Shown: positions 1 to 35,739 of the stretch, in pieces
Layout: each line of letters opens with the position of its first letter
Numbering within the stretch: the first letter of the stretch is position 1
From: a virus
Length of the DNA stretch: 35,739 nucleotides
IMG/VR virus record: IMGVR_UViG_3300031857_000647
Span: 1-35,739 of that record
Strand: one strand, 5' to 3'
Notes under the pieces: generated by a model
Told to the model about the DNA's origin: nothing
Databases searched by the model: none
What the model saw: the letters and a program-made list of their open reading frames with translations, nothing else
Position numbers and translations under genes: made by a program

Positions 1-1
1 C

Positions 2-496
2 GTCTCTAACACCTTCTACAATCTCAGCAATTGAATCTATTAACACACAATCCCAACCCATAGTCATTACTTGTTCAATAACATCTTTTGTATTATGTTC
101 TAAATAATCAGCCATGAACAATGTTTTTACATTTCTAAATTGTGGGAAACGTTGTGTGTACTTGAACATTTGTTTCTTACCCATTTCACCTGATATGAAT
201 AAACATTTATGACCTTTGTTATTCATAGAAGCTAATAAATCTAATAGTACAGTTGTTTTACCAACACCCGGATCTCCAATACACATTATATTTGTGGCAC
301 ATGGAACTCCTCCTTCATGCGAAATCAAATTATCAATCGGTAAACCACTTTCCATAGTATTCATCATTCTAGGATCGATATCCAAATTACTCAATTGTAC
401 AATATCTAATTTTAATTCAGTTGGAATAACTGTAAAGTTAGCTACTTGTTTTTTACTCGGTCTACCACGTTTTTTACCTGTGTTCATATTTTTCAT
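2..496 (-). CDS. RecA-fold (RadA/DnaB/KaiC-like) ATPase, C-terminus cut by window edge
   Basis: About 165 residues are visible and the gene runs off the left edge. The N-terminus is basic with an AT-hook-like KKRGRPSKK. A Walker A motif GDPGVGKTT follows near residue 77, then FISGEMGKKQ and a Walker B-like DCVLIDSIAE. This is the layout of RecA-superfamily ATPases of the RadA/Sms or DnaB type, so a recombination or replication ATPase is likely; which one cannot be decided without the C-terminus. The start is the ATG at 496; a second in-frame ATG lies at 487. A palindrome promoter sits 14 bases upstream. ATPase class is confident, exact role is not. Confidence 0.8.
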   Translation of the reverse strand, partial: MKNMNTGKKRGRPSKKQVANFTVIPTELKLDIVQLSNLDIDPRMMNTMESGLPIDNLISHEGGVPCATNIMCIGDPGVGKTTVLLDLLASMNNKGHKCLFISGEMGKKQMFKYTQRFPQFRNVKTLFMADYLEHNTKDVIEQVMTMGWDCVLIDSIAEIVEGVRD

Positions 497-498
497 TT

Positions 499-537
499 TT
501 TATTATATAATAAATTTACATAACTAATCGCGGTCAA
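499..537 (-). promoter_or_regulatory. TTG-N16-TAAATTTA promoter with palindrome at start point
   Basis: On the minus strand TTG (537-535) is followed after exactly 16 bases by TAAATTTA (518-511), matching the Bacteroidota -33/-7 form. A perfect 16-bp palindrome (499-514) covers the expected transcription start. It serves the RecA-fold ATPase gene. Confidence 0.7.
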
Positions 538-645
538 TTATCTCAAGATTCGATTAATAATTAAGCCAATGATATCGATTACATCTTTCACTACAGCCCA
601 TAAATTGACCGCAATTACCATTATTACCAATATCCAAATAATCAT
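538..645 (-). CDS. 35-residue membrane micro-protein
   Basis: A short frame from ATG at 645 to TAA at 538 encodes 35 residues with one hydrophobic helix (MIIWILVIMVIAV) followed by an amphipathic tail ending in NRILR. It lies exactly between two promoters: its stop abuts the TTG of the next promoter and its start is 15 bases below the promoter at 660-697. Family unknown. The placement and clean hydrophobic pattern support a real gene. Confidence 0.55.
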   Translation of the reverse strand: MIIWILVIMVIAVNLWAVVKDVIDIIGLIINRILR

Positions 646-659
646 GTTTCTTTATTTTC

Positions 660-697
660 TTATTATATAATAAAGATAGCAAGGGAGCCGCGGTCAA
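660..697 (-). promoter_or_regulatory. TTG-N16-TATCTTTA promoter with palindrome
   Basis: TTG at 697-695 and TATCTTTA at 678-671 on the minus strand are separated by 16 bases, and the 14-bp palindrome lies at 660-673. The spacer is unusually GC-rich because it forms one arm of the hairpin at 683-712. Confidence 0.7.
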
Positions 698-712
698 TCT
701 AACCGGGCTCCC
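683..712 (-). terminator. GGGAGCC hairpin overlapping promoter
   Basis: On the minus strand GGGAGCC (712-706) pairs perfectly with GGCTCCC (689-683) around a 16-base loop. It lies just after the stop of the gene at 731-928, where a terminator is expected. The following bases are only partly T-rich. The 3' arm is inside the spacer of the next promoter and the TTGACCGC is in the loop. Confidence 0.5.
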
Positions 713-730
713 TAACTAAAACGTTGTATA

Positions 731-928
731 TTACAGGTTTACTACATACTTATATTTACTCAAATCATACTGATCCATAAGCTCATTAGCTTTAATAATA
801 CCTGTCTTATCAGTATATAAACGAGACACGTTAAGTTTTTTCATCCACTGTTGGAATTGTTTATCCATCATGGTTTGTTCACGCTCTTGTTCAATTTGTT
901 CTAGACGTTCAATTGTTGTATTTATCAT
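731..928 (-). CDS. Hypothetical protein, 65 aa, N-terminal coiled coil
   Basis: Not recognised. The N-terminal half is a charged helix (TIERLEQIEQEREQ) likely to form a coiled coil; the C-terminal half contains YTDKTGIIKANELMDQYDLSKY. The start at 928 has the common leader TAAAAATAAGTTATG. It follows the gene at 938-1144 by nine bases and is the last gene before the hairpin at 683-712. Confidence 0.7.
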   Translation of the reverse strand: MINTTIERLEQIEQEREQTMMDKQFQQWMKKLNVSRLYTDKTGIIKANELMDQYDLSKYKYVVNL

Positions 929-937
929 AACTTATTT

Positions 938-1144
938 TTAAGACATTAATTTTTGTTCTGTACATAAATCAATCAATTCCTTTCCTAATTCACTATCAGT
1001 GGAAATAGTATCTCCATTTTTTACATCTAATATTTCCCAAGAATCAAAAATATCACTTTCAGTCATTCTAACTTCATATTCATTATCTCCATCTTCAACT
1101 ATGAAGACAAATGATTTATAAACGGTTGTATCTACTATAGTCAT
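938..1144 (-). CDS. Hypothetical protein, 68 aa
   Basis: Not recognised. It is a small acidic protein with alternating hydrophobic/polar stretches (FVFIVEDGDNEYEVRM) suggesting beta structure. It lies three bases below the gene at 1148-1411 and is probably co-transcribed with it. Confidence 0.65.
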   Translation of the reverse strand: MTIVDTTVYKSFVFIVEDGDNEYEVRMTESDIFDSWEILDVKNGDTISTDSELGKELIDLCTEQKLMS

Positions 1145-1147
1145 ATT

Positions 1148-1411
1148 TTAAAATTTATCAATGAAACAATTTGCATTACACATAGTCAACAAATAAATGT
1201 TGTTTCTACAATCCATATCTGCTCTACTCAAGGCGAGATATAAGTCATTAGCAACTACTGCTTGTACAAAGCCTCCTCCAGCGTGTGAGGATTTATCTCT
1301 AGTACACATAATCGAAACCATAACATCCATAATATGTTCACTTACATTTGTGAAACCATACTCAATTGCAAACTCAGTTGCTCGTTCATAACATTTTTCT
1401 CTAATATCCAT
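1148..1411 (-). CDS. Hypothetical protein, 87 aa, cysteine-containing
   Basis: Not recognised. The sequence is mostly helical, with a glycine turn SSHAGGGFVQAVVANDLY and five cysteines, two close together at the C-terminus (TMCNANCFID). The start at 1411 carries the leader AAAAAATAAAAGTTATG seen before many genes here. It is the first gene below the promoter at 1432-1458. Confidence 0.7.
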   Translation of the reverse strand: MDIREKCYERATEFAIEYGFTNVSEHIMDVMVSIMCTRDKSSHAGGGFVQAVVANDLYLALSRADMDCRNNIYLLTMCNANCFIDKF

Positions 1412-1431
1412 AACTTTTATTTTTTATAACT

Positions 1432-1458
1432 TTAATTTAATTCGCAGTTCAAGGTCAG
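1432..1458 (-). promoter_or_regulatory. CTG-N16-TAAATTAA promoter
   Basis: CTG (1458-1456) followed by ACC and, after 16 bases, TAAATTAA (1439-1432) on the minus strand. There is no start-point palindrome. An inverted repeat AAGG-CTGA-CCTT places the -33 element in its loop. Confidence 0.5.
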
Positions 1459-1505
1459 CCTTTCGAACTTTCAACCCAACCCCCTCATCAGTATATACTA
1501 ATATA

Positions 1506-1670
1506 CTATTTTAATATCATAGTGGCTATAAACATCCCTACACTAAATGATGCTAATGCCATTCCAATTGCGTATTTAAATTTATTATCTTTAAATTTTA
1601 TATAATGTATTCCCCAACTAGCAATTAGACTAGTCCATCCAAGTACATTACAAAATAAAACTCCACTCAT
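1506..1670 (-). CDS. Small membrane protein, 54 aa, two hydrophobic helices
   Basis: ATG at 1670 to TAG at 1506 gives 54 residues. Helix 1 is about residues 3-24 and helix 2 about 33-53, joined by a short lysine-rich loop (YIKFKDNKFKY), so a helical hairpin in the inner membrane is likely. It starts three bases after the stop of the 84-residue gene, typical of this operon. No family recognised. Confidence 0.6.
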   Translation of the reverse strand: MSGVLFCNVLGWTSLIASWGIHYIKFKDNKFKYAIGMALASFSVGMFIATMILK

Positions 1671-1673
1671 AAA

Positions 1674-1928
1674 TTAACTTTTTGGTTTATAATGACTAAT
1701 AAATGTTTCTTTCACTTTAGTTTCCTCAGCTACTTTAGCTGCTTCACGTTTAATACGTTCAGCCTCATTTTTTCTATCCCAATACTTGAATTGTTCAGCT
1801 AACGGTAAACTAGTAGGTTCAAAATCCGGATGGTTCTCATCAATCACATTTTTGTTACGTTTAGCTACTTTGTCGAACTTGTTCAACATTCTGTCTTGGT
1901 CGGAGTGTTTGTCGTAATAGAATCCCAT
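1674..1928 (-). CDS. Hypothetical protein, 84 aa, charged and helical
   Basis: Not recognised. It is highly charged, with a long helix KYWDRKNEAERIKREAAKVA in the second half; the N-terminus MGFYYDKHSDQDRMLNKF is polar. A promoter at 1952-1978 lies 23 bases upstream. It probably forms one unit with the 54-residue membrane protein that follows. Confidence 0.7.
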   Translation of the reverse strand: MGFYYDKHSDQDRMLNKFDKVAKRNKNVIDENHPDFEPTSLPLAEQFKYWDRKNEAERIKREAAKVAEETKVKETFISHYKPKS

Positions 1929-1951
1929 ATTTTTTACTTTTTATTTATAAT

Positions 1952-1978
1952 TAAAGATACTAAATTAATTAAGGTTAA
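1952..1978 (-). promoter_or_regulatory. TTA-N16-TATCTTTA promoter
   Basis: TTA (1978-1976) then ACC, and after 16 bases TATCTTTA (1959-1952) on the minus strand. The -33 element overlaps the stop codon of the upstream gene (1975-1977). The TTG is changed to TTA, so it may be weak. Confidence 0.45.
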
Positions 1979-2208
1979 TCAATTCCTAAACCCTCAAACT
2001 TAAACATTGCATTGGTCGCGTAGAATTGAACTTGTCTCAAAGTTGTTATTTTATCCAACTCAGTTAACATTTTTTCCTTATCGACGTCCTTGATATTTGA
2101 TTCGTTTAATAGGGTTTTAAATAGTTCTTTAGCGGTAGCTAAATCATTGGCTGAGTAAATCTCAGTTATGCGTTGTGTAATCACTGATTTAATTTTATGT
2201 CTGGACAT
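1975..2208 (-). CDS. Hypothetical protein, 77 aa, helical
   Basis: Not recognised. The ATG at 2208 (MSRHKIKSVITQR) is preferred over an upstream one at 2289 because it follows the previous stop by 13 AT-rich bases and avoids a 68-base overlap with the 2222-2449 gene. The protein is predicted to be three or four helices, with repeated LxxLL-like patterns (ELFKTLLNES, MLTELDKITTL). Confidence 0.65.
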   Translation of the reverse strand: MSRHKIKSVITQRITEIYSANDLATAKELFKTLLNESNIKDVDKEKMLTELDKITTLRQVQFYATNAMFKFEGLGID

Positions 2209-2221
2209 AAATATTTTTATT

Positions 2222-2449
2222 TTAGTAGTTACCAGATTGAATATACTTACGTTTGAATTCCATATTATGAACAAGTGCATCATGTTCAAGTACCTTATCT
2301 AGGCGTTCATTTTCTAGAGCTAAAGCTCTATACAATTTATCACTTACTTGTTGGGCGATATCTTTCTTTAACATCTTACCGTGCATTTGAGTTATACCCA
2401 AAGCATAAATTAATTCATTCATTTCCGATTGTGTAAAATCTATATTCAT
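2222..2449 (-). CDS. Hypothetical protein, 75 aa, helical
   Basis: Not recognised. The start is set at ATG 2449 because the TTGAAAGTTATG leader matches neighbouring genes; an in-frame alternative at 2458 adds MKV. The sequence is helical and charged (MLKKDIAQQVSDKLYRAL, LENERLDKVLEHDALV). Confidence 0.65.
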   Translation of the reverse strand: MNIDFTQSEMNELIYALGITQMHGKMLKKDIAQQVSDKLYRALALENERLDKVLEHDALVHNMEFKRKYIQSGNY

Positions 2450-2466
2450 AACTTTCAATTTTTATA

Positions 2467-2679
2467 TTAATAAAAAAAACTATTCCAAGCAATACTATTA
2501 GGTACTTTATATAAAACACCTATACTCTCTGGTTTTTGGTTTTTATCATATGGTGAAGGTACTGACTCAAATAAACTATATACTTTATTTACCTTCAATA
2601 ACTTTCCTCTACACGTCGGTGAAAAGTTTTGAGACGTTTCTTTACCAATAACTGCTTTTAATTCTTCTATTTTATTCAT
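2467..2679 (-). CDS. Hypothetical protein, 70 aa
   Basis: Not recognised. A short basic helix at the N-terminus is followed by a beta-rich segment (GKLLKVNKVYSLFESVPSPY) and an aromatic C-terminus NSIAWNSFFY. It sits between genes 14 and 17 bases away. Confidence 0.65.
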   Translation of the reverse strand: MNKIEELKAVIGKETSQNFSPTCRGKLLKVNKVYSLFESVPSPYDKNQKPESIGVLYKVPNSIAWNSFFY

Positions 2680-2693
2680 ATTATAATTTTTTA

Positions 2694-2909
2694 TTAATTA
2701 AAATCTGTGATTACGTTTTTAGGTTGTGCTGAATAAAAATCACTAATAAACCCTTTTAACACATTAAGTTTTTCTATCTCACCTTTTTCCAAATTACCAT
2801 TTTCTTGTATGCTTGATATATTACTTAAAAGCATCATCTTAAAATCGGTATTAGTACTAATCATAAACTCCGGTAAACCCCACTTTTCTAAAAATTCATT
2901 CTTTGTCAT
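2694..2909 (-). CDS. Hypothetical protein, 71 aa
   Basis: Not recognised. It begins MTKNEFLEKWGLPEFM and is otherwise helical and acidic. The leader is AAAGTTATG, and the palindrome promoter at 2925-2962 is directly upstream, making it the first gene of a short unit that continues down to position 1975. Confidence 0.65.
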   Translation of the reverse strand: MTKNEFLEKWGLPEFMISTNTDFKMMLLSNISSIQENGNLEKGEIEKLNVLKGFISDFYSAQPKNVITDFN

Positions 2910-2924
2910 AACTTTCTTATTTTC

Positions 2925-2962
2925 TTATTATATAATAAATTTAACGTCCTAGTCGCGGTCAA
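2925..2962 (-). promoter_or_regulatory. TTG-N16-TAAATTTA promoter with palindrome
   Basis: TTG at 2962-2960, TAAATTTA at 2943-2936, spacer 16, palindrome TTATTATATAATAA at 2925-2938. The -33 region TTGACCGCGACTAG is also the last codons and stop of the upstream 51-residue gene. Confidence 0.7.
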
Positions 2963-3104
2963 TTTTCCATTTCTTAGCGCCATCCTTAGATAGTTGTTTT
3001 TTCTTATCTACAACTACCTTAGATGTAAAACGTCCATCATACGCTCCTTGGCTGACCATGTCTCGGCGTTTCAAACACAACTCATATTTCTTGTTACTTT
3101 TCAT
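2949..3104 (-). CDS. Basic small protein, 51 aa
   Basis: ATG at 3104 to TAG at 2949 encodes a lysine/arginine-rich peptide (MKSNKKYELCLKRRDMVSQ, then a central SKVVVDKKKQ). No family recognised; the charge would suit nucleic-acid binding, which is inference. Its last codons double as the -33 element of the next promoter, and its own promoter (3110-3136) is five bases upstream. Confidence 0.55.
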   Translation of the reverse strand: MKSNKKYELCLKRRDMVSQGAYDGRFTSKVVVDKKKQLSKDGAKKWKIDRD

Positions 3105-3109
3105 ATAAT

Positions 3110-3136
3110 TAAATATACATAACTAGCCGCGGTCAA
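3110..3136 (-). promoter_or_regulatory. TTG-N16-TATATTTA promoter
   Basis: TTG (3136-3134), ACCGCGG, then TATATTTA (3117-3110) after 16 bases on the minus strand. The start-point palindrome is degenerate (AATTATATG). The start codon of the 51-residue gene is five bases below the -7 box, so the leader is almost absent. Confidence 0.65.
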
Positions 3137-3140
3137 CCAA

Positions 3141-3374
3141 TTAACGGTAATGGATTGTAATTGAATTAAAATTATGTAAGAATACAGTTTCTTCATATAT
3201 GTTAACATTTAACTCTGGAGATATATTTTTAATATAGTTGAATATTTTATCTACTTCTTTTATATCGGTTCTTATTTTAATACGGCGAGTATCGGATTTA
3301 TAGAGGTCATTGTAAAAACCAAAGTTTTGACCAAATTCTTGACGTAGTAAAGGGCGTAATGTTTTCCAATTCAT
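3141..3374 (-). CDS. Hypothetical protein, 77 aa, mixed alpha/beta
   Basis: Not recognised. The order of secondary structure looks like helix (WKTLRPLLRQEFG), strand (RRIKIRTDI), helix (EVDKIFNYIKNI), strands (NVNIYEETVFLHNF, SITIHYR). It lies below the promoter at 3387-3424. Confidence 0.7.
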   Translation of the reverse strand: MNWKTLRPLLRQEFGQNFGFYNDLYKSDTRRIKIRTDIKEVDKIFNYIKNISPELNVNIYEETVFLHNFNSITIHYR

Positions 3375-3386
3375 ATTTTTTTATTT

Positions 3387-3424
3387 TTATTATATAATAA
3401 ATTTACATGAATAGTTGCGGTCAC
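3387..3424 (-). promoter_or_regulatory. GTG-N16-TAAATTTA promoter with palindrome
   Basis: GTG (3424-3422) followed by ACCGC, then TAAATTTA (3405-3398) after 16 bases; palindrome at 3387-3400. Directly upstream is a conserved element with CATCGACG and paired TATATA blocks, shared with the promoter at 4748-4785. Confidence 0.65.
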
Positions 3425-3687
3425 CCAATTGATATATCTGTATATATGTGCCGTCGATGAAAAGATCCTAAAAAAAGAGGATTCACCCACAATGCATTTA
3501 ATTGCAAAGGGGGTAAATCCAAGTCTGGGGGCGTGTTTGTTTGTATATAGGTATATATGCGTCGATGTGGAAAGGTGTATACGATCTAAAAATACATGTC
3601 CCCTTTTCACGGGTCAACCTCTCTCGTCGATGGACCTCAATTACCGGGGATCCTTTAAAAACAAAGATCCTCTAACACCCGCATAAG
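3425..3687. other. Gene-free island with repeated CATCGACG elements
   Basis: About 260 bases without a convincing gene and visibly richer in G and C than its flanks. On the minus strand CATCGACG occurs three times (3459-3452, 3567-3560, 3632-3625); the first two are followed by two TATATA-type blocks. Two near-copies of AAAGATCCT (around 3468 and 3657) form small inverted repeats with nearby AGGAT. Open frames on both strands are not supported. It may hold regulatory sites or a small RNA. Confidence 0.5.
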
Positions 3688-3933
3688 CTAATTTTCGTCC
3701 TCTGACATCCCGTCATCCTCATACGCGTTAAATGTTTTATTATATATACCGTTATCGATATCACCAATTAATGATTCGAGTTCATTTAGTGCTGACGATA
3801 GTGTTTCCACTACAGTAATACCATTGTCTATTAGCTCCTGGTTATCGGTTGAACGTATCTCGTATTCCAGATCATCATATATGGTCTGTAGTTCAGCCTT
3901 CATTGTATTCAGGTGTTGAATAATTTCACTCAT
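3688..3933 (-). CDS. Acidic hypothetical protein, 81 aa, coiled coil
   Basis: Not recognised. A strongly acidic protein with a heptad-like helix (IIQHLNTMKAELQTIYDDLE) and an acidic tail (YEDDGMSEDEN). Acidity and size resemble DNA-mimic or inhibitor proteins of phages, but no specific match is claimed. No clear promoter is seen in the 94 bases upstream, which contain a hairpin instead. Confidence 0.7.
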   Translation of the reverse strand: MSEIIQHLNTMKAELQTIYDDLEYEIRSTDNQELIDNGITVVETLSSALNELESLIGDIDNGIYNKTFNAYEDDGMSEDEN

Positions 3934-3970
3934 CGTTATTATATTTTTTACTATACGTATTTGTTATTTA

Positions 3971-4006
3971 GGGTAGGCGCTCCGCCCTGTGCGGAGTCAC
4001 CTAACC
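3971..4006 (-). other. GC-rich hairpin between genes
   Basis: CTCCGC and GCGGAG pair around a five-base loop, extended by GGTTAGG/CCTACC with a small internal mismatch. It follows the stop of the AT-hook gene. No T-run follows on the minus strand, so it is either a poor terminator or an RNA-stability or processing structure at the 5' end of the next message. Confidence 0.45.
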
Positions 4007-4027
4007 TCATTTACTAACCGTTGCTAA

Positions 4028-4276
4028 TTAAGCCTCGTTAACGATACTATCTACTAACGACTCAATCGATTTAACGGCCTTAGCCTTTTTAGCAACTGCC
4101 TTCACCTCGATAGTAACCTCAGCTACCTTCTTAGTACCGGCTGGACGGCCACGTTTAATTTCACCACCCGCAGCTACTTTAGCTGCGCGCATTGCAAGTA
4201 CTGCTTGACGTTTAGAACCTTCAACTGTTGGACGGCCACGTTTAGCTGTTGTTGTTGTTGTTTTACTTTTTGACAT
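4028..4276 (-). CDS. AT-hook, histone-like DNA-binding protein
   Basis: 82 residues, rich in Lys, Ala and Thr. Two AT-hook cores are visible, AKRGRPTVEG (about residue 13) and KRGRPAGTKK (about 42), followed by an Ala/Lys-rich tail (KAVAKKAKAVKSIESLV) like bacterial histone-H1-type proteins. AT-hooks bind the minor groove of AT-rich DNA, so a nucleoid-like or transcriptional role on this AT-rich genome is reasonable. The leader AAATAAAGGTTATG and the promoter at 4301-4336 fix the start. Confidence 0.8.
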   Translation of the reverse strand: MSKSKTTTTTAKRGRPTVEGSKRQAVLAMRAAKVAAGGEIKRGRPAGTKKVAEVTIEVKAVAKKAKAVKSIESLVDSIVNEA

Positions 4277-4300
4277 AACCTTTATTTTATTTGTTTTTTA

Positions 4301-4336
4301 TTTATATATTAAATATACTGAGTTCAGTTCGGTCAG
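4301..4336 (-). promoter_or_regulatory. CTG-N16-TATATTTA promoter
   Basis: CTG (4336-4334), ACCG, then TATATTTA (4317-4310) after 16 bases on the minus strand, followed by AATATATAAATAA instead of the perfect palindrome. It serves the AT-hook gene. Confidence 0.65.
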
Positions 4337-4340
4337 GCAA

Positions 4341-4589
4341 TTATCTGTGGTATGTACTTACCTCAGTGATCGCCTTAATAGCCTTAATTTCCTTAAGGTT
4401 AGCCTTATACTGGTCGGCTATATCTTTTAGCTGGCTAATAAGGTATTTCTTAGCGGCTGATAGTGATTTGAAGTGCGTGTGTTCATTGTCTAGGTAATCC
4501 TTACCTATCTCTCTCAACTCAATGTTGCTGTAGAACCCATCCATTACTACAGTATATGCTTTAACCATTTTCATTCGTTTCTCTTTCAT
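4341..4589 (-). CDS. Hypothetical protein, 82 aa
   Basis: Not recognised. A beta segment (VKAYTVVMDGFYSNIEL) precedes a long helix (SLSAAKKYLISQLKDIADQY). The ATG at 4589 is used; ATGs at 4574 and 4568 (MKMVKAYTV, MVKAYTV) are alternatives. The promoter at 4601-4635 is upstream. Confidence 0.65.
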   Translation of the reverse strand: MKEKRMKMVKAYTVVMDGFYSNIELREIGKDYLDNEHTHFKSLSAAKKYLISQLKDIADQYKANLKEIKAIKAITEVSTYHR

Positions 4590-4600
4590 GTGTTAATTAT

Positions 4601-4635
4601 TTATATATTAAATATAGTATCTCAGTTCCGGTCAG
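4601..4635 (-). promoter_or_regulatory. CTG-N16-TATATTTA promoter
   Basis: CTG (4635-4633), ACCGG, then TATATTTA (4616-4609) after 16 bases, followed by AATATATAAATAA. This is nearly the same -7/start region as the promoter at 4301-4336. Confidence 0.65.
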
Positions 4636-4639
4636 CCGC

Positions 4640-4741
4640 TTATTTAAACCACGTCTCATACGCCGCCTTAACAGCCGCATATACAATTAAACTTACTGCA
4701 CTAACTAAAACAAACTCTAAAATTGTGATGTGTGTGTTCAT
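4640..4741 (-). CDS. 33-residue membrane micro-protein
   Basis: ATG at 4741 to TAA at 4640 encodes one hydrophobic helix (ILEFVLVSAVSLIVYAAV) with a short amphipathic tail ending ETWFK. It fills the space between two promoters exactly, like the micro-protein at 538-645. No family recognised. Confidence 0.55.
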   Translation of the reverse strand: MNTHITILEFVLVSAVSLIVYAAVKAAYETWFK

Positions 4742-4747
4742 ATTTTA

Positions 4748-4785
4748 TTATTATATAATAAAGATAACGAACACGTCCCGGTCAA
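4748..4785 (-). promoter_or_regulatory. TTG-N16-TATCTTTA promoter with palindrome
   Basis: TTG (4785-4783), ACCGGG, TATCTTTA (4766-4759) after 16 bases; palindrome at 4748-4761. The upstream element CGTCGACG (4819-4812) lies 26 bases above the TTG, as in the promoter at 3387-3424 (27 bases). Confidence 0.7.
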
Positions 4786-5016
4786 CCGCTCGTATATACT
4801 TATATAGGGTCCGTCGACGGGAGGGCTTGGATGACCGCGCAAAAGGGGGGTACATGTGACACGTGCCACGACACATACATTATATGGCGGGTCACCTACT
4901 ATCATATGACCAATACCATTCTAACATGTCATATATGCGCTTTACCCAACGTTAGTTCACCTACTATATCTACTTGTCACCCGCTCAAACATTCATTAAA
5001 ACGCTTAACTATGCGC
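4786..5016. other. Gene-free island with CGTCGACG element
   Basis: About 230 bases with no convincing gene, relatively GC-rich. Next to the promoter are two TATATA-type blocks and CGTCGACG (4812-4819). Further right it holds GGGGGGTACATGTGACACG and two copies of TCACCTACTAT (about 4890 and 4958). A 66-residue plus-strand frame (4831-5031) overlaps the next gene and is not believed. Confidence 0.45.
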
Positions 5017-5349
5017 TTATTTGCGCACTAAATTGCGTTTATCAAACAACTTACCTAACTTAAACCACCATGTTTTCTCCATCCAATATATTTTATCCGC
5101 CAAGTATTCATTGTTCTTTTGTAACGACTTATATCTATCCTCCATCTCATAGTAACGTCCCGCTATCTTATTCAATGCAGCGTCACGTGTGAACGTGTGA
5201 TATGCCATATACGCTCCCCTACTATACGGGTCACGTATTATTACTTTATTATCCTCCAATGCATTATGTAGTGTATCGAGTGATTGTTTCATCTCGTTAT
5301 ATTCACTTAGTGGTATTTTTACCGTGTTCGTATATTGTTGTTCTGGCAT
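5017..5349 (-). CDS. Coiled-coil hypothetical protein, 110 aa
   Basis: Not recognised. A helix MKQSLDTLHNALEDNK is followed by YSRGAYMAYHTFTRDAALNK and a longer coiled coil (YYEMEDRYKSLQKNNEYL). The end is aromatic and basic (WWFKLGKLFDKRNLVRK), suggesting a membrane-surface contact. It follows the 5354-5554 gene by four bases. Confidence 0.7.
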   Translation of the reverse strand: MPEQQYTNTVKIPLSEYNEMKQSLDTLHNALEDNKVIIRDPYSRGAYMAYHTFTRDAALNKIAGRYYEMEDRYKSLQKNNEYLADKIYWMEKTWWFKLGKLFDKRNLVRK

Positions 5350-5353
5350 ATTA

Positions 5354-5554
5354 TTATTTATTTTTATATTTACTTAATGTTTCTTCTAACGTAGCGTTAA
5401 CATGTTTATCTAATGCTTCAATTAGTATTTCAATATTAAATTCAATTGGGCCATACTCATCCATTGAGTCATCGTATATGACCTTGTCACCTACTAGTTT
5501 AATATATGCTTTTCTACCATAATTAGCTTCACATTCATGTATAATTGTTTCCAT
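5354..5554 (-). CDS. Hypothetical protein, 66 aa
   Basis: Not recognised. A small acidic protein with strand-like N-terminus (YIKLVGDKVIYDDSM) and helical C-terminus (LIEALDKHVNATLEETLSKY). Its ATG overlaps the upstream stop by one base (TAATG), indicating translational coupling. Confidence 0.65.
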   Translation of the reverse strand: METIIHECEANYGRKAYIKLVGDKVIYDDSMDEYGPIEFNIEILIEALDKHVNATLEETLSKYKNK

Positions 5555-6045
5555 TATTTATATTCGGTTGGTTTTCTTTGATATTTTGGTTTGAGTATTA
5601 AATCCCAATAGTCGGTTACTATTTTATTTTCACCATGTCCTGTACTCCATTTTTGAGGGCTTTTACGTCTACAAAAATTAACACGTTTACGTTTTGATTT
5701 ATTTTTATCGCTCCTATATTCATAACATAACCATGACTCCCAATAATGGCTATGGTGTGGGTGGTACACAGTCATTGCTATTTGATAGCCAAAGAACACA
5801 AATGATATTATTGGGTTCCATTCATGTCTGAAATCATATCGATCCCATTTTGTTTTCCATCCCAATCCGCAACTGCTAAATCCAACTTTAAGTGGTACTG
5901 CTTTACCATTAACAAATTTTCTAGGTAGAAAAAACGGTACACCCACTTGTGTCTTACCTACATACCATTTAATTTTAAATGGAGTGAATGGACTAAATAA
6001 TGCTTTAATCCATCTAAATTGTTCTAATTTATATTTCAATTTCAT
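5554..6045 (-). CDS. Conserved-looking phage hypothetical protein, 163 aa, aromatic-rich
   Basis: No function assigned. It is rich in Trp, Tyr and Phe and in basic residues, with an internal hydrophobic segment (PIISFVFFGYQIAMTVYHP, about residues 78-96) and a C-terminal tail with KIVTDYWDLILKPKYQRK. The hydrophobic segment may be buried or membrane-associated. It is the first gene below the promoter at 6055-6081, with two small genes after it. Confidence 0.7.
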   Translation of the reverse strand: MKLKYKLEQFRWIKALFSPFTPFKIKWYVGKTQVGVPFFLPRKFVNGKAVPLKVGFSSCGLGWKTKWDRYDFRHEWNPIISFVFFGYQIAMTVYHPHHSHYWESWLCYEYRSDKNKSKRKRVNFCRRKSPQKWSTGHGENKIVTDYWDLILKPKYQRKPTEYK

Positions 6046-6054
6046 ATTATTATT

Positions 6055-6081
6055 TTAATATAGATGAGAGAAAGCGGTCAG
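6055..6081 (-). promoter_or_regulatory. CTG-N16-TATATTAA promoter in terminator arm
   Basis: CTG (6081-6079), ACCGC, TATATTAA (6062-6055) after 16 bases on the minus strand. The CTGACCGC is the 3' arm of the hairpin at 6074-6098. Confidence 0.55.
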
Positions 6082-6098
6082 TTAAAAAACTGATCCGC
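6074..6098 (-). terminator. Hairpin terminator of the HTH gene
   Basis: On the minus strand GCGG(A)TCAGTT and AACTGACCGC pair with a single bulged A around a short T loop, then TTTCTCTC follows. It lies 30 bases after the HTH gene stop. The 3' arm contains the -33 element of the next promoter. Confidence 0.6.
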
Positions 6099-6127
6099 TA
6101 ACCTCATGGCAGTTGAACGTAACTTGA

Positions 6128-6358
6128 TTAAGCGAACGCTTCGTTCTTTTGACGTCTGCGAGTCAACATATACATTGCATTTGCAATTGTGTCGTTGATC
6201 TTTCTAGCGCCACTAATAGTATTGTAAATGTGGCTTGTTGAATAACCTGTTTCTTCTGCTAAACGGGTTACATCACCTTGCTTTTGACGGTGAGTAAAAA
6301 ATGATAACTTTGCTGTGCGGTTTAAGTAATTTGCACGTACTTTTGTTTGATAACTCAT
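6128..6358 (-). CDS. Small HTH DNA-binding protein, 76 aa
   Basis: A helix-turn-helix is visible around residues 27-50 (GDVTRLAEETGYSTSHIYNT), flanked by basic termini (HRQKQ and LTRRRQKNEAF). The QGDVTRLAEETGYSxSHI pattern fits Cro/C1-like or transposase-type HTHs. A transcriptional regulator of phage or host genes is likely. It has its own promoter (6399-6433) and its own terminator (6074-6098), so it is a single-gene unit, which fits a regulator. Target unknown. Confidence 0.75.
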   Translation of the reverse strand: MSYQTKVRANYLNRTAKLSFFTHRQKQGDVTRLAEETGYSTSHIYNTISGARKINDTIANAMYMLTRRRQKNEAFA

Positions 6359-6398
6359 AACTGTGTTTTTTGTTAATAAAAATTTTAATTATTTTTTT

Positions 6399-6433
6399 TA
6401 TATATTAAATATATAATCTTATCTTTGGGTCAG
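6399..6433 (-). promoter_or_regulatory. CTG-N17-TATATTTA promoter
   Basis: CTG (6433-6431), ACC, TATATTTA (6413-6406) after 17 bases on the minus strand, followed by AATATATAAAAA. Serves the HTH gene; leader about 45 bases. Confidence 0.55.
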
Positions 6434-6438
6434 AAAAT

Positions 6439-6714
6439 TTATTTTTTTCGTTTAATTGTTTTAACGTTGTGTTCAATTTTATTCTTGTCTAACCAATTTG
6501 TTAAAGCGTTTGCTAATTTAAATACATCATTACCATCCTTTAAACTAATAACAACTTCTTTATTATCCCAATTAAACCTCATACTAAATGGTTGTTGTTC
6601 AATTGATGGTCCCTTATAAACAAATTGATTACTTATATTAGGAGTATAAGCAGTATTTGTACTTGTTGTTGCCCATATACTTTGACTAATATTAGTGTTA
6701 AGTATTGATTGCAT
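6439..6714 (-). CDS. Hypothetical protein, 91 aa
   Basis: Not recognised. An N-terminal Ser/Thr/Asn-rich part is followed by beta strands (SMRFNWDNKEVVISLKDG) and a helix DVFKLANALTNWLDKN, ending in basic VKTIKRKK. ATG at 6714 is preferred; in-frame TTG (6735) and GTG (6726) starts lie upstream in the previous gene. Confidence 0.6.
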   Translation of the reverse strand: MQSILNTNISQSIWATTSTNTAYTPNISNQFVYKGPSIEQQPFSMRFNWDNKEVVISLKDGNDVFKLANALTNWLDKNKIEHNVKTIKRKK

Positions 6715-6718
6715 TAAT

Positions 6719-6967
6719 TTACTCACTTTTATCAAACATTTTACTTGCTACTAATTGATAGAACTCATATAATGATGTTCCTATCTCATCTGCTGCTTGT
6801 TTTATTTCTTTATTTTTAATTGCTAATGGATGTTCAACAATATGATCATGGAACATACTAGCCATAACATGGGCTCTATCTGTTAACTCAATATAATGAC
6901 CATCATTAATTTCTTTTAGGAAATCATCTTTTAGTATTCCTTGTCTTTTTGTTCGCATTATTCCCAT
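6719..6967 (-). CDS. Hypothetical protein, 82 aa
   Basis: Not recognised. Helical, with DGHYIELTDRAHVMASMFHD in the middle. The start is uncertain: ATG 6967 is used, ATG 6958 (MRTKRQG) and TTG 6976 are alternatives. It overlaps the end of the 6924-7202 gene in another frame. Confidence 0.6.
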   Translation of the reverse strand: MGIMRTKRQGILKDDFLKEINDGHYIELTDRAHVMASMFHDHIVEHPLAIKNKEIKQAADEIGTSLYEFYQLVASKMFDKSE

Positions 6968-7202
6968 TTGCTTCAATTTTTTTCATTTGTCTAGCCGTTC
7001 GTTTCTCTTGTTTAGCATCTTTATTTCGTTGCTTAATTCGTTTCTCCGCTCCGGCCTTATATGTTATATTTACTTCTATAGGCCCCTTATCAAACTTTTT
7101 TAAATCATACTTCCAAATCTCAACACTATCCTCATCCTCATACCGACGTTCAAATTTAGTTGGTTTAGGCTCATCTATTATTTCTTTTGGTCTACCCCTC
7201 AT
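6924..7202 (-). CDS. Highly basic protein with N-terminal AT-hook-like RGRP, 92 aa
   Basis: It begins MRGRPKEIIDEPKPTKFERR, a single AT-hook-like core at the extreme N-terminus. A short strand segment (GPIEVNITYKAG) is followed by a long Lys/Arg-rich tail (KRIKQRNKDAKQEKRTARQM). Nucleic-acid binding is the natural reading. It starts one base after the upstream stop. Confidence 0.65.
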   Translation of the reverse strand: MRGRPKEIIDEPKPTKFERRYEDEDSVEIWKYDLKKFDKGPIEVNITYKAGAEKRIKQRNKDAKQEKRTARQMKKIEANGNNANKKTRNTKR

Positions 7203-7203
7203 A

Positions 7204-7764
7204 TTATTTAGCTATTAATGTTGTTCCACTTGTAGTAACCGTATTTATTAATCCTGTTCCTGTTGATGTTGTTATTGTTCCTGTACTATAATATCCTGAA
7301 TTGATACTTGTTGTATAATAACCTCCAGTTATACTATTAAATCCCATTTTCTCAAACTTGGATGGTTCTAATTTATATCTAAAATTACTAACAAAGTGTT
7401 TCCTATATTTAAGACACATTTTGCTATTGAATATTATTTCCTTAGCTACCTCATTATCCGCTTTAATTTCTGATTGTAACATACTACAAACACTTTCAAA
7501 CATATTATCATCCATTTCATGAGTCCATGTTTTATTATGTTGTATAGCCCATAATCGTCTTTTTAATTTACGAATAGCAGCATTTACATCATCTGTATTC
7601 CATGCTGAGTAAATAGTATTATAACCTGTTGTTCCAATAGATACATTTCCGCTACTGCTGATTGTCATCGCTGTATTACCATTAGTAGTTAATGTTCCTG
7701 TAGTGCTACTTGTACCTGTTATACTATGGTATACTTGTTTCACTTTGTCCAATAAAGACTTCAT
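7204..7764 (-). CDS. Ser/Thr/Gly-flanked hypothetical protein, 186 aa
   Basis: Function unknown. A central charged helical domain (about 55-135) is flanked by low-complexity Ser/Thr/Gly segments. The N-terminal one contains AMTISSSGNVSIGTTGYNT, reminiscent of the GNVGIGTT motif in tail-fibre and adhesin shafts, and the C-terminal one is TGTITTSTGTGLINTVTT. The context is small early-type genes rather than structural genes, so a fibre role is doubtful. It overlaps the 7724-7999 gene by 41 bases. Confidence 0.65.
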   Translation of the reverse strand: MKSLLDKVKQVYHSITGTSSTTGTLTTNGNTAMTISSSGNVSIGTTGYNTIYSAWNTDDVNAAIRKLKRRLWAIQHNKTWTHEMDDNMFESVCSMLQSEIKADNEVAKEIIFNSKMCLKYRKHFVSNFRYKLEPSKFEKMGFNSITGGYYTTSINSGYYSTGTITTSTGTGLINTVTTSGTTLIAK

Positions 7765-7999
7765 ATGTGCTATTTTCTGTATTAAATTTAATATAGTTTT
7801 CTTTATTCTCCAAAATTTCTGTTGTTGGAGTTGTCATCCATTTAAATGTACCCATATTAAAATCCAATACTAAACTGCGTCCAATCCCTATAATGTCATG
7901 TTTAGCTTTAAATGTTCTATCATCATTCCATTCAACCCAATCAATGACATTACCTTGTTTAGTCATTTTATCTCGTGTTCTAGTTATTTTATATTTCAT
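7724..7999 (-). CDS. Hypothetical protein, 91 aa, beta-rich
   Basis: Not recognised. It shows alternating strands (YKITRTRDKM, VIDWVEWNDDRTFKAKHDI, SLVLDFNMGTFKWM). ATG 7999 is preferred over GTG 8005; it overlaps the upstream stop by 11 bases. Confidence 0.6.
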   Translation of the reverse strand: MKYKITRTRDKMTKQGNVIDWVEWNDDRTFKAKHDIIGIGRSLVLDFNMGTFKWMTTPTTEILENKENYIKFNTENSTYEVFIGQSETSIP

Positions 8000-8267
8000 A
8001 ATCACTAAATTTTAATCCGTAACATAAACTCATCATATCCATTTCTTTAGCTGCCTTATATTTAGGCCATCTATATTCACGTTGCAATATTTTAATACCT
8101 GCTTGTTTCCACTGTTCATTTTGTTTAACAGTCATAGTCCATTGTTGGTACCAAGCATCTTTCCTATCAATAACATCCTCATAAGTGATATCTGGGTGGC
8201 CAGCGATTAGAAACATTTCGTCTATAAGTTGCTTAGCCACCCATTTATCTTTCTCATATTTGTTCAT
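7989..8267 (-). CDS. Hypothetical protein, 92 aa, helical, Trp-rich
   Basis: Not recognised. Five tryptophans and several charged helices (DKWVAKQLIDEMFLIAG, NEQWKQAGIKILQREY, KYKAAKEMDMMSLCYG). Its ATG overlaps the upstream TAA by one base, implying coupled translation with the 70-residue gene before it. Confidence 0.65.
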   Translation of the reverse strand: MNKYEKDKWVAKQLIDEMFLIAGHPDITYEDVIDRKDAWYQQWTMTVKQNEQWKQAGIKILQREYRWPKYKAAKEMDMMSLCYGLKFSDYEI

Positions 8268-8479
8268 TAATCAATAATTACTTCTTTGATAAGTGTTTTA
8301 CTGTATGGAACCCATTTTTCAACAGCAGCGTTTAATAACTCAAGTGCTTTTTCTTCATCGTCTTTACATAAGTCAATGAATTGTGAGTTACCATCTTCAT
8401 CTAACTTAACATAATACCAAGTGTTTAATTGTCCGTTTTTGTACTCAATTTCTTTTTCAAGTGTGAATTTCTTTGCCAT
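8267..8479 (-). CDS. Hypothetical protein, 70 aa
   Basis: Not recognised. A strand pair (FTLEKEIEYKNGQLNTWYYV, then QFIDLCKDDEE) precedes a helix and a final strand (TLIKEVIID). It is the first gene below the promoter at 8497-8523; the start has ATAAATGTTATG. Confidence 0.7.
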   Translation of the reverse strand: MAKKFTLEKEIEYKNGQLNTWYYVKLDEDGNSQFIDLCKDDEEKALELLNAAVEKWVPYSKTLIKEVIID

Positions 8480-8496
8480 AACATTTATTTTATAAT

Positions 8497-8523
8497 TAAT
8501 AATAATCTATTTACTTAGGTCAA
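8497..8523 (-). promoter_or_regulatory. TTG-N16-TATTATTA promoter
   Basis: TTG (8523-8521), ACCTAAG, then TATTATTA (8504-8497) at 16 bases. The -7 is weaker than the others. The TTG abuts the stop codon of the upstream gene. Confidence 0.5.
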
Positions 8524-9393
8524 CTATGCTTTTTGAGTGCGTTCAGCAAAGTCTTTTTCTGCTTTAGCTTTTCTCCTATCAGCAGCTTCAAACTCCCAAT
8601 TTGCAACATCATTAACAAACGATTCAAATTTTTTCTCTAACACATCATATATTTGAGATGTACTAGTTCCATCTCTGTACACTTCAAGTTTATACTTATT
8701 ACCTTTTTTACTTAGTACTTTATAACCATAAACACTCATTGTATCATATTGTGAGCGACCATACTGTAAACGTTCACTATGTTTTCTAGTGTCTATAAAA
8801 TATGTTTTCTCACTACCTTTATAATCCCAATTTAATGTAACATCAGATTTAAATGATTTAATTTCAAATCCAATTTCTTTCATAGCTTCTCTAGTATCCT
8901 TACTTATCTCAACACTTAAATTATTAAGTGCTTTATTTAAATCAATATACTCAGCACAATATTTAGCTCTATCACTTTCAATTTGTTTATATTCTTTTCT
9001 CCAATCAAGTAATTGTGTTTCAACTATAGGTAAATTATTAGCTATAATACTTAAATCCTTTAAATATCTTAAATAGACAGAATCTATTTCTGATGTTTTA
9101 TATGTACCACTATTCCAACTTAATTCAGTATATCTAGTATTACTACCATCCCAACTATTTCTAATATGAACATCAATTCTTCTATTCCAACTACCATATT
9201 CAAATTCAATTTTCTCACCTGAGAATACAGCTGTAGATGTCATTTCAGTATTTGTTTTAAACCAATTACTCACTTTATCTACTAATTGATTATGAGCAAT
9301 TGTTACTACTTCCTCATCATATTTGTCACAGTCTGCTTTCTTAGCATCTAATTGACTCTTAAGCGCATTGTATAAAATTTGTTTCGTATTCAT
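8524..9393 (-). CDS. Hypothetical protein, 289 aa, coiled coil
   Basis: Not recognised. ATG 9393 (MNTKQILYNALKSQLDAKK) is chosen because it has the AAATAAAAGTTATG leader and avoids overlapping the upstream gene; an earlier in-frame start at 9426 adds 11 residues. N-terminal and central helices (LLDWRKEYKQIESDRAKY) bracket a beta region with FEYGSWNRRIDVHIRNSW. The C-terminus is a basic helix (EAADRRKAKAEKDFAERTQ). It is the largest early-type gene in the left part. Confidence 0.75.
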   Translation of the reverse strand: MNTKQILYNALKSQLDAKKADCDKYDEEVVTIAHNQLVDKVSNWFKTNTEMTSTAVFSGEKIEFEYGSWNRRIDVHIRNSWDGSNTRYTELSWNSGTYKTSEIDSVYLRYLKDLSIIANNLPIVETQLLDWRKEYKQIESDRAKYCAEYIDLNKALNNLSVEISKDTREAMKEIGFEIKSFKSDVTLNWDYKGSEKTYFIDTRKHSERLQYGRSQYDTMSVYGYKVLSKKGNKYKLEVYRDGTSTSQIYDVLEKKFESFVNDVANWEFEAADRRKAKAEKDFAERTQKA

Positions 9394-9407
9394 AACTTTT
9401 ATTTTTA

Positions 9408-9638
9408 TTAATTTAAGTGTAACCAATTTAATTTATCATCAGGCATTACTTGTGTATAAACAACTTCTGGCCTATTTGGAACTGCAAACGTAACACTATC
9501 AGTTACACAAGCATTCAGCTCTAGTAGAATTAACTCTAATGTTTCTTCATCCACCCAAGGTGAACCATCAACATCTACTACATGGCCTACAAAATATTGG
9601 CCATCATACTCTTCAAAATCTTCTTTAGTAAAGCTCAT
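9408..9638 (-). CDS. Acidic hypothetical protein, 76 aa
   Basis: Not recognised. Acidic with short strands (DGQYFVGHVVDVDGSPWVD, DSVTFAVPNRPEVVYTQV). Overlaps the upstream gene by 14 bases. Confidence 0.65.
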   Translation of the reverse strand: MSFTKEDFEEYDGQYFVGHVVDVDGSPWVDEETLELILLELNACVTDSVTFAVPNRPEVVYTQVMPDDKLNWLHLN

Positions 9639-9891
9639 TTATTATATTTTTATTGTGAAAAATAGTATCAAACAATCTGTACATATATTTGTAACCACAA
9701 TCATCATCATAGTCACTATCTTCTTCTACTATAATACCCTCACCTAAAATTTCTGATAGTTTACCTGTATTAATTCGATTCCAATATCCAAACCTAAGAT
9801 ACACATCATTTGTACCACCTATAACTTGTGAGATATCAAACTCACCAAACTCATTCTCAACTTTCTTTAACACTTCAATACTTAATCTCAT
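9625..9891 (-). CDS. Acidic hypothetical protein, 88 aa
   Basis: Not recognised. It has a helix (SIEVLKKVENEFGEF), a strand with RFGYWNRINTGK echoing FEYGSWNRRI of the 289-residue protein two genes on, and an acidic run (VEEDSDYDDDCGYKYMY). The leader AAATAAAAGTTATG fixes the start. Confidence 0.7.
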   Translation of the reverse strand: MRLSIEVLKKVENEFGEFDISQVIGGTNDVYLRFGYWNRINTGKLSEILGEGIIVEEDSDYDDDCGYKYMYRLFDTIFHNKNIINELY

Positions 9892-9903
9892 AACTTTTAT
9901 TTT

Positions 9904-9941
9904 TTATTATATAATAAATTTAGTAAAATAACCGCGGTCAA
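9904..9941 (-). promoter_or_regulatory. TTG-N16-TAAATTTA promoter with palindrome
   Basis: TTG (9941-9939), ACCGCGG, TAAATTTA (9922-9915) after 16 bases; palindrome 9904-9917. Serves the genes at 9625-9891 and onwards. Confidence 0.7.
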
Positions 9942-10028
9942 TCAAATGTCGTATTGACTCATGATCAATTCAGTCGCGGTCAATTCCGCCTCAATTTGTT
10001 CCAATAAATAATCGTAATCGTTTTCCAT
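9942..10028 (-). CDS. 28-residue acidic micro-protein
   Basis: ATG at 10028 to TGA at 9942 encodes an acidic helical peptide (MENDYDYLLEQIEAELTA and a short tail). It sits exactly between two promoters, like the membrane micro-proteins at 538-645 and 4640-4741. Inside it is an extra copy of TTGACCGCGACT with no matching -7 box. Real coding is plausible but unproven. Confidence 0.45.
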   Translation of the reverse strand: MENDYDYLLEQIEAELTATELIMSQYDI

Positions 10029-10034
10029 ACTTTC

Positions 10035-10072
10035 TTATTATATAATAAAGATAGTATAGTAGTTGCGGTCAA
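10035..10072 (-). promoter_or_regulatory. TTG-N16-TATCTTTA promoter with palindrome
   Basis: TTG (10072-10070), ACCGC, TATCTTTA (10053-10046) after 16 bases; palindrome 10035-10048. The TTG abuts the stop of the 118-residue gene. Confidence 0.7.
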
Positions 10073-10429
10073 TCAAACACAACCGTGTTTGGATAGTATG
10101 GATTTTAATAATGTAATTTCTTCCTTACTATATGTCTTTTTATTAATGTGGTCACATATAGTAGCTGCTTGTTTAATGTCTCGTTCAATGTAAGCAATAC
10201 GAGAGGAGTGGTCACCTGGTTTACGCATCCAGAAATGCAAATGATTCATTAAGCAGGTTTTAGTTAAGCCTACTAATTTTCTATTTTCGTTATGTTGTAA
10301 TTCTTCTTGGTCAGCGATATCTTCACCTAGTACACTACTTAAATCAATACTGTACTTTTTAAGCTCTTGTCCCTTCTTATCTTGTCCAAGCAATTTGTCT
10401 GCGAATTTTTCAAATGGGTTTTTAAACAT
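10073..10429 (-). CDS. Hypothetical protein, 118 aa, helical
   Basis: Not recognised. A basic N-terminus (MFKNPFEKFADKLLGQDKKG) is followed by a helical domain with LVGLTKTCLMNHLHFWMRK and a C-terminal KKTYSKEEITLLKSILSK. It stands alone: a strong terminator (10482-10517) lies upstream and the next promoter directly downstream. An ATATTTATA element at 10473-10481 is its only promoter candidate. Confidence 0.7.
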   Translation of the reverse strand: MFKNPFEKFADKLLGQDKKGQELKKYSIDLSSVLGEDIADQEELQHNENRKLVGLTKTCLMNHLHFWMRKPGDHSSRIAYIERDIKQAATICDHINKKTYSKEEITLLKSILSKHGCV

Positions 10430-10472
10430 TGGATTAACATATAAGAGGGATTCGTGAATAATATTTGTCTGC

Positions 10473-10481
10473 TATAAATAT
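10473..10481 (-). promoter_or_regulatory. ATATTTATA element upstream of 118-aa gene
   Basis: The minus strand reads TTATATTTATAGCAG just after the terminator T-run, 43 bases above the start codon. It contains a TATATTTA -7 box but no TTG at -33. Same core as before the genes at 11222, 15682, 24662 and 32685. Confidence 0.4.
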
Positions 10482-10517
10482 AAAAAAAAAAGCCCCAGCT
10501 GTAGAAACAGCCAGGGG
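10482..10517 (-). terminator. Strong rho-independent terminator
   Basis: On the minus strand CCCC-T-GGCTGT and ACAGC-T-GGGG form a long stem with a TTCT loop, followed by C and a run of ten Ts. It ends the unit that finishes with the zincin gene at 10547-10936. Confidence 0.9.
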
Positions 10518-10546
10518 ATAATAAAAATTAAAAGTATGAACCGAGT

Positions 10547-10936
10547 TTAAATATCTTTCATAGCCTCATTCGGGCTAAAAATTTCATAATAACACATCCA
10601 CTTATACTTTCTCTCTGTCTTATTCGCCTCACGCTCGTGTGGATGATTTTTATAAGAATAAATCTTATCTAATTGACGATACTCACGTTTTATACTCTGA
10701 TGGTAATGAGTAAATTCATGAATTATAGTTCCTATGAACCCCATAAACGTCCTATGTTTCTGTTTAAAAACATGTATTTCATTTTTCCATGGATCATACC
10801 ATCCAGCATATTGCTTACCTGTCCTATGAAATACTAGCTTCGGATATGAGCCATTAACAGTACTCATCCCAAATTGTTTTTTACACCAATCAAATATCTT
10901 AACTGCGTTCTTCCTGTTTATCTCTATCGTGTTCAT
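10547..10936 (-). CDS. Small zinc metalloprotease-like protein (zincin, HEFTH)
   Basis: 129 residues with HExxH at 73-77 (GTIIHEFTHYHQ) and a downstream HPHEREAN at about 98-105 that can supply the third zinc ligand, as in SprT-like and related gluzincin-type phage proteins. Before it, NEIHVFKQKHRTFMGF looks like the edge strand and helix of the fold. Cytoplasmic, no signal peptide. A protease acting on DNA-bound or host proteins is possible; substrate unknown. It overlaps the upstream gene by 38 bases and is followed by a strong terminator. Confidence 0.7.
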   Translation of the reverse strand: MNTIEINRKNAVKIFDWCKKQFGMSTVNGSYPKLVFHRTGKQYAGWYDPWKNEIHVFKQKHRTFMGFIGTIIHEFTHYHQSIKREYRQLDKIYSYKNHPHEREANKTERKYKWMCYYEIFSPNEAMKDI

Positions 10937-11222
10937 GGCCTAATTGTTTTAATAATTTTTGAATCTCAATACATTCCTCAAACATATCGTTTTGAGCAAA
11001 TACATCTAAACAAGTATTTAATGACACAACCCATTGATCACGTTCTAAAATAAATTCAATAATATTGTTCTTTATCTTAGCAACGAACGCTGTAACCTTT
11101 TTACGTCTCCGCTTATCGTTAACCGCTTTTGATATTTGTTTATATATCTCAGTAGATATCAATAAGTCTTTGTTTTCAATTCTAGACTTAAATTCACTAA
11201 CTGAGTTAAATTCAAATACCAT
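10899..11222 (-). CDS. Hypothetical protein, 107 aa, paralogue of the 15362-15682 product
   Basis: No known function. The C-terminal half has RDQWVVSLNTCLDVFAQ and MFEECIEIQKLLKQLG. These match in spacing and identity KRDWEQALQSCIDKLVE and YEECIKIKDVIEKIK of the 106-residue protein at 15362-15682, so the two are paralogues. The EECIxIxxxIxxL helix resembles UvrB/C-type helical hairpins, an inference only. Both genes have ATATTTATA just upstream. Confidence 0.7.
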   Translation of the reverse strand: MVFEFNSVSEFKSRIENKDLLISTEIYKQISKAVNDKRRRKKVTAFVAKIKNNIIEFILERDQWVVSLNTCLDVFAQNDMFEECIEIQKLLKQLGHEHDRDKQEERS

Positions 11223-11236
11223 CTTACATATTTGTA

Positions 11237-11245
11237 TATAAATAT
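11237..11245 (-). promoter_or_regulatory. ATATTTATA element
   Basis: The minus strand reads AAATATTTATATACAAA, 14 bases above the start of the 107-residue gene. Core identical to elements at 10473, 15696, 24680 and 32689. Possible -10-type box of a second promoter class. Confidence 0.4.
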
Positions 11246-11264
11246 TTGGTTATGTTAAGGAGTA

Positions 11265-12047
11265 TTAAACATACTCCTCAACTAATTCCCAAAGTGATTC
11301 ATTAATCTTTAGATCCTGGCTAAAGTTCTTAACGGCTCTAGCTTTTCTAGTCTTAGCACCGTTTCTATAACTACAACCACCAGTGATCAATTTTTCTTGA
11401 ACTCGGTTAAACACAACCCATAAATTGTTACCCTCATCAGCAACACGTTCAGGTACTAACAATTCATTTAGATCTACTTTAACACCTTCACCAAAACGGA
11501 TCGCGGCTGCTTTCTTAGTGAACGTAGCAATTTGTTTATCACTCAGTTCAATATTTTGCAATTTGTTAATTTTCTCAACTAGGCCTGGAAACGATTCAAC
11601 CGCTTCACTAACCTTATTTTGCAATTCTTCAAATGTATAGCCCATATGACGTAGTTTAAAATCACCATAGTTGGTATCACAAACTACTAATCCATTAGAA
11701 CATACTAATCTAAATAACCCAATTTGAAATTTAAATGAACTCAAACCGTCATGACTATTTGTTAATAGTATTTGAGGGAATACATTATCACCATCAGAAC
11801 CTTCAATCACAATATTCGGATTAAAGAATTTAATCATGTGGCGTTGGAACCCTTTAGTACTAGCCTTACGAGCTTTGATTTCAACCGCTTGACACGGCTT
11901 CCATCCTAACTCTATCATATCATTAATTACTCTGTCAGTTGGAATGTGTACATAGTGTTCACTTAACCCTGACTTTTGTTGTGTCTGGAAAATACTCGGA
12001 GCTGATTGTTTGACCTGCTCCATGGTCATTTCTGTAAATGGTAACAT
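11265..12047 (-). CDS. DUF932-family protein, 260 aa
   Basis: The core pattern of the DUF932 phage/plasmid family is visible: an N-terminal YVHIPTDRVINDMIELGWKP, then PQILLTNSHDGLSSFKFQ and GLFRLVCSNGLVVCD, then FKLRHMGYTFEELQNKVSE and a C-terminal region with NNLWVVFNRVQEKLITGG. Members occur in phages and plasmids; their biochemical role is not established. The leader AAAAAGTTATG and the palindrome promoter at 12061-12098 mark the start. It is probably well expressed and single-cistronic. Confidence 0.85.
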   Translation of the reverse strand: MLPFTEMTMEQVKQSAPSIFQTQQKSGLSEHYVHIPTDRVINDMIELGWKPCQAVEIKARKASTKGFQRHMIKFFNPNIVIEGSDGDNVFPQILLTNSHDGLSSFKFQIGLFRLVCSNGLVVCDTNYGDFKLRHMGYTFEELQNKVSEAVESFPGLVEKINKLQNIELSDKQIATFTKKAAAIRFGEGVKVDLNELLVPERVADEGNNLWVVFNRVQEKLITGGCSYRNGAKTRKARAVKNFSQDLKINESLWELVEEYV

Positions 12048-12060
12048 AACTTTTTATTTT

Positions 12061-12098
12061 TTATTATATAATAAATTTATGCCAATTACTTAGGTCAG
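12061..12098 (-). promoter_or_regulatory. CTG-N16-TAAATTTA promoter with palindrome
   Basis: CTG (12098-12096), ACCTAAG, TAAATTTA (12079-12072) after 16 bases; palindrome 12061-12074. The small inverted repeat TTAGG-CTGA-CCTAA places the -33 element in its loop. Drives the DUF932 gene. Confidence 0.7.
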
Positions 12099-12099
12099 C

Positions 12100-12360
12100 C
12101 TAACTATTAAATCGATCGATCATAGCTATCAATTGACCACGACTCATTGCTCCTGTTTGACGGGCCATAACCTCATCACCTACTTTAACTACAATAGTTG
12201 GAACACTTGATATACTATTAGCTATGGCTAATTCTCTATTATCGTCCACATCTATTTTTTTATAACTAACTCCTTTCTCACTCATTACTGAGTCCATTAC
12301 TGGACCAAATGCTTTACATGGTCCGCACCATTTAGCTGTATAATACTCTACTGTTAACAT
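12100..12360 (-). CDS. Thioredoxin-like protein
   Basis: 86 residues with the thioredoxin active site WCGPCK at 11-16 (cysteines 12 and 15), the cis-proline segment SVPTIVV at 52-58 and a C-terminal helix (SRGQLIAMIDRF). It is shorter than E. coli thioredoxin (about 108), close to glutaredoxin/NrdH size, as usual for phage thioredoxins. Likely reductant for ribonucleotide reductase or other cytoplasmic disulfides. It follows the 12370-12660 gene by nine bases. Confidence 0.9.
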   Translation of the reverse strand: MLTVEYYTAKWCGPCKAFGPVMDSVMSEKGVSYKKIDVDDNRELAIANSISSVPTIVVKVGDEVMARQTGAMSRGQLIAMIDRFNS

Positions 12361-12369
12361 ATATTTACT

Positions 12370-12660
12370 TTATTTTTTCCAAAATTGATACCATTTCTTT
12401 TTAGGTGCTGGTTTACAAACACTAAATGGGTTATCTCCAAATGATGTTGTTCCTATATATCTTGATGAGAACATATTTAAAAACACCTCATGATACTTTT
12501 CAGGTACCTTACTAAAATCAGCTTTTATCTCTACATTTAGTTCAATTGCTCCATCATCAATTGTAATCAATTGTAATGAATTATAAGTTTGAACATAACT
12601 AGCTGATTGGATGTTTAAATGCCCTCCACCTAAATAGATTTCATTATTATTTTTTTCCAT
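12370..12660 (-). CDS. Hypothetical protein, 96 aa, basic aromatic tail
   Basis: Not recognised. The body is beta-rich (SLQLITIDDGAIELNVEIKA) with VPEKYHEVFLNMF, and it ends PAPKKKWYQFWKK, a short basic/aromatic tail that could bind membrane or nucleic acid. Start AATATGG at 12660. Confidence 0.65.
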   Translation of the reverse strand: MEKNNNEIYLGGGHLNIQSASYVQTYNSLQLITIDDGAIELNVEIKADFSKVPEKYHEVFLNMFSSRYIGTTSFGDNPFSVCKPAPKKKWYQFWKK

Positions 12661-12674
12661 ATTGTGAATATAAT

Positions 12675-13103
12675 TTATTTAACTTTGGCTTCCAAATTTT
12701 TCTCTTTAAGTGCTTTAACATGTTTGCAATTACCCTTACTTCTAAAGAAACCCATACATGAACAAGTATACTTATTTTTATTTGGATCGAACATAGTTTT
12801 ATATGTACCAACTGAGCCTTGTATATGCTCAATTACTTTCTTTTGTTTTGGTTGTTTCCAAACTATATCATCATAAGTTGTTTCTGGATGTACTTCAGTC
12901 CATTTAGGTATAATATATTTTTTACCATCACTAGCTGTATGTAAACCAGGATGAAATGAACCTTCAACTTCATACTTATGAACACTCACTACTGATGAAC
13001 GTATCCCATCTCGTACTGGGTGGATTGATAATCCAGATTGTGAACTAACAATATCATCTGTTACACGGCCATCATCATAAACTATCTTAACTGAATATAG
13101 CAT
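12675..13103 (-). CDS. SWIM zinc-finger protein, 142 aa
   Basis: The C-terminal region has CSCMGFFRSKGNCKH (C114, C116, C126, H128), the CxC...CxH pattern of the SWIM zinc finger, found in DNA-binding and protein-interaction contexts. The N-terminal 90 residues are beta-rich and unassigned (SVKIVYDDGRVTDDIV, GKKYIIPKWTEVHPE). The leader AAATTAAGGTTATG and promoter at 13123-13149 define the start; it heads the unit containing the thioredoxin gene. Confidence 0.8.
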   Translation of the reverse strand: MLYSVKIVYDDGRVTDDIVSSQSGLSIHPVRDGIRSSVVSVHKYEVEGSFHPGLHTASDGKKYIIPKWTEVHPETTYDDIVWKQPKQKKVIEHIQGSVGTYKTMFDPNKNKYTCSCMGFFRSKGNCKHVKALKEKNLEAKVK

Positions 13104-13122
13104 AACCTTAATTTTTATATAC

Positions 13123-13149
13123 TAAATATAAATTACAAAATTAGGTCAA
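13123..13149 (-). promoter_or_regulatory. TTG-N16-TATATTTA promoter
   Basis: TTG (13149-13147), ACCTAAT, TATATTTA (13130-13123) after 16 bases. It overlaps the stop of the glycosyltransferase gene upstream and drives the SWIM-finger gene. Confidence 0.65.
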
Positions 13150-13730
13150 CTCCATAAACCTAATTGTTCATGATTACCATAATGGCCATTCCCATCTAAA
13201 TAATTTGCTTGACTAAAATAACTAACATTAATATTTTTTCTATTAATCCATTCTGTTAATAAAAATGGTCCTATAGGCTCTAACTTATGTTGTTCACCTG
13301 TTGATATATCTATTTTTAAATTAGTTCGTTGTTTGTTATATTCAAGACAATCATTAAATAAACCTGGTTTAGCTATAATAAAGGCATCATCAAATACTTC
13401 TGAAATGAAGGGATATGTTAACACTAGATCAACTTGATGGAAATTATTATCTTTTTCAATTTGATAGAATGATTTTTTCCATTTAATATCTAAATCAGTT
13501 ACTATACCTCCATACTTAGCTAACACAGCGTATTTAGCTAAATTGCATTTGCCTATAAATGAAATACTATTATACAATTCAATTAAATCAAGTTTGGATA
13601 TTAAACTAATTATATCATTATCTTTCCAATATGTAATTTGGTAACCAGGATTGAGTTGGGAACATGTTTTTATATTAGACATGTACTTAACAGGTATATC
13701 ACCTCCAATCCATATATAGTGTATCATCAT
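13146..13730 (-). CDS. GT32-like glycosyltransferase (DXD sugar-binding)
   Basis: 194 residues. It begins MMIHYIWIGGDIPVKY and has NPGYQITYWKDND (27-39), then LAKYAVLAKYGGIVTDLDI with the DxD at 79-81. This order (IWIGG, W-D, A-x-R/Y-LxxYGG-x-x-DxD) is that of the OCH1/TcdA-type sugar transferases (Gly_transf_sug, GT32-like). It likely transfers a hexose from a nucleotide sugar to a phage or host-surface acceptor. It is the last gene of the glycan block and overlaps the upstream HNH-like gene by four bases. Confidence 0.8.
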   Translation of the reverse strand: MMIHYIWIGGDIPVKYMSNIKTCSQLNPGYQITYWKDNDIISLISKLDLIELYNSISFIGKCNLAKYAVLAKYGGIVTDLDIKWKKSFYQIEKDNNFHQVDLVLTYPFISEVFDDAFIIAKPGLFNDCLEYNKQRTNLKIDISTGEQHKLEPIGPFLLTEWINRKNINVSYFSQANYLDGNGHYGNHEQLGLWS

Positions 13731-14356
13731 ACTTTAGAAACAAATTCAGATCCTAGTTCATGATCATCATCAACTATACCTAACTGTTGTAAATGTTCTT
13801 TGAAGTGATCATCCATTTCCCAATCAACTTTAGATTGGAATGTAGATGGATTATAATCTTCTATGTGTTGTATTTGTTTGTTAGTAAAGATATTACCAAC
13901 ATAAAGGAAATAATGGTTATAACAAAGTAATTCTAAATTATCAATTGTCCAATTCTTCTTATTACCATCCTTAAAATTAAGTATTAAAGGTACTTTATAA
14001 TCAGATACTCTACGTTCTTGGAACTGACATTTGGAACAACACTCTTGTAAGTAACTTTCCTGTATTAATCTATTCTTTAGTTTCTCAGGTGTATATGAGT
14101 CAATAGGTACTCTACCTTCAATTATATCTTTTAGAGCTGGTTCCTTACCTTTATTAGTTAAGAATTTAGCTATACCTTTACCTGATTGATTTTTATGTTT
14201 ATCAAATAATGTTATTCCATTATCGTCAGTGAAATTCTTAGCCCATTTTTTATAATGGATGTATGAGCAATGAAGATATCTAGCCGCACTTCTATTTGAT
14301 TTAGTCATAGCCATAGCTCGCTCAATATCACTCTTCATTAGCGGTTTTGGTAACAT
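13727..14356 (-). CDS. HNH-like nuclease, possibly degenerate
   Basis: 209 residues. The N-terminus has a helix-turn-helix-like AMTKSNRSAARYLHCSYIHY. The middle has CCSKC (106-110), then PLILNFKDGNKKNWTIDN and LELLCYNH (142-148), the spacing of a zinc-stabilised HNH fold. The usual first His of the HxDGN strand is replaced by Asn/Phe, so catalysis is doubtful. It could be a homing nuclease remnant or a DNA-binding protein. It lies beside the GIY-YIG gene within the glycan block. Confidence 0.65.
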   Translation of the reverse strand: MLPKPLMKSDIERAMAMTKSNRSAARYLHCSYIHYKKWAKNFTDDNGITLFDKHKNQSGKGIAKFLTNKGKEPALKDIIEGRVPIDSYTPEKLKNRLIQESYLQECCSKCQFQERRVSDYKVPLILNFKDGNKKNWTIDNLELLCYNHYFLYVGNIFTNKQIQHIEDYNPSTFQSKVDWEMDDHFKEHLQQLGIVDDDHELGSEFVSKV

Positions 14357-14359
14357 AAC

Positions 14360-14917
14360 TTATTTCTTTAATTTACATTTATCAAAATGCCATCGTAACA
14401 TATTATGTGGAGCACCTGTTTTATTACAATGAGGGCATATTATTATAGGTTTAGGTTTATTTTTCATAACGTCACTTCTTCTTTGTTTCCAAATTTCACT
14501 TTGTTTAAAACCTTTTTTAGATAAACTTATTTTTAATCCTGTGTCCTCTTTATGGCATGATTTTCTTCCTTTTAAATTTAAACTTACTCCTGGTTTTTTT
14601 AATCCTTTATTTCCTAAACTTATTTTATTTTTTTCTTCTTCTGTTCTAGTTTGAGGGCCATTACCTCCTTTCATTCTATTGTTCATCAATTCAAATCCCC
14701 AAGATCTAAATTGTTCTATCCAATATGTTTCAATTCCTTCCCAATCATGATAATCAACAGATTGTATTTCGTCAATTAAAGTAAATATAATTTCTTTCCC
14801 GTATTTTCGTTTATGATCGTTTTTTCTAGTACTTATGTTTCTAGTTTTACCTATATAAACTTTATTTGGATTTCCGTAGCAATTTTCTACTAGATAAATA
14901 TGGGTGATACTTGTCAT
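14360..14917 (-). CDS. GIY-YIG homing endonuclease with NUMOD3 repeats and zinc finger
   Basis: 185 residues. HIYLVENCYGNPNKVYIG (6-23) is the GIY-YIG pair with KTRNISTRKNDH giving the catalytic Arg region, and GIETYWIEQF (61-70) the Glu region. Then come short NUMOD3-type repeats (KNKISLGNKG, GLKISLSKKG) that bind DNA, and a C-terminal CPHC...H...C finger (161-181). This is a typical free-standing SegA-type enzyme of T4-like phages. It appears inserted between the 15.4 kb genes and the glycan-related gene downstream. Confidence 0.85.
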   Translation of the reverse strand: MTSITHIYLVENCYGNPNKVYIGKTRNISTRKNDHKRKYGKEIIFTLIDEIQSVDYHDWEGIETYWIEQFRSWGFELMNNRMKGGNGPQTRTEEEKNKISLGNKGLKKPGVSLNLKGRKSCHKEDTGLKISLSKKGFKQSEIWKQRRSDVMKNKPKPIIICPHCNKTGAPHNMLRWHFDKCKLKK

Positions 14918-14950
14918 ATATTAATAAATATCCCATATTAAACAAGAGGT

Positions 14951-15355
14951 CTATTTTTCATTATCTGACTTTAACTTAGATAATATATTCCAAATGTCTT
15001 CAGGTGTTTCAGATGGGACAATTTTTTCCTCATCATCATATAATTCATTTACTGATCCATCTGGATTGAATTTATCATATAAGTAAAAGTTAATCACTTC
15101 AAAACCATCTTTACCAAAATGGAGTAGTATAAGTGAATCTATAAGTTGTAAATACATTTCATCATAAGTAGAAAAATCTACTTTTAACTCACTATTAACT
15201 AAAGTAGTTCTAATTAAAACGGCTTGCATTGCCATTATAATACTTGTAAATAAATCTTTTTGTTTATCTAAGTATGCTTTTTTCTTTCGTTTAACTGTTG
15301 AGTTTACTTTAAGCAATTGATCAACTGCTTTCTTTATATCATCATAACCATCCAT
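14951..15355 (-). CDS. Hypothetical protein, 134 aa
   Basis: Not recognised. A basic N-terminal helix (QLLKVNSTVKRKKKAYLDK) is followed by a helical core and LILLHFGKDGFEVINFYLYD with NPDGSVNELYDDEE. The FxVINFYLYD-x-F-x-PDGS stretch has the look of a conserved phage family, but none is named. It lies six bases below the 106-residue paralogue gene. Confidence 0.7.
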   Translation of the reverse strand: MDGYDDIKKAVDQLLKVNSTVKRKKKAYLDKQKDLFTSIIMAMQAVLIRTTLVNSELKVDFSTYDEMYLQLIDSLILLHFGKDGFEVINFYLYDKFNPDGSVNELYDDEEKIVPSETPEDIWNILSKLKSDNEK

Positions 15356-15361
15356 ATTGCT

Positions 15362-15682
15362 TTATTTTATTTTTTCTATAACATCTTTTATCTTAATACA
15401 CTCCTCATATTTTTCATCTTCAACAAGTTTATCTATACATGATTGTAATGCTTGTTCCCAATCTCGTTTCTCAATTTCAATATAGTATTCACTTTGTCCT
15501 AACTCAAACAACACTGCTGTTTTAGATCTAGTCTTAACAGCATCTTTAATACTCTCAAATGCTTCTTTAAATACAGCTGTTGAGAATACCTCATTGTTAC
15601 TTAAGGCTTCAATGTCTGCTTTACCTTCACCTTTAGTGCTAACTATCATTTTAGGTATTGTTCTAGTAGTTTTTTTAGCCAT
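15362..15682 (-). CDS. Hypothetical protein, 106 aa, paralogue of the 10899-11222 product
   Basis: No known function. A basic N-terminus (MAKKTTRTIPKMIVSTKG), a helical middle, and a C-terminus with YYIEIEKRDWEQALQSCIDK and YEECIKIKDVIEKIK, matching the paralogue at 10899-11222 in the same order. An ATATTTATA element lies 13 bases upstream, inside the 3' end of the glycosyltransferase gene. Confidence 0.7.
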   Translation of the reverse strand: MAKKTTRTIPKMIVSTKGEGKADIEALSNNEVFSTAVFKEAFESIKDAVKTRSKTAVLFELGQSEYYIEIEKRDWEQALQSCIDKLVEDEKYEECIKIKDVIEKIK

Positions 15683-15694
15683 ATTAACTATTTG

Positions 15695-16864
15695 TTATAA
15701 ATATGAAATTAAACCATGTTCATAAGTAGTTAATGAGCGAACATCTATTTTAAATATATCTAACTCAAATTTACCTATTTCGCCTGAGTCAGCTATGATT
15801 TCAGGTAATTGCATTAATATATTAAATGATTGTTGATTTAGTTTATTAGTATCAAATTCAACTACAATATCATTTGTTGGTGATGTATGTTTATGTAATT
15901 TAAGTTTACTTTTTAAGTCAACCCAAGTATGTTTTTGTTCTAAATCATAATAATATGATTCTAATACTCCCATCTCATCATCAGTGTATAAAGTACTACA
16001 CCATGGTTCTAAAACAGTCATAGCATCTAAATTACAATTATGTACTTTATAACCAATATCATACTTGTGAGGTATAATTGGATATTGATACTCATCATTT
16101 TTAACAAAATGTCCCCACTTGCGAACATAATTTCTCATCGCTTTGTTTTTCATCTCATGAAATGCAGGATCTTTAGTTACTTGTTCTACTCCATCTTGAA
16201 ACTGTCCTCCCCTACAAGTTAAATGATATACATATGCTTCCCAAGTCTGAAGTATACCATAACCATTTAAAATAAATCTATTGAATATATCACTATCCTC
16301 ATGGTATGAATGGAAACGCTCATCATGCATTCCTATACTCATTATATCTTCTTTATAACAAGCCCAAGGTGCAAATATACCTCTTGTAACTATATCTTGA
16401 TTATCAAATAATAATTTTTCAACTTCCTCATCAAATTCTTTCTTTTTAAAATCTTCTGGGTATAATCCAAAATCACCAATTACTTTTTCTTTACCTTTAG
16501 GATGTAATGGTGGTTCAATCCTTGTTCCGCTTATAACTGATAATGGTTTTAAATATTTTAATACACCTGTATCAAATCCTTTAGCCATATACATATCAGC
16601 ATGAAACATACATACTATATTTGTTTTGGCTGCTTCAATACATCTATTATAACCAGCAGCAATGCCTTGAGGTTTGTCATCAAGATTTTTTAAATATGTA
16701 ATATTATTTTCCTTACACCATTCCTCAGTACCATCATTATCAGCATCAATAAACACTATAATATCATGTTCATAGGCTGAATTTTCTCTAATTGAATTAA
16801 TACTGTTTTTTAAATACCTTAAGTTATTTTTACTTGGTATACAAAATGTTATTTTTCTACTCAT
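15695..16864 (-). CDS. GT2-type glycosyltransferase, 389 aa
   Basis: The N-terminal 110 residues are a GT-A nucleotide-sugar domain: ITFCIPSKNNLRYLKNSINS, IIVFIDADNDGTEEW, then CMFHADMYM (85-93) in the place of the DxD. A later region has HSYHEDSDIFNRFILNGYG, the typical ED acceptor-base helix. The C-terminal third is unassigned. It is similar to the 283-residue enzyme at 19556-20407 (FCI-x-NNLxYLK, DGTxEW), so the two are paralogues. It overlaps the upstream FkbM gene by four bases. Confidence 0.85.
   Translation of the reverse strand: MSRKITFCIPSKNNLRYLKNSINSIRENSAYEHDIIVFIDADNDGTEEWCKENNITYLKNLDDKPQGIAAGYNRCIEAAKTNIVCMFHADMYMAKGFDTGVLKYLKPLSVISGTRIEPPLHPKGKEKVIGDFGLYPEDFKKKEFDEEVEKLLFDNQDIVTRGIFAPWACYKEDIMSIGMHDERFHSYHEDSDIFNRFILNGYGILQTWEAYVYHLTCRGGQFQDGVEQVTKDPAFHEMKNKAMRNYVRKWGHFVKNDEYQYPIIPHKYDIGYKVHNCNLDAMTVLEPWCSTLYTDDEMGVLESYYYDLEQKHTWVDLKSKLKLHKHTSPTNDIVVEFDTNKLNQQSFNILMQLPEIIADSGEIGKFELDIFKIDVRSLTTYEHGLISYL
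15696..15704 (-). promoter_or_regulatory. ATATTTATA element
   Basis: The minus strand reads CATATTTATAACAAA within the last codons of the glycosyltransferase gene, 13 bases above the start of the 106-residue gene. Same core as four other elements in this window. Confidence 0.4.
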
Positions 16865-17487
16865 AAATTATTTTTAATAAACAAAACGTCTTTTTGATAT
16901 TCATCTAATATAACTTCATCTAGTATTGTAAATCCATAGTTACCTAAATAGTCAACTACGTCTTGATAATACGATTGTCCCTCCCATACCTGCTTTATTT
17001 CTAATTCTACTTGTATTGCTTTAGTATTGTTTAATTTGTCTTCAAATCCTTTTAATACCTGTAAAGCAAATCCCTCAACATCTATCTTCATTAAATCAAA
17101 TCCATCTACATTTAAATGTAACATCACATCTACCATTTTCCAAGCATCTATTTCTACTTTTTCACTTATAAATGGACTAATTGTTCTATCTAATAAAGAT
17201 GATATACCTACATTTTCTTCCTTACCAAACACACCTGCATTAAATTCTACAACACCTGTTTCATCTGATGCTGCTACATTAAGTGTTTGATATTGAGGAT
17301 AAGTAGATATAATGTTGTTATAACATCCTGGGTGTGCTTCTATTATATAACATTTGTTTGGGTCTAATTTCCAATAATGAGCTATATAATTAGTATCATG
17401 CCCATCACGAGAACCAATTTCAGCAAATGTATTTACTGCTATTTTGTCTTTTAAAGTATTAGTTAATTGTCTTATATCATGTCTCAT
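16861..17487 (-). CDS. FkbM-family SAM methyltransferase
   Basis: 208 residues with the SAM-binding FAEIGSRDGHDT at 21-32, CYIIEAHPGCYNNI (motif II, acidic residue after the second strand), LNVAASDETG and then LMKIDVEGFALQVLKGF, the signature of FkbM methyltransferases. These usually O-methylate sugars or small molecules. In this setting it likely caps sugars made by the surrounding glycosyltransferases. It overlaps its neighbours by four bases on both sides. Confidence 0.9.
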   Translation of the reverse strand: MRHDIRQLTNTLKDKIAVNTFAEIGSRDGHDTNYIAHYWKLDPNKCYIIEAHPGCYNNIISTYPQYQTLNVAASDETGVVEFNAGVFGKEENVGISSLLDRTISPFISEKVEIDAWKMVDVMLHLNVDGFDLMKIDVEGFALQVLKGFEDKLNNTKAIQVELEIKQVWEGQSYYQDVVDYLGNYGFTILDEVILDEYQKDVLFIKNNL

Positions 17488-18209
17488 ACTGAATAATTTT
17501 GTCCGTGTTGTCTTAGTTCACCATACAGTGCTTTATATTCTTCACTATTAATAAAATATCTATACATTCCTTCTTCTGCTAATCTACAAAACTCACTTAC
17601 ACCTATATTAACTTTATTTTGTTTAAATGTTTGAGAGTTTAAATGGCATATAGTATTACTATCAGATACTATAGTTTTAAGACCATTAGTTTCTGTTATA
17701 CAACCCGTATAAAAATCTAATCCCCATCCATATATTAAGTCATGAGGGTATTGTTTAATAATTTCTAAAACGTCTCTTCTAATTAATGGACATTGAAAAT
17801 CAACCCATTTAACTTGTCTTAATCCCTTACCCCAATTCCACATTTGCTTCCAGTGGCATTGATCTACTGAAGCGTTTATTACAGTTGGGCTATAAACAGC
17901 AGCATCTGAATACTCAGCTTCACTTAATGATGTAGTTAAAAATGATGGACCATGAAATATAAGATCATTATTTAAAAAATAAAGATAATCATGATCTGTA
18001 GTTAAAAAATAATCTAGTACAACATTAAAACCACCTCCAAAATATATGTTCTCATCTAACTGATGAGTAGTAGATTTAGCTAATGGAGCTGTTGAACCAT
18101 TATCAACAACCATTAATTCACATTTACTAAATAGTGGGTCTCGTTTTAATTGATTAACTAGATTATCTGTTAAGTCAGGTAAATTATGATTTAAAGTAGC
18201 TATTAACAT
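17484..18209 (-). CDS. GT2 (rhamnosyltransferase-like) glycosyltransferase, 241 aa
   Basis: The fold signs are MLIATLNHNLPDLTDNLVNQ, LMVVDNGST (32-40), YFGGGFNVVLDY and YLYFLNNDLIF, where NND (80-82) replaces the DxD as in many rhamnosyl- and galactosyl-type GT2 enzymes. VDFQCPLIRRDVLEII and LIYGWGLDFYTGC supply the acceptor-side acid. It is coupled by overlap to the two methyltransferase genes on either side. Confidence 0.85.
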   Translation of the reverse strand: MLIATLNHNLPDLTDNLVNQLKRDPLFSKCELMVVDNGSTAPLAKSTTHQLDENIYFGGGFNVVLDYFLTTDHDYLYFLNNDLIFHGPSFLTTSLSEAEYSDAAVYSPTVINASVDQCHWKQMWNWGKGLRQVKWVDFQCPLIRRDVLEIIKQYPHDLIYGWGLDFYTGCITETNGLKTIVSDSNTICHLNSQTFKQNKVNIGVSEFCRLAEEGMYRYFINSEEYKALYGELRQHGQNYSV

Positions 18210-18781
18210 TACTTATATTTTTGGTCTCTATTTTCAATTACAATAATTACATCGTCCCATCTACTTTTATTAAATCTTAAATCAACAGTATAAGCATAAT
18301 GTGTATTATTATCTATAACATTATAAATGTCTTCTAAATAATTTATATCTTGAATATCTTCTATAATCATAATACCATCTGGCTTTAGTAATGGTAAATA
18401 TAATTTAATAGATTCTAATTGGTGTTCCAAATAATGAGAACCATCTTCTAAAATAATATCATATTGTCTTTCAGATGCTTGTTTAACTACATTTACATCA
18501 TCAAAACTGCCTTTATAGAATGTAAATAAATTTTTATCTACTTTTATATAATCAGCTATATCAATTCCATAATGTTTAATATTAGGAAAATACTCTGAGC
18601 ATATAGCTATATTGCCTCCAAAATTAAGGCCTATTTCTAAAAAATCAATTGATTTATTTCTATACGGTTCAAATAATCTATCATACACTACAGCATAAGC
18701 ATGTCCGTTACTATAATCACCTTGATAACTTAATTTATCAGTTAGGTGTTGATATTTAATTGCTAAATCTTTATAATTCAT
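18209..18781 (-). CDS. Class I SAM-dependent methyltransferase, 190 aa
   Basis: The glycine-rich SAM loop is FLEIGLNFGGNIAI (47-60), followed by HYGIDIADYIKVD, YDIILEDGSHYLEHQLESIK and LLKPDGIMIIEDI. The DGSHxxxHQ motif is typical of Methyltransf_24/cephalosporin-hydroxylase-like enzymes acting on sugars or polysaccharides. The last base of the stop is shared with the next start, so it is translationally coupled. Confidence 0.85.
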   Translation of the reverse strand: MNYKDLAIKYQHLTDKLSYQGDYSNGHAYAVVYDRLFEPYRNKSIDFLEIGLNFGGNIAICSEYFPNIKHYGIDIADYIKVDKNLFTFYKGSFDDVNVVKQASERQYDIILEDGSHYLEHQLESIKLYLPLLKPDGIMIIEDIQDINYLEDIYNVIDNNTHYAYTVDLRFNKSRWDDVIIVIENRDQKYK

Positions 18782-19568
18782 ATTTTACAGGTGCGTTATA
18801 ATTTGATTGCATTATGATACCCATATAATTTTGGGCTATCATTTCTTCAGTTATTCCTAAATGTTTATATTCTAAATATTGTTGTTGGTAATGAAATACT
18901 TTAAATAATGGTTCTACTGGATATAAAGGTATTGATTTGAATTGTAATAATGCTTCTCCATACCAACTAAATTCACTATGTGAGTATTCTAATAACTGTT
19001 CAAATGTTAAGTTATTAGGTTTAATATATTTTTCTTCTAAGTCACTCCATACTTTAGATGACCAAATAATAGGTGATGGACCAAAGTCATATACTCTACC
19101 TTCACGTCCAAATAAAGTCATTATTTTATTTCTATCACTTACAAAACTATCTTTAGGATCAAATCCTAATACTTTAGTTTTAGTTACTGTCCAAGTGAAT
19201 AATTCTTTCTGTTCATGTATTACAGTATAAGGTGTTTCATTATCAAACATAAAATCACTTATACCAAATGGTCTTATAAAATAAGCATCTGAGTCTAGGC
19301 AAACATAGTTTTCAGCTAATCCTAATTTCCAAAAATTAGATTTAACTAACTGTTGTTGTACCCAACCTGGTTTATTTGATTGATAAATGTCATCATCACA
19401 TAATACAGTTATACCTTCTATTTGTTTAAATTCAGATACATCTTCTTTAGGTACACTAACATAAAAACGAATATTGTCTTTATTATAGTCCTCAACTGAT
19501 GAAACTAAATTAACTAAACGAGTGAAGTCTTTACTATATGACTTGCAATATAAAACTAATTTTTCCAT
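18771..19568 (-). CDS. DUF6492-type glycosyltransferase-like protein, 265 aa
   Basis: It begins LVLYCKSYSKDFTRLVNLVS and shows GWVQQQLVKSNFWKLGL followed by YVCLDSDAYFIRPF with a DxD at 92-94. The QQxxK-x-x-x-LDSDxxF order matches DUF6492 proteins, putative GT-A transferases. Later FSWYGEALLQF could be the acceptor side. It is part of the glycan block and overlaps its neighbour by 13 bases. Confidence 0.75.
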   Translation of the reverse strand: MEKLVLYCKSYSKDFTRLVNLVSSVEDYNKDNIRFYVSVPKEDVSEFKQIEGITVLCDDDIYQSNKPGWVQQQLVKSNFWKLGLAENYVCLDSDAYFIRPFGISDFMFDNETPYTVIHEQKELFTWTVTKTKVLGFDPKDSFVSDRNKIMTLFGREGRVYDFGPSPIIWSSKVWSDLEEKYIKPNNLTFEQLLEYSHSEFSWYGEALLQFKSIPLYPVEPLFKVFHYQQQYLEYKHLGITEEMIAQNYMGIIMQSNYNAPVKYEL

Positions 19569-20407
19569 GGTTTAATCATTCCGTATTGATCAAATATAGG
19601 CATCTTACCCCACTTAGCCAACCATTTTCTAGCATTATTATATTCTGCTTCTTGTTGGCGTTGAGATGATTTACCATCATTTTCTTCTAGCCTATGAGAA
19701 CCTCTAGCTCCAAAATGCCAAACAATAGATTTAGATGGTAAAATAAATCTAACACCATGTTGCTGCATACGTAAAAATAAATCCATATCCTCCCAACTTG
19801 TAGGGGCAAATATATCATCATTACCTCCTACTTCATCCCAAACTGATTTTTTAACTAGACCACTTACACCTTCACCTTTAGGTATTTCAAAGTCATTCAT
19901 TTGTTTAAATTCATTAACCCATTCTTCTAAATCATTAGATCTAAAATCATGACTATATGCTCCAAAAGCATCTAATGGTACTAAAGCAGTACCTGGTCTA
20001 TCAGGTGAATTAAATGTATTAGGTTCTATTCTAAAACTATTAACCCATAATTTTTCATTAGGGTATTTATTATGTACATTGAGTAATTCTAAATCCCAAT
20101 CTTTAGTTACATAAAAATCTGAGTGTAAAAAACAAATATATTCTGTTTTAACTTTATCAGCGCAAAAATTCATTCCACCTCCTATTCCTATAGGCACTTC
20201 ATTTTTATCTATATAAACTGTTAATCCATATTTACCAATATTATTTGATAACCACTCATTAGTACCATCAGTACAATTTTCAGCGTGAATAATAAATGGA
20301 GCGTCTTTAAAATGACTATTTTTTCTTACTGAATCAATAGCTAGTTTTAGGTAGGGTAAATTATTATAAGTTGAGATACAAAACGTTAATGGATTAGATT
20401 GTATCAT
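19556..20407 (-). CDS. GT2 glycosyltransferase, 283 aa
   Basis: A GT-A domain with LTFCISTYNNLPYLKLAIDS, DGTNEWLSNNIGKYG and YICFLHSDFYV (HSD at 95-97), then TSWEDMDLFLRMQQHGVRF, the ED acid helix, and IVWHFGARGSH. ATG 20407 is chosen because it overlaps the upstream stop by 14 bases, a spacing repeated in this window; an earlier start at 20437 would overlap by 44. Paralogue of the 389-residue enzyme at 15695-16864. Confidence 0.85.
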   Translation of the reverse strand: MIQSNPLTFCISTYNNLPYLKLAIDSVRKNSHFKDAPFIIHAENCTDGTNEWLSNNIGKYGLTVYIDKNEVPIGIGGGMNFCADKVKTEYICFLHSDFYVTKDWDLELLNVHNKYPNEKLWVNSFRIEPNTFNSPDRPGTALVPLDAFGAYSHDFRSNDLEEWVNEFKQMNDFEIPKGEGVSGLVKKSVWDEVGGNDDIFAPTSWEDMDLFLRMQQHGVRFILPSKSIVWHFGARGSHRLEENDGKSSQRQQEAEYNNARKWLAKWGKMPIFDQYGMIKPWKN

Positions 20408-21005
20408 AATAGGAGTTTTGTTTTTCTTGTCTTTCAATTGATTTAGGATGGACTAAATCATATCCATAAGGTAAATTAGCTATTGTTCTCCATCCTGATA
20501 AACGTTCATGTACTTTATTTATCCAAAGGATATGAGGCTTATTAGCGCATATGCGAGTTTGATAGTCTGGATAGTTAACATAACCATTATCGTCTACAAA
20601 CCATCTCCATTTATCAATATGTTCTCTAGTTAAACCATCCACAGTATTAATTCTAGGTACAGCTATAACATCTACTATACCTTTATTAGCTTCAAGTATT
20701 TCATGAATATTAAATAACAAATCGTCACTTAAATATTCATCCGCGTCAATAAAAAATATCCATTCTTTAGTACAATCTAATTTAAGATTATTTTTAAATG
20801 AAGCAAAATTACTATTTAAAGCAAAACTAATTTGTTTTATAGTAGAAAAATTATCTACTACTTCCTTTACTTCAGGAGTAGCAGTTACATCTAATTGTAC
20901 TACTATTTCATCTCCTTTCTTAATATTTTTAGCTAGTTGTCTTAATAGACGTTCTAATTCAATATGTTCATTACAAGCGGTAATAGCAAAACTAATATTA
21001 GCCAT
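20394..21005 (-). CDS. GT2 glycosyltransferase, 203 aa, WaaE/KdtX-like
   Basis: SFAITACNEHIELERLLRQL, EIVVQLDVTATPEV and WIFFIDADEYLSDDLL (DAD at 87-89). The later pattern QTRICANKPHILWINKVHERL is close to that of LPS-core GT2 enzymes (x-R-hhhxNxxxhxWxxxVHExh). Short for the class but without obvious truncation. It precedes the 283-residue GT2 gene. Confidence 0.85.
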   Translation of the reverse strand: MANISFAITACNEHIELERLLRQLAKNIKKGDEIVVQLDVTATPEVKEVVDNFSTIKQISFALNSNFASFKNNLKLDCTKEWIFFIDADEYLSDDLLFNIHEILEANKGIVDVIAVPRINTVDGLTREHIDKWRWFVDDNGYVNYPDYQTRICANKPHILWINKVHERLSGWRTIANLPYGYDLVHPKSIERQEKQNSYYDTI

Positions 21006-21015
21006 AACTTAAATT

Positions 21016-21444
21016 TTAAATTAAACCAATGTAGTGACAAGCTTCATCAAACTGGTCTTTACTAAATGTTTTTAGTGTTTTAGGATCTGATTTATAAGCA
21101 GCTCCTTTAAGTTTTGTTTTTTCTTCATCTGTTGTTTCAACTGCTTTAATACCTGCCCAGCCCCAATTATCTTTATTAGTACCATTTACAAATACAGTAC
21201 CTTTATCTTGAACATTAATAACTGTTGGATACCAAACTTGTTTTTTATCATCTACAAACCTAATATCTTTATATAGTTCAGGCATTACTTCTTCAGTCTC
21301 AGTTACTAACTGACTACCTTCAATCATTAACTCATTAGATGTGAAACCACATCCCATACAACTCCAAATTAATATTTTTTGTTGTTCATATTCATAACAA
21401 GCATCTGAGCCACAATTTAGGCATATTACTAATTTATCATTCAT
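21016..21444 (-). CDS. Zinc-ribbon hypothetical protein, 142 aa
   Basis: The N-terminus has CLNCGSDACY and about 15 residues on WSCMGCGFTSNE, two CxxC knuckles forming a zinc ribbon. The rest (VWYPTVINVQDKGTVFVNGT, NWGWAGIKAVETTDEEKTK) is a beta/alpha domain with no name that I can give. ATG 21444 is preferred over 21462 because it avoids overlapping the upstream gene. It is embedded in the glycan block. Confidence 0.75.
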   Translation of the reverse strand: MNDKLVICLNCGSDACYEYEQQKILIWSCMGCGFTSNELMIEGSQLVTETEEVMPELYKDIRFVDDKKQVWYPTVINVQDKGTVFVNGTNKDNWGWAGIKAVETTDEEKTKLKGAAYKSDPKTLKTFSKDQFDEACHYIGLI

Positions 21445-21445
21445 A

Positions 21446-21703
21446 TTAATATATTTTTTCACTCGGCATTGGTGTTACATCATAATGTAATCCTTCATTA
21501 CCATTTTGTCCTATAATATCCATTCGTTCATTCATTTCTGCTTCATCACTTTCTAAAGCATGTCCTACACAAGGTGGAATTTTATTATCGTTTACTTTTT
21601 CTAAATTACTTTTTAATGCTTCCCAACCTTGAGGAGTTAAATTATAATTATTAGAACCAGTTACAAATCCTTTTAACCATATAATAAATTCTCTACTAGT
21701 CAT
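21446..21703 (-). CDS. Conserved-looking small phage protein, 85 aa
   Basis: MTSREFIIWLKGFVTGSNNY followed by LTPQGWEALKSNLEKV is a helical pattern familiar from many phages and prophages, but without an assigned role. The C-terminal half is polar (CVGHALESDEAEMNERM). It shares one base with the upstream GT4 gene's stop. Confidence 0.7.
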   Translation of the reverse strand: MTSREFIIWLKGFVTGSNNYNLTPQGWEALKSNLEKVNDNKIPPCVGHALESDEAEMNERMDIIGQNGNEGLHYDVTPMPSEKIY

Positions 21704-22992
21704 TATTCTACTTTTTTAAGTTTAGGTAATGAAGGTAATTTAAGTTCTACTTGTTTAGGTACTTTATTATCTAATATTTGATCTAATTTCTCAGCCATTT
21801 TATCAAATGAGAAATTTGTTTTAGCATGATGTGCTTGACGTTTAGATAACTCAGCATACTTATTATAGTCACTATAAACATTATTAAAAGCATCTGCTAC
21901 ACTAGCATCATTAGGTGTAAACCATTGTGAGTCAGCTAATATCATATCTTTAACTTGAGCTGATTGATGTACATTAGTTAATGAACCTCCTACTAACACA
22001 TTATATTCTGGATGTAAGAAATCTAAATGTCCACTCCAGTTACTAGCTATAATAGGCTTTTTAGATAAACTAAATTCAAGTAATGGTCTTCCAAACCCTT
22101 CACCTTTAGTAAGTGATACCATAGCTTTTACTTTACTATGATTATATAAGTTATTTATATCCTCATCATCTAAATCACCATGCAGTAAATAAACATTTGG
22201 TAAATCACCTTTAACTGTTTGTTTAACAGCATCTATCTTTTTAATTACCTCTTCTCTATCCATTATGGAATTAGTAGCTGAGCTTGTTTTTAAGATTAAT
22301 GCTGGTTTAATTTTTTTATTTTTAAATATTTCTAAGAATGCTTTAATCATATAGCCTACATTCTTTCTATCTTCACCTATTTGTCCTTGTAACCAATGAC
22401 CAACAAATAAGAAACAAAAATCTTCTTTAATTTCATCTAATGATAATACTAAGTCAGTTCCTTCTAAATCATTATCATCAATATAAAAATATTTATTTAA
22501 ATCAGCTCCCTCAAATAACACTTCAACTGGTTTTTCTAGTTTAATTGCTTTTATAAGTTGATTTGTGTTTTTATCACGCTGTTCAAATGATGATTGTTCA
22601 AATACTTGTTTAGTATGATTAGATGAGGCTAGTGTTAAATCCATTCTATTAACACCTTCAATCCAACTAGCATCACATATTGTAGTTTCAATACCAGCTG
22701 TGATACCAATATTATACTTACCTACTCTTTGAAATTCATTAGGTACTGTAATTTGAATCCAAACATCTGGTTGACGAGGCAACTGAGGTTGTTTCCAAAT
22801 TGTACTTAATAACTTTTTATCTTCTTCATCATTTGGATCTAAAGCATTCCAAGCTGTGCTACCCCAACGTTGTGAGATAACTTTAACTTCATACTTATCA
22901 TATTTTAAAAGTGCTTTAACTATATCTCTAGATCTAGCACCGTACCCTGACATTGTCTCAATAGGACAACTAATAACAACTAATGGTTTCAT
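21703..22992 (-). CDS. GT4 (group 1) glycosyltransferase, 429 aa
   Basis: Full-length GT-B protein. The N-terminal domain starts PLVVISCPIETMSGYGARSRDIV, with the glycine-rich loop. The C-terminal nucleotide-sugar domain has FCFLFVGHWLQGQIGEDRKN, ALILKTSS, then MVSLTKGEGFGRPLLEFSLS and KPIIASNWSGHLDFL: the E-x7-E motif of GT4 retaining transferases. Sugar and acceptor unknown. Tandem with the 483-residue GT4 gene five bases upstream. Confidence 0.9.
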   Translation of the reverse strand: MKPLVVISCPIETMSGYGARSRDIVKALLKYDKYEVKVISQRWGSTAWNALDPNDEEDKKLLSTIWKQPQLPRQPDVWIQITVPNEFQRVGKYNIGITAGIETTICDASWIEGVNRMDLTLASSNHTKQVFEQSSFEQRDKNTNQLIKAIKLEKPVEVLFEGADLNKYFYIDDNDLEGTDLVLSLDEIKEDFCFLFVGHWLQGQIGEDRKNVGYMIKAFLEIFKNKKIKPALILKTSSATNSIMDREEVIKKIDAVKQTVKGDLPNVYLLHGDLDDEDINNLYNHSKVKAMVSLTKGEGFGRPLLEFSLSKKPIIASNWSGHLDFLHPEYNVLVGGSLTNVHQSAQVKDMILADSQWFTPNDASVADAFNNVYSDYNKYAELSKRQAHHAKTNFSFDKMAEKLDQILDNKVPKQVELKLPSLPKLKKVE

Positions 22993-22997
22993 AACTA

Positions 22998-24449
22998 TTA
23001 ATAAACTAATTTGTGACGAATATGTTTTCTTTTGATTGGTTCTGTTTTTATTAACTCAAATTTAGGTTTTGGTTTCCATGTAGCCAAAACTTCATCAACA
23101 TGCTTTACAATATTTTTACACATGTTAGAAGCAGTCATCATAGACTCATCTGATGTAACCCATTCATAAGCTGATTTACAAACATCATTATACTCATCTA
23201 TATTTGATGTTTTAAGATCATATACTGCTCTAATTTGCTTAGCTGCTTCTCTAAAGTCAGCTCTATCATCATAGATATAAGGTGTTGGAACTGAACCTTG
23301 AATACTTATATTACTTGGATATACTGGGAACGCCCATTTACCATGTTTCTTATAAGTACCGAAATTGTTAGAACAAAAATCTTTATCAAATTCAATCCAC
23401 TTACCATTCTCATCTTCAAAACGCATTTGGTCTTGCATACCACCTGTAACGTTTGCTATAATTGGTTTACCACACATCATAGCTTCAGTTAAACTCAATC
23501 CCCATCCTTCATTTGAACTTAATAATATAACAGCATCAGAAGTATTATATAATAAATTAATATCTGTAGCTGATAATTTTTGATCTGAGAAGTATATTTG
23601 ACTACATTCTTCATCTGTGAATAACATATCACGCACCGCGTATAAATCAGTACCATGTTCATCAATAGGTTGAGTATGTAATACAAAAGCACATTTACTA
23701 GCTTTTTCTTTAGGTAAACTATCTAAAAATAATTTAAATGCAGCTAATGTATCTGGAGCTGATTTACGCCTAATATTTCTAGAGTTAAACATTAAAACAA
23801 AATCATATTGTTTTCCACTAAAGAAATTATTTTTAACTTCTAATAATTTAGAGTAATCACTATGATCTTTAGTTACAGGGAAAAATAATTTATTGTTAAT
23901 ACCATGAGGTACATAACTTAATACTTTATTTTTAGCTTTATCACCTAACACTAATTTATTTATATTAAGTGTTTGTTTTGATATAGACATTAAACCATCA
24001 CATGACTCATAATATGACTCATTATATATTGGAGCTGGATAGTTATCCCATATATTAAGATAAATCATAGGTATTTTTCTCCTAATCTCATTCTCAATTT
24101 GGAATAACCAAATCCAATATCTTGGATCAGTGAAAAACATTACAGCGTCTGGTTTTTCTAACTCAATTAAATTTCTAATTGTTTGAGCGTCTCCATATCC
24201 ACTAATAGGATAAATAAAAACACTAGCGTCATCAATACCATTATGCTGATTTGTATCACTACAGATATCAAGACGTTTACCTTGATCTGGATGATTAACA
24301 GCACCTCCTAAATTAACCCAATTGTAATGGTGAGCTGTACCAACTACAATTTCTCTAGCCATAGTGGCTATACCTGAAGTAAATCTAATCTCATCACTTA
24401 GTAATAAGATTTTTTTCCTTTGTGTTTGTGGAATGTAACCTTCTTTCAT
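22998..24449 (-). CDS. GT4 (group 1) glycosyltransferase, 483 aa
   Basis: KILLLSDEIRFTSGIATMAR forms the N-terminal glycine loop; DAVMFFTDPRYWIWLFQ and IPMIYLNIWDNYPAPIYN follow. The C-terminal domain has DFVLMFNSRNIRRKSAPDTL and SSNEGWGLSLTEAMMCGKPI, the GT4 E-x7-E region, then VTGGMQDQM. With the preceding gene it probably acts on the same glycan. It heads the long glycan transcription unit. No signal peptide. Confidence 0.9.
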   Translation of the reverse strand: MKEGYIPQTQRKKILLLSDEIRFTSGIATMAREIVVGTAHHYNWVNLGGAVNHPDQGKRLDICSDTNQHNGIDDASVFIYPISGYGDAQTIRNLIELEKPDAVMFFTDPRYWIWLFQIENEIRRKIPMIYLNIWDNYPAPIYNESYYESCDGLMSISKQTLNINKLVLGDKAKNKVLSYVPHGINNKLFFPVTKDHSDYSKLLEVKNNFFSGKQYDFVLMFNSRNIRRKSAPDTLAAFKLFLDSLPKEKASKCAFVLHTQPIDEHGTDLYAVRDMLFTDEECSQIYFSDQKLSATDINLLYNTSDAVILLSSNEGWGLSLTEAMMCGKPIIANVTGGMQDQMRFEDENGKWIEFDKDFCSNNFGTYKKHGKWAFPVYPSNISIQGSVPTPYIYDDRADFREAAKQIRAVYDLKTSNIDEYNDVCKSAYEWVTSDESMMTASNMCKNIVKHVDEVLATWKPKPKFELIKTEPIKRKHIRHKLVY

Positions 24450-24467
24450 AACGTGTTTAAATAATTT

Positions 24468-24662
24468 TTAAGCTTGACTACCTGATAAGGATAAAGTTGT
24501 GTGATTGTGAAGTTTTTTTCTAAAGTCATCATCAGTTAAATATAAGTGAATACTTCTATCAACTAATTTTTGAAGCGAGAACTTTGTTCTAACGCATAAC
24601 ACTTTAAATTCTTCAAATAATTCTTCATTAACCTTAACACTTGTTAATTTGTTATCTCCCAT
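24468..24662 (-). CDS. Ribbon-helix-helix-like protein, 64 aa
   Basis: NKLTSVKVNEELFEEFKVLC is a strand followed by a helix, then TKFSLQKLVDRSIHLYLTDD is a turn and second helix: the ribbon-helix-helix plan of Arc/CopG regulators. A small transcription factor is likely. It lies directly before the glycan block with an ATATTTATA element upstream, so it might regulate that block or itself; this is inference. Confidence 0.65.
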   Translation of the reverse strand: MGDNKLTSVKVNEELFEEFKVLCVRTKFSLQKLVDRSIHLYLTDDDFRKKLHNHTTLSLSGSQA

Positions 24663-24679
24663 ATACTATATTTTATATA

Positions 24680-24688
24680 TATAAATAT
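24680..24688 (-). promoter_or_regulatory. ATATTTATA element
   Basis: The minus strand reads GTATATATTTATATATATA, 17 bases above the RHH gene start; it also contains a TATATTTA -7 box without a TTG at -33. It may head the glycan-block transcript. Confidence 0.4.
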
Positions 24689-24697
24689 ATACGGAGA

Positions 24698-25639
24698 TTA
24701 TAAAGCGACATTCTTATCGCAAAGTGATTTATCATTATTAAATGGACAGTAAGTGCAAGAATCTTTACTTACTATCTTAGAATATTCTTTAATAACATGT
24801 TTACCTTCATTATCAAAACATTCACTCAGAAACATATTAAATTTCTCAGCTGCTTGTTTACGTTTAATTTTACCACTAGCTGGTTTAAATTCAGTAATGT
24901 AAGGTATAACAAAGTCATCATTGTCCCATATTTTTCTTTTCAATATAAAGAACTCAACTTCAATTTTGTCTACATCAATGTTATATTGTTTAGCAAAGTA
25001 TTCTTTATAAAGTAATATTTGAGCTAGTTTAATTTCATCTTTCTTAGCCTTATCATTCCATCCTGATCTAGATGTTTTGATATCATATATATAAACTTTA
25101 TCTAAGTCTTTATCATACAATACAAAATCAATATAACCTTTAAGGAATAAATTTTTAGACAAACCAACCATTAAAGGTATTTCAATACCTAATAATACTA
25201 CATTACGTGTAGTAAAGAATTGAGAACGATGTTTTTTAAACCATTCAAGTATATTAACTCCATCCTCATAAAACTCTCTCATTTCATCTGGATTAGAGAA
25301 ATGTTGTTTAGTTGATTCAAATTCTTTTTTATAAGTAGCTTTAAATCTTTCATTAAACAAACTTATAATATCTTCTCTATCAGCCGCTGCTCCACTCTGT
25401 TCATACATTATTTTAAGATAATGCTGCATTGTCTCATGAATAGCAGTTCCAAATATAGTATGAATTGAAGCTGAATATGGTGCTAGATTCTTAACATAAT
25501 TAAGATACCATTGATGAGGACATCTACGCCATATTGAGTATTGAGAGTATGATACTGTAGATTGGTACCTGTAATCAACTTCTTTAAGTTGATGAGTTTT
25601 TACTTTAAGTTCAATCTCTGTTAATTTATTTTTTGCCAT
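24698..25639 (-). CDS. PD-(D/E)XK (RecB/Cas4-like) nuclease with four-cysteine cluster
   Basis: 313 residues. The nuclease core shows GTAIHE (64-69, His of motif I), a long helical insert, LKGYIDFVLYD (Asp171) and YIYDIKTS (Asp186, Lys188), then KLAQILLYKEYFA like the RecB QxxxY motif. One cysteine before the core (RRCPHQWYLN, C40) and three after it (C295, C298, C307) match the 1+3 pattern that binds a 4Fe-4S cluster in AddB and Cas4. Likely a DNA exonuclease in phage replication/recombination. It overlaps the upstream gene by 14 bases. Confidence 0.85.
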   Translation of the reverse strand: MAKNKLTEIELKVKTHQLKEVDYRYQSTVSYSQYSIWRRCPHQWYLNYVKNLAPYSASIHTIFGTAIHETMQHYLKIMYEQSGAAADREDIISLFNERFKATYKKEFESTKQHFSNPDEMREFYEDGVNILEWFKKHRSQFFTTRNVVLLGIEIPLMVGLSKNLFLKGYIDFVLYDKDLDKVYIYDIKTSRSGWNDKAKKDEIKLAQILLYKEYFAKQYNIDVDKIEVEFFILKRKIWDNDDFVIPYITEFKPASGKIKRKQAAEKFNMFLSECFDNEGKHVIKEYSKIVSKDSCTYCPFNNDKSLCDKNVAL

Positions 25640-25979
25640 ATATCTCTCTTATCTTGTTCCCCAGTTCCATATTGTTAGGATATTGTTCAATTAATTTCTG
25701 TATATCAGGAATAATTGATTGCTCTTTTTTAATATATTGAGCTGCATCTAATAGTTCCTCATACAGATGATTCATATAATTATCCTTATTGTTCTCACCT
25801 AATGTTGTATTATATTTTTTATAACCACGCTCAGCTCTAGCTTTTAAATCTTCAATTACTTGATTAGTAATATTGTCTTTAGTATGTTGCATACGATTTT
25901 TTAATGTTAATATTTCCTGTTTGCGTTCCATCATTATCATGTACTCACGATATGATTTTGAATCTGATATATAACCCAT
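25626..25979 (-). CDS. MazG-like / dNTP pyrophosphohydrolase-like protein, 117 aa
   Basis: The key stretch is LKARAERGYKKYNTTLG followed by NYMNHLYEELLDAAQYIKKE, where EELLD resembles the EExxD metal-binding helix of all-alpha NTP pyrophosphohydrolases common in phages. The N-terminal 40 residues are a charged helix. ATG 25979 (MGYISDSKSYREY) is preferred; a TTG at 26015 would add 12 residues. Family assignment is moderate; a purely structural coiled-coil protein is the alternative. Confidence 0.6.
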   Translation of the reverse strand: MGYISDSKSYREYMIMMERKQEILTLKNRMQHTKDNITNQVIEDLKARAERGYKKYNTTLGENNKDNYMNHLYEELLDAAQYIKKEQSIIPDIQKLIEQYPNNMELGNKIREIYGKK

Positions 25980-26027
25980 ATAATTAAATTTAGATAACCT
26001 AATTGGGACAGCCAAGTTGGTTAATTA

Positions 26028-26342
26028 TTATCCGTTATAACTTATTGTATTACTTGCTTTATCTACTTTTGAAACGTAGTTACGTTCAATTGTATTAGCG
26101 AATTTATCGAATCGTGAATCAGTATAACTGAAATTATCATCAATTCTTCTATTCAGTGTTTGTTCAATATCATTTAAGTTGCGTTCAATTGAATCACAAC
26201 GACCTTGAATTTCTAACCATAATTGTGATGTTTGTGTCTCTAATGACTTGACCCTAAGTAATGCCCCAAAGACATTAACAACGAGCCAACCCAGTACCGC
26301 AACCACTATAGCAGCTGAAGCACCTAAAATAAATGTACTCAT
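26028..26342 (-). CDS. Membrane-anchored coiled-coil protein, 104 aa
   Basis: One N-terminal transmembrane helix (about 5-27, GASAAIVVAVLGWLVVNVFG) is followed by a heptad-patterned coiled coil (SLETQTSQLWLEIQGR, IERNLNDIEQTLNRRI). The topology suggests an inner-membrane anchor with the coil in the periplasm or cytoplasm. Function unknown. Overlaps the gp62-like gene by four bases. Confidence 0.7.
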   Translation of the reverse strand: MSTFILGASAAIVVAVLGWLVVNVFGALLRVKSLETQTSQLWLEIQGRCDSIERNLNDIEQTLNRRIDDNFSYTDSRFDKFANTIERNYVSKVDKASNTISYNG

Positions 26343-26746
26343 TTTTTGTTTCTCCTTTTTTTATTTGTACCTGGCTGTCCCAGATTAAGTATATTATCAA
26401 GAGCTTTATCTGTTAGAACTGATATACAGTCTTTAGCTTCTCTAACACTAATTTTATAATAATCAGCTACTTTACTTAGTATTTCATTATCCCATTTATT
26501 TTTAGATTTAATATATCTAAAAAATACTTTCTTTTTAGGTAATACATCACAATAGAAGTTATAAACATGTCTACGAGAAGCATTTGGATAACGTTGGATC
26601 ATATTAACTACTTCAATATAAGTAGGATCCATACTTATAAAACGATGAATCATATAGACATTAAATGCCTCTTTATCTTCGTCTGTAAAACTATCCCAAG
26701 GACGTTTACTGAATGTTATTTCTTCTAACCAACTAAATAGATTCAC
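26339..26746 (-). CDS. gp62-like clamp-loader small subunit
   Basis: 135 residues from a GTG start. Recognisable points are LFSWLEEITFSKRPW, YMIHRFISMDPTYIEVVNMI, FYCDVLPKKKVFFRYIK and EILSKVADYYKISVREAKD. The order (SWL-x-x-I-x-x-x-K, NxYMhxRFhS, LPKKK-x-F-x-x-YIK) is that of T4-type gp62 proteins, the non-ATPase partner in the gp44/62 loader that puts the sliding clamp on DNA. The GTG at 26746 overlaps the upstream stop by 14 bases; an ATG at 26791 would add 15 residues unlike the family. The gp44 gene lies two genes upstream. Confidence 0.65.
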   Translation of the reverse strand: MNLFSWLEEITFSKRPWDSFTDEDKEAFNVYMIHRFISMDPTYIEVVNMIQRYPNASRRHVYNFYCDVLPKKKVFFRYIKSKNKWDNEILSKVADYYKISVREAKDCISVLTDKALDNILNLGQPGTNKKRRNKK

Positions 26747-26975
26747 TATCTTTATTTTTAAGTGGTTCAGGCAAAAATGCTTCATTAACATGACCGCACG
26801 CTGAGCAACTAAATACTGGTAATGGAATTAAGGCATCTTGAGCTGTACCTGTTAAAAATTTAGATGCTTTTCTAAGCATTAATCCTTCTTGAAATACTAA
26901 TCCACCACATTTGTCACAAGTTATTTCTTGTGTTTTATTTAAATCGATGTTTAAATTAATTTGTTCCTGATTCAT
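26733..26975 (-). CDS. Zinc-ribbon conserved phage protein, 80 aa
   Basis: Two CxxC knuckles, CDKCGGLVFQEG and FSCSACGHVNEAFLP, with LRKASKFLTGTAQDALIPLP between them. This zinc-ribbon plan, CxxC...TG...PVFxCxxCGHVN, is familiar from T4-like marine phages, role unknown. It lies between the clamp-loader genes and overlaps both neighbours slightly. Confidence 0.75.
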   Translation of the reverse strand: MNQEQINLNIDLNKTQEITCDKCGGLVFQEGLMLRKASKFLTGTAQDALIPLPVFSCSACGHVNEAFLPEPLKNKDSESI

Positions 26976-27666
26976 TTGGTTTACTTATATAAATGTTAAA
27001 AATTGGTTTATTATTGTTAATAGAGTAAGCTATATTATCTAATTGGTGATCAGGATAACTATCCAGCCAATCATTAATATTGTTAATCTGAATTGGGCTA
27101 ATTGTTTCAAATAGTTTACTTAAAACATATTTTAAACTCTGTAATGGTTCTAATACTAAAATATAATAAATGTTTTCGTTTTTAACAAACCCACCTTTAA
27201 AATATTCATATGGCTCAGGAATAATTAATCCTGTTCTATCATAAATAAATTTAGTTAAGTCATCAATAACTTCTTTAGAATCATGTATAGGTAAATAGGT
27301 AGATACACTATCTAATGTTTCATCATATGATAAACAAGATGAAGGTTCACCTGATTCAAACATTTCAAAATATATTTCTCTGCTTCCATTTGATGAGCCT
27401 ATAAAAATAACTTTTATTTTATCTCCATGATTGTTATAAACATCATCTATAAATTTTTTAACATTATCAAATTTATCAAATAATGAAAAAACAATATCTA
27501 ATAATTTTTCTTTAGTTATTTTTTCACTTTTAAAACTAATGTTTACTTTATCTGTGTTAACAGTATCATTAGATACTTTTATTCCATATTCAATATATGG
27601 TTCAAGTTCTAAACCTAATTGAGAACACACATCATTAAACTTATTTACAAACTCTATTTTACTCAT
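26956..27666 (-). CDS. Hypothetical protein, 236 aa
   Basis: Not recognised. It is a mixed alpha/beta protein with no visible catalytic motif: KVNISFKSEKITKEKLLDIV, KIKVIFIGSSNGSREIYF, ENIYYILVLEPLQSLKYVL. It lies between gp44 and gp62 genes, overlapping the gp44 gene by four bases, so a replication accessory role is possible but not shown. Confidence 0.7.
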   Translation of the reverse strand: MSKIEFVNKFNDVCSQLGLELEPYIEYGIKVSNDTVNTDKVNISFKSEKITKEKLLDIVFSLFDKFDNVKKFIDDVYNNHGDKIKVIFIGSSNGSREIYFEMFESGEPSSCLSYDETLDSVSTYLPIHDSKEVIDDLTKFIYDRTGLIIPEPYEYFKGGFVKNENIYYILVLEPLQSLKYVLSKLFETISPIQINNINDWLDSYPDHQLDNIAYSINNNKPIFNIYISKPNESGTN

Positions 27667-28547
27667 ATGTTTAATAATTTAGCAACACAACCCATAAAAC
27701 ATATTTCTTTATCTGCTATGGTTGTATTATGAAATAAATATTCTTCTATAATTATTGTTGACTCTGGAGATGAATAATGATCATGTAATGATTTATACAA
27801 CCCAGTGAAGTCATTTATATTGTTATCAGCTATAATTTGTCTAATATTATTAAATGCTGTTTTCTTTTTAGATTTAACTTCATCAATAATTTGTTCAATA
27901 TAATTACTATCTATTACTTCAATAAGTGTTAATTTGCCTTTAACTGAATTACTTTGCAATATATTAATTGCTCGTCTTAAATCAGGGTATGTTTTTTTAA
28001 CAATATTAACTATATCTTTTTTATCATACTCTATTTCTTCAGCATCAAGTATTTTAACTAAATGTTTAGCTACATCTTTAATATCAGATGATGCTAAATG
28101 AAAACATGTTAATCGTGATTGTAAAGCATCTATAATACGTTCAACATAATTACAAGTAAAAATAAATCTAGTAGTCAAACTAAATGACTCAATAATATTT
28201 CTAAGTGCTGCTTGAGCATTTATAGTTAAGAAATCAGCTTCATCTAATATAACTACTTTAAGTGGTTTGAATGTAGCACCTGAAGCAAATTGTTTTACTT
28301 TATCTCTAATCACATCAATACCATTTTCATCACTGCAGTTTAAATATAGAAAATCACAATTGATATTTTTAACTACTAATTTAGCAGCTGTAGTCTTACC
28401 TGTACCTGGAGAACCAAACAGTAATAGATTAGGGAAATTGTTCTTATCAATCCATTCCTTTAATCCATCAATGAATGCTTCATTGCCTAAATAACCTTCA
28501 ATAGTATCGGGTCTATATTTCTCAACCCATAATGTATGTTTACTCAT
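27663..28547 (-). CDS. 44: gp44-like clamp-loader ATPase (RFC small-subunit type)
   Basis: 294 residues, near the 319 of T4 gp44. LWVEKYRPDTIEGYLGNEA opens the protein as in RFC/gp44 proteins. Walker A GSPGTGKTT is at 45-53, the DEAD-type Walker B VVILDEADFLT at 98-108, the sensor 1 IFTCNY at 129-134 and the SR trans-finger in LQSRLTCF at 142-149. It is an AAA+ ATPase that loads the DNA polymerase sliding clamp together with gp62. It overlaps its neighbours by four bases. No clamp (gp45) gene is seen in the window. Confidence 0.92.
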   Translation of the reverse strand: MSKHTLWVEKYRPDTIEGYLGNEAFIDGLKEWIDKNNFPNLLLFGSPGTGKTTAAKLVVKNINCDFLYLNCSDENGIDVIRDKVKQFASGATFKPLKVVILDEADFLTINAQAALRNIIESFSLTTRFIFTCNYVERIIDALQSRLTCFHLASSDIKDVAKHLVKILDAEEIEYDKKDIVNIVKKTYPDLRRAINILQSNSVKGKLTLIEVIDSNYIEQIIDEVKSKKKTAFNNIRQIIADNNINDFTGLYKSLHDHYSSPESTIIIEEYLFHNTTIADKEICFMGCVAKLLNI

Positions 28548-28753
28548 ATATTCTCTAATATAACTTCTATATTTTTAGGAGCCAAAAATTTTATCATTCT
28601 AGCTTTATTTGGATGGTCTAAAGGTTTAGCCTCAGATTCATTTTGTGTCCATACAATTTGTCCACCATTGGCTAACCCTTTAAAGTATCCATAGTCACTA
28701 TAGACTATAAACCAATCTCGTTTTTCTTTTTTTTTCTTAGATAGTCCAAGCAT
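28544..28753 (-). CDS. Hypothetical protein, 69 aa
   Basis: Not recognised. A basic start (MLGLSKKKKEKRDWF) then strands IVYSDYGYFKGLANGG and IVWTQNESEAKPLD, ending MIKFLAPKNIEVILENI. Overlaps the gp44 gene by four bases. Confidence 0.65.
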   Translation of the reverse strand: MLGLSKKKKEKRDWFIVYSDYGYFKGLANGGQIVWTQNESEAKPLDHPNKARMIKFLAPKNIEVILENI

Positions 28754-28847
28754 AAAACATAAATCTAAATCCCCAATATAAAATACAGCCCATCATAGAT
28801 AATATCACTAATAAAACTATGTTTTCAAATAAATTTCTCTTTTTCAT
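28737..28847 (-). CDS. 36-residue membrane micro-protein
   Basis: ATG at 28847 to TAA at 28737. A positive N-terminus (MKKRNLFEN) and one long hydrophobic helix (IVLLVILSMMGCILYWGF) predict a single-pass inner-membrane peptide. It overlaps the next gene by 17 bases and starts six bases after the phosphoesterase stop. Confidence 0.55.
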   Translation of the reverse strand: MKKRNLFENIVLLVILSMMGCILYWGFRFMFYAWTI

Positions 28848-28853
28848 ATATTT

Positions 28854-29591
28854 TTATTTAATTAATACTTCTCCATCCCATAATTCTATTTCCCAAGGCT
28901 TATTTGTTGGTTCATAATTTAAAGTACAAATGCTAGCATTAACATAATTTGTATGCTCATCATAATCAACATCATATCCTTCATGAATATGTCCTGATAT
29001 ATGAAGTTTAGGTTTAATAAAGTTAACTGCTTTTCTTAAATCTTCACAACCAACATATTGTTTATCATAAACTGTAAAGTCTAATTTATAAGCTACAGGA
29101 CCATGAGTGACAATAATATCAGTATCAGTTGGAATTGTATCCCATACTGCTTTAATATCCTCACCTCTATGTTTATTAAACGCCCACCTGTCACCATAGA
29201 ACCAAGGTGTAATAGGTGAACCCCATATATTAATACCACCTACATTAATCGAGCTGTTCTCAAGATAATGTATATTGCCACTAGATTGGATATTAGATAA
29301 AATATCAACCACCCACGTCGGCTTCGTTTTTCTTGTTTCATCGTCATAATTAAATTTTGGATCGAATGAACGATCATGATTACCGGCAATAAATACTACC
29401 CCATGAGTGTAGTTAGGTGCTACCATTTGTAACCATTCAGCAAAATCTTCTACTTCACCTTTCTTACCTGTACTAGAAAAATCACCAGCATGGATAAGTA
29501 AATCACCATAAGGTAAATTATTAGGAAAGTTAGCGTTACTAGTTAAACGCTCATGAAAACCATGAGTATCTGATATTGCTACTATTTTCAT
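28854..29591 (-). CDS. Calcineurin-like metallophosphoesterase, 245 aa
   Basis: All metal-binding blocks are present: ISDTHG (6-11), HAGDFSS (34-40), FIAGNHDRS (68-75), VTHGP (161-165) and ISGHIHEG (198-205). It is a cytoplasmic MPE of the compact type, acting on phosphomono- or diesters; the substrate is unknown. The start codon lies only four bases below the -7 box of the promoter at 29596-29622, suggesting a leaderless message. Confidence 0.92.
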   Translation of the reverse strand: MKIVAISDTHGFHERLTSNANFPNNLPYGDLLIHAGDFSSTGKKGEVEDFAEWLQMVAPNYTHGVVFIAGNHDRSFDPKFNYDDETRKTKPTWVVDILSNIQSSGNIHYLENSSINVGGINIWGSPITPWFYGDRWAFNKHRGEDIKAVWDTIPTDTDIIVTHGPVAYKLDFTVYDKQYVGCEDLRKAVNFIKPKLHISGHIHEGYDVDYDEHTNYVNASICTLNYEPTNKPWEIELWDGEVLIK

Positions 29592-29595
29592 TTAT

Positions 29596-29622
29596 TAAAT
29601 ATATTATTACTTTCTAGGTCAA
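29596..29622 (-). promoter_or_regulatory. TTG-N16-TATATTTA promoter, four bases before ATG
   Basis: TTG (29622-29620), ACCTAG, TATATTTA (29603-29596) after 16 bases; then ATAA and the ATG of the phosphoesterase gene. No room for a normal leader. Confidence 0.65.
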
Positions 29623-30447
29623 CTATTTATCATTTAAATAAAGGGCACGTTCCTTATCTATTAGTAATGTAAATGGATCTAATGTTTCTTCAAATACTTT
29701 TTTAAAGAATTCATCCATGTTATAGTTTCTTCTATCAATTAACGCCCTGATGTACTCGATTTTCTTTTCATTGCCTTCAACATTAGCATTATGTTCATGA
29801 ACACGAGCATACATTTTAGATATTGCTCTAATGTTGTTATAATAACTTTTAGCATTATCCATTAATGCTTTAATTTTTTCATAATACTTGTATGTTGTAG
29901 ATGATCTAGTATCTAAAGCGTATCTCATTCTATAACTTAAAGTAATACTTGGGTGAACTAATTTAATAGGAAAATCATCATAATGTACTACAATAATATC
30001 TCTTTTACGAATCATTTCATCATTAAAGATATCTAATTTAAATTGTCTAGATCTAGCTAACTCTTCATCCACTTTTTCCTCCCATGATTTTCTTAACTGC
30101 CACATATGAGCTTTAGGATCAAATTTACTTGTTACAGGATTACCATTATCAAAATTATATCCTTCATTAACATTATATAACTGAAAGAAATTTTTGATAG
30201 CATTATATTCATCTTCAGTGAATGTGTCTGTTAATGCTATATCAAAATCACCTACACTATCCATAGGTTCAAAACCTAACATCTTAAGAGATAAACTACC
30301 TGTTAAGCAAAAATTCTCATTCATTGCTAAAATAGGTAAAATATATTTTTCAAATATATCCTTATTAACTAATGGATCTAAGATATTTCTCTTAAATCGT
30401 AAATTCATTAACCCTGTATTAGAGTCAATATTATATACTATATTCAT
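29623..30447 (-). CDS. Nucleotidyltransferase-fold-like protein, 274 aa
   Basis: NFCLTGSLSLKMLGFE followed by VGDFDIAL (G50-S51 and D67-x-D69) is the GS-x(n)-DxD signature of the DNA polymerase beta-type nucleotidyltransferase fold, as in small antitoxin/toxin NTases and aminoglycoside transferases. The rest has HPSITLSYRMRYALDTRSST and a helical C-terminal domain. The substrate is unknown. The leader AAATTTAGGTTATG fixes the start. Moderately sure of the fold only. Confidence 0.55.
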   Translation of the reverse strand: MNIVYNIDSNTGLMNLRFKRNILDPLVNKDIFEKYILPILAMNENFCLTGSLSLKMLGFEPMDSVGDFDIALTDTFTEDEYNAIKNFFQLYNVNEGYNFDNGNPVTSKFDPKAHMWQLRKSWEEKVDEELARSRQFKLDIFNDEMIRKRDIIVVHYDDFPIKLVHPSITLSYRMRYALDTRSSTTYKYYEKIKALMDNAKSYYNNIRAISKMYARVHEHNANVEGNEKKIEYIRALIDRRNYNMDEFFKKVFEETLDPFTLLIDKERALYLNDK

Positions 30448-30461
30448 AACCTAAATTTTAT

Positions 30462-30761
30462 TTAATAACCGCCTGTTGCTTGTATCTCTAATAATTGATA
30501 GTCTGAATTAAAAAGTGTATCAAATTTACCATATTGGTCTTGGCATATTTCGACAAACATAAGATTTGTTGCCCAATGATATCTATTAATCAAACTATCT
30601 TTTTGTTTTGATGCTAATGTTAATGAATTAATAATATGTTGGTTTTCTAAGTTATTAGCTCTTAATTTAGTTAATTCTTTTTGTTGTGAATAACAAATTA
30701 TTAAAATAGATATGATTCCAACAATTATAAACAATTGCTTATACTTATTATTCAGTTTCAT
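30462..30761 (-). CDS. Membrane-anchored protein, 99 aa
   Basis: One N-terminal helix (QLFIIVGIISILIICYS) followed by a charged coiled coil (KELTKLRANNLENQHIINSL) and a less regular C-terminus. It resembles its upstream neighbour in layout, and they may form a pair of membrane coiled-coil proteins. A spanin-like pair was considered but no lipobox is visible. Overlaps the upstream gene by 14 bases. Confidence 0.65.
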   Translation of the reverse strand: MKLNNKYKQLFIIVGIISILIICYSQQKELTKLRANNLENQHIINSLTLASKQKDSLINRYHWATNLMFVEICQDQYGKFDTLFNSDYQLLEIQATGGY

Positions 30762-31002
30762 GACTCATATAATTTACAAATTCAAGAGCAGCATCTGGGT
30801 TTACTTCTTGTAAATGGTCTAATGTTAATTCATAACGACCTAGTGTTACATTATTTATAAATAATTCATCATGTAAACTATCAATTGTATTTTGATCAGC
30901 AATTGCCTTTCTATTTAATTGATTAATACCTCTTGTTTGTATTGTTAGCATAGTTGATAGAATTAAAATTACAACAACTAAAGCAATAACTAATTTTTTC
31001 AT
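30748..31002 (-). CDS. Membrane-anchored protein, 84 aa
   Basis: One N-terminal helix (LVIALVVVILILSTMLTIQ), then a coiled coil (INQLNRKAIADQNTIDSL) and a C-terminus with GRYELTLDHLQEVNPDAA. Function unknown. It shares the layout of its downstream neighbour. Confidence 0.65.
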   Translation of the reverse strand: MKKLVIALVVVILILSTMLTIQTRGINQLNRKAIADQNTIDSLHDELFINNVTLGRYELTLDHLQEVNPDAALEFVNYMSHETE

Positions 31003-31004
31003 TT

Positions 31005-31235
31005 TTATTTATTATAATTAAAAAATTTATTTTTATAAGTGTTCATTTCATGTACAGTTCTTGGTTTTGACTCAACACGTTCAATCACTTTAGCTTTACG
31101 TCCTCGTGGTCTGCCTTGATACTCACTTTCATCATTTGCTCCCCAGTTAGTGTCCCTAACTGTTTTATAAAATGCTTCCATGATTCGTTTTCTATATTCA
31201 GGATCATCCTTTGGATATACTGGCTGTAAATTCAT
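31005..31235 (-). CDS. AT-hook-like basic protein, 76 aa
   Basis: It contains QGRPRGRKAKVIERVESK at about 41-57, a GRP-RGRK variant of the AT-hook, in an otherwise polar protein (DDPEYRKRIMEAFYKTVRD). DNA minor-groove binding is a reasonable guess. The start codon is four bases below the -7 box of the promoter at 31240-31266, as in the genes at 29591 and 32021. Confidence 0.65.
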   Translation of the reverse strand: MNLQPVYPKDDPEYRKRIMEAFYKTVRDTNWGANDESEYQGRPRGRKAKVIERVESKPRTVHEMNTYKNKFFNYNK

Positions 31236-31239
31236 AGAT

Positions 31240-31266
31240 TAAATATAGTCTATTAGTCTAGGTCAT
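31240..31266 (-). promoter_or_regulatory. ATG-N16-TATATTTA promoter, four bases before ATG
   Basis: ATG (31266-31264), ACCTAG, TATATTTA (31247-31240) after 16 bases on the minus strand, then ATCT and the start codon. It overlaps the end of the upstream small gene. Confidence 0.55.
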
Positions 31267-31393
31267 CATTTAAGAAATCCTCGCCTTTGTAGTCAGGATG
31301 ATTTTCTTTCATATAATCAATTCCGCGTACCCAAAATATAGCTACCATAGCGGCTAATATAAAACTGCCCACAATTCCAATTATTATTCCCAT
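31253..31393 (-). CDS. Small membrane protein, 46 aa
   Basis: ATG at 31393 to TAA at 31253. One hydrophobic helix (IIIGIVGSFILAAMVAIFWV) and an acidic tail (DYKGEDFLNDDLD). The ATG shares bases with the upstream stop (TAATG), a coupling signal. Confidence 0.6.
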   Translation of the reverse strand: MGIIIGIVGSFILAAMVAIFWVRGIDYMKENHPDYKGEDFLNDDLD

Positions 31394-31533
31394 TATTTTT
31401 TTCTTTTAAATAAATCAGATAATTTTTTTCCTTCCTTTACTATACGACCTTGATCGTCCATAGTTGGAGCTTTATACATTTCATATGCTAATAAAGCAAA
31501 TGTAAATACTATAGGTATAATTAATCCCACCAT
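31393..31533 (-). CDS. Small membrane protein, 46 aa
   Basis: ATG at 31533 to TAA at 31393. A hydrophobic N-terminus (MVGLIIPIVFTFALLAYEMY) is followed by a charged, basic tail ending LFKRKK. It overlaps the upstream gene by 13 bases and is coupled to the next micro-gene. The two 46-residue proteins may work together in the membrane; this is inference. Confidence 0.6.
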   Translation of the reverse strand: MVGLIIPIVFTFALLAYEMYKAPTMDDQGRIVKEGKKLSDLFKRKK

Positions 31534-32021
31534 TTTCTAATGTTTTGTTCTAATATTGTGAATAATAATTTATATGCTCGTTTCTCATTTATTTTAGCTA
31601 TATGAAAAGCAATCTCATCTTTAGGAGCGTTTAAATCAGGAACCATTCTATATATTAATGGATACTTTTTAAAGTAATCATTATAATGTTCTGATAGTTC
31701 TTCAAACTCCATTTCATAGTGGCCTGGATATGTTTCACTAGGGGTAAATTTCATTTCTGACTCACAATACTCTAAATATTCCTTACCATAATATTCGTCT
31801 TGTACTTTCTCAATTAGACGAACACATAACATCATTATTTCAGCATCACGTTTGGCTGACATATGTCTGTCATGATAACCAATATACTCGGCTTGATTCT
31901 TTAATTTGAATTTAAGTATTTCAAATATATAATAGTCATCCCAGTCCTGGTCCTTCCATATAATAGGGAGCCAACGATATAGATTATAAATGCGTCTGAA
32001 GAATTGTTTGACTTTATACAT
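31521..32021 (-). CDS. Conserved-looking phage hypothetical protein, 166 aa
   Basis: No function known. Helical throughout, with an N-terminal FFRRIYNLYRWLPIIWKDQD and WDDYYIFEILKFKLKNQAEY, then DAEIMMLCVRLIEKVQDEYY. The RWLPIIWKDQDWDDYY-type start is familiar in T4-like phage proteins but has no assigned role. The start codon lies four bases below the -7 box of the promoter at 32026-32051. Confidence 0.7.
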   Translation of the reverse strand: MYKVKQFFRRIYNLYRWLPIIWKDQDWDDYYIFEILKFKLKNQAEYIGYHDRHMSAKRDAEIMMLCVRLIEKVQDEYYGKEYLEYCESEMKFTPSETYPGHYEMEFEELSEHYNDYFKKYPLIYRMVPDLNAPKDEIAFHIAKINEKRAYKLLFTILEQNIRKWWD

Positions 32022-32025
32022 AGCC

Positions 32026-32051
32026 TAAATATAAGTGATTATTTAGGTCAA
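32026..32051 (-). promoter_or_regulatory. TTG-N15-TATATTTA promoter, four bases before ATG
   Basis: TTG (32051-32049), ACCTAAA, TATATTTA (32033-32026) after 15 bases, then GGCT and the start codon of the 166-residue gene. Confidence 0.6.
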
Positions 32052-32058
32052 GCCAAAC

Positions 32059-32685
32059 TTATTTAAATTTGAACCCAGTTAGCTTTTCAATGTCCTCAAC
32101 TGTAGCTTCATTATTTTTAAGTCCATCAGCTTTACTTGTATTGTTATCAAATAGGAAGGCCATCCATTCTTTTGATTTCTTGAAGTATATTACTTTCCAA
32201 CATTGAGTTGGAACTGATGTTGTACCAATTTTCTTAGCTACACCTACTGATCCACACCAAACGTGTACTGAATCTTCTTTAATAGCGTAGTCACGTACTA
32301 ATGTTTCTAATGATTTCCAATCACCACGGTTGAGTGCTGGGTATTGAGCAGTCATGTTACTGAAGTAAAATGATTCATCGTTTGCCACTTGATCACAAGC
32401 AGCATCTGCTGCTGGGAAGTTATGTCCACGATCAAATCCTTGGCCTATATAATCTGCTTGTAAATTTGTTTCGGCTGGTAATTTAGGATCTGGAATGAAT
32501 TTATCACCACGTTTAGCTTTAGCAAGGCATGTTAAATTTGCTCTTGTAGCCCACCATTCTACCTTAACAGGGTATTTTTTTGATTTGCTATAAGTTGTTT
32601 TATAGGCTTTATGGACCAATGTAACTGTATCTTGACTATAAGATGTAACAGTAATTAATAATAATAATGATAATATATATTTCAT
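32059..32685 (-). CDS. Secreted DNA/RNA non-specific endonuclease (DRGH type)
   Basis: 208 residues. An N-terminal signal peptide (MKYILSLLLLITVTSYSQ) is followed by the mature enzyme. The catalytic FDRGHNFPAAD is at 84-94 (His88), then SFYFSNMTAQ (105-114) with the metal-binding region LNRGDWKSLE (118-127). This is the NUC1/Serratia-type ββα-Me nuclease. Exported from an infected Gram-negative host, it would act in the periplasm or outside. It follows the two barrel genes, so it belongs to the exported cassette. An ATATTTATA core lies three bases above its ATG. Confidence 0.9.
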   Translation of the reverse strand: MKYILSLLLLITVTSYSQDTVTLVHKAYKTTYSKSKKYPVKVEWWATRANLTCLAKAKRGDKFIPDPKLPAETNLQADYIGQGFDRGHNFPAADAACDQVANDESFYFSNMTAQYPALNRGDWKSLETLVRDYAIKEDSVHVWCGSVGVAKKIGTTSVPTQCWKVIYFKKSKEWMAFLFDNNTSKADGLKNNEATVEDIEKLTGFKFK

Positions 32686-32688
32686 GTA

Positions 32689-32697
32689 TATAAATAT
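32689..32697 (-). promoter_or_regulatory. ATATTTATA element
   Basis: The minus strand reads GATATTTATATACATG, with only three bases between the core and the nuclease ATG. If it is a promoter the message would be leaderless; it may instead be an AT-rich translation signal. Confidence 0.3.
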
Positions 32698-34152
32698 CTA
32701 CAACTGCATCTTAGAACCTATAAGGAAAAAACTAAGTATAGGTGAACCAGGTACTGTAGATAACATTGCCTTATAATCAGCTTGAAAACCAAAACGTTTA
32801 CTTATTTTATATGAATAACCACATCCTATTAATCCATTAAGGTTATAATTCCAAGCGTTACCTAATTTTGAATTATATGAATATGGAGATGACATTATAA
32901 ACACACCTGGTGATAATGTTGTTTTAGGATTTATTTGATAAGGTTTAGTCCAAAATCCAGTTAATGAAGACATAAATGAATATGAGTATCCCTTTTCATC
33001 TTTTAACTTAATATTAATATAAGAAGCATTAAATCCTATAGTACCATACTTAGGATGAGGTTTAATATAAGTGTAACCTCCAAATGTCATATTAGTACCA
33101 TTAACACGAGCTATAGTATATGAGTATGCGTTTATTGACTTTAATTGACCGTTTTTAAATACTAACTCACTTCTATTCGCTGATATAGCTACTGACTTTA
33201 AATCAGCCCATATCATACTTGTTATGCCCCAACTTGATTCACCTGTAGATGATGATTGGTTTATACCAATTGATATAATAGGAGTAAATCCACCTGATGC
33301 GTTTTGGCCTACTGTTAAGTCTGAACCTATCATTACAGGGTTCATTGATGCTTTTTTCTTCTCCTCCTTCTTTTCCTCTTTTTTTTCCTCCTTCTTTTCT
33401 TCCTTTTTTTCTTCTGATTTGCTTTCCTCTTTCTTTTCCTCTTTAGATTCTGATTTAGTCTCTTCTTTTTTTTCTTCAGATTTGCTCTCAGATTTAGATT
33501 CACTCTTTGATTCTGATTTTGTTTCTGTTTTTGTTTCTGATTTGCTTTCGCTGCTGCCTCCAGATGAGTTTGGTGATGATGATCCCCCAGATGAGGATGA
33601 CGAACCAGAAGATGAAGATGAAGACGAACCCGATGATGATTGGGATGATGATCCACTCGAAGATGTTGGTGGTGGAGAAGTTGTACCTGCTGATGCTGCT
33701 CCTGATGAAGCTGCGCTTCCAGCTGCTGAACCAGCTGCTGAACCAGCAGCACTTGACGCGGCTCCACTTGCCGCACTTGATGCAGCTGATGAAGCGGCTG
33801 AAGATGCTGCTGCACTTGCTGCTGATGAAGCTGCTTGTGCCGCGGCTTGTGATACTTGGTTTGTTATTGCTTGAGATACAGTTGTTGTTACAGGACATGC
33901 TAGTGAATTGTAGGATGCATACGTTGCTTGAAGCCAAGCTTGTAATTCTCCGTTTGTTACTTGCGCTGGAGTAAATGTCTTAATTTGACCATAGAATGAA
34001 ACGATAGCGTTTCCGTTAACCATTGTAGTTGTAGCTACTCTGGTTTGACCAGTACATTTGTCAATAAATGTTTGAGTGTAAATTTGTCCGTTCGCTACCT
34101 TAGCGAATAAACATGTAACAATTAATAATAAATTTATTAACCATTTTTTCAT
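32698..34152 (-). CDS. Exported outer-membrane barrel protein with Ala/Ser and Lys/Glu repeats
   Basis: 484 residues. ATG 34152 (MKKWLINLLLIVTCLFAK...) gives a clean signal peptide ending near ANGQ; an earlier start at 34176 only adds bases inside the previous gene. The mature protein has a short N-terminal domain, an Ala/Ser repeat (AASSAASS type), a Ser/Gly stretch, a long SKSE/KKEEK repeat and a C-terminal region of about 190 residues with amphipathic strands (INAYSYTIARVNG, GFNASYINIKLKD), like a Gram-negative barrel. The linker could cross or span an envelope layer. No known family. The DNA contains a 65-base pyrimidine run. Confidence 0.7.
   Translation of the reverse strand: MKKWLINLLLIVTCLFAKVANGQIYTQTFIDKCTGQTRVATTTMVNGNAIVSFYGQIKTFTPAQVTNGELQAWLQATYASYNSLACPVTTTVSQAITNQVSQAAAQAASSAASAAASSAASSAASSAASGAASSAAGSAAGSAAGSAASSGAASAGTTSPPPTSSSGSSSQSSSGSSSSSSSGSSSSSGGSSSPNSSGGSSESKSETKTETKSESKSESKSESKSEEKKEETKSESKEEKKEESKSEEKKEEKKEEKKEEKKEEKKKASMNPVMIGSDLTVGQNASGGFTPIISIGINQSSSTGESSWGITSMIWADLKSVAISANRSELVFKNGQLKSINAYSYTIARVNGTNMTFGGYTYIKPHPKYGTIGFNASYINIKLKDEKGYSYSFMSSLTGFWTKPYQINPKTTLSPGVFIMSSPYSYNSKLGNAWNYNLNGLIGCGYSYKISKRFGFQADYKAMLSTVPGSPILSFFLIGSKMQL
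33351..33415. repeat. 65-base homopyrimidine tract
   Basis: The plus strand is uninterrupted C/T from 33351 to 33415, encoding the KKEEK repeats on the other strand. Purine/pyrimidine-biased codon repeats continue to about 33540. Such tracts slip and can form triplexes, so repeat number may vary. Confidence 0.7.
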
Positions 34153-34153
34153 C

Positions 34154-35002
34154 TTAGAAATTAACTCCCAGACCAAAAGTTCTATTATTGATTATTGGGT
34201 CATAATCAAACTTTATTGTAAAGTTTTTATAGTCGTGTAGTGCGCCTATTTTCACTGTTGTAAATCTATCTAAATACTTAGGGAATGTTATGTAGCCTAA
34301 ATCATCTTTACCTCTCCATTTAGCGTCTTCACTTACAGTTCCTATCATCATATGGATACCTGTTCTTTTAATTCGCTTACCTACACCAACATAAAAGCTC
34401 TGTCTTTGAATTAAGTCATTTACCATTGGAAAATCAACTTGAGCTATATTTCCAAAAGGAAAGAATGTTGAATTATCTCTTAGATTACTTGCTGTGTATT
34501 CTAATATAAAATATCCTTTATTTCCTATTGTAAAGAAACCACCAACTTGATCATCTGTTGTTCCCTGAATACCGAAGCTGATAATTGGTTTCTTACCTTT
34601 AATAGTATCTCTCTTGCCATTATCATATACATAGATTCTAGCAGGTTGTCTATAACCCCAATCATTCCAATACCACATTGGTTGCCAGAAATTCCAACCA
34701 AATGCTGGCGCACCCCACATATCCCATCTATTCCATCCCCAACCCCAGTTATTCATTAACCAAGGATCGTTAACAATAATATTTGAGCCTGGTCTTGTTC
34801 TTGTAGGTCTATTAAATTCTCTTGGTGATTCGTTTCTCCAACTACTAATATTTCGTTGTGGAATTGATTGTTGAAAGGATTGTGTTGATACTCTAGGTGT
34901 TGATGTAGCACCTCTCCAAGTACTAGTTTGTGAATACAACATAATAGTACAGAATAGTACTAGTATTAGTATTAAACCTGTAATCAATAAAGTCTTTTTC
35001 AT
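34154..35002 (-). CDS. Exported Trp-rich protein with C-terminal barrel-like domain
   Basis: 282 residues. The N-terminal hydrophobic segment (MKKTLLITGLILILVLFCTIML) is a signal peptide or anchor, with a likely cut near SQT. Residues about 25-75 are Ser/Arg/Pro-rich, then a Trp/Asn/Gly cluster (NNWGWGWNRWDMWGAP, YWNDWGYRQPARIYVYDNG). The last 150 residues alternate as beta strands and end TFGLGVNF, a terminal Phe typical of outer-membrane barrel insertion signals. No family recognised. It starts just after the 35-residue peptide and is followed by the second barrel gene. Confidence 0.65.
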   Translation of the reverse strand: MKKTLLITGLILILVLFCTIMLYSQTSTWRGATSTPRVSTQSFQQSIPQRNISSWRNESPREFNRPTRTRPGSNIIVNDPWLMNNWGWGWNRWDMWGAPAFGWNFWQPMWYWNDWGYRQPARIYVYDNGKRDTIKGKKPIISFGIQGTTDDQVGGFFTIGNKGYFILEYTASNLRDNSTFFPFGNIAQVDFPMVNDLIQRQSFYVGVGKRIKRTGIHMMIGTVSEDAKWRGKDDLGYITFPKYLDRFTTVKIGALHDYKNFTIKFDYDPIINNRTFGLGVNF

Positions 35003-35003
35003 T

Positions 35004-35111
35004 TTACTTTAGTTTTGAAAGGATCAATAAATTCTTTTTTAGTTGTTCTGCTTTTTTAATCCCAGATCTTCTAGATCTCATTGGGCGTTTCTTTTTTGCT
35101 GCTGTTCCCAT
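35004..35111 (-). CDS. 35-residue basic peptide
   Basis: ATG at 35111 to TAA at 35004 encodes MGTAAKKKRPMRSRRSG and a helix ending LLILSKLK. It starts four bases below the CsgG-like stop and ends one base before the next gene's start, so it fills the operon gap exactly. Very basic; function unknown. Confidence 0.5.
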   Translation of the reverse strand: MGTAAKKKRPMRSRRSGIKKAEQLKKNLLILSKLK

Positions 35112-35115
35112 AATT

Positions 35116-35739
35116 TTATTTTTCGAATACTCCTTTAGTAACCATACGCTTTAAGATACGAGCACAAGCTATATCTAGAGCTTTTTTAGTTGCTATTGAA
35201 ACTGTTGATTGATTAAATTTAACTGGATCGACTGTGGCGTCTGATAAGAATGTTAATTCACGAGTTGTTTTTGCTTCACCTAAACCTGATGCTGCTATAA
35301 TTTCTCCTGTTTCAGCATCTGTGAATCTAACTTGTAAACCAAGACGAGTTACCATTGTATTTTTAACTCCGTTAGATAAATTTACTTCTTCATCATCACT
35401 TACACTCCAATCATATACCTCAATTTCCACAAAGTAATGAGCCAAACGGATTTTACCACGGCCGTCAAGTTTATCTTGGCTAATTCCAGCTTGAGACGCT
35501 TGGAATTGTTTAACCATTCTATTTTTGATTTCTGTCTTATCTTCTGTGAATGTAAATCTATTAAGATTTTCAAGATATTCAAGCGTGATATTAGCAACGC
35601 CCAAGCCCACTTTCTTTTCTTTGAGTTCAGGATATGACTCATAAAGATCATCTCCGATACCACATTTGAGAATTTGTATCGGAATTGTTTTGCCATTGTA
35701 ATCTAAATATTGACTAATGTCTATTTTGGTTTCGAATGA
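35116..35739 (-). CDS. CsgG-like outer-membrane secretion protein, N-terminus cut by window edge
   Basis: 207 residues are visible and the frame stays open to the right edge, so the true start is outside; a GTG at 35610 is internal. The pattern VGLGVANITLEYLENLNRFT, IKNRMVKQFQASQAG, ARYFVEIEVYDW-like strands (IRLAHYFVEIEVYDWS), TRLGLQVRFTDAETGEIIAA and GLGEAKTTRELTFLS matches the CsgG/HfaB family: GxGxxxxLxxxL, then two long beta strands that make the pore hairpins, then a helix with KALDIACARILKRM. CsgG nonamers secrete curli through the outer membrane. In this phage it heads a cassette of exported proteins. I am fairly sure of the family, not of the cargo. Confidence 0.75.
   Translation of the reverse strand, partial: SFETKIDISQYLDYNGKTIPIQILKCGIGDDLYESYPELKEKKVGLGVANITLEYLENLNRFTFTEDKTEIKNRMVKQFQASQAGISQDKLDGRGKIRLAHYFVEIEVYDWSVSDDEEVNLSNGVKNTMVTRLGLQVRFTDAETGEIIAASGLGEAKTTRELTFLSDATVDPVKFNQSTVSIATKKALDIACARILKRMVTKGVFEK

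Follow-up and report, generated by a model that had tools for sequence, protein, structure and literature searches.

The locus examined here raises the question of why a short element, YRTCGACG followed by two TATATA-type blocks, stands above two phage promoters and recurs in the gene-free island beside one of them. The window, the whole stretch of DNA that was analysed (35,739 nucleotides), is a 35.7-kb IMG/VR fragment of a T4-like phage that encodes a clamp loader and a glycosyltransferase with 57% identity to that of Flavobacterium phage immuto. A RecA/UvsX-like protein with an AT-hook-like KKRGRPSKK at its N terminus is encoded at 2-496 on the minus strand and is kept in relatives. A sequence-only reading of this DNA had proposed either an activator or repressor site, held at a constant distance from the promoters, or part of an origin. 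The two promoters in question are as follows.

3387-3424, minus strand: phage promoter GTGACC-N13-TAAATTTATTATATAATAA, with a start codon at 3374.
4748-4785, minus strand: phage promoter TTGACC-N13-TATCTTTATTATATAATAA, with a start codon at 4741.

Examination of the bases confirmed both the coordinates and the sequence of copy 1 at 3459-3431 (CATCGACGGCACATATATACAGATATATC), upstream of the promoter at 3424-3387, and of copy 2 at 4819-4792 (CGTCGACGGACCCTATATAAGTATATAC), upstream of the promoter at 4785-4748. The position of a third copy (3567-3543) and the fourth box, CATCGACG at 3632-3625, were also as described, all on the minus strand. The distance from the end of the CGACG box to the -33 TTG is 27 bases for copy 1, where the TTG is a GTG, and 26 bases for copy 2, and in both cases the second TATATA block ends 6 bases before this position. 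YRTCGACG occurs six times in the window against an expected 0.29, a count in which one palindromic site figures twice, once per strand, and CRTCGACG combined with the twin TATATA blocks occurs three times in the window and in none of 500 shuffles.

The promoters of the window are better read as a -33 TTG and a -7 TAnnTTT, of the Bacteroidetes type rather than the sigma-70 type. The spacing TGACC-N13-TAnnTTTA is fixed, with 14 sites in the window, 21 in the relative G002, and 16 in G006, and other spacings between the two motifs gave hardly any matches. All 14 window sites have the exact spacing and lie on the minus strand from 31265 to 536; in eight of them the -7 element continues into the palindrome TTATTATATAATAA. 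This promoter class is present in the clade of the window and nearly absent from more distant relatives that share the conserved module described below.

If the element served to activate or repress the TTGACC promoters, it should keep company and distance with them. The common layout of copies 1 and 2 (6 bp from the block end and 26-27 bp from the box end to the -33 TTG) speaks for such a role, as does the layout of copy 1, which is retained in the sisters L082 and L083. However, CRTCGACG is absent upstream of 12 of the 14 TGACC-N13-TAnnTTTA promoters in the window. In L082 the first TATATA block stands 17 bp from TGACC, in L093 it stands 78 bp away, and L091, L155, and L159 have no TTGACC promoter. 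The module also persists in the distant carriers G020, G021, G034, and G038, despite the presence of zero or one TTGACC-N13-TAnnTTTA promoter in each. The constant distance thus fails among relatives, and a regulatory site tied to the two promoters is already contradicted by these sequence comparisons, which show neither constant spacing nor regular co-occurrence; we consider it very unlikely.

The alignment of relatives gave a different view of the third and fourth copies. Their positions stand, but they are not separate copies; both are ends of one conserved module, laid out as follows.

3543-3661, minus strand: the whole conserved module, consisting of a box, a fixed stretch of about 71 bp, and a TATATAC site (covariance model R1, E=3.6e-31, with the window copy itself among the sequences used to build the model).
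3612-3638, minus strand: the upstream box GAGGTCCATCGACGAGAGAGGTTGACC, which includes the fourth CATCGACG at 3632-3625.
3582-3597, minus strand: a conserved middle block, ATGTATTTTTAGATCG, seen in the alignment of relatives.
3543-3567, minus strand: the third copy, CATCGACGCATATATACCTATATAC, which is the downstream end of the module.

The order of the module on the minus strand is GAGGTCCATCGACG, the fixed spacer of about 71 bp, and then CATCGACG-TATATACnTATATA. The box of the module is GGTCCATCGACG; it is conserved as GGTCCATCGAcG in 110 unique loci among the matches listed, with GGTCCATCGA set by the search pattern. The spacing between copies 4 and 3 is 70-72 bp in the alignments, the sequence between the boxes is variable, and the AT-rich TATATACnTATATA is present in the module. 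The fourth copy was also considered as a promoter, TTGACCC-N20-TATTTTTA, and rejected, as the -7 element is not conserved in L083, L093, L111, and L155.

A scan with an exact pattern located the module in at least 119 IMG/VR viral stretches. All 110 unique copies among the matches listed are 90-93 bp long, the scan having allowed 80-98 bp. Among 84,980 prokaryote genomes the sole match was a coincidence of the wrong length (L329, in a Prevotella genome, at 96 outside the range of 90-93), and a match to TAATTGAGGTCCATCG in contig L117 was likewise set aside as chance, since it lies inside a gene. A sequence-only covariance model also found the module in distant contigs. One full copy each is found in G034, G038, G062, G063, G064, G065, and G066, which are contigs of 155-183 kb; terminal repeats of 127 bp in G034, 114 bp in G038, 127 bp in G063, and 58 bp in G065 suggest that these four are closed genomes. 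Strict pattern matches in 18 contigs all fall on a single strand within each contig. The island DNA had no match in cultured phages, and the module model had none in Flavobacterium phage immuto, Mel-JY01, RM378, or LR756508. Further copies thus exist and their conservation is strong and wide. Judged from sequence, the repeats noted earlier are parts of a non-coding module of about 115 letters, carried by many uncultured aquatic T4-related phages, and this module is a real, widely conserved cis-acting element.

An open reading frame of at least 60 aa overlaps 58 of 95 module copies. These frames are taken as chance because module copies vary by 1-3 bp in length, and for the same reason a 79-aa frame across island A (3371-3610), which also overlaps the promoter, is an unlikely gene. 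As to the surrounding genes (INDEPENDENCE from genes), the first downstream genes belong to 35 families and the upstream genes to 38 in the 59 loci with enough sequence. A regulatory region that outlasts such turnover of genes suggests a function for the whole genome, which is an argument and no proof. The gene at 4028-4276 on the minus strand of the window codes for a protein of 82 aa that has a pair of KRGRP AT-hook cores, and it is conserved alongside the module in the near relatives L082, L083, L091, L093, L094, L111, L115, and L155. This two-hook protein was considered as a ligand of the twin AT blocks and rejected; it was not found in the distant G020 and G021, and its Pfam AT_hook score is under the cut-off. 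In several relatives whose genes lie almost all on one strand, a rare opposite-strand gene lies about 1.5 kb or less from the module (G020 at 49.1 kb, G021 at 8.0 kb, G038 at 5.6 kb, and L184).

The module is flanked on the minus strand by three further features of the island.

3647-3705, minus strand: iteron-like direct repeats TCAGAGGAC, TTAGAGGATC, and TTAAAGGATCC, running into GAGGTCC; weak in the window and clearer in relatives.
3470-3520, minus strand: a terminator-like hairpin, GGATTTACCC...GGGTGAATCC followed by TCTTTTTTT (fold z = -3.5).
3431-3459, minus strand: copy 1, TTTC...TATATAC...TATATCAA, at the position of the downstream (P1) site of relatives; a degenerate TTTG-N19-TAnnTTT.

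The direct repeats that often stand upstream of the module are clade-specific in sequence. The array of the window is not significant alone, being reached by 12 of 100 shuffles, and repeats were also not significant by the shuffle test in L156, L157, L163, L123, and L184. In L082, L111, L115, L118, L186, and L188 the repeat pairs exceed all 100 shuffles. A 22-bp tandem repeat of 7.5 copies, AACTACAGAGGAACATTACCGG, stands directly upstream of the module in G005 (L167 11067-11239), and L186 carries GATAGCGG-type repeats with a period of 10-11 bp.

The hairpin with its T tract stands between the module and copy 1, and by eye it recurs with an altered stem sequence in L082, L093, and L111. Such a terminator-like structure after the module (z = -3.5 in the window, with terminators in several relatives as well) would fit a structured non-coding RNA gene or a leader RNA. 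The consensus fold of the core is nevertheless 0.0 kcal/mol and no Rfam family matches it, so that no conserved RNA secondary structure of the core was found, and the sequence between module and terminator differs between relatives. We regard a structured RNA of either kind as highly improbable.

With TATATAC used as a search handle for the downstream site, a second TATATAC was found 80-120 bp downstream of the module in 45 of 95 loci, where about 1.6 are expected. TTTG precedes it by 14-16 bp in 49 of 53 relatives, TAnnTT follows 8-9 bp after its start in 23 of the 53, and the two occur together in 22. Start codons lie within 30 nt of the second TATATAC in 54% of loci, compared with 20% at random positions. 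In some relatives this TATATAC overlaps the start of a coding sequence (Y-I codons), and coding may account for part of its conservation there. One or more genes occupy the interval between the module and the second TATATAC in L085 and L159.

These observations bring in the main rival to a role in replication, namely that the module is a transcriptional control region and nothing more, an upstream regulatory array with TATATAC sites as operators or promoter parts for early expression of the small genes or tRNAs downstream. In favor of this, the downstream site resembles the TTTG-N19-TAnnTT promoter of Bacteroidetes and has start codons at 8-30 nt, genes start soon after the module's own TATATAC in L085, L115, L157, and L159, a tRNA-like sequence comes next in L091, and the strict matches keep to a single strand in each of the 18 contigs. 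The genes that would be driven are not conserved, however, which makes the selection that keeps the module hard to explain on these terms. The module's own TATATAC end lacks -33 and -7 elements, TTTG being found near -15 in 2 of 110 copies among the matches listed, and in G021 the module is followed by a terminator and then convergent genes. We regard transcriptional control as the sole function as a genuine possibility that falls well short of probable.

Nucleotide composition was examined in the four closed genomes by GC-skew in 20-kb windows over the whole genome, with the module masked. Measured from the module, the largest all-base skew step falls at +2154, -66, +1824, and +12 bp. When four-fold sites were considered, three of the genomes place the module step among the top 0.6%, 2.5%, and 1.5%, and the fourth only among the top 15%. 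By the usual bacterial convention the polarity of the step is that of a terminus. In G034 baseplate genes start no more than about 7 kb downstream of the module and early genes give way nearby, so the step may come from this change of gene class. The skew evidence is suggestive at most.

A terminus-like polarity raises the prospect of some other site serving the whole genome, for example a terminus of replication, a barrier to forks, a start of DNA packaging, or a site of partition or recombination. The single copy, its place in a gene-free island where composition switches, and the rare opposite-strand genes that adjoin it in G020, G021, G038, and others, agree with such a site. A conserved downstream promoter with a short leader would be unexpected there, and assemblies that end in short terminal repeats point to circular permutation with no fixed packaging end. 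This alternative is unlikely.

The second island of the window is organized differently, with two features that overlap on opposite strands.

4792-4819, minus strand: copy 2, CGTCGACGGACCCTATATAAGTATATAC; L093 and L111 lack its CGACG, and TATATAAGTATATAC is conserved.
4808-4847, plus strand: an inverted partial copy of the module (copy-4) box, GGTCCGTCGACGGGAGGGCTTGGATGACCGCGCAAAAGGG (R1 match E=0.36, weak alone).

In the copy-2 family of L093 and L111, CGACG is gone and CTATATAAGTATATAC is kept; by itself CTATATAAGTATATAC gives mostly chance matches in unrelated contigs and was discarded. The weak plus-strand R1 match at 4808-4847 (E=0.36) is adjoined by a match to TATATACTTATATA (E=0.005). 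Copy 2 reads as a different arrangement, which appears to adjoin the copy-4 box in inverted form in the next island. This second gene-free island (4786-5016, minus strand) contains repeated AGTAGGTGA(C/A) motifs, and L083 has similar motifs.

The reading that we prefer, with a little less than an even chance of being right, is that the module is a genome-level replication initiation site with an attached promoter, of the kind of T4 oriE and oriF. The origin option of the sequence-only reading is compatible with a module that occurs once per genome, lies in a gene-free island, and combines direct repeats, a fixed spacing of the boxes, and AT-rich blocks. Counted in favor of an origin are the occurrence in at least 119 stretches, the fixed length, the single copy, the turnover of neighboring genes, the upstream repeats, the second TATATAC, and the skew step. 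Counted against it are the terminus-like polarity, the gene-class change near the step, a four-fold-site skew that is clear in three of the four closed genomes, repeats that are insignificant in the window and some relatives, a second TATATAC whose conservation in some relatives may owe something to coding, and the failure to detect a copy in cultured relatives. In the proposed mechanism the boxes and repeats would be the binding sites of a phage or host protein, the TATATAC blocks, being AT-rich, would open, and a short transcript might prime or assist replication, by analogy with T4 origins. Copy 1 of the window would then be a degenerate downstream promoter site ahead of the TTGACC promoter, and copy 2 a neighbor of the inverted partial box in the next island.

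It is possible, and rather less than probable, that the module defines a new class of single origin in a large aquatic group of uncultured T4-like phages, with a fixed-length two-box module, clade-specific repeats, and a host-type promoter that shares GTATATAC, kept independently of neighboring genes. The hosts of the phages that carry it are probably Bacteroidetes. A strongly conserved, sequence-definable site that occurs once per genome in many T4-like phages would offer a direct handle on the start of replication or on early-gene control in this large group. The module is also a non-coding landmark for finding, orienting, and comparing uncultured T4-like genomes.

Comparison with known systems places the region near several of them. 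The Bacteroidetes promoter pattern is TTTG / TAnnTTTG (PMC6847099, PMC2483708), and the P1 site of relatives, TTTG-N19-TAnnTT, is consistent with it; P1 differs in that its spacer holds the conserved GTATATAC, and the window itself has a degenerate form (TTTC...TATATCAA). The iteron origins of plasmids and lambdoid phages likewise have direct repeats beside an AT-rich stretch, but no initiator gene was found beside the module, and the sequence of its repeats shifts between clades. T4 itself has several origins without a common motif (PMC3016281). Its oriE contains evenly spaced 12-nt repeats, whose role is unproven (PMC3016281). Common to oriE and the region studied here are clustered direct repeats in a genome of the T4 type, kept at the same place by related phages, and the involvement of a promoter, which is putative for the present region (PMC3016281). 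In contrast to the even 12-nt iterons of oriE, the repeats here vary from clade to clade and are weak in places, and the most conserved part is a box module of fixed length, distinct from the repeats and putative in its origin role. The T4 origins oriF and oriG are units of about 100 bp that combine a middle promoter with an unwinding element rich in A+T (PMC3016281). The module likewise measures about 100 bp and joins a short box, a presumed protein-binding site, to an AT-rich element and a transcript, for both of which the likeness is one of analogy only. It differs in that a terminator-like hairpin can come after it and in its promoter; neither a MotA-dependent middle promoter nor a sigma-70 -10 was found in the module consensus, and the P1 consensus of relatives has the Bacteroidetes-type TTTG/TAnnTT instead. 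By this analogy the region resembles the T4 origins in its list of parts, and it is assigned to neither the oriE type nor the oriF/oriG type.
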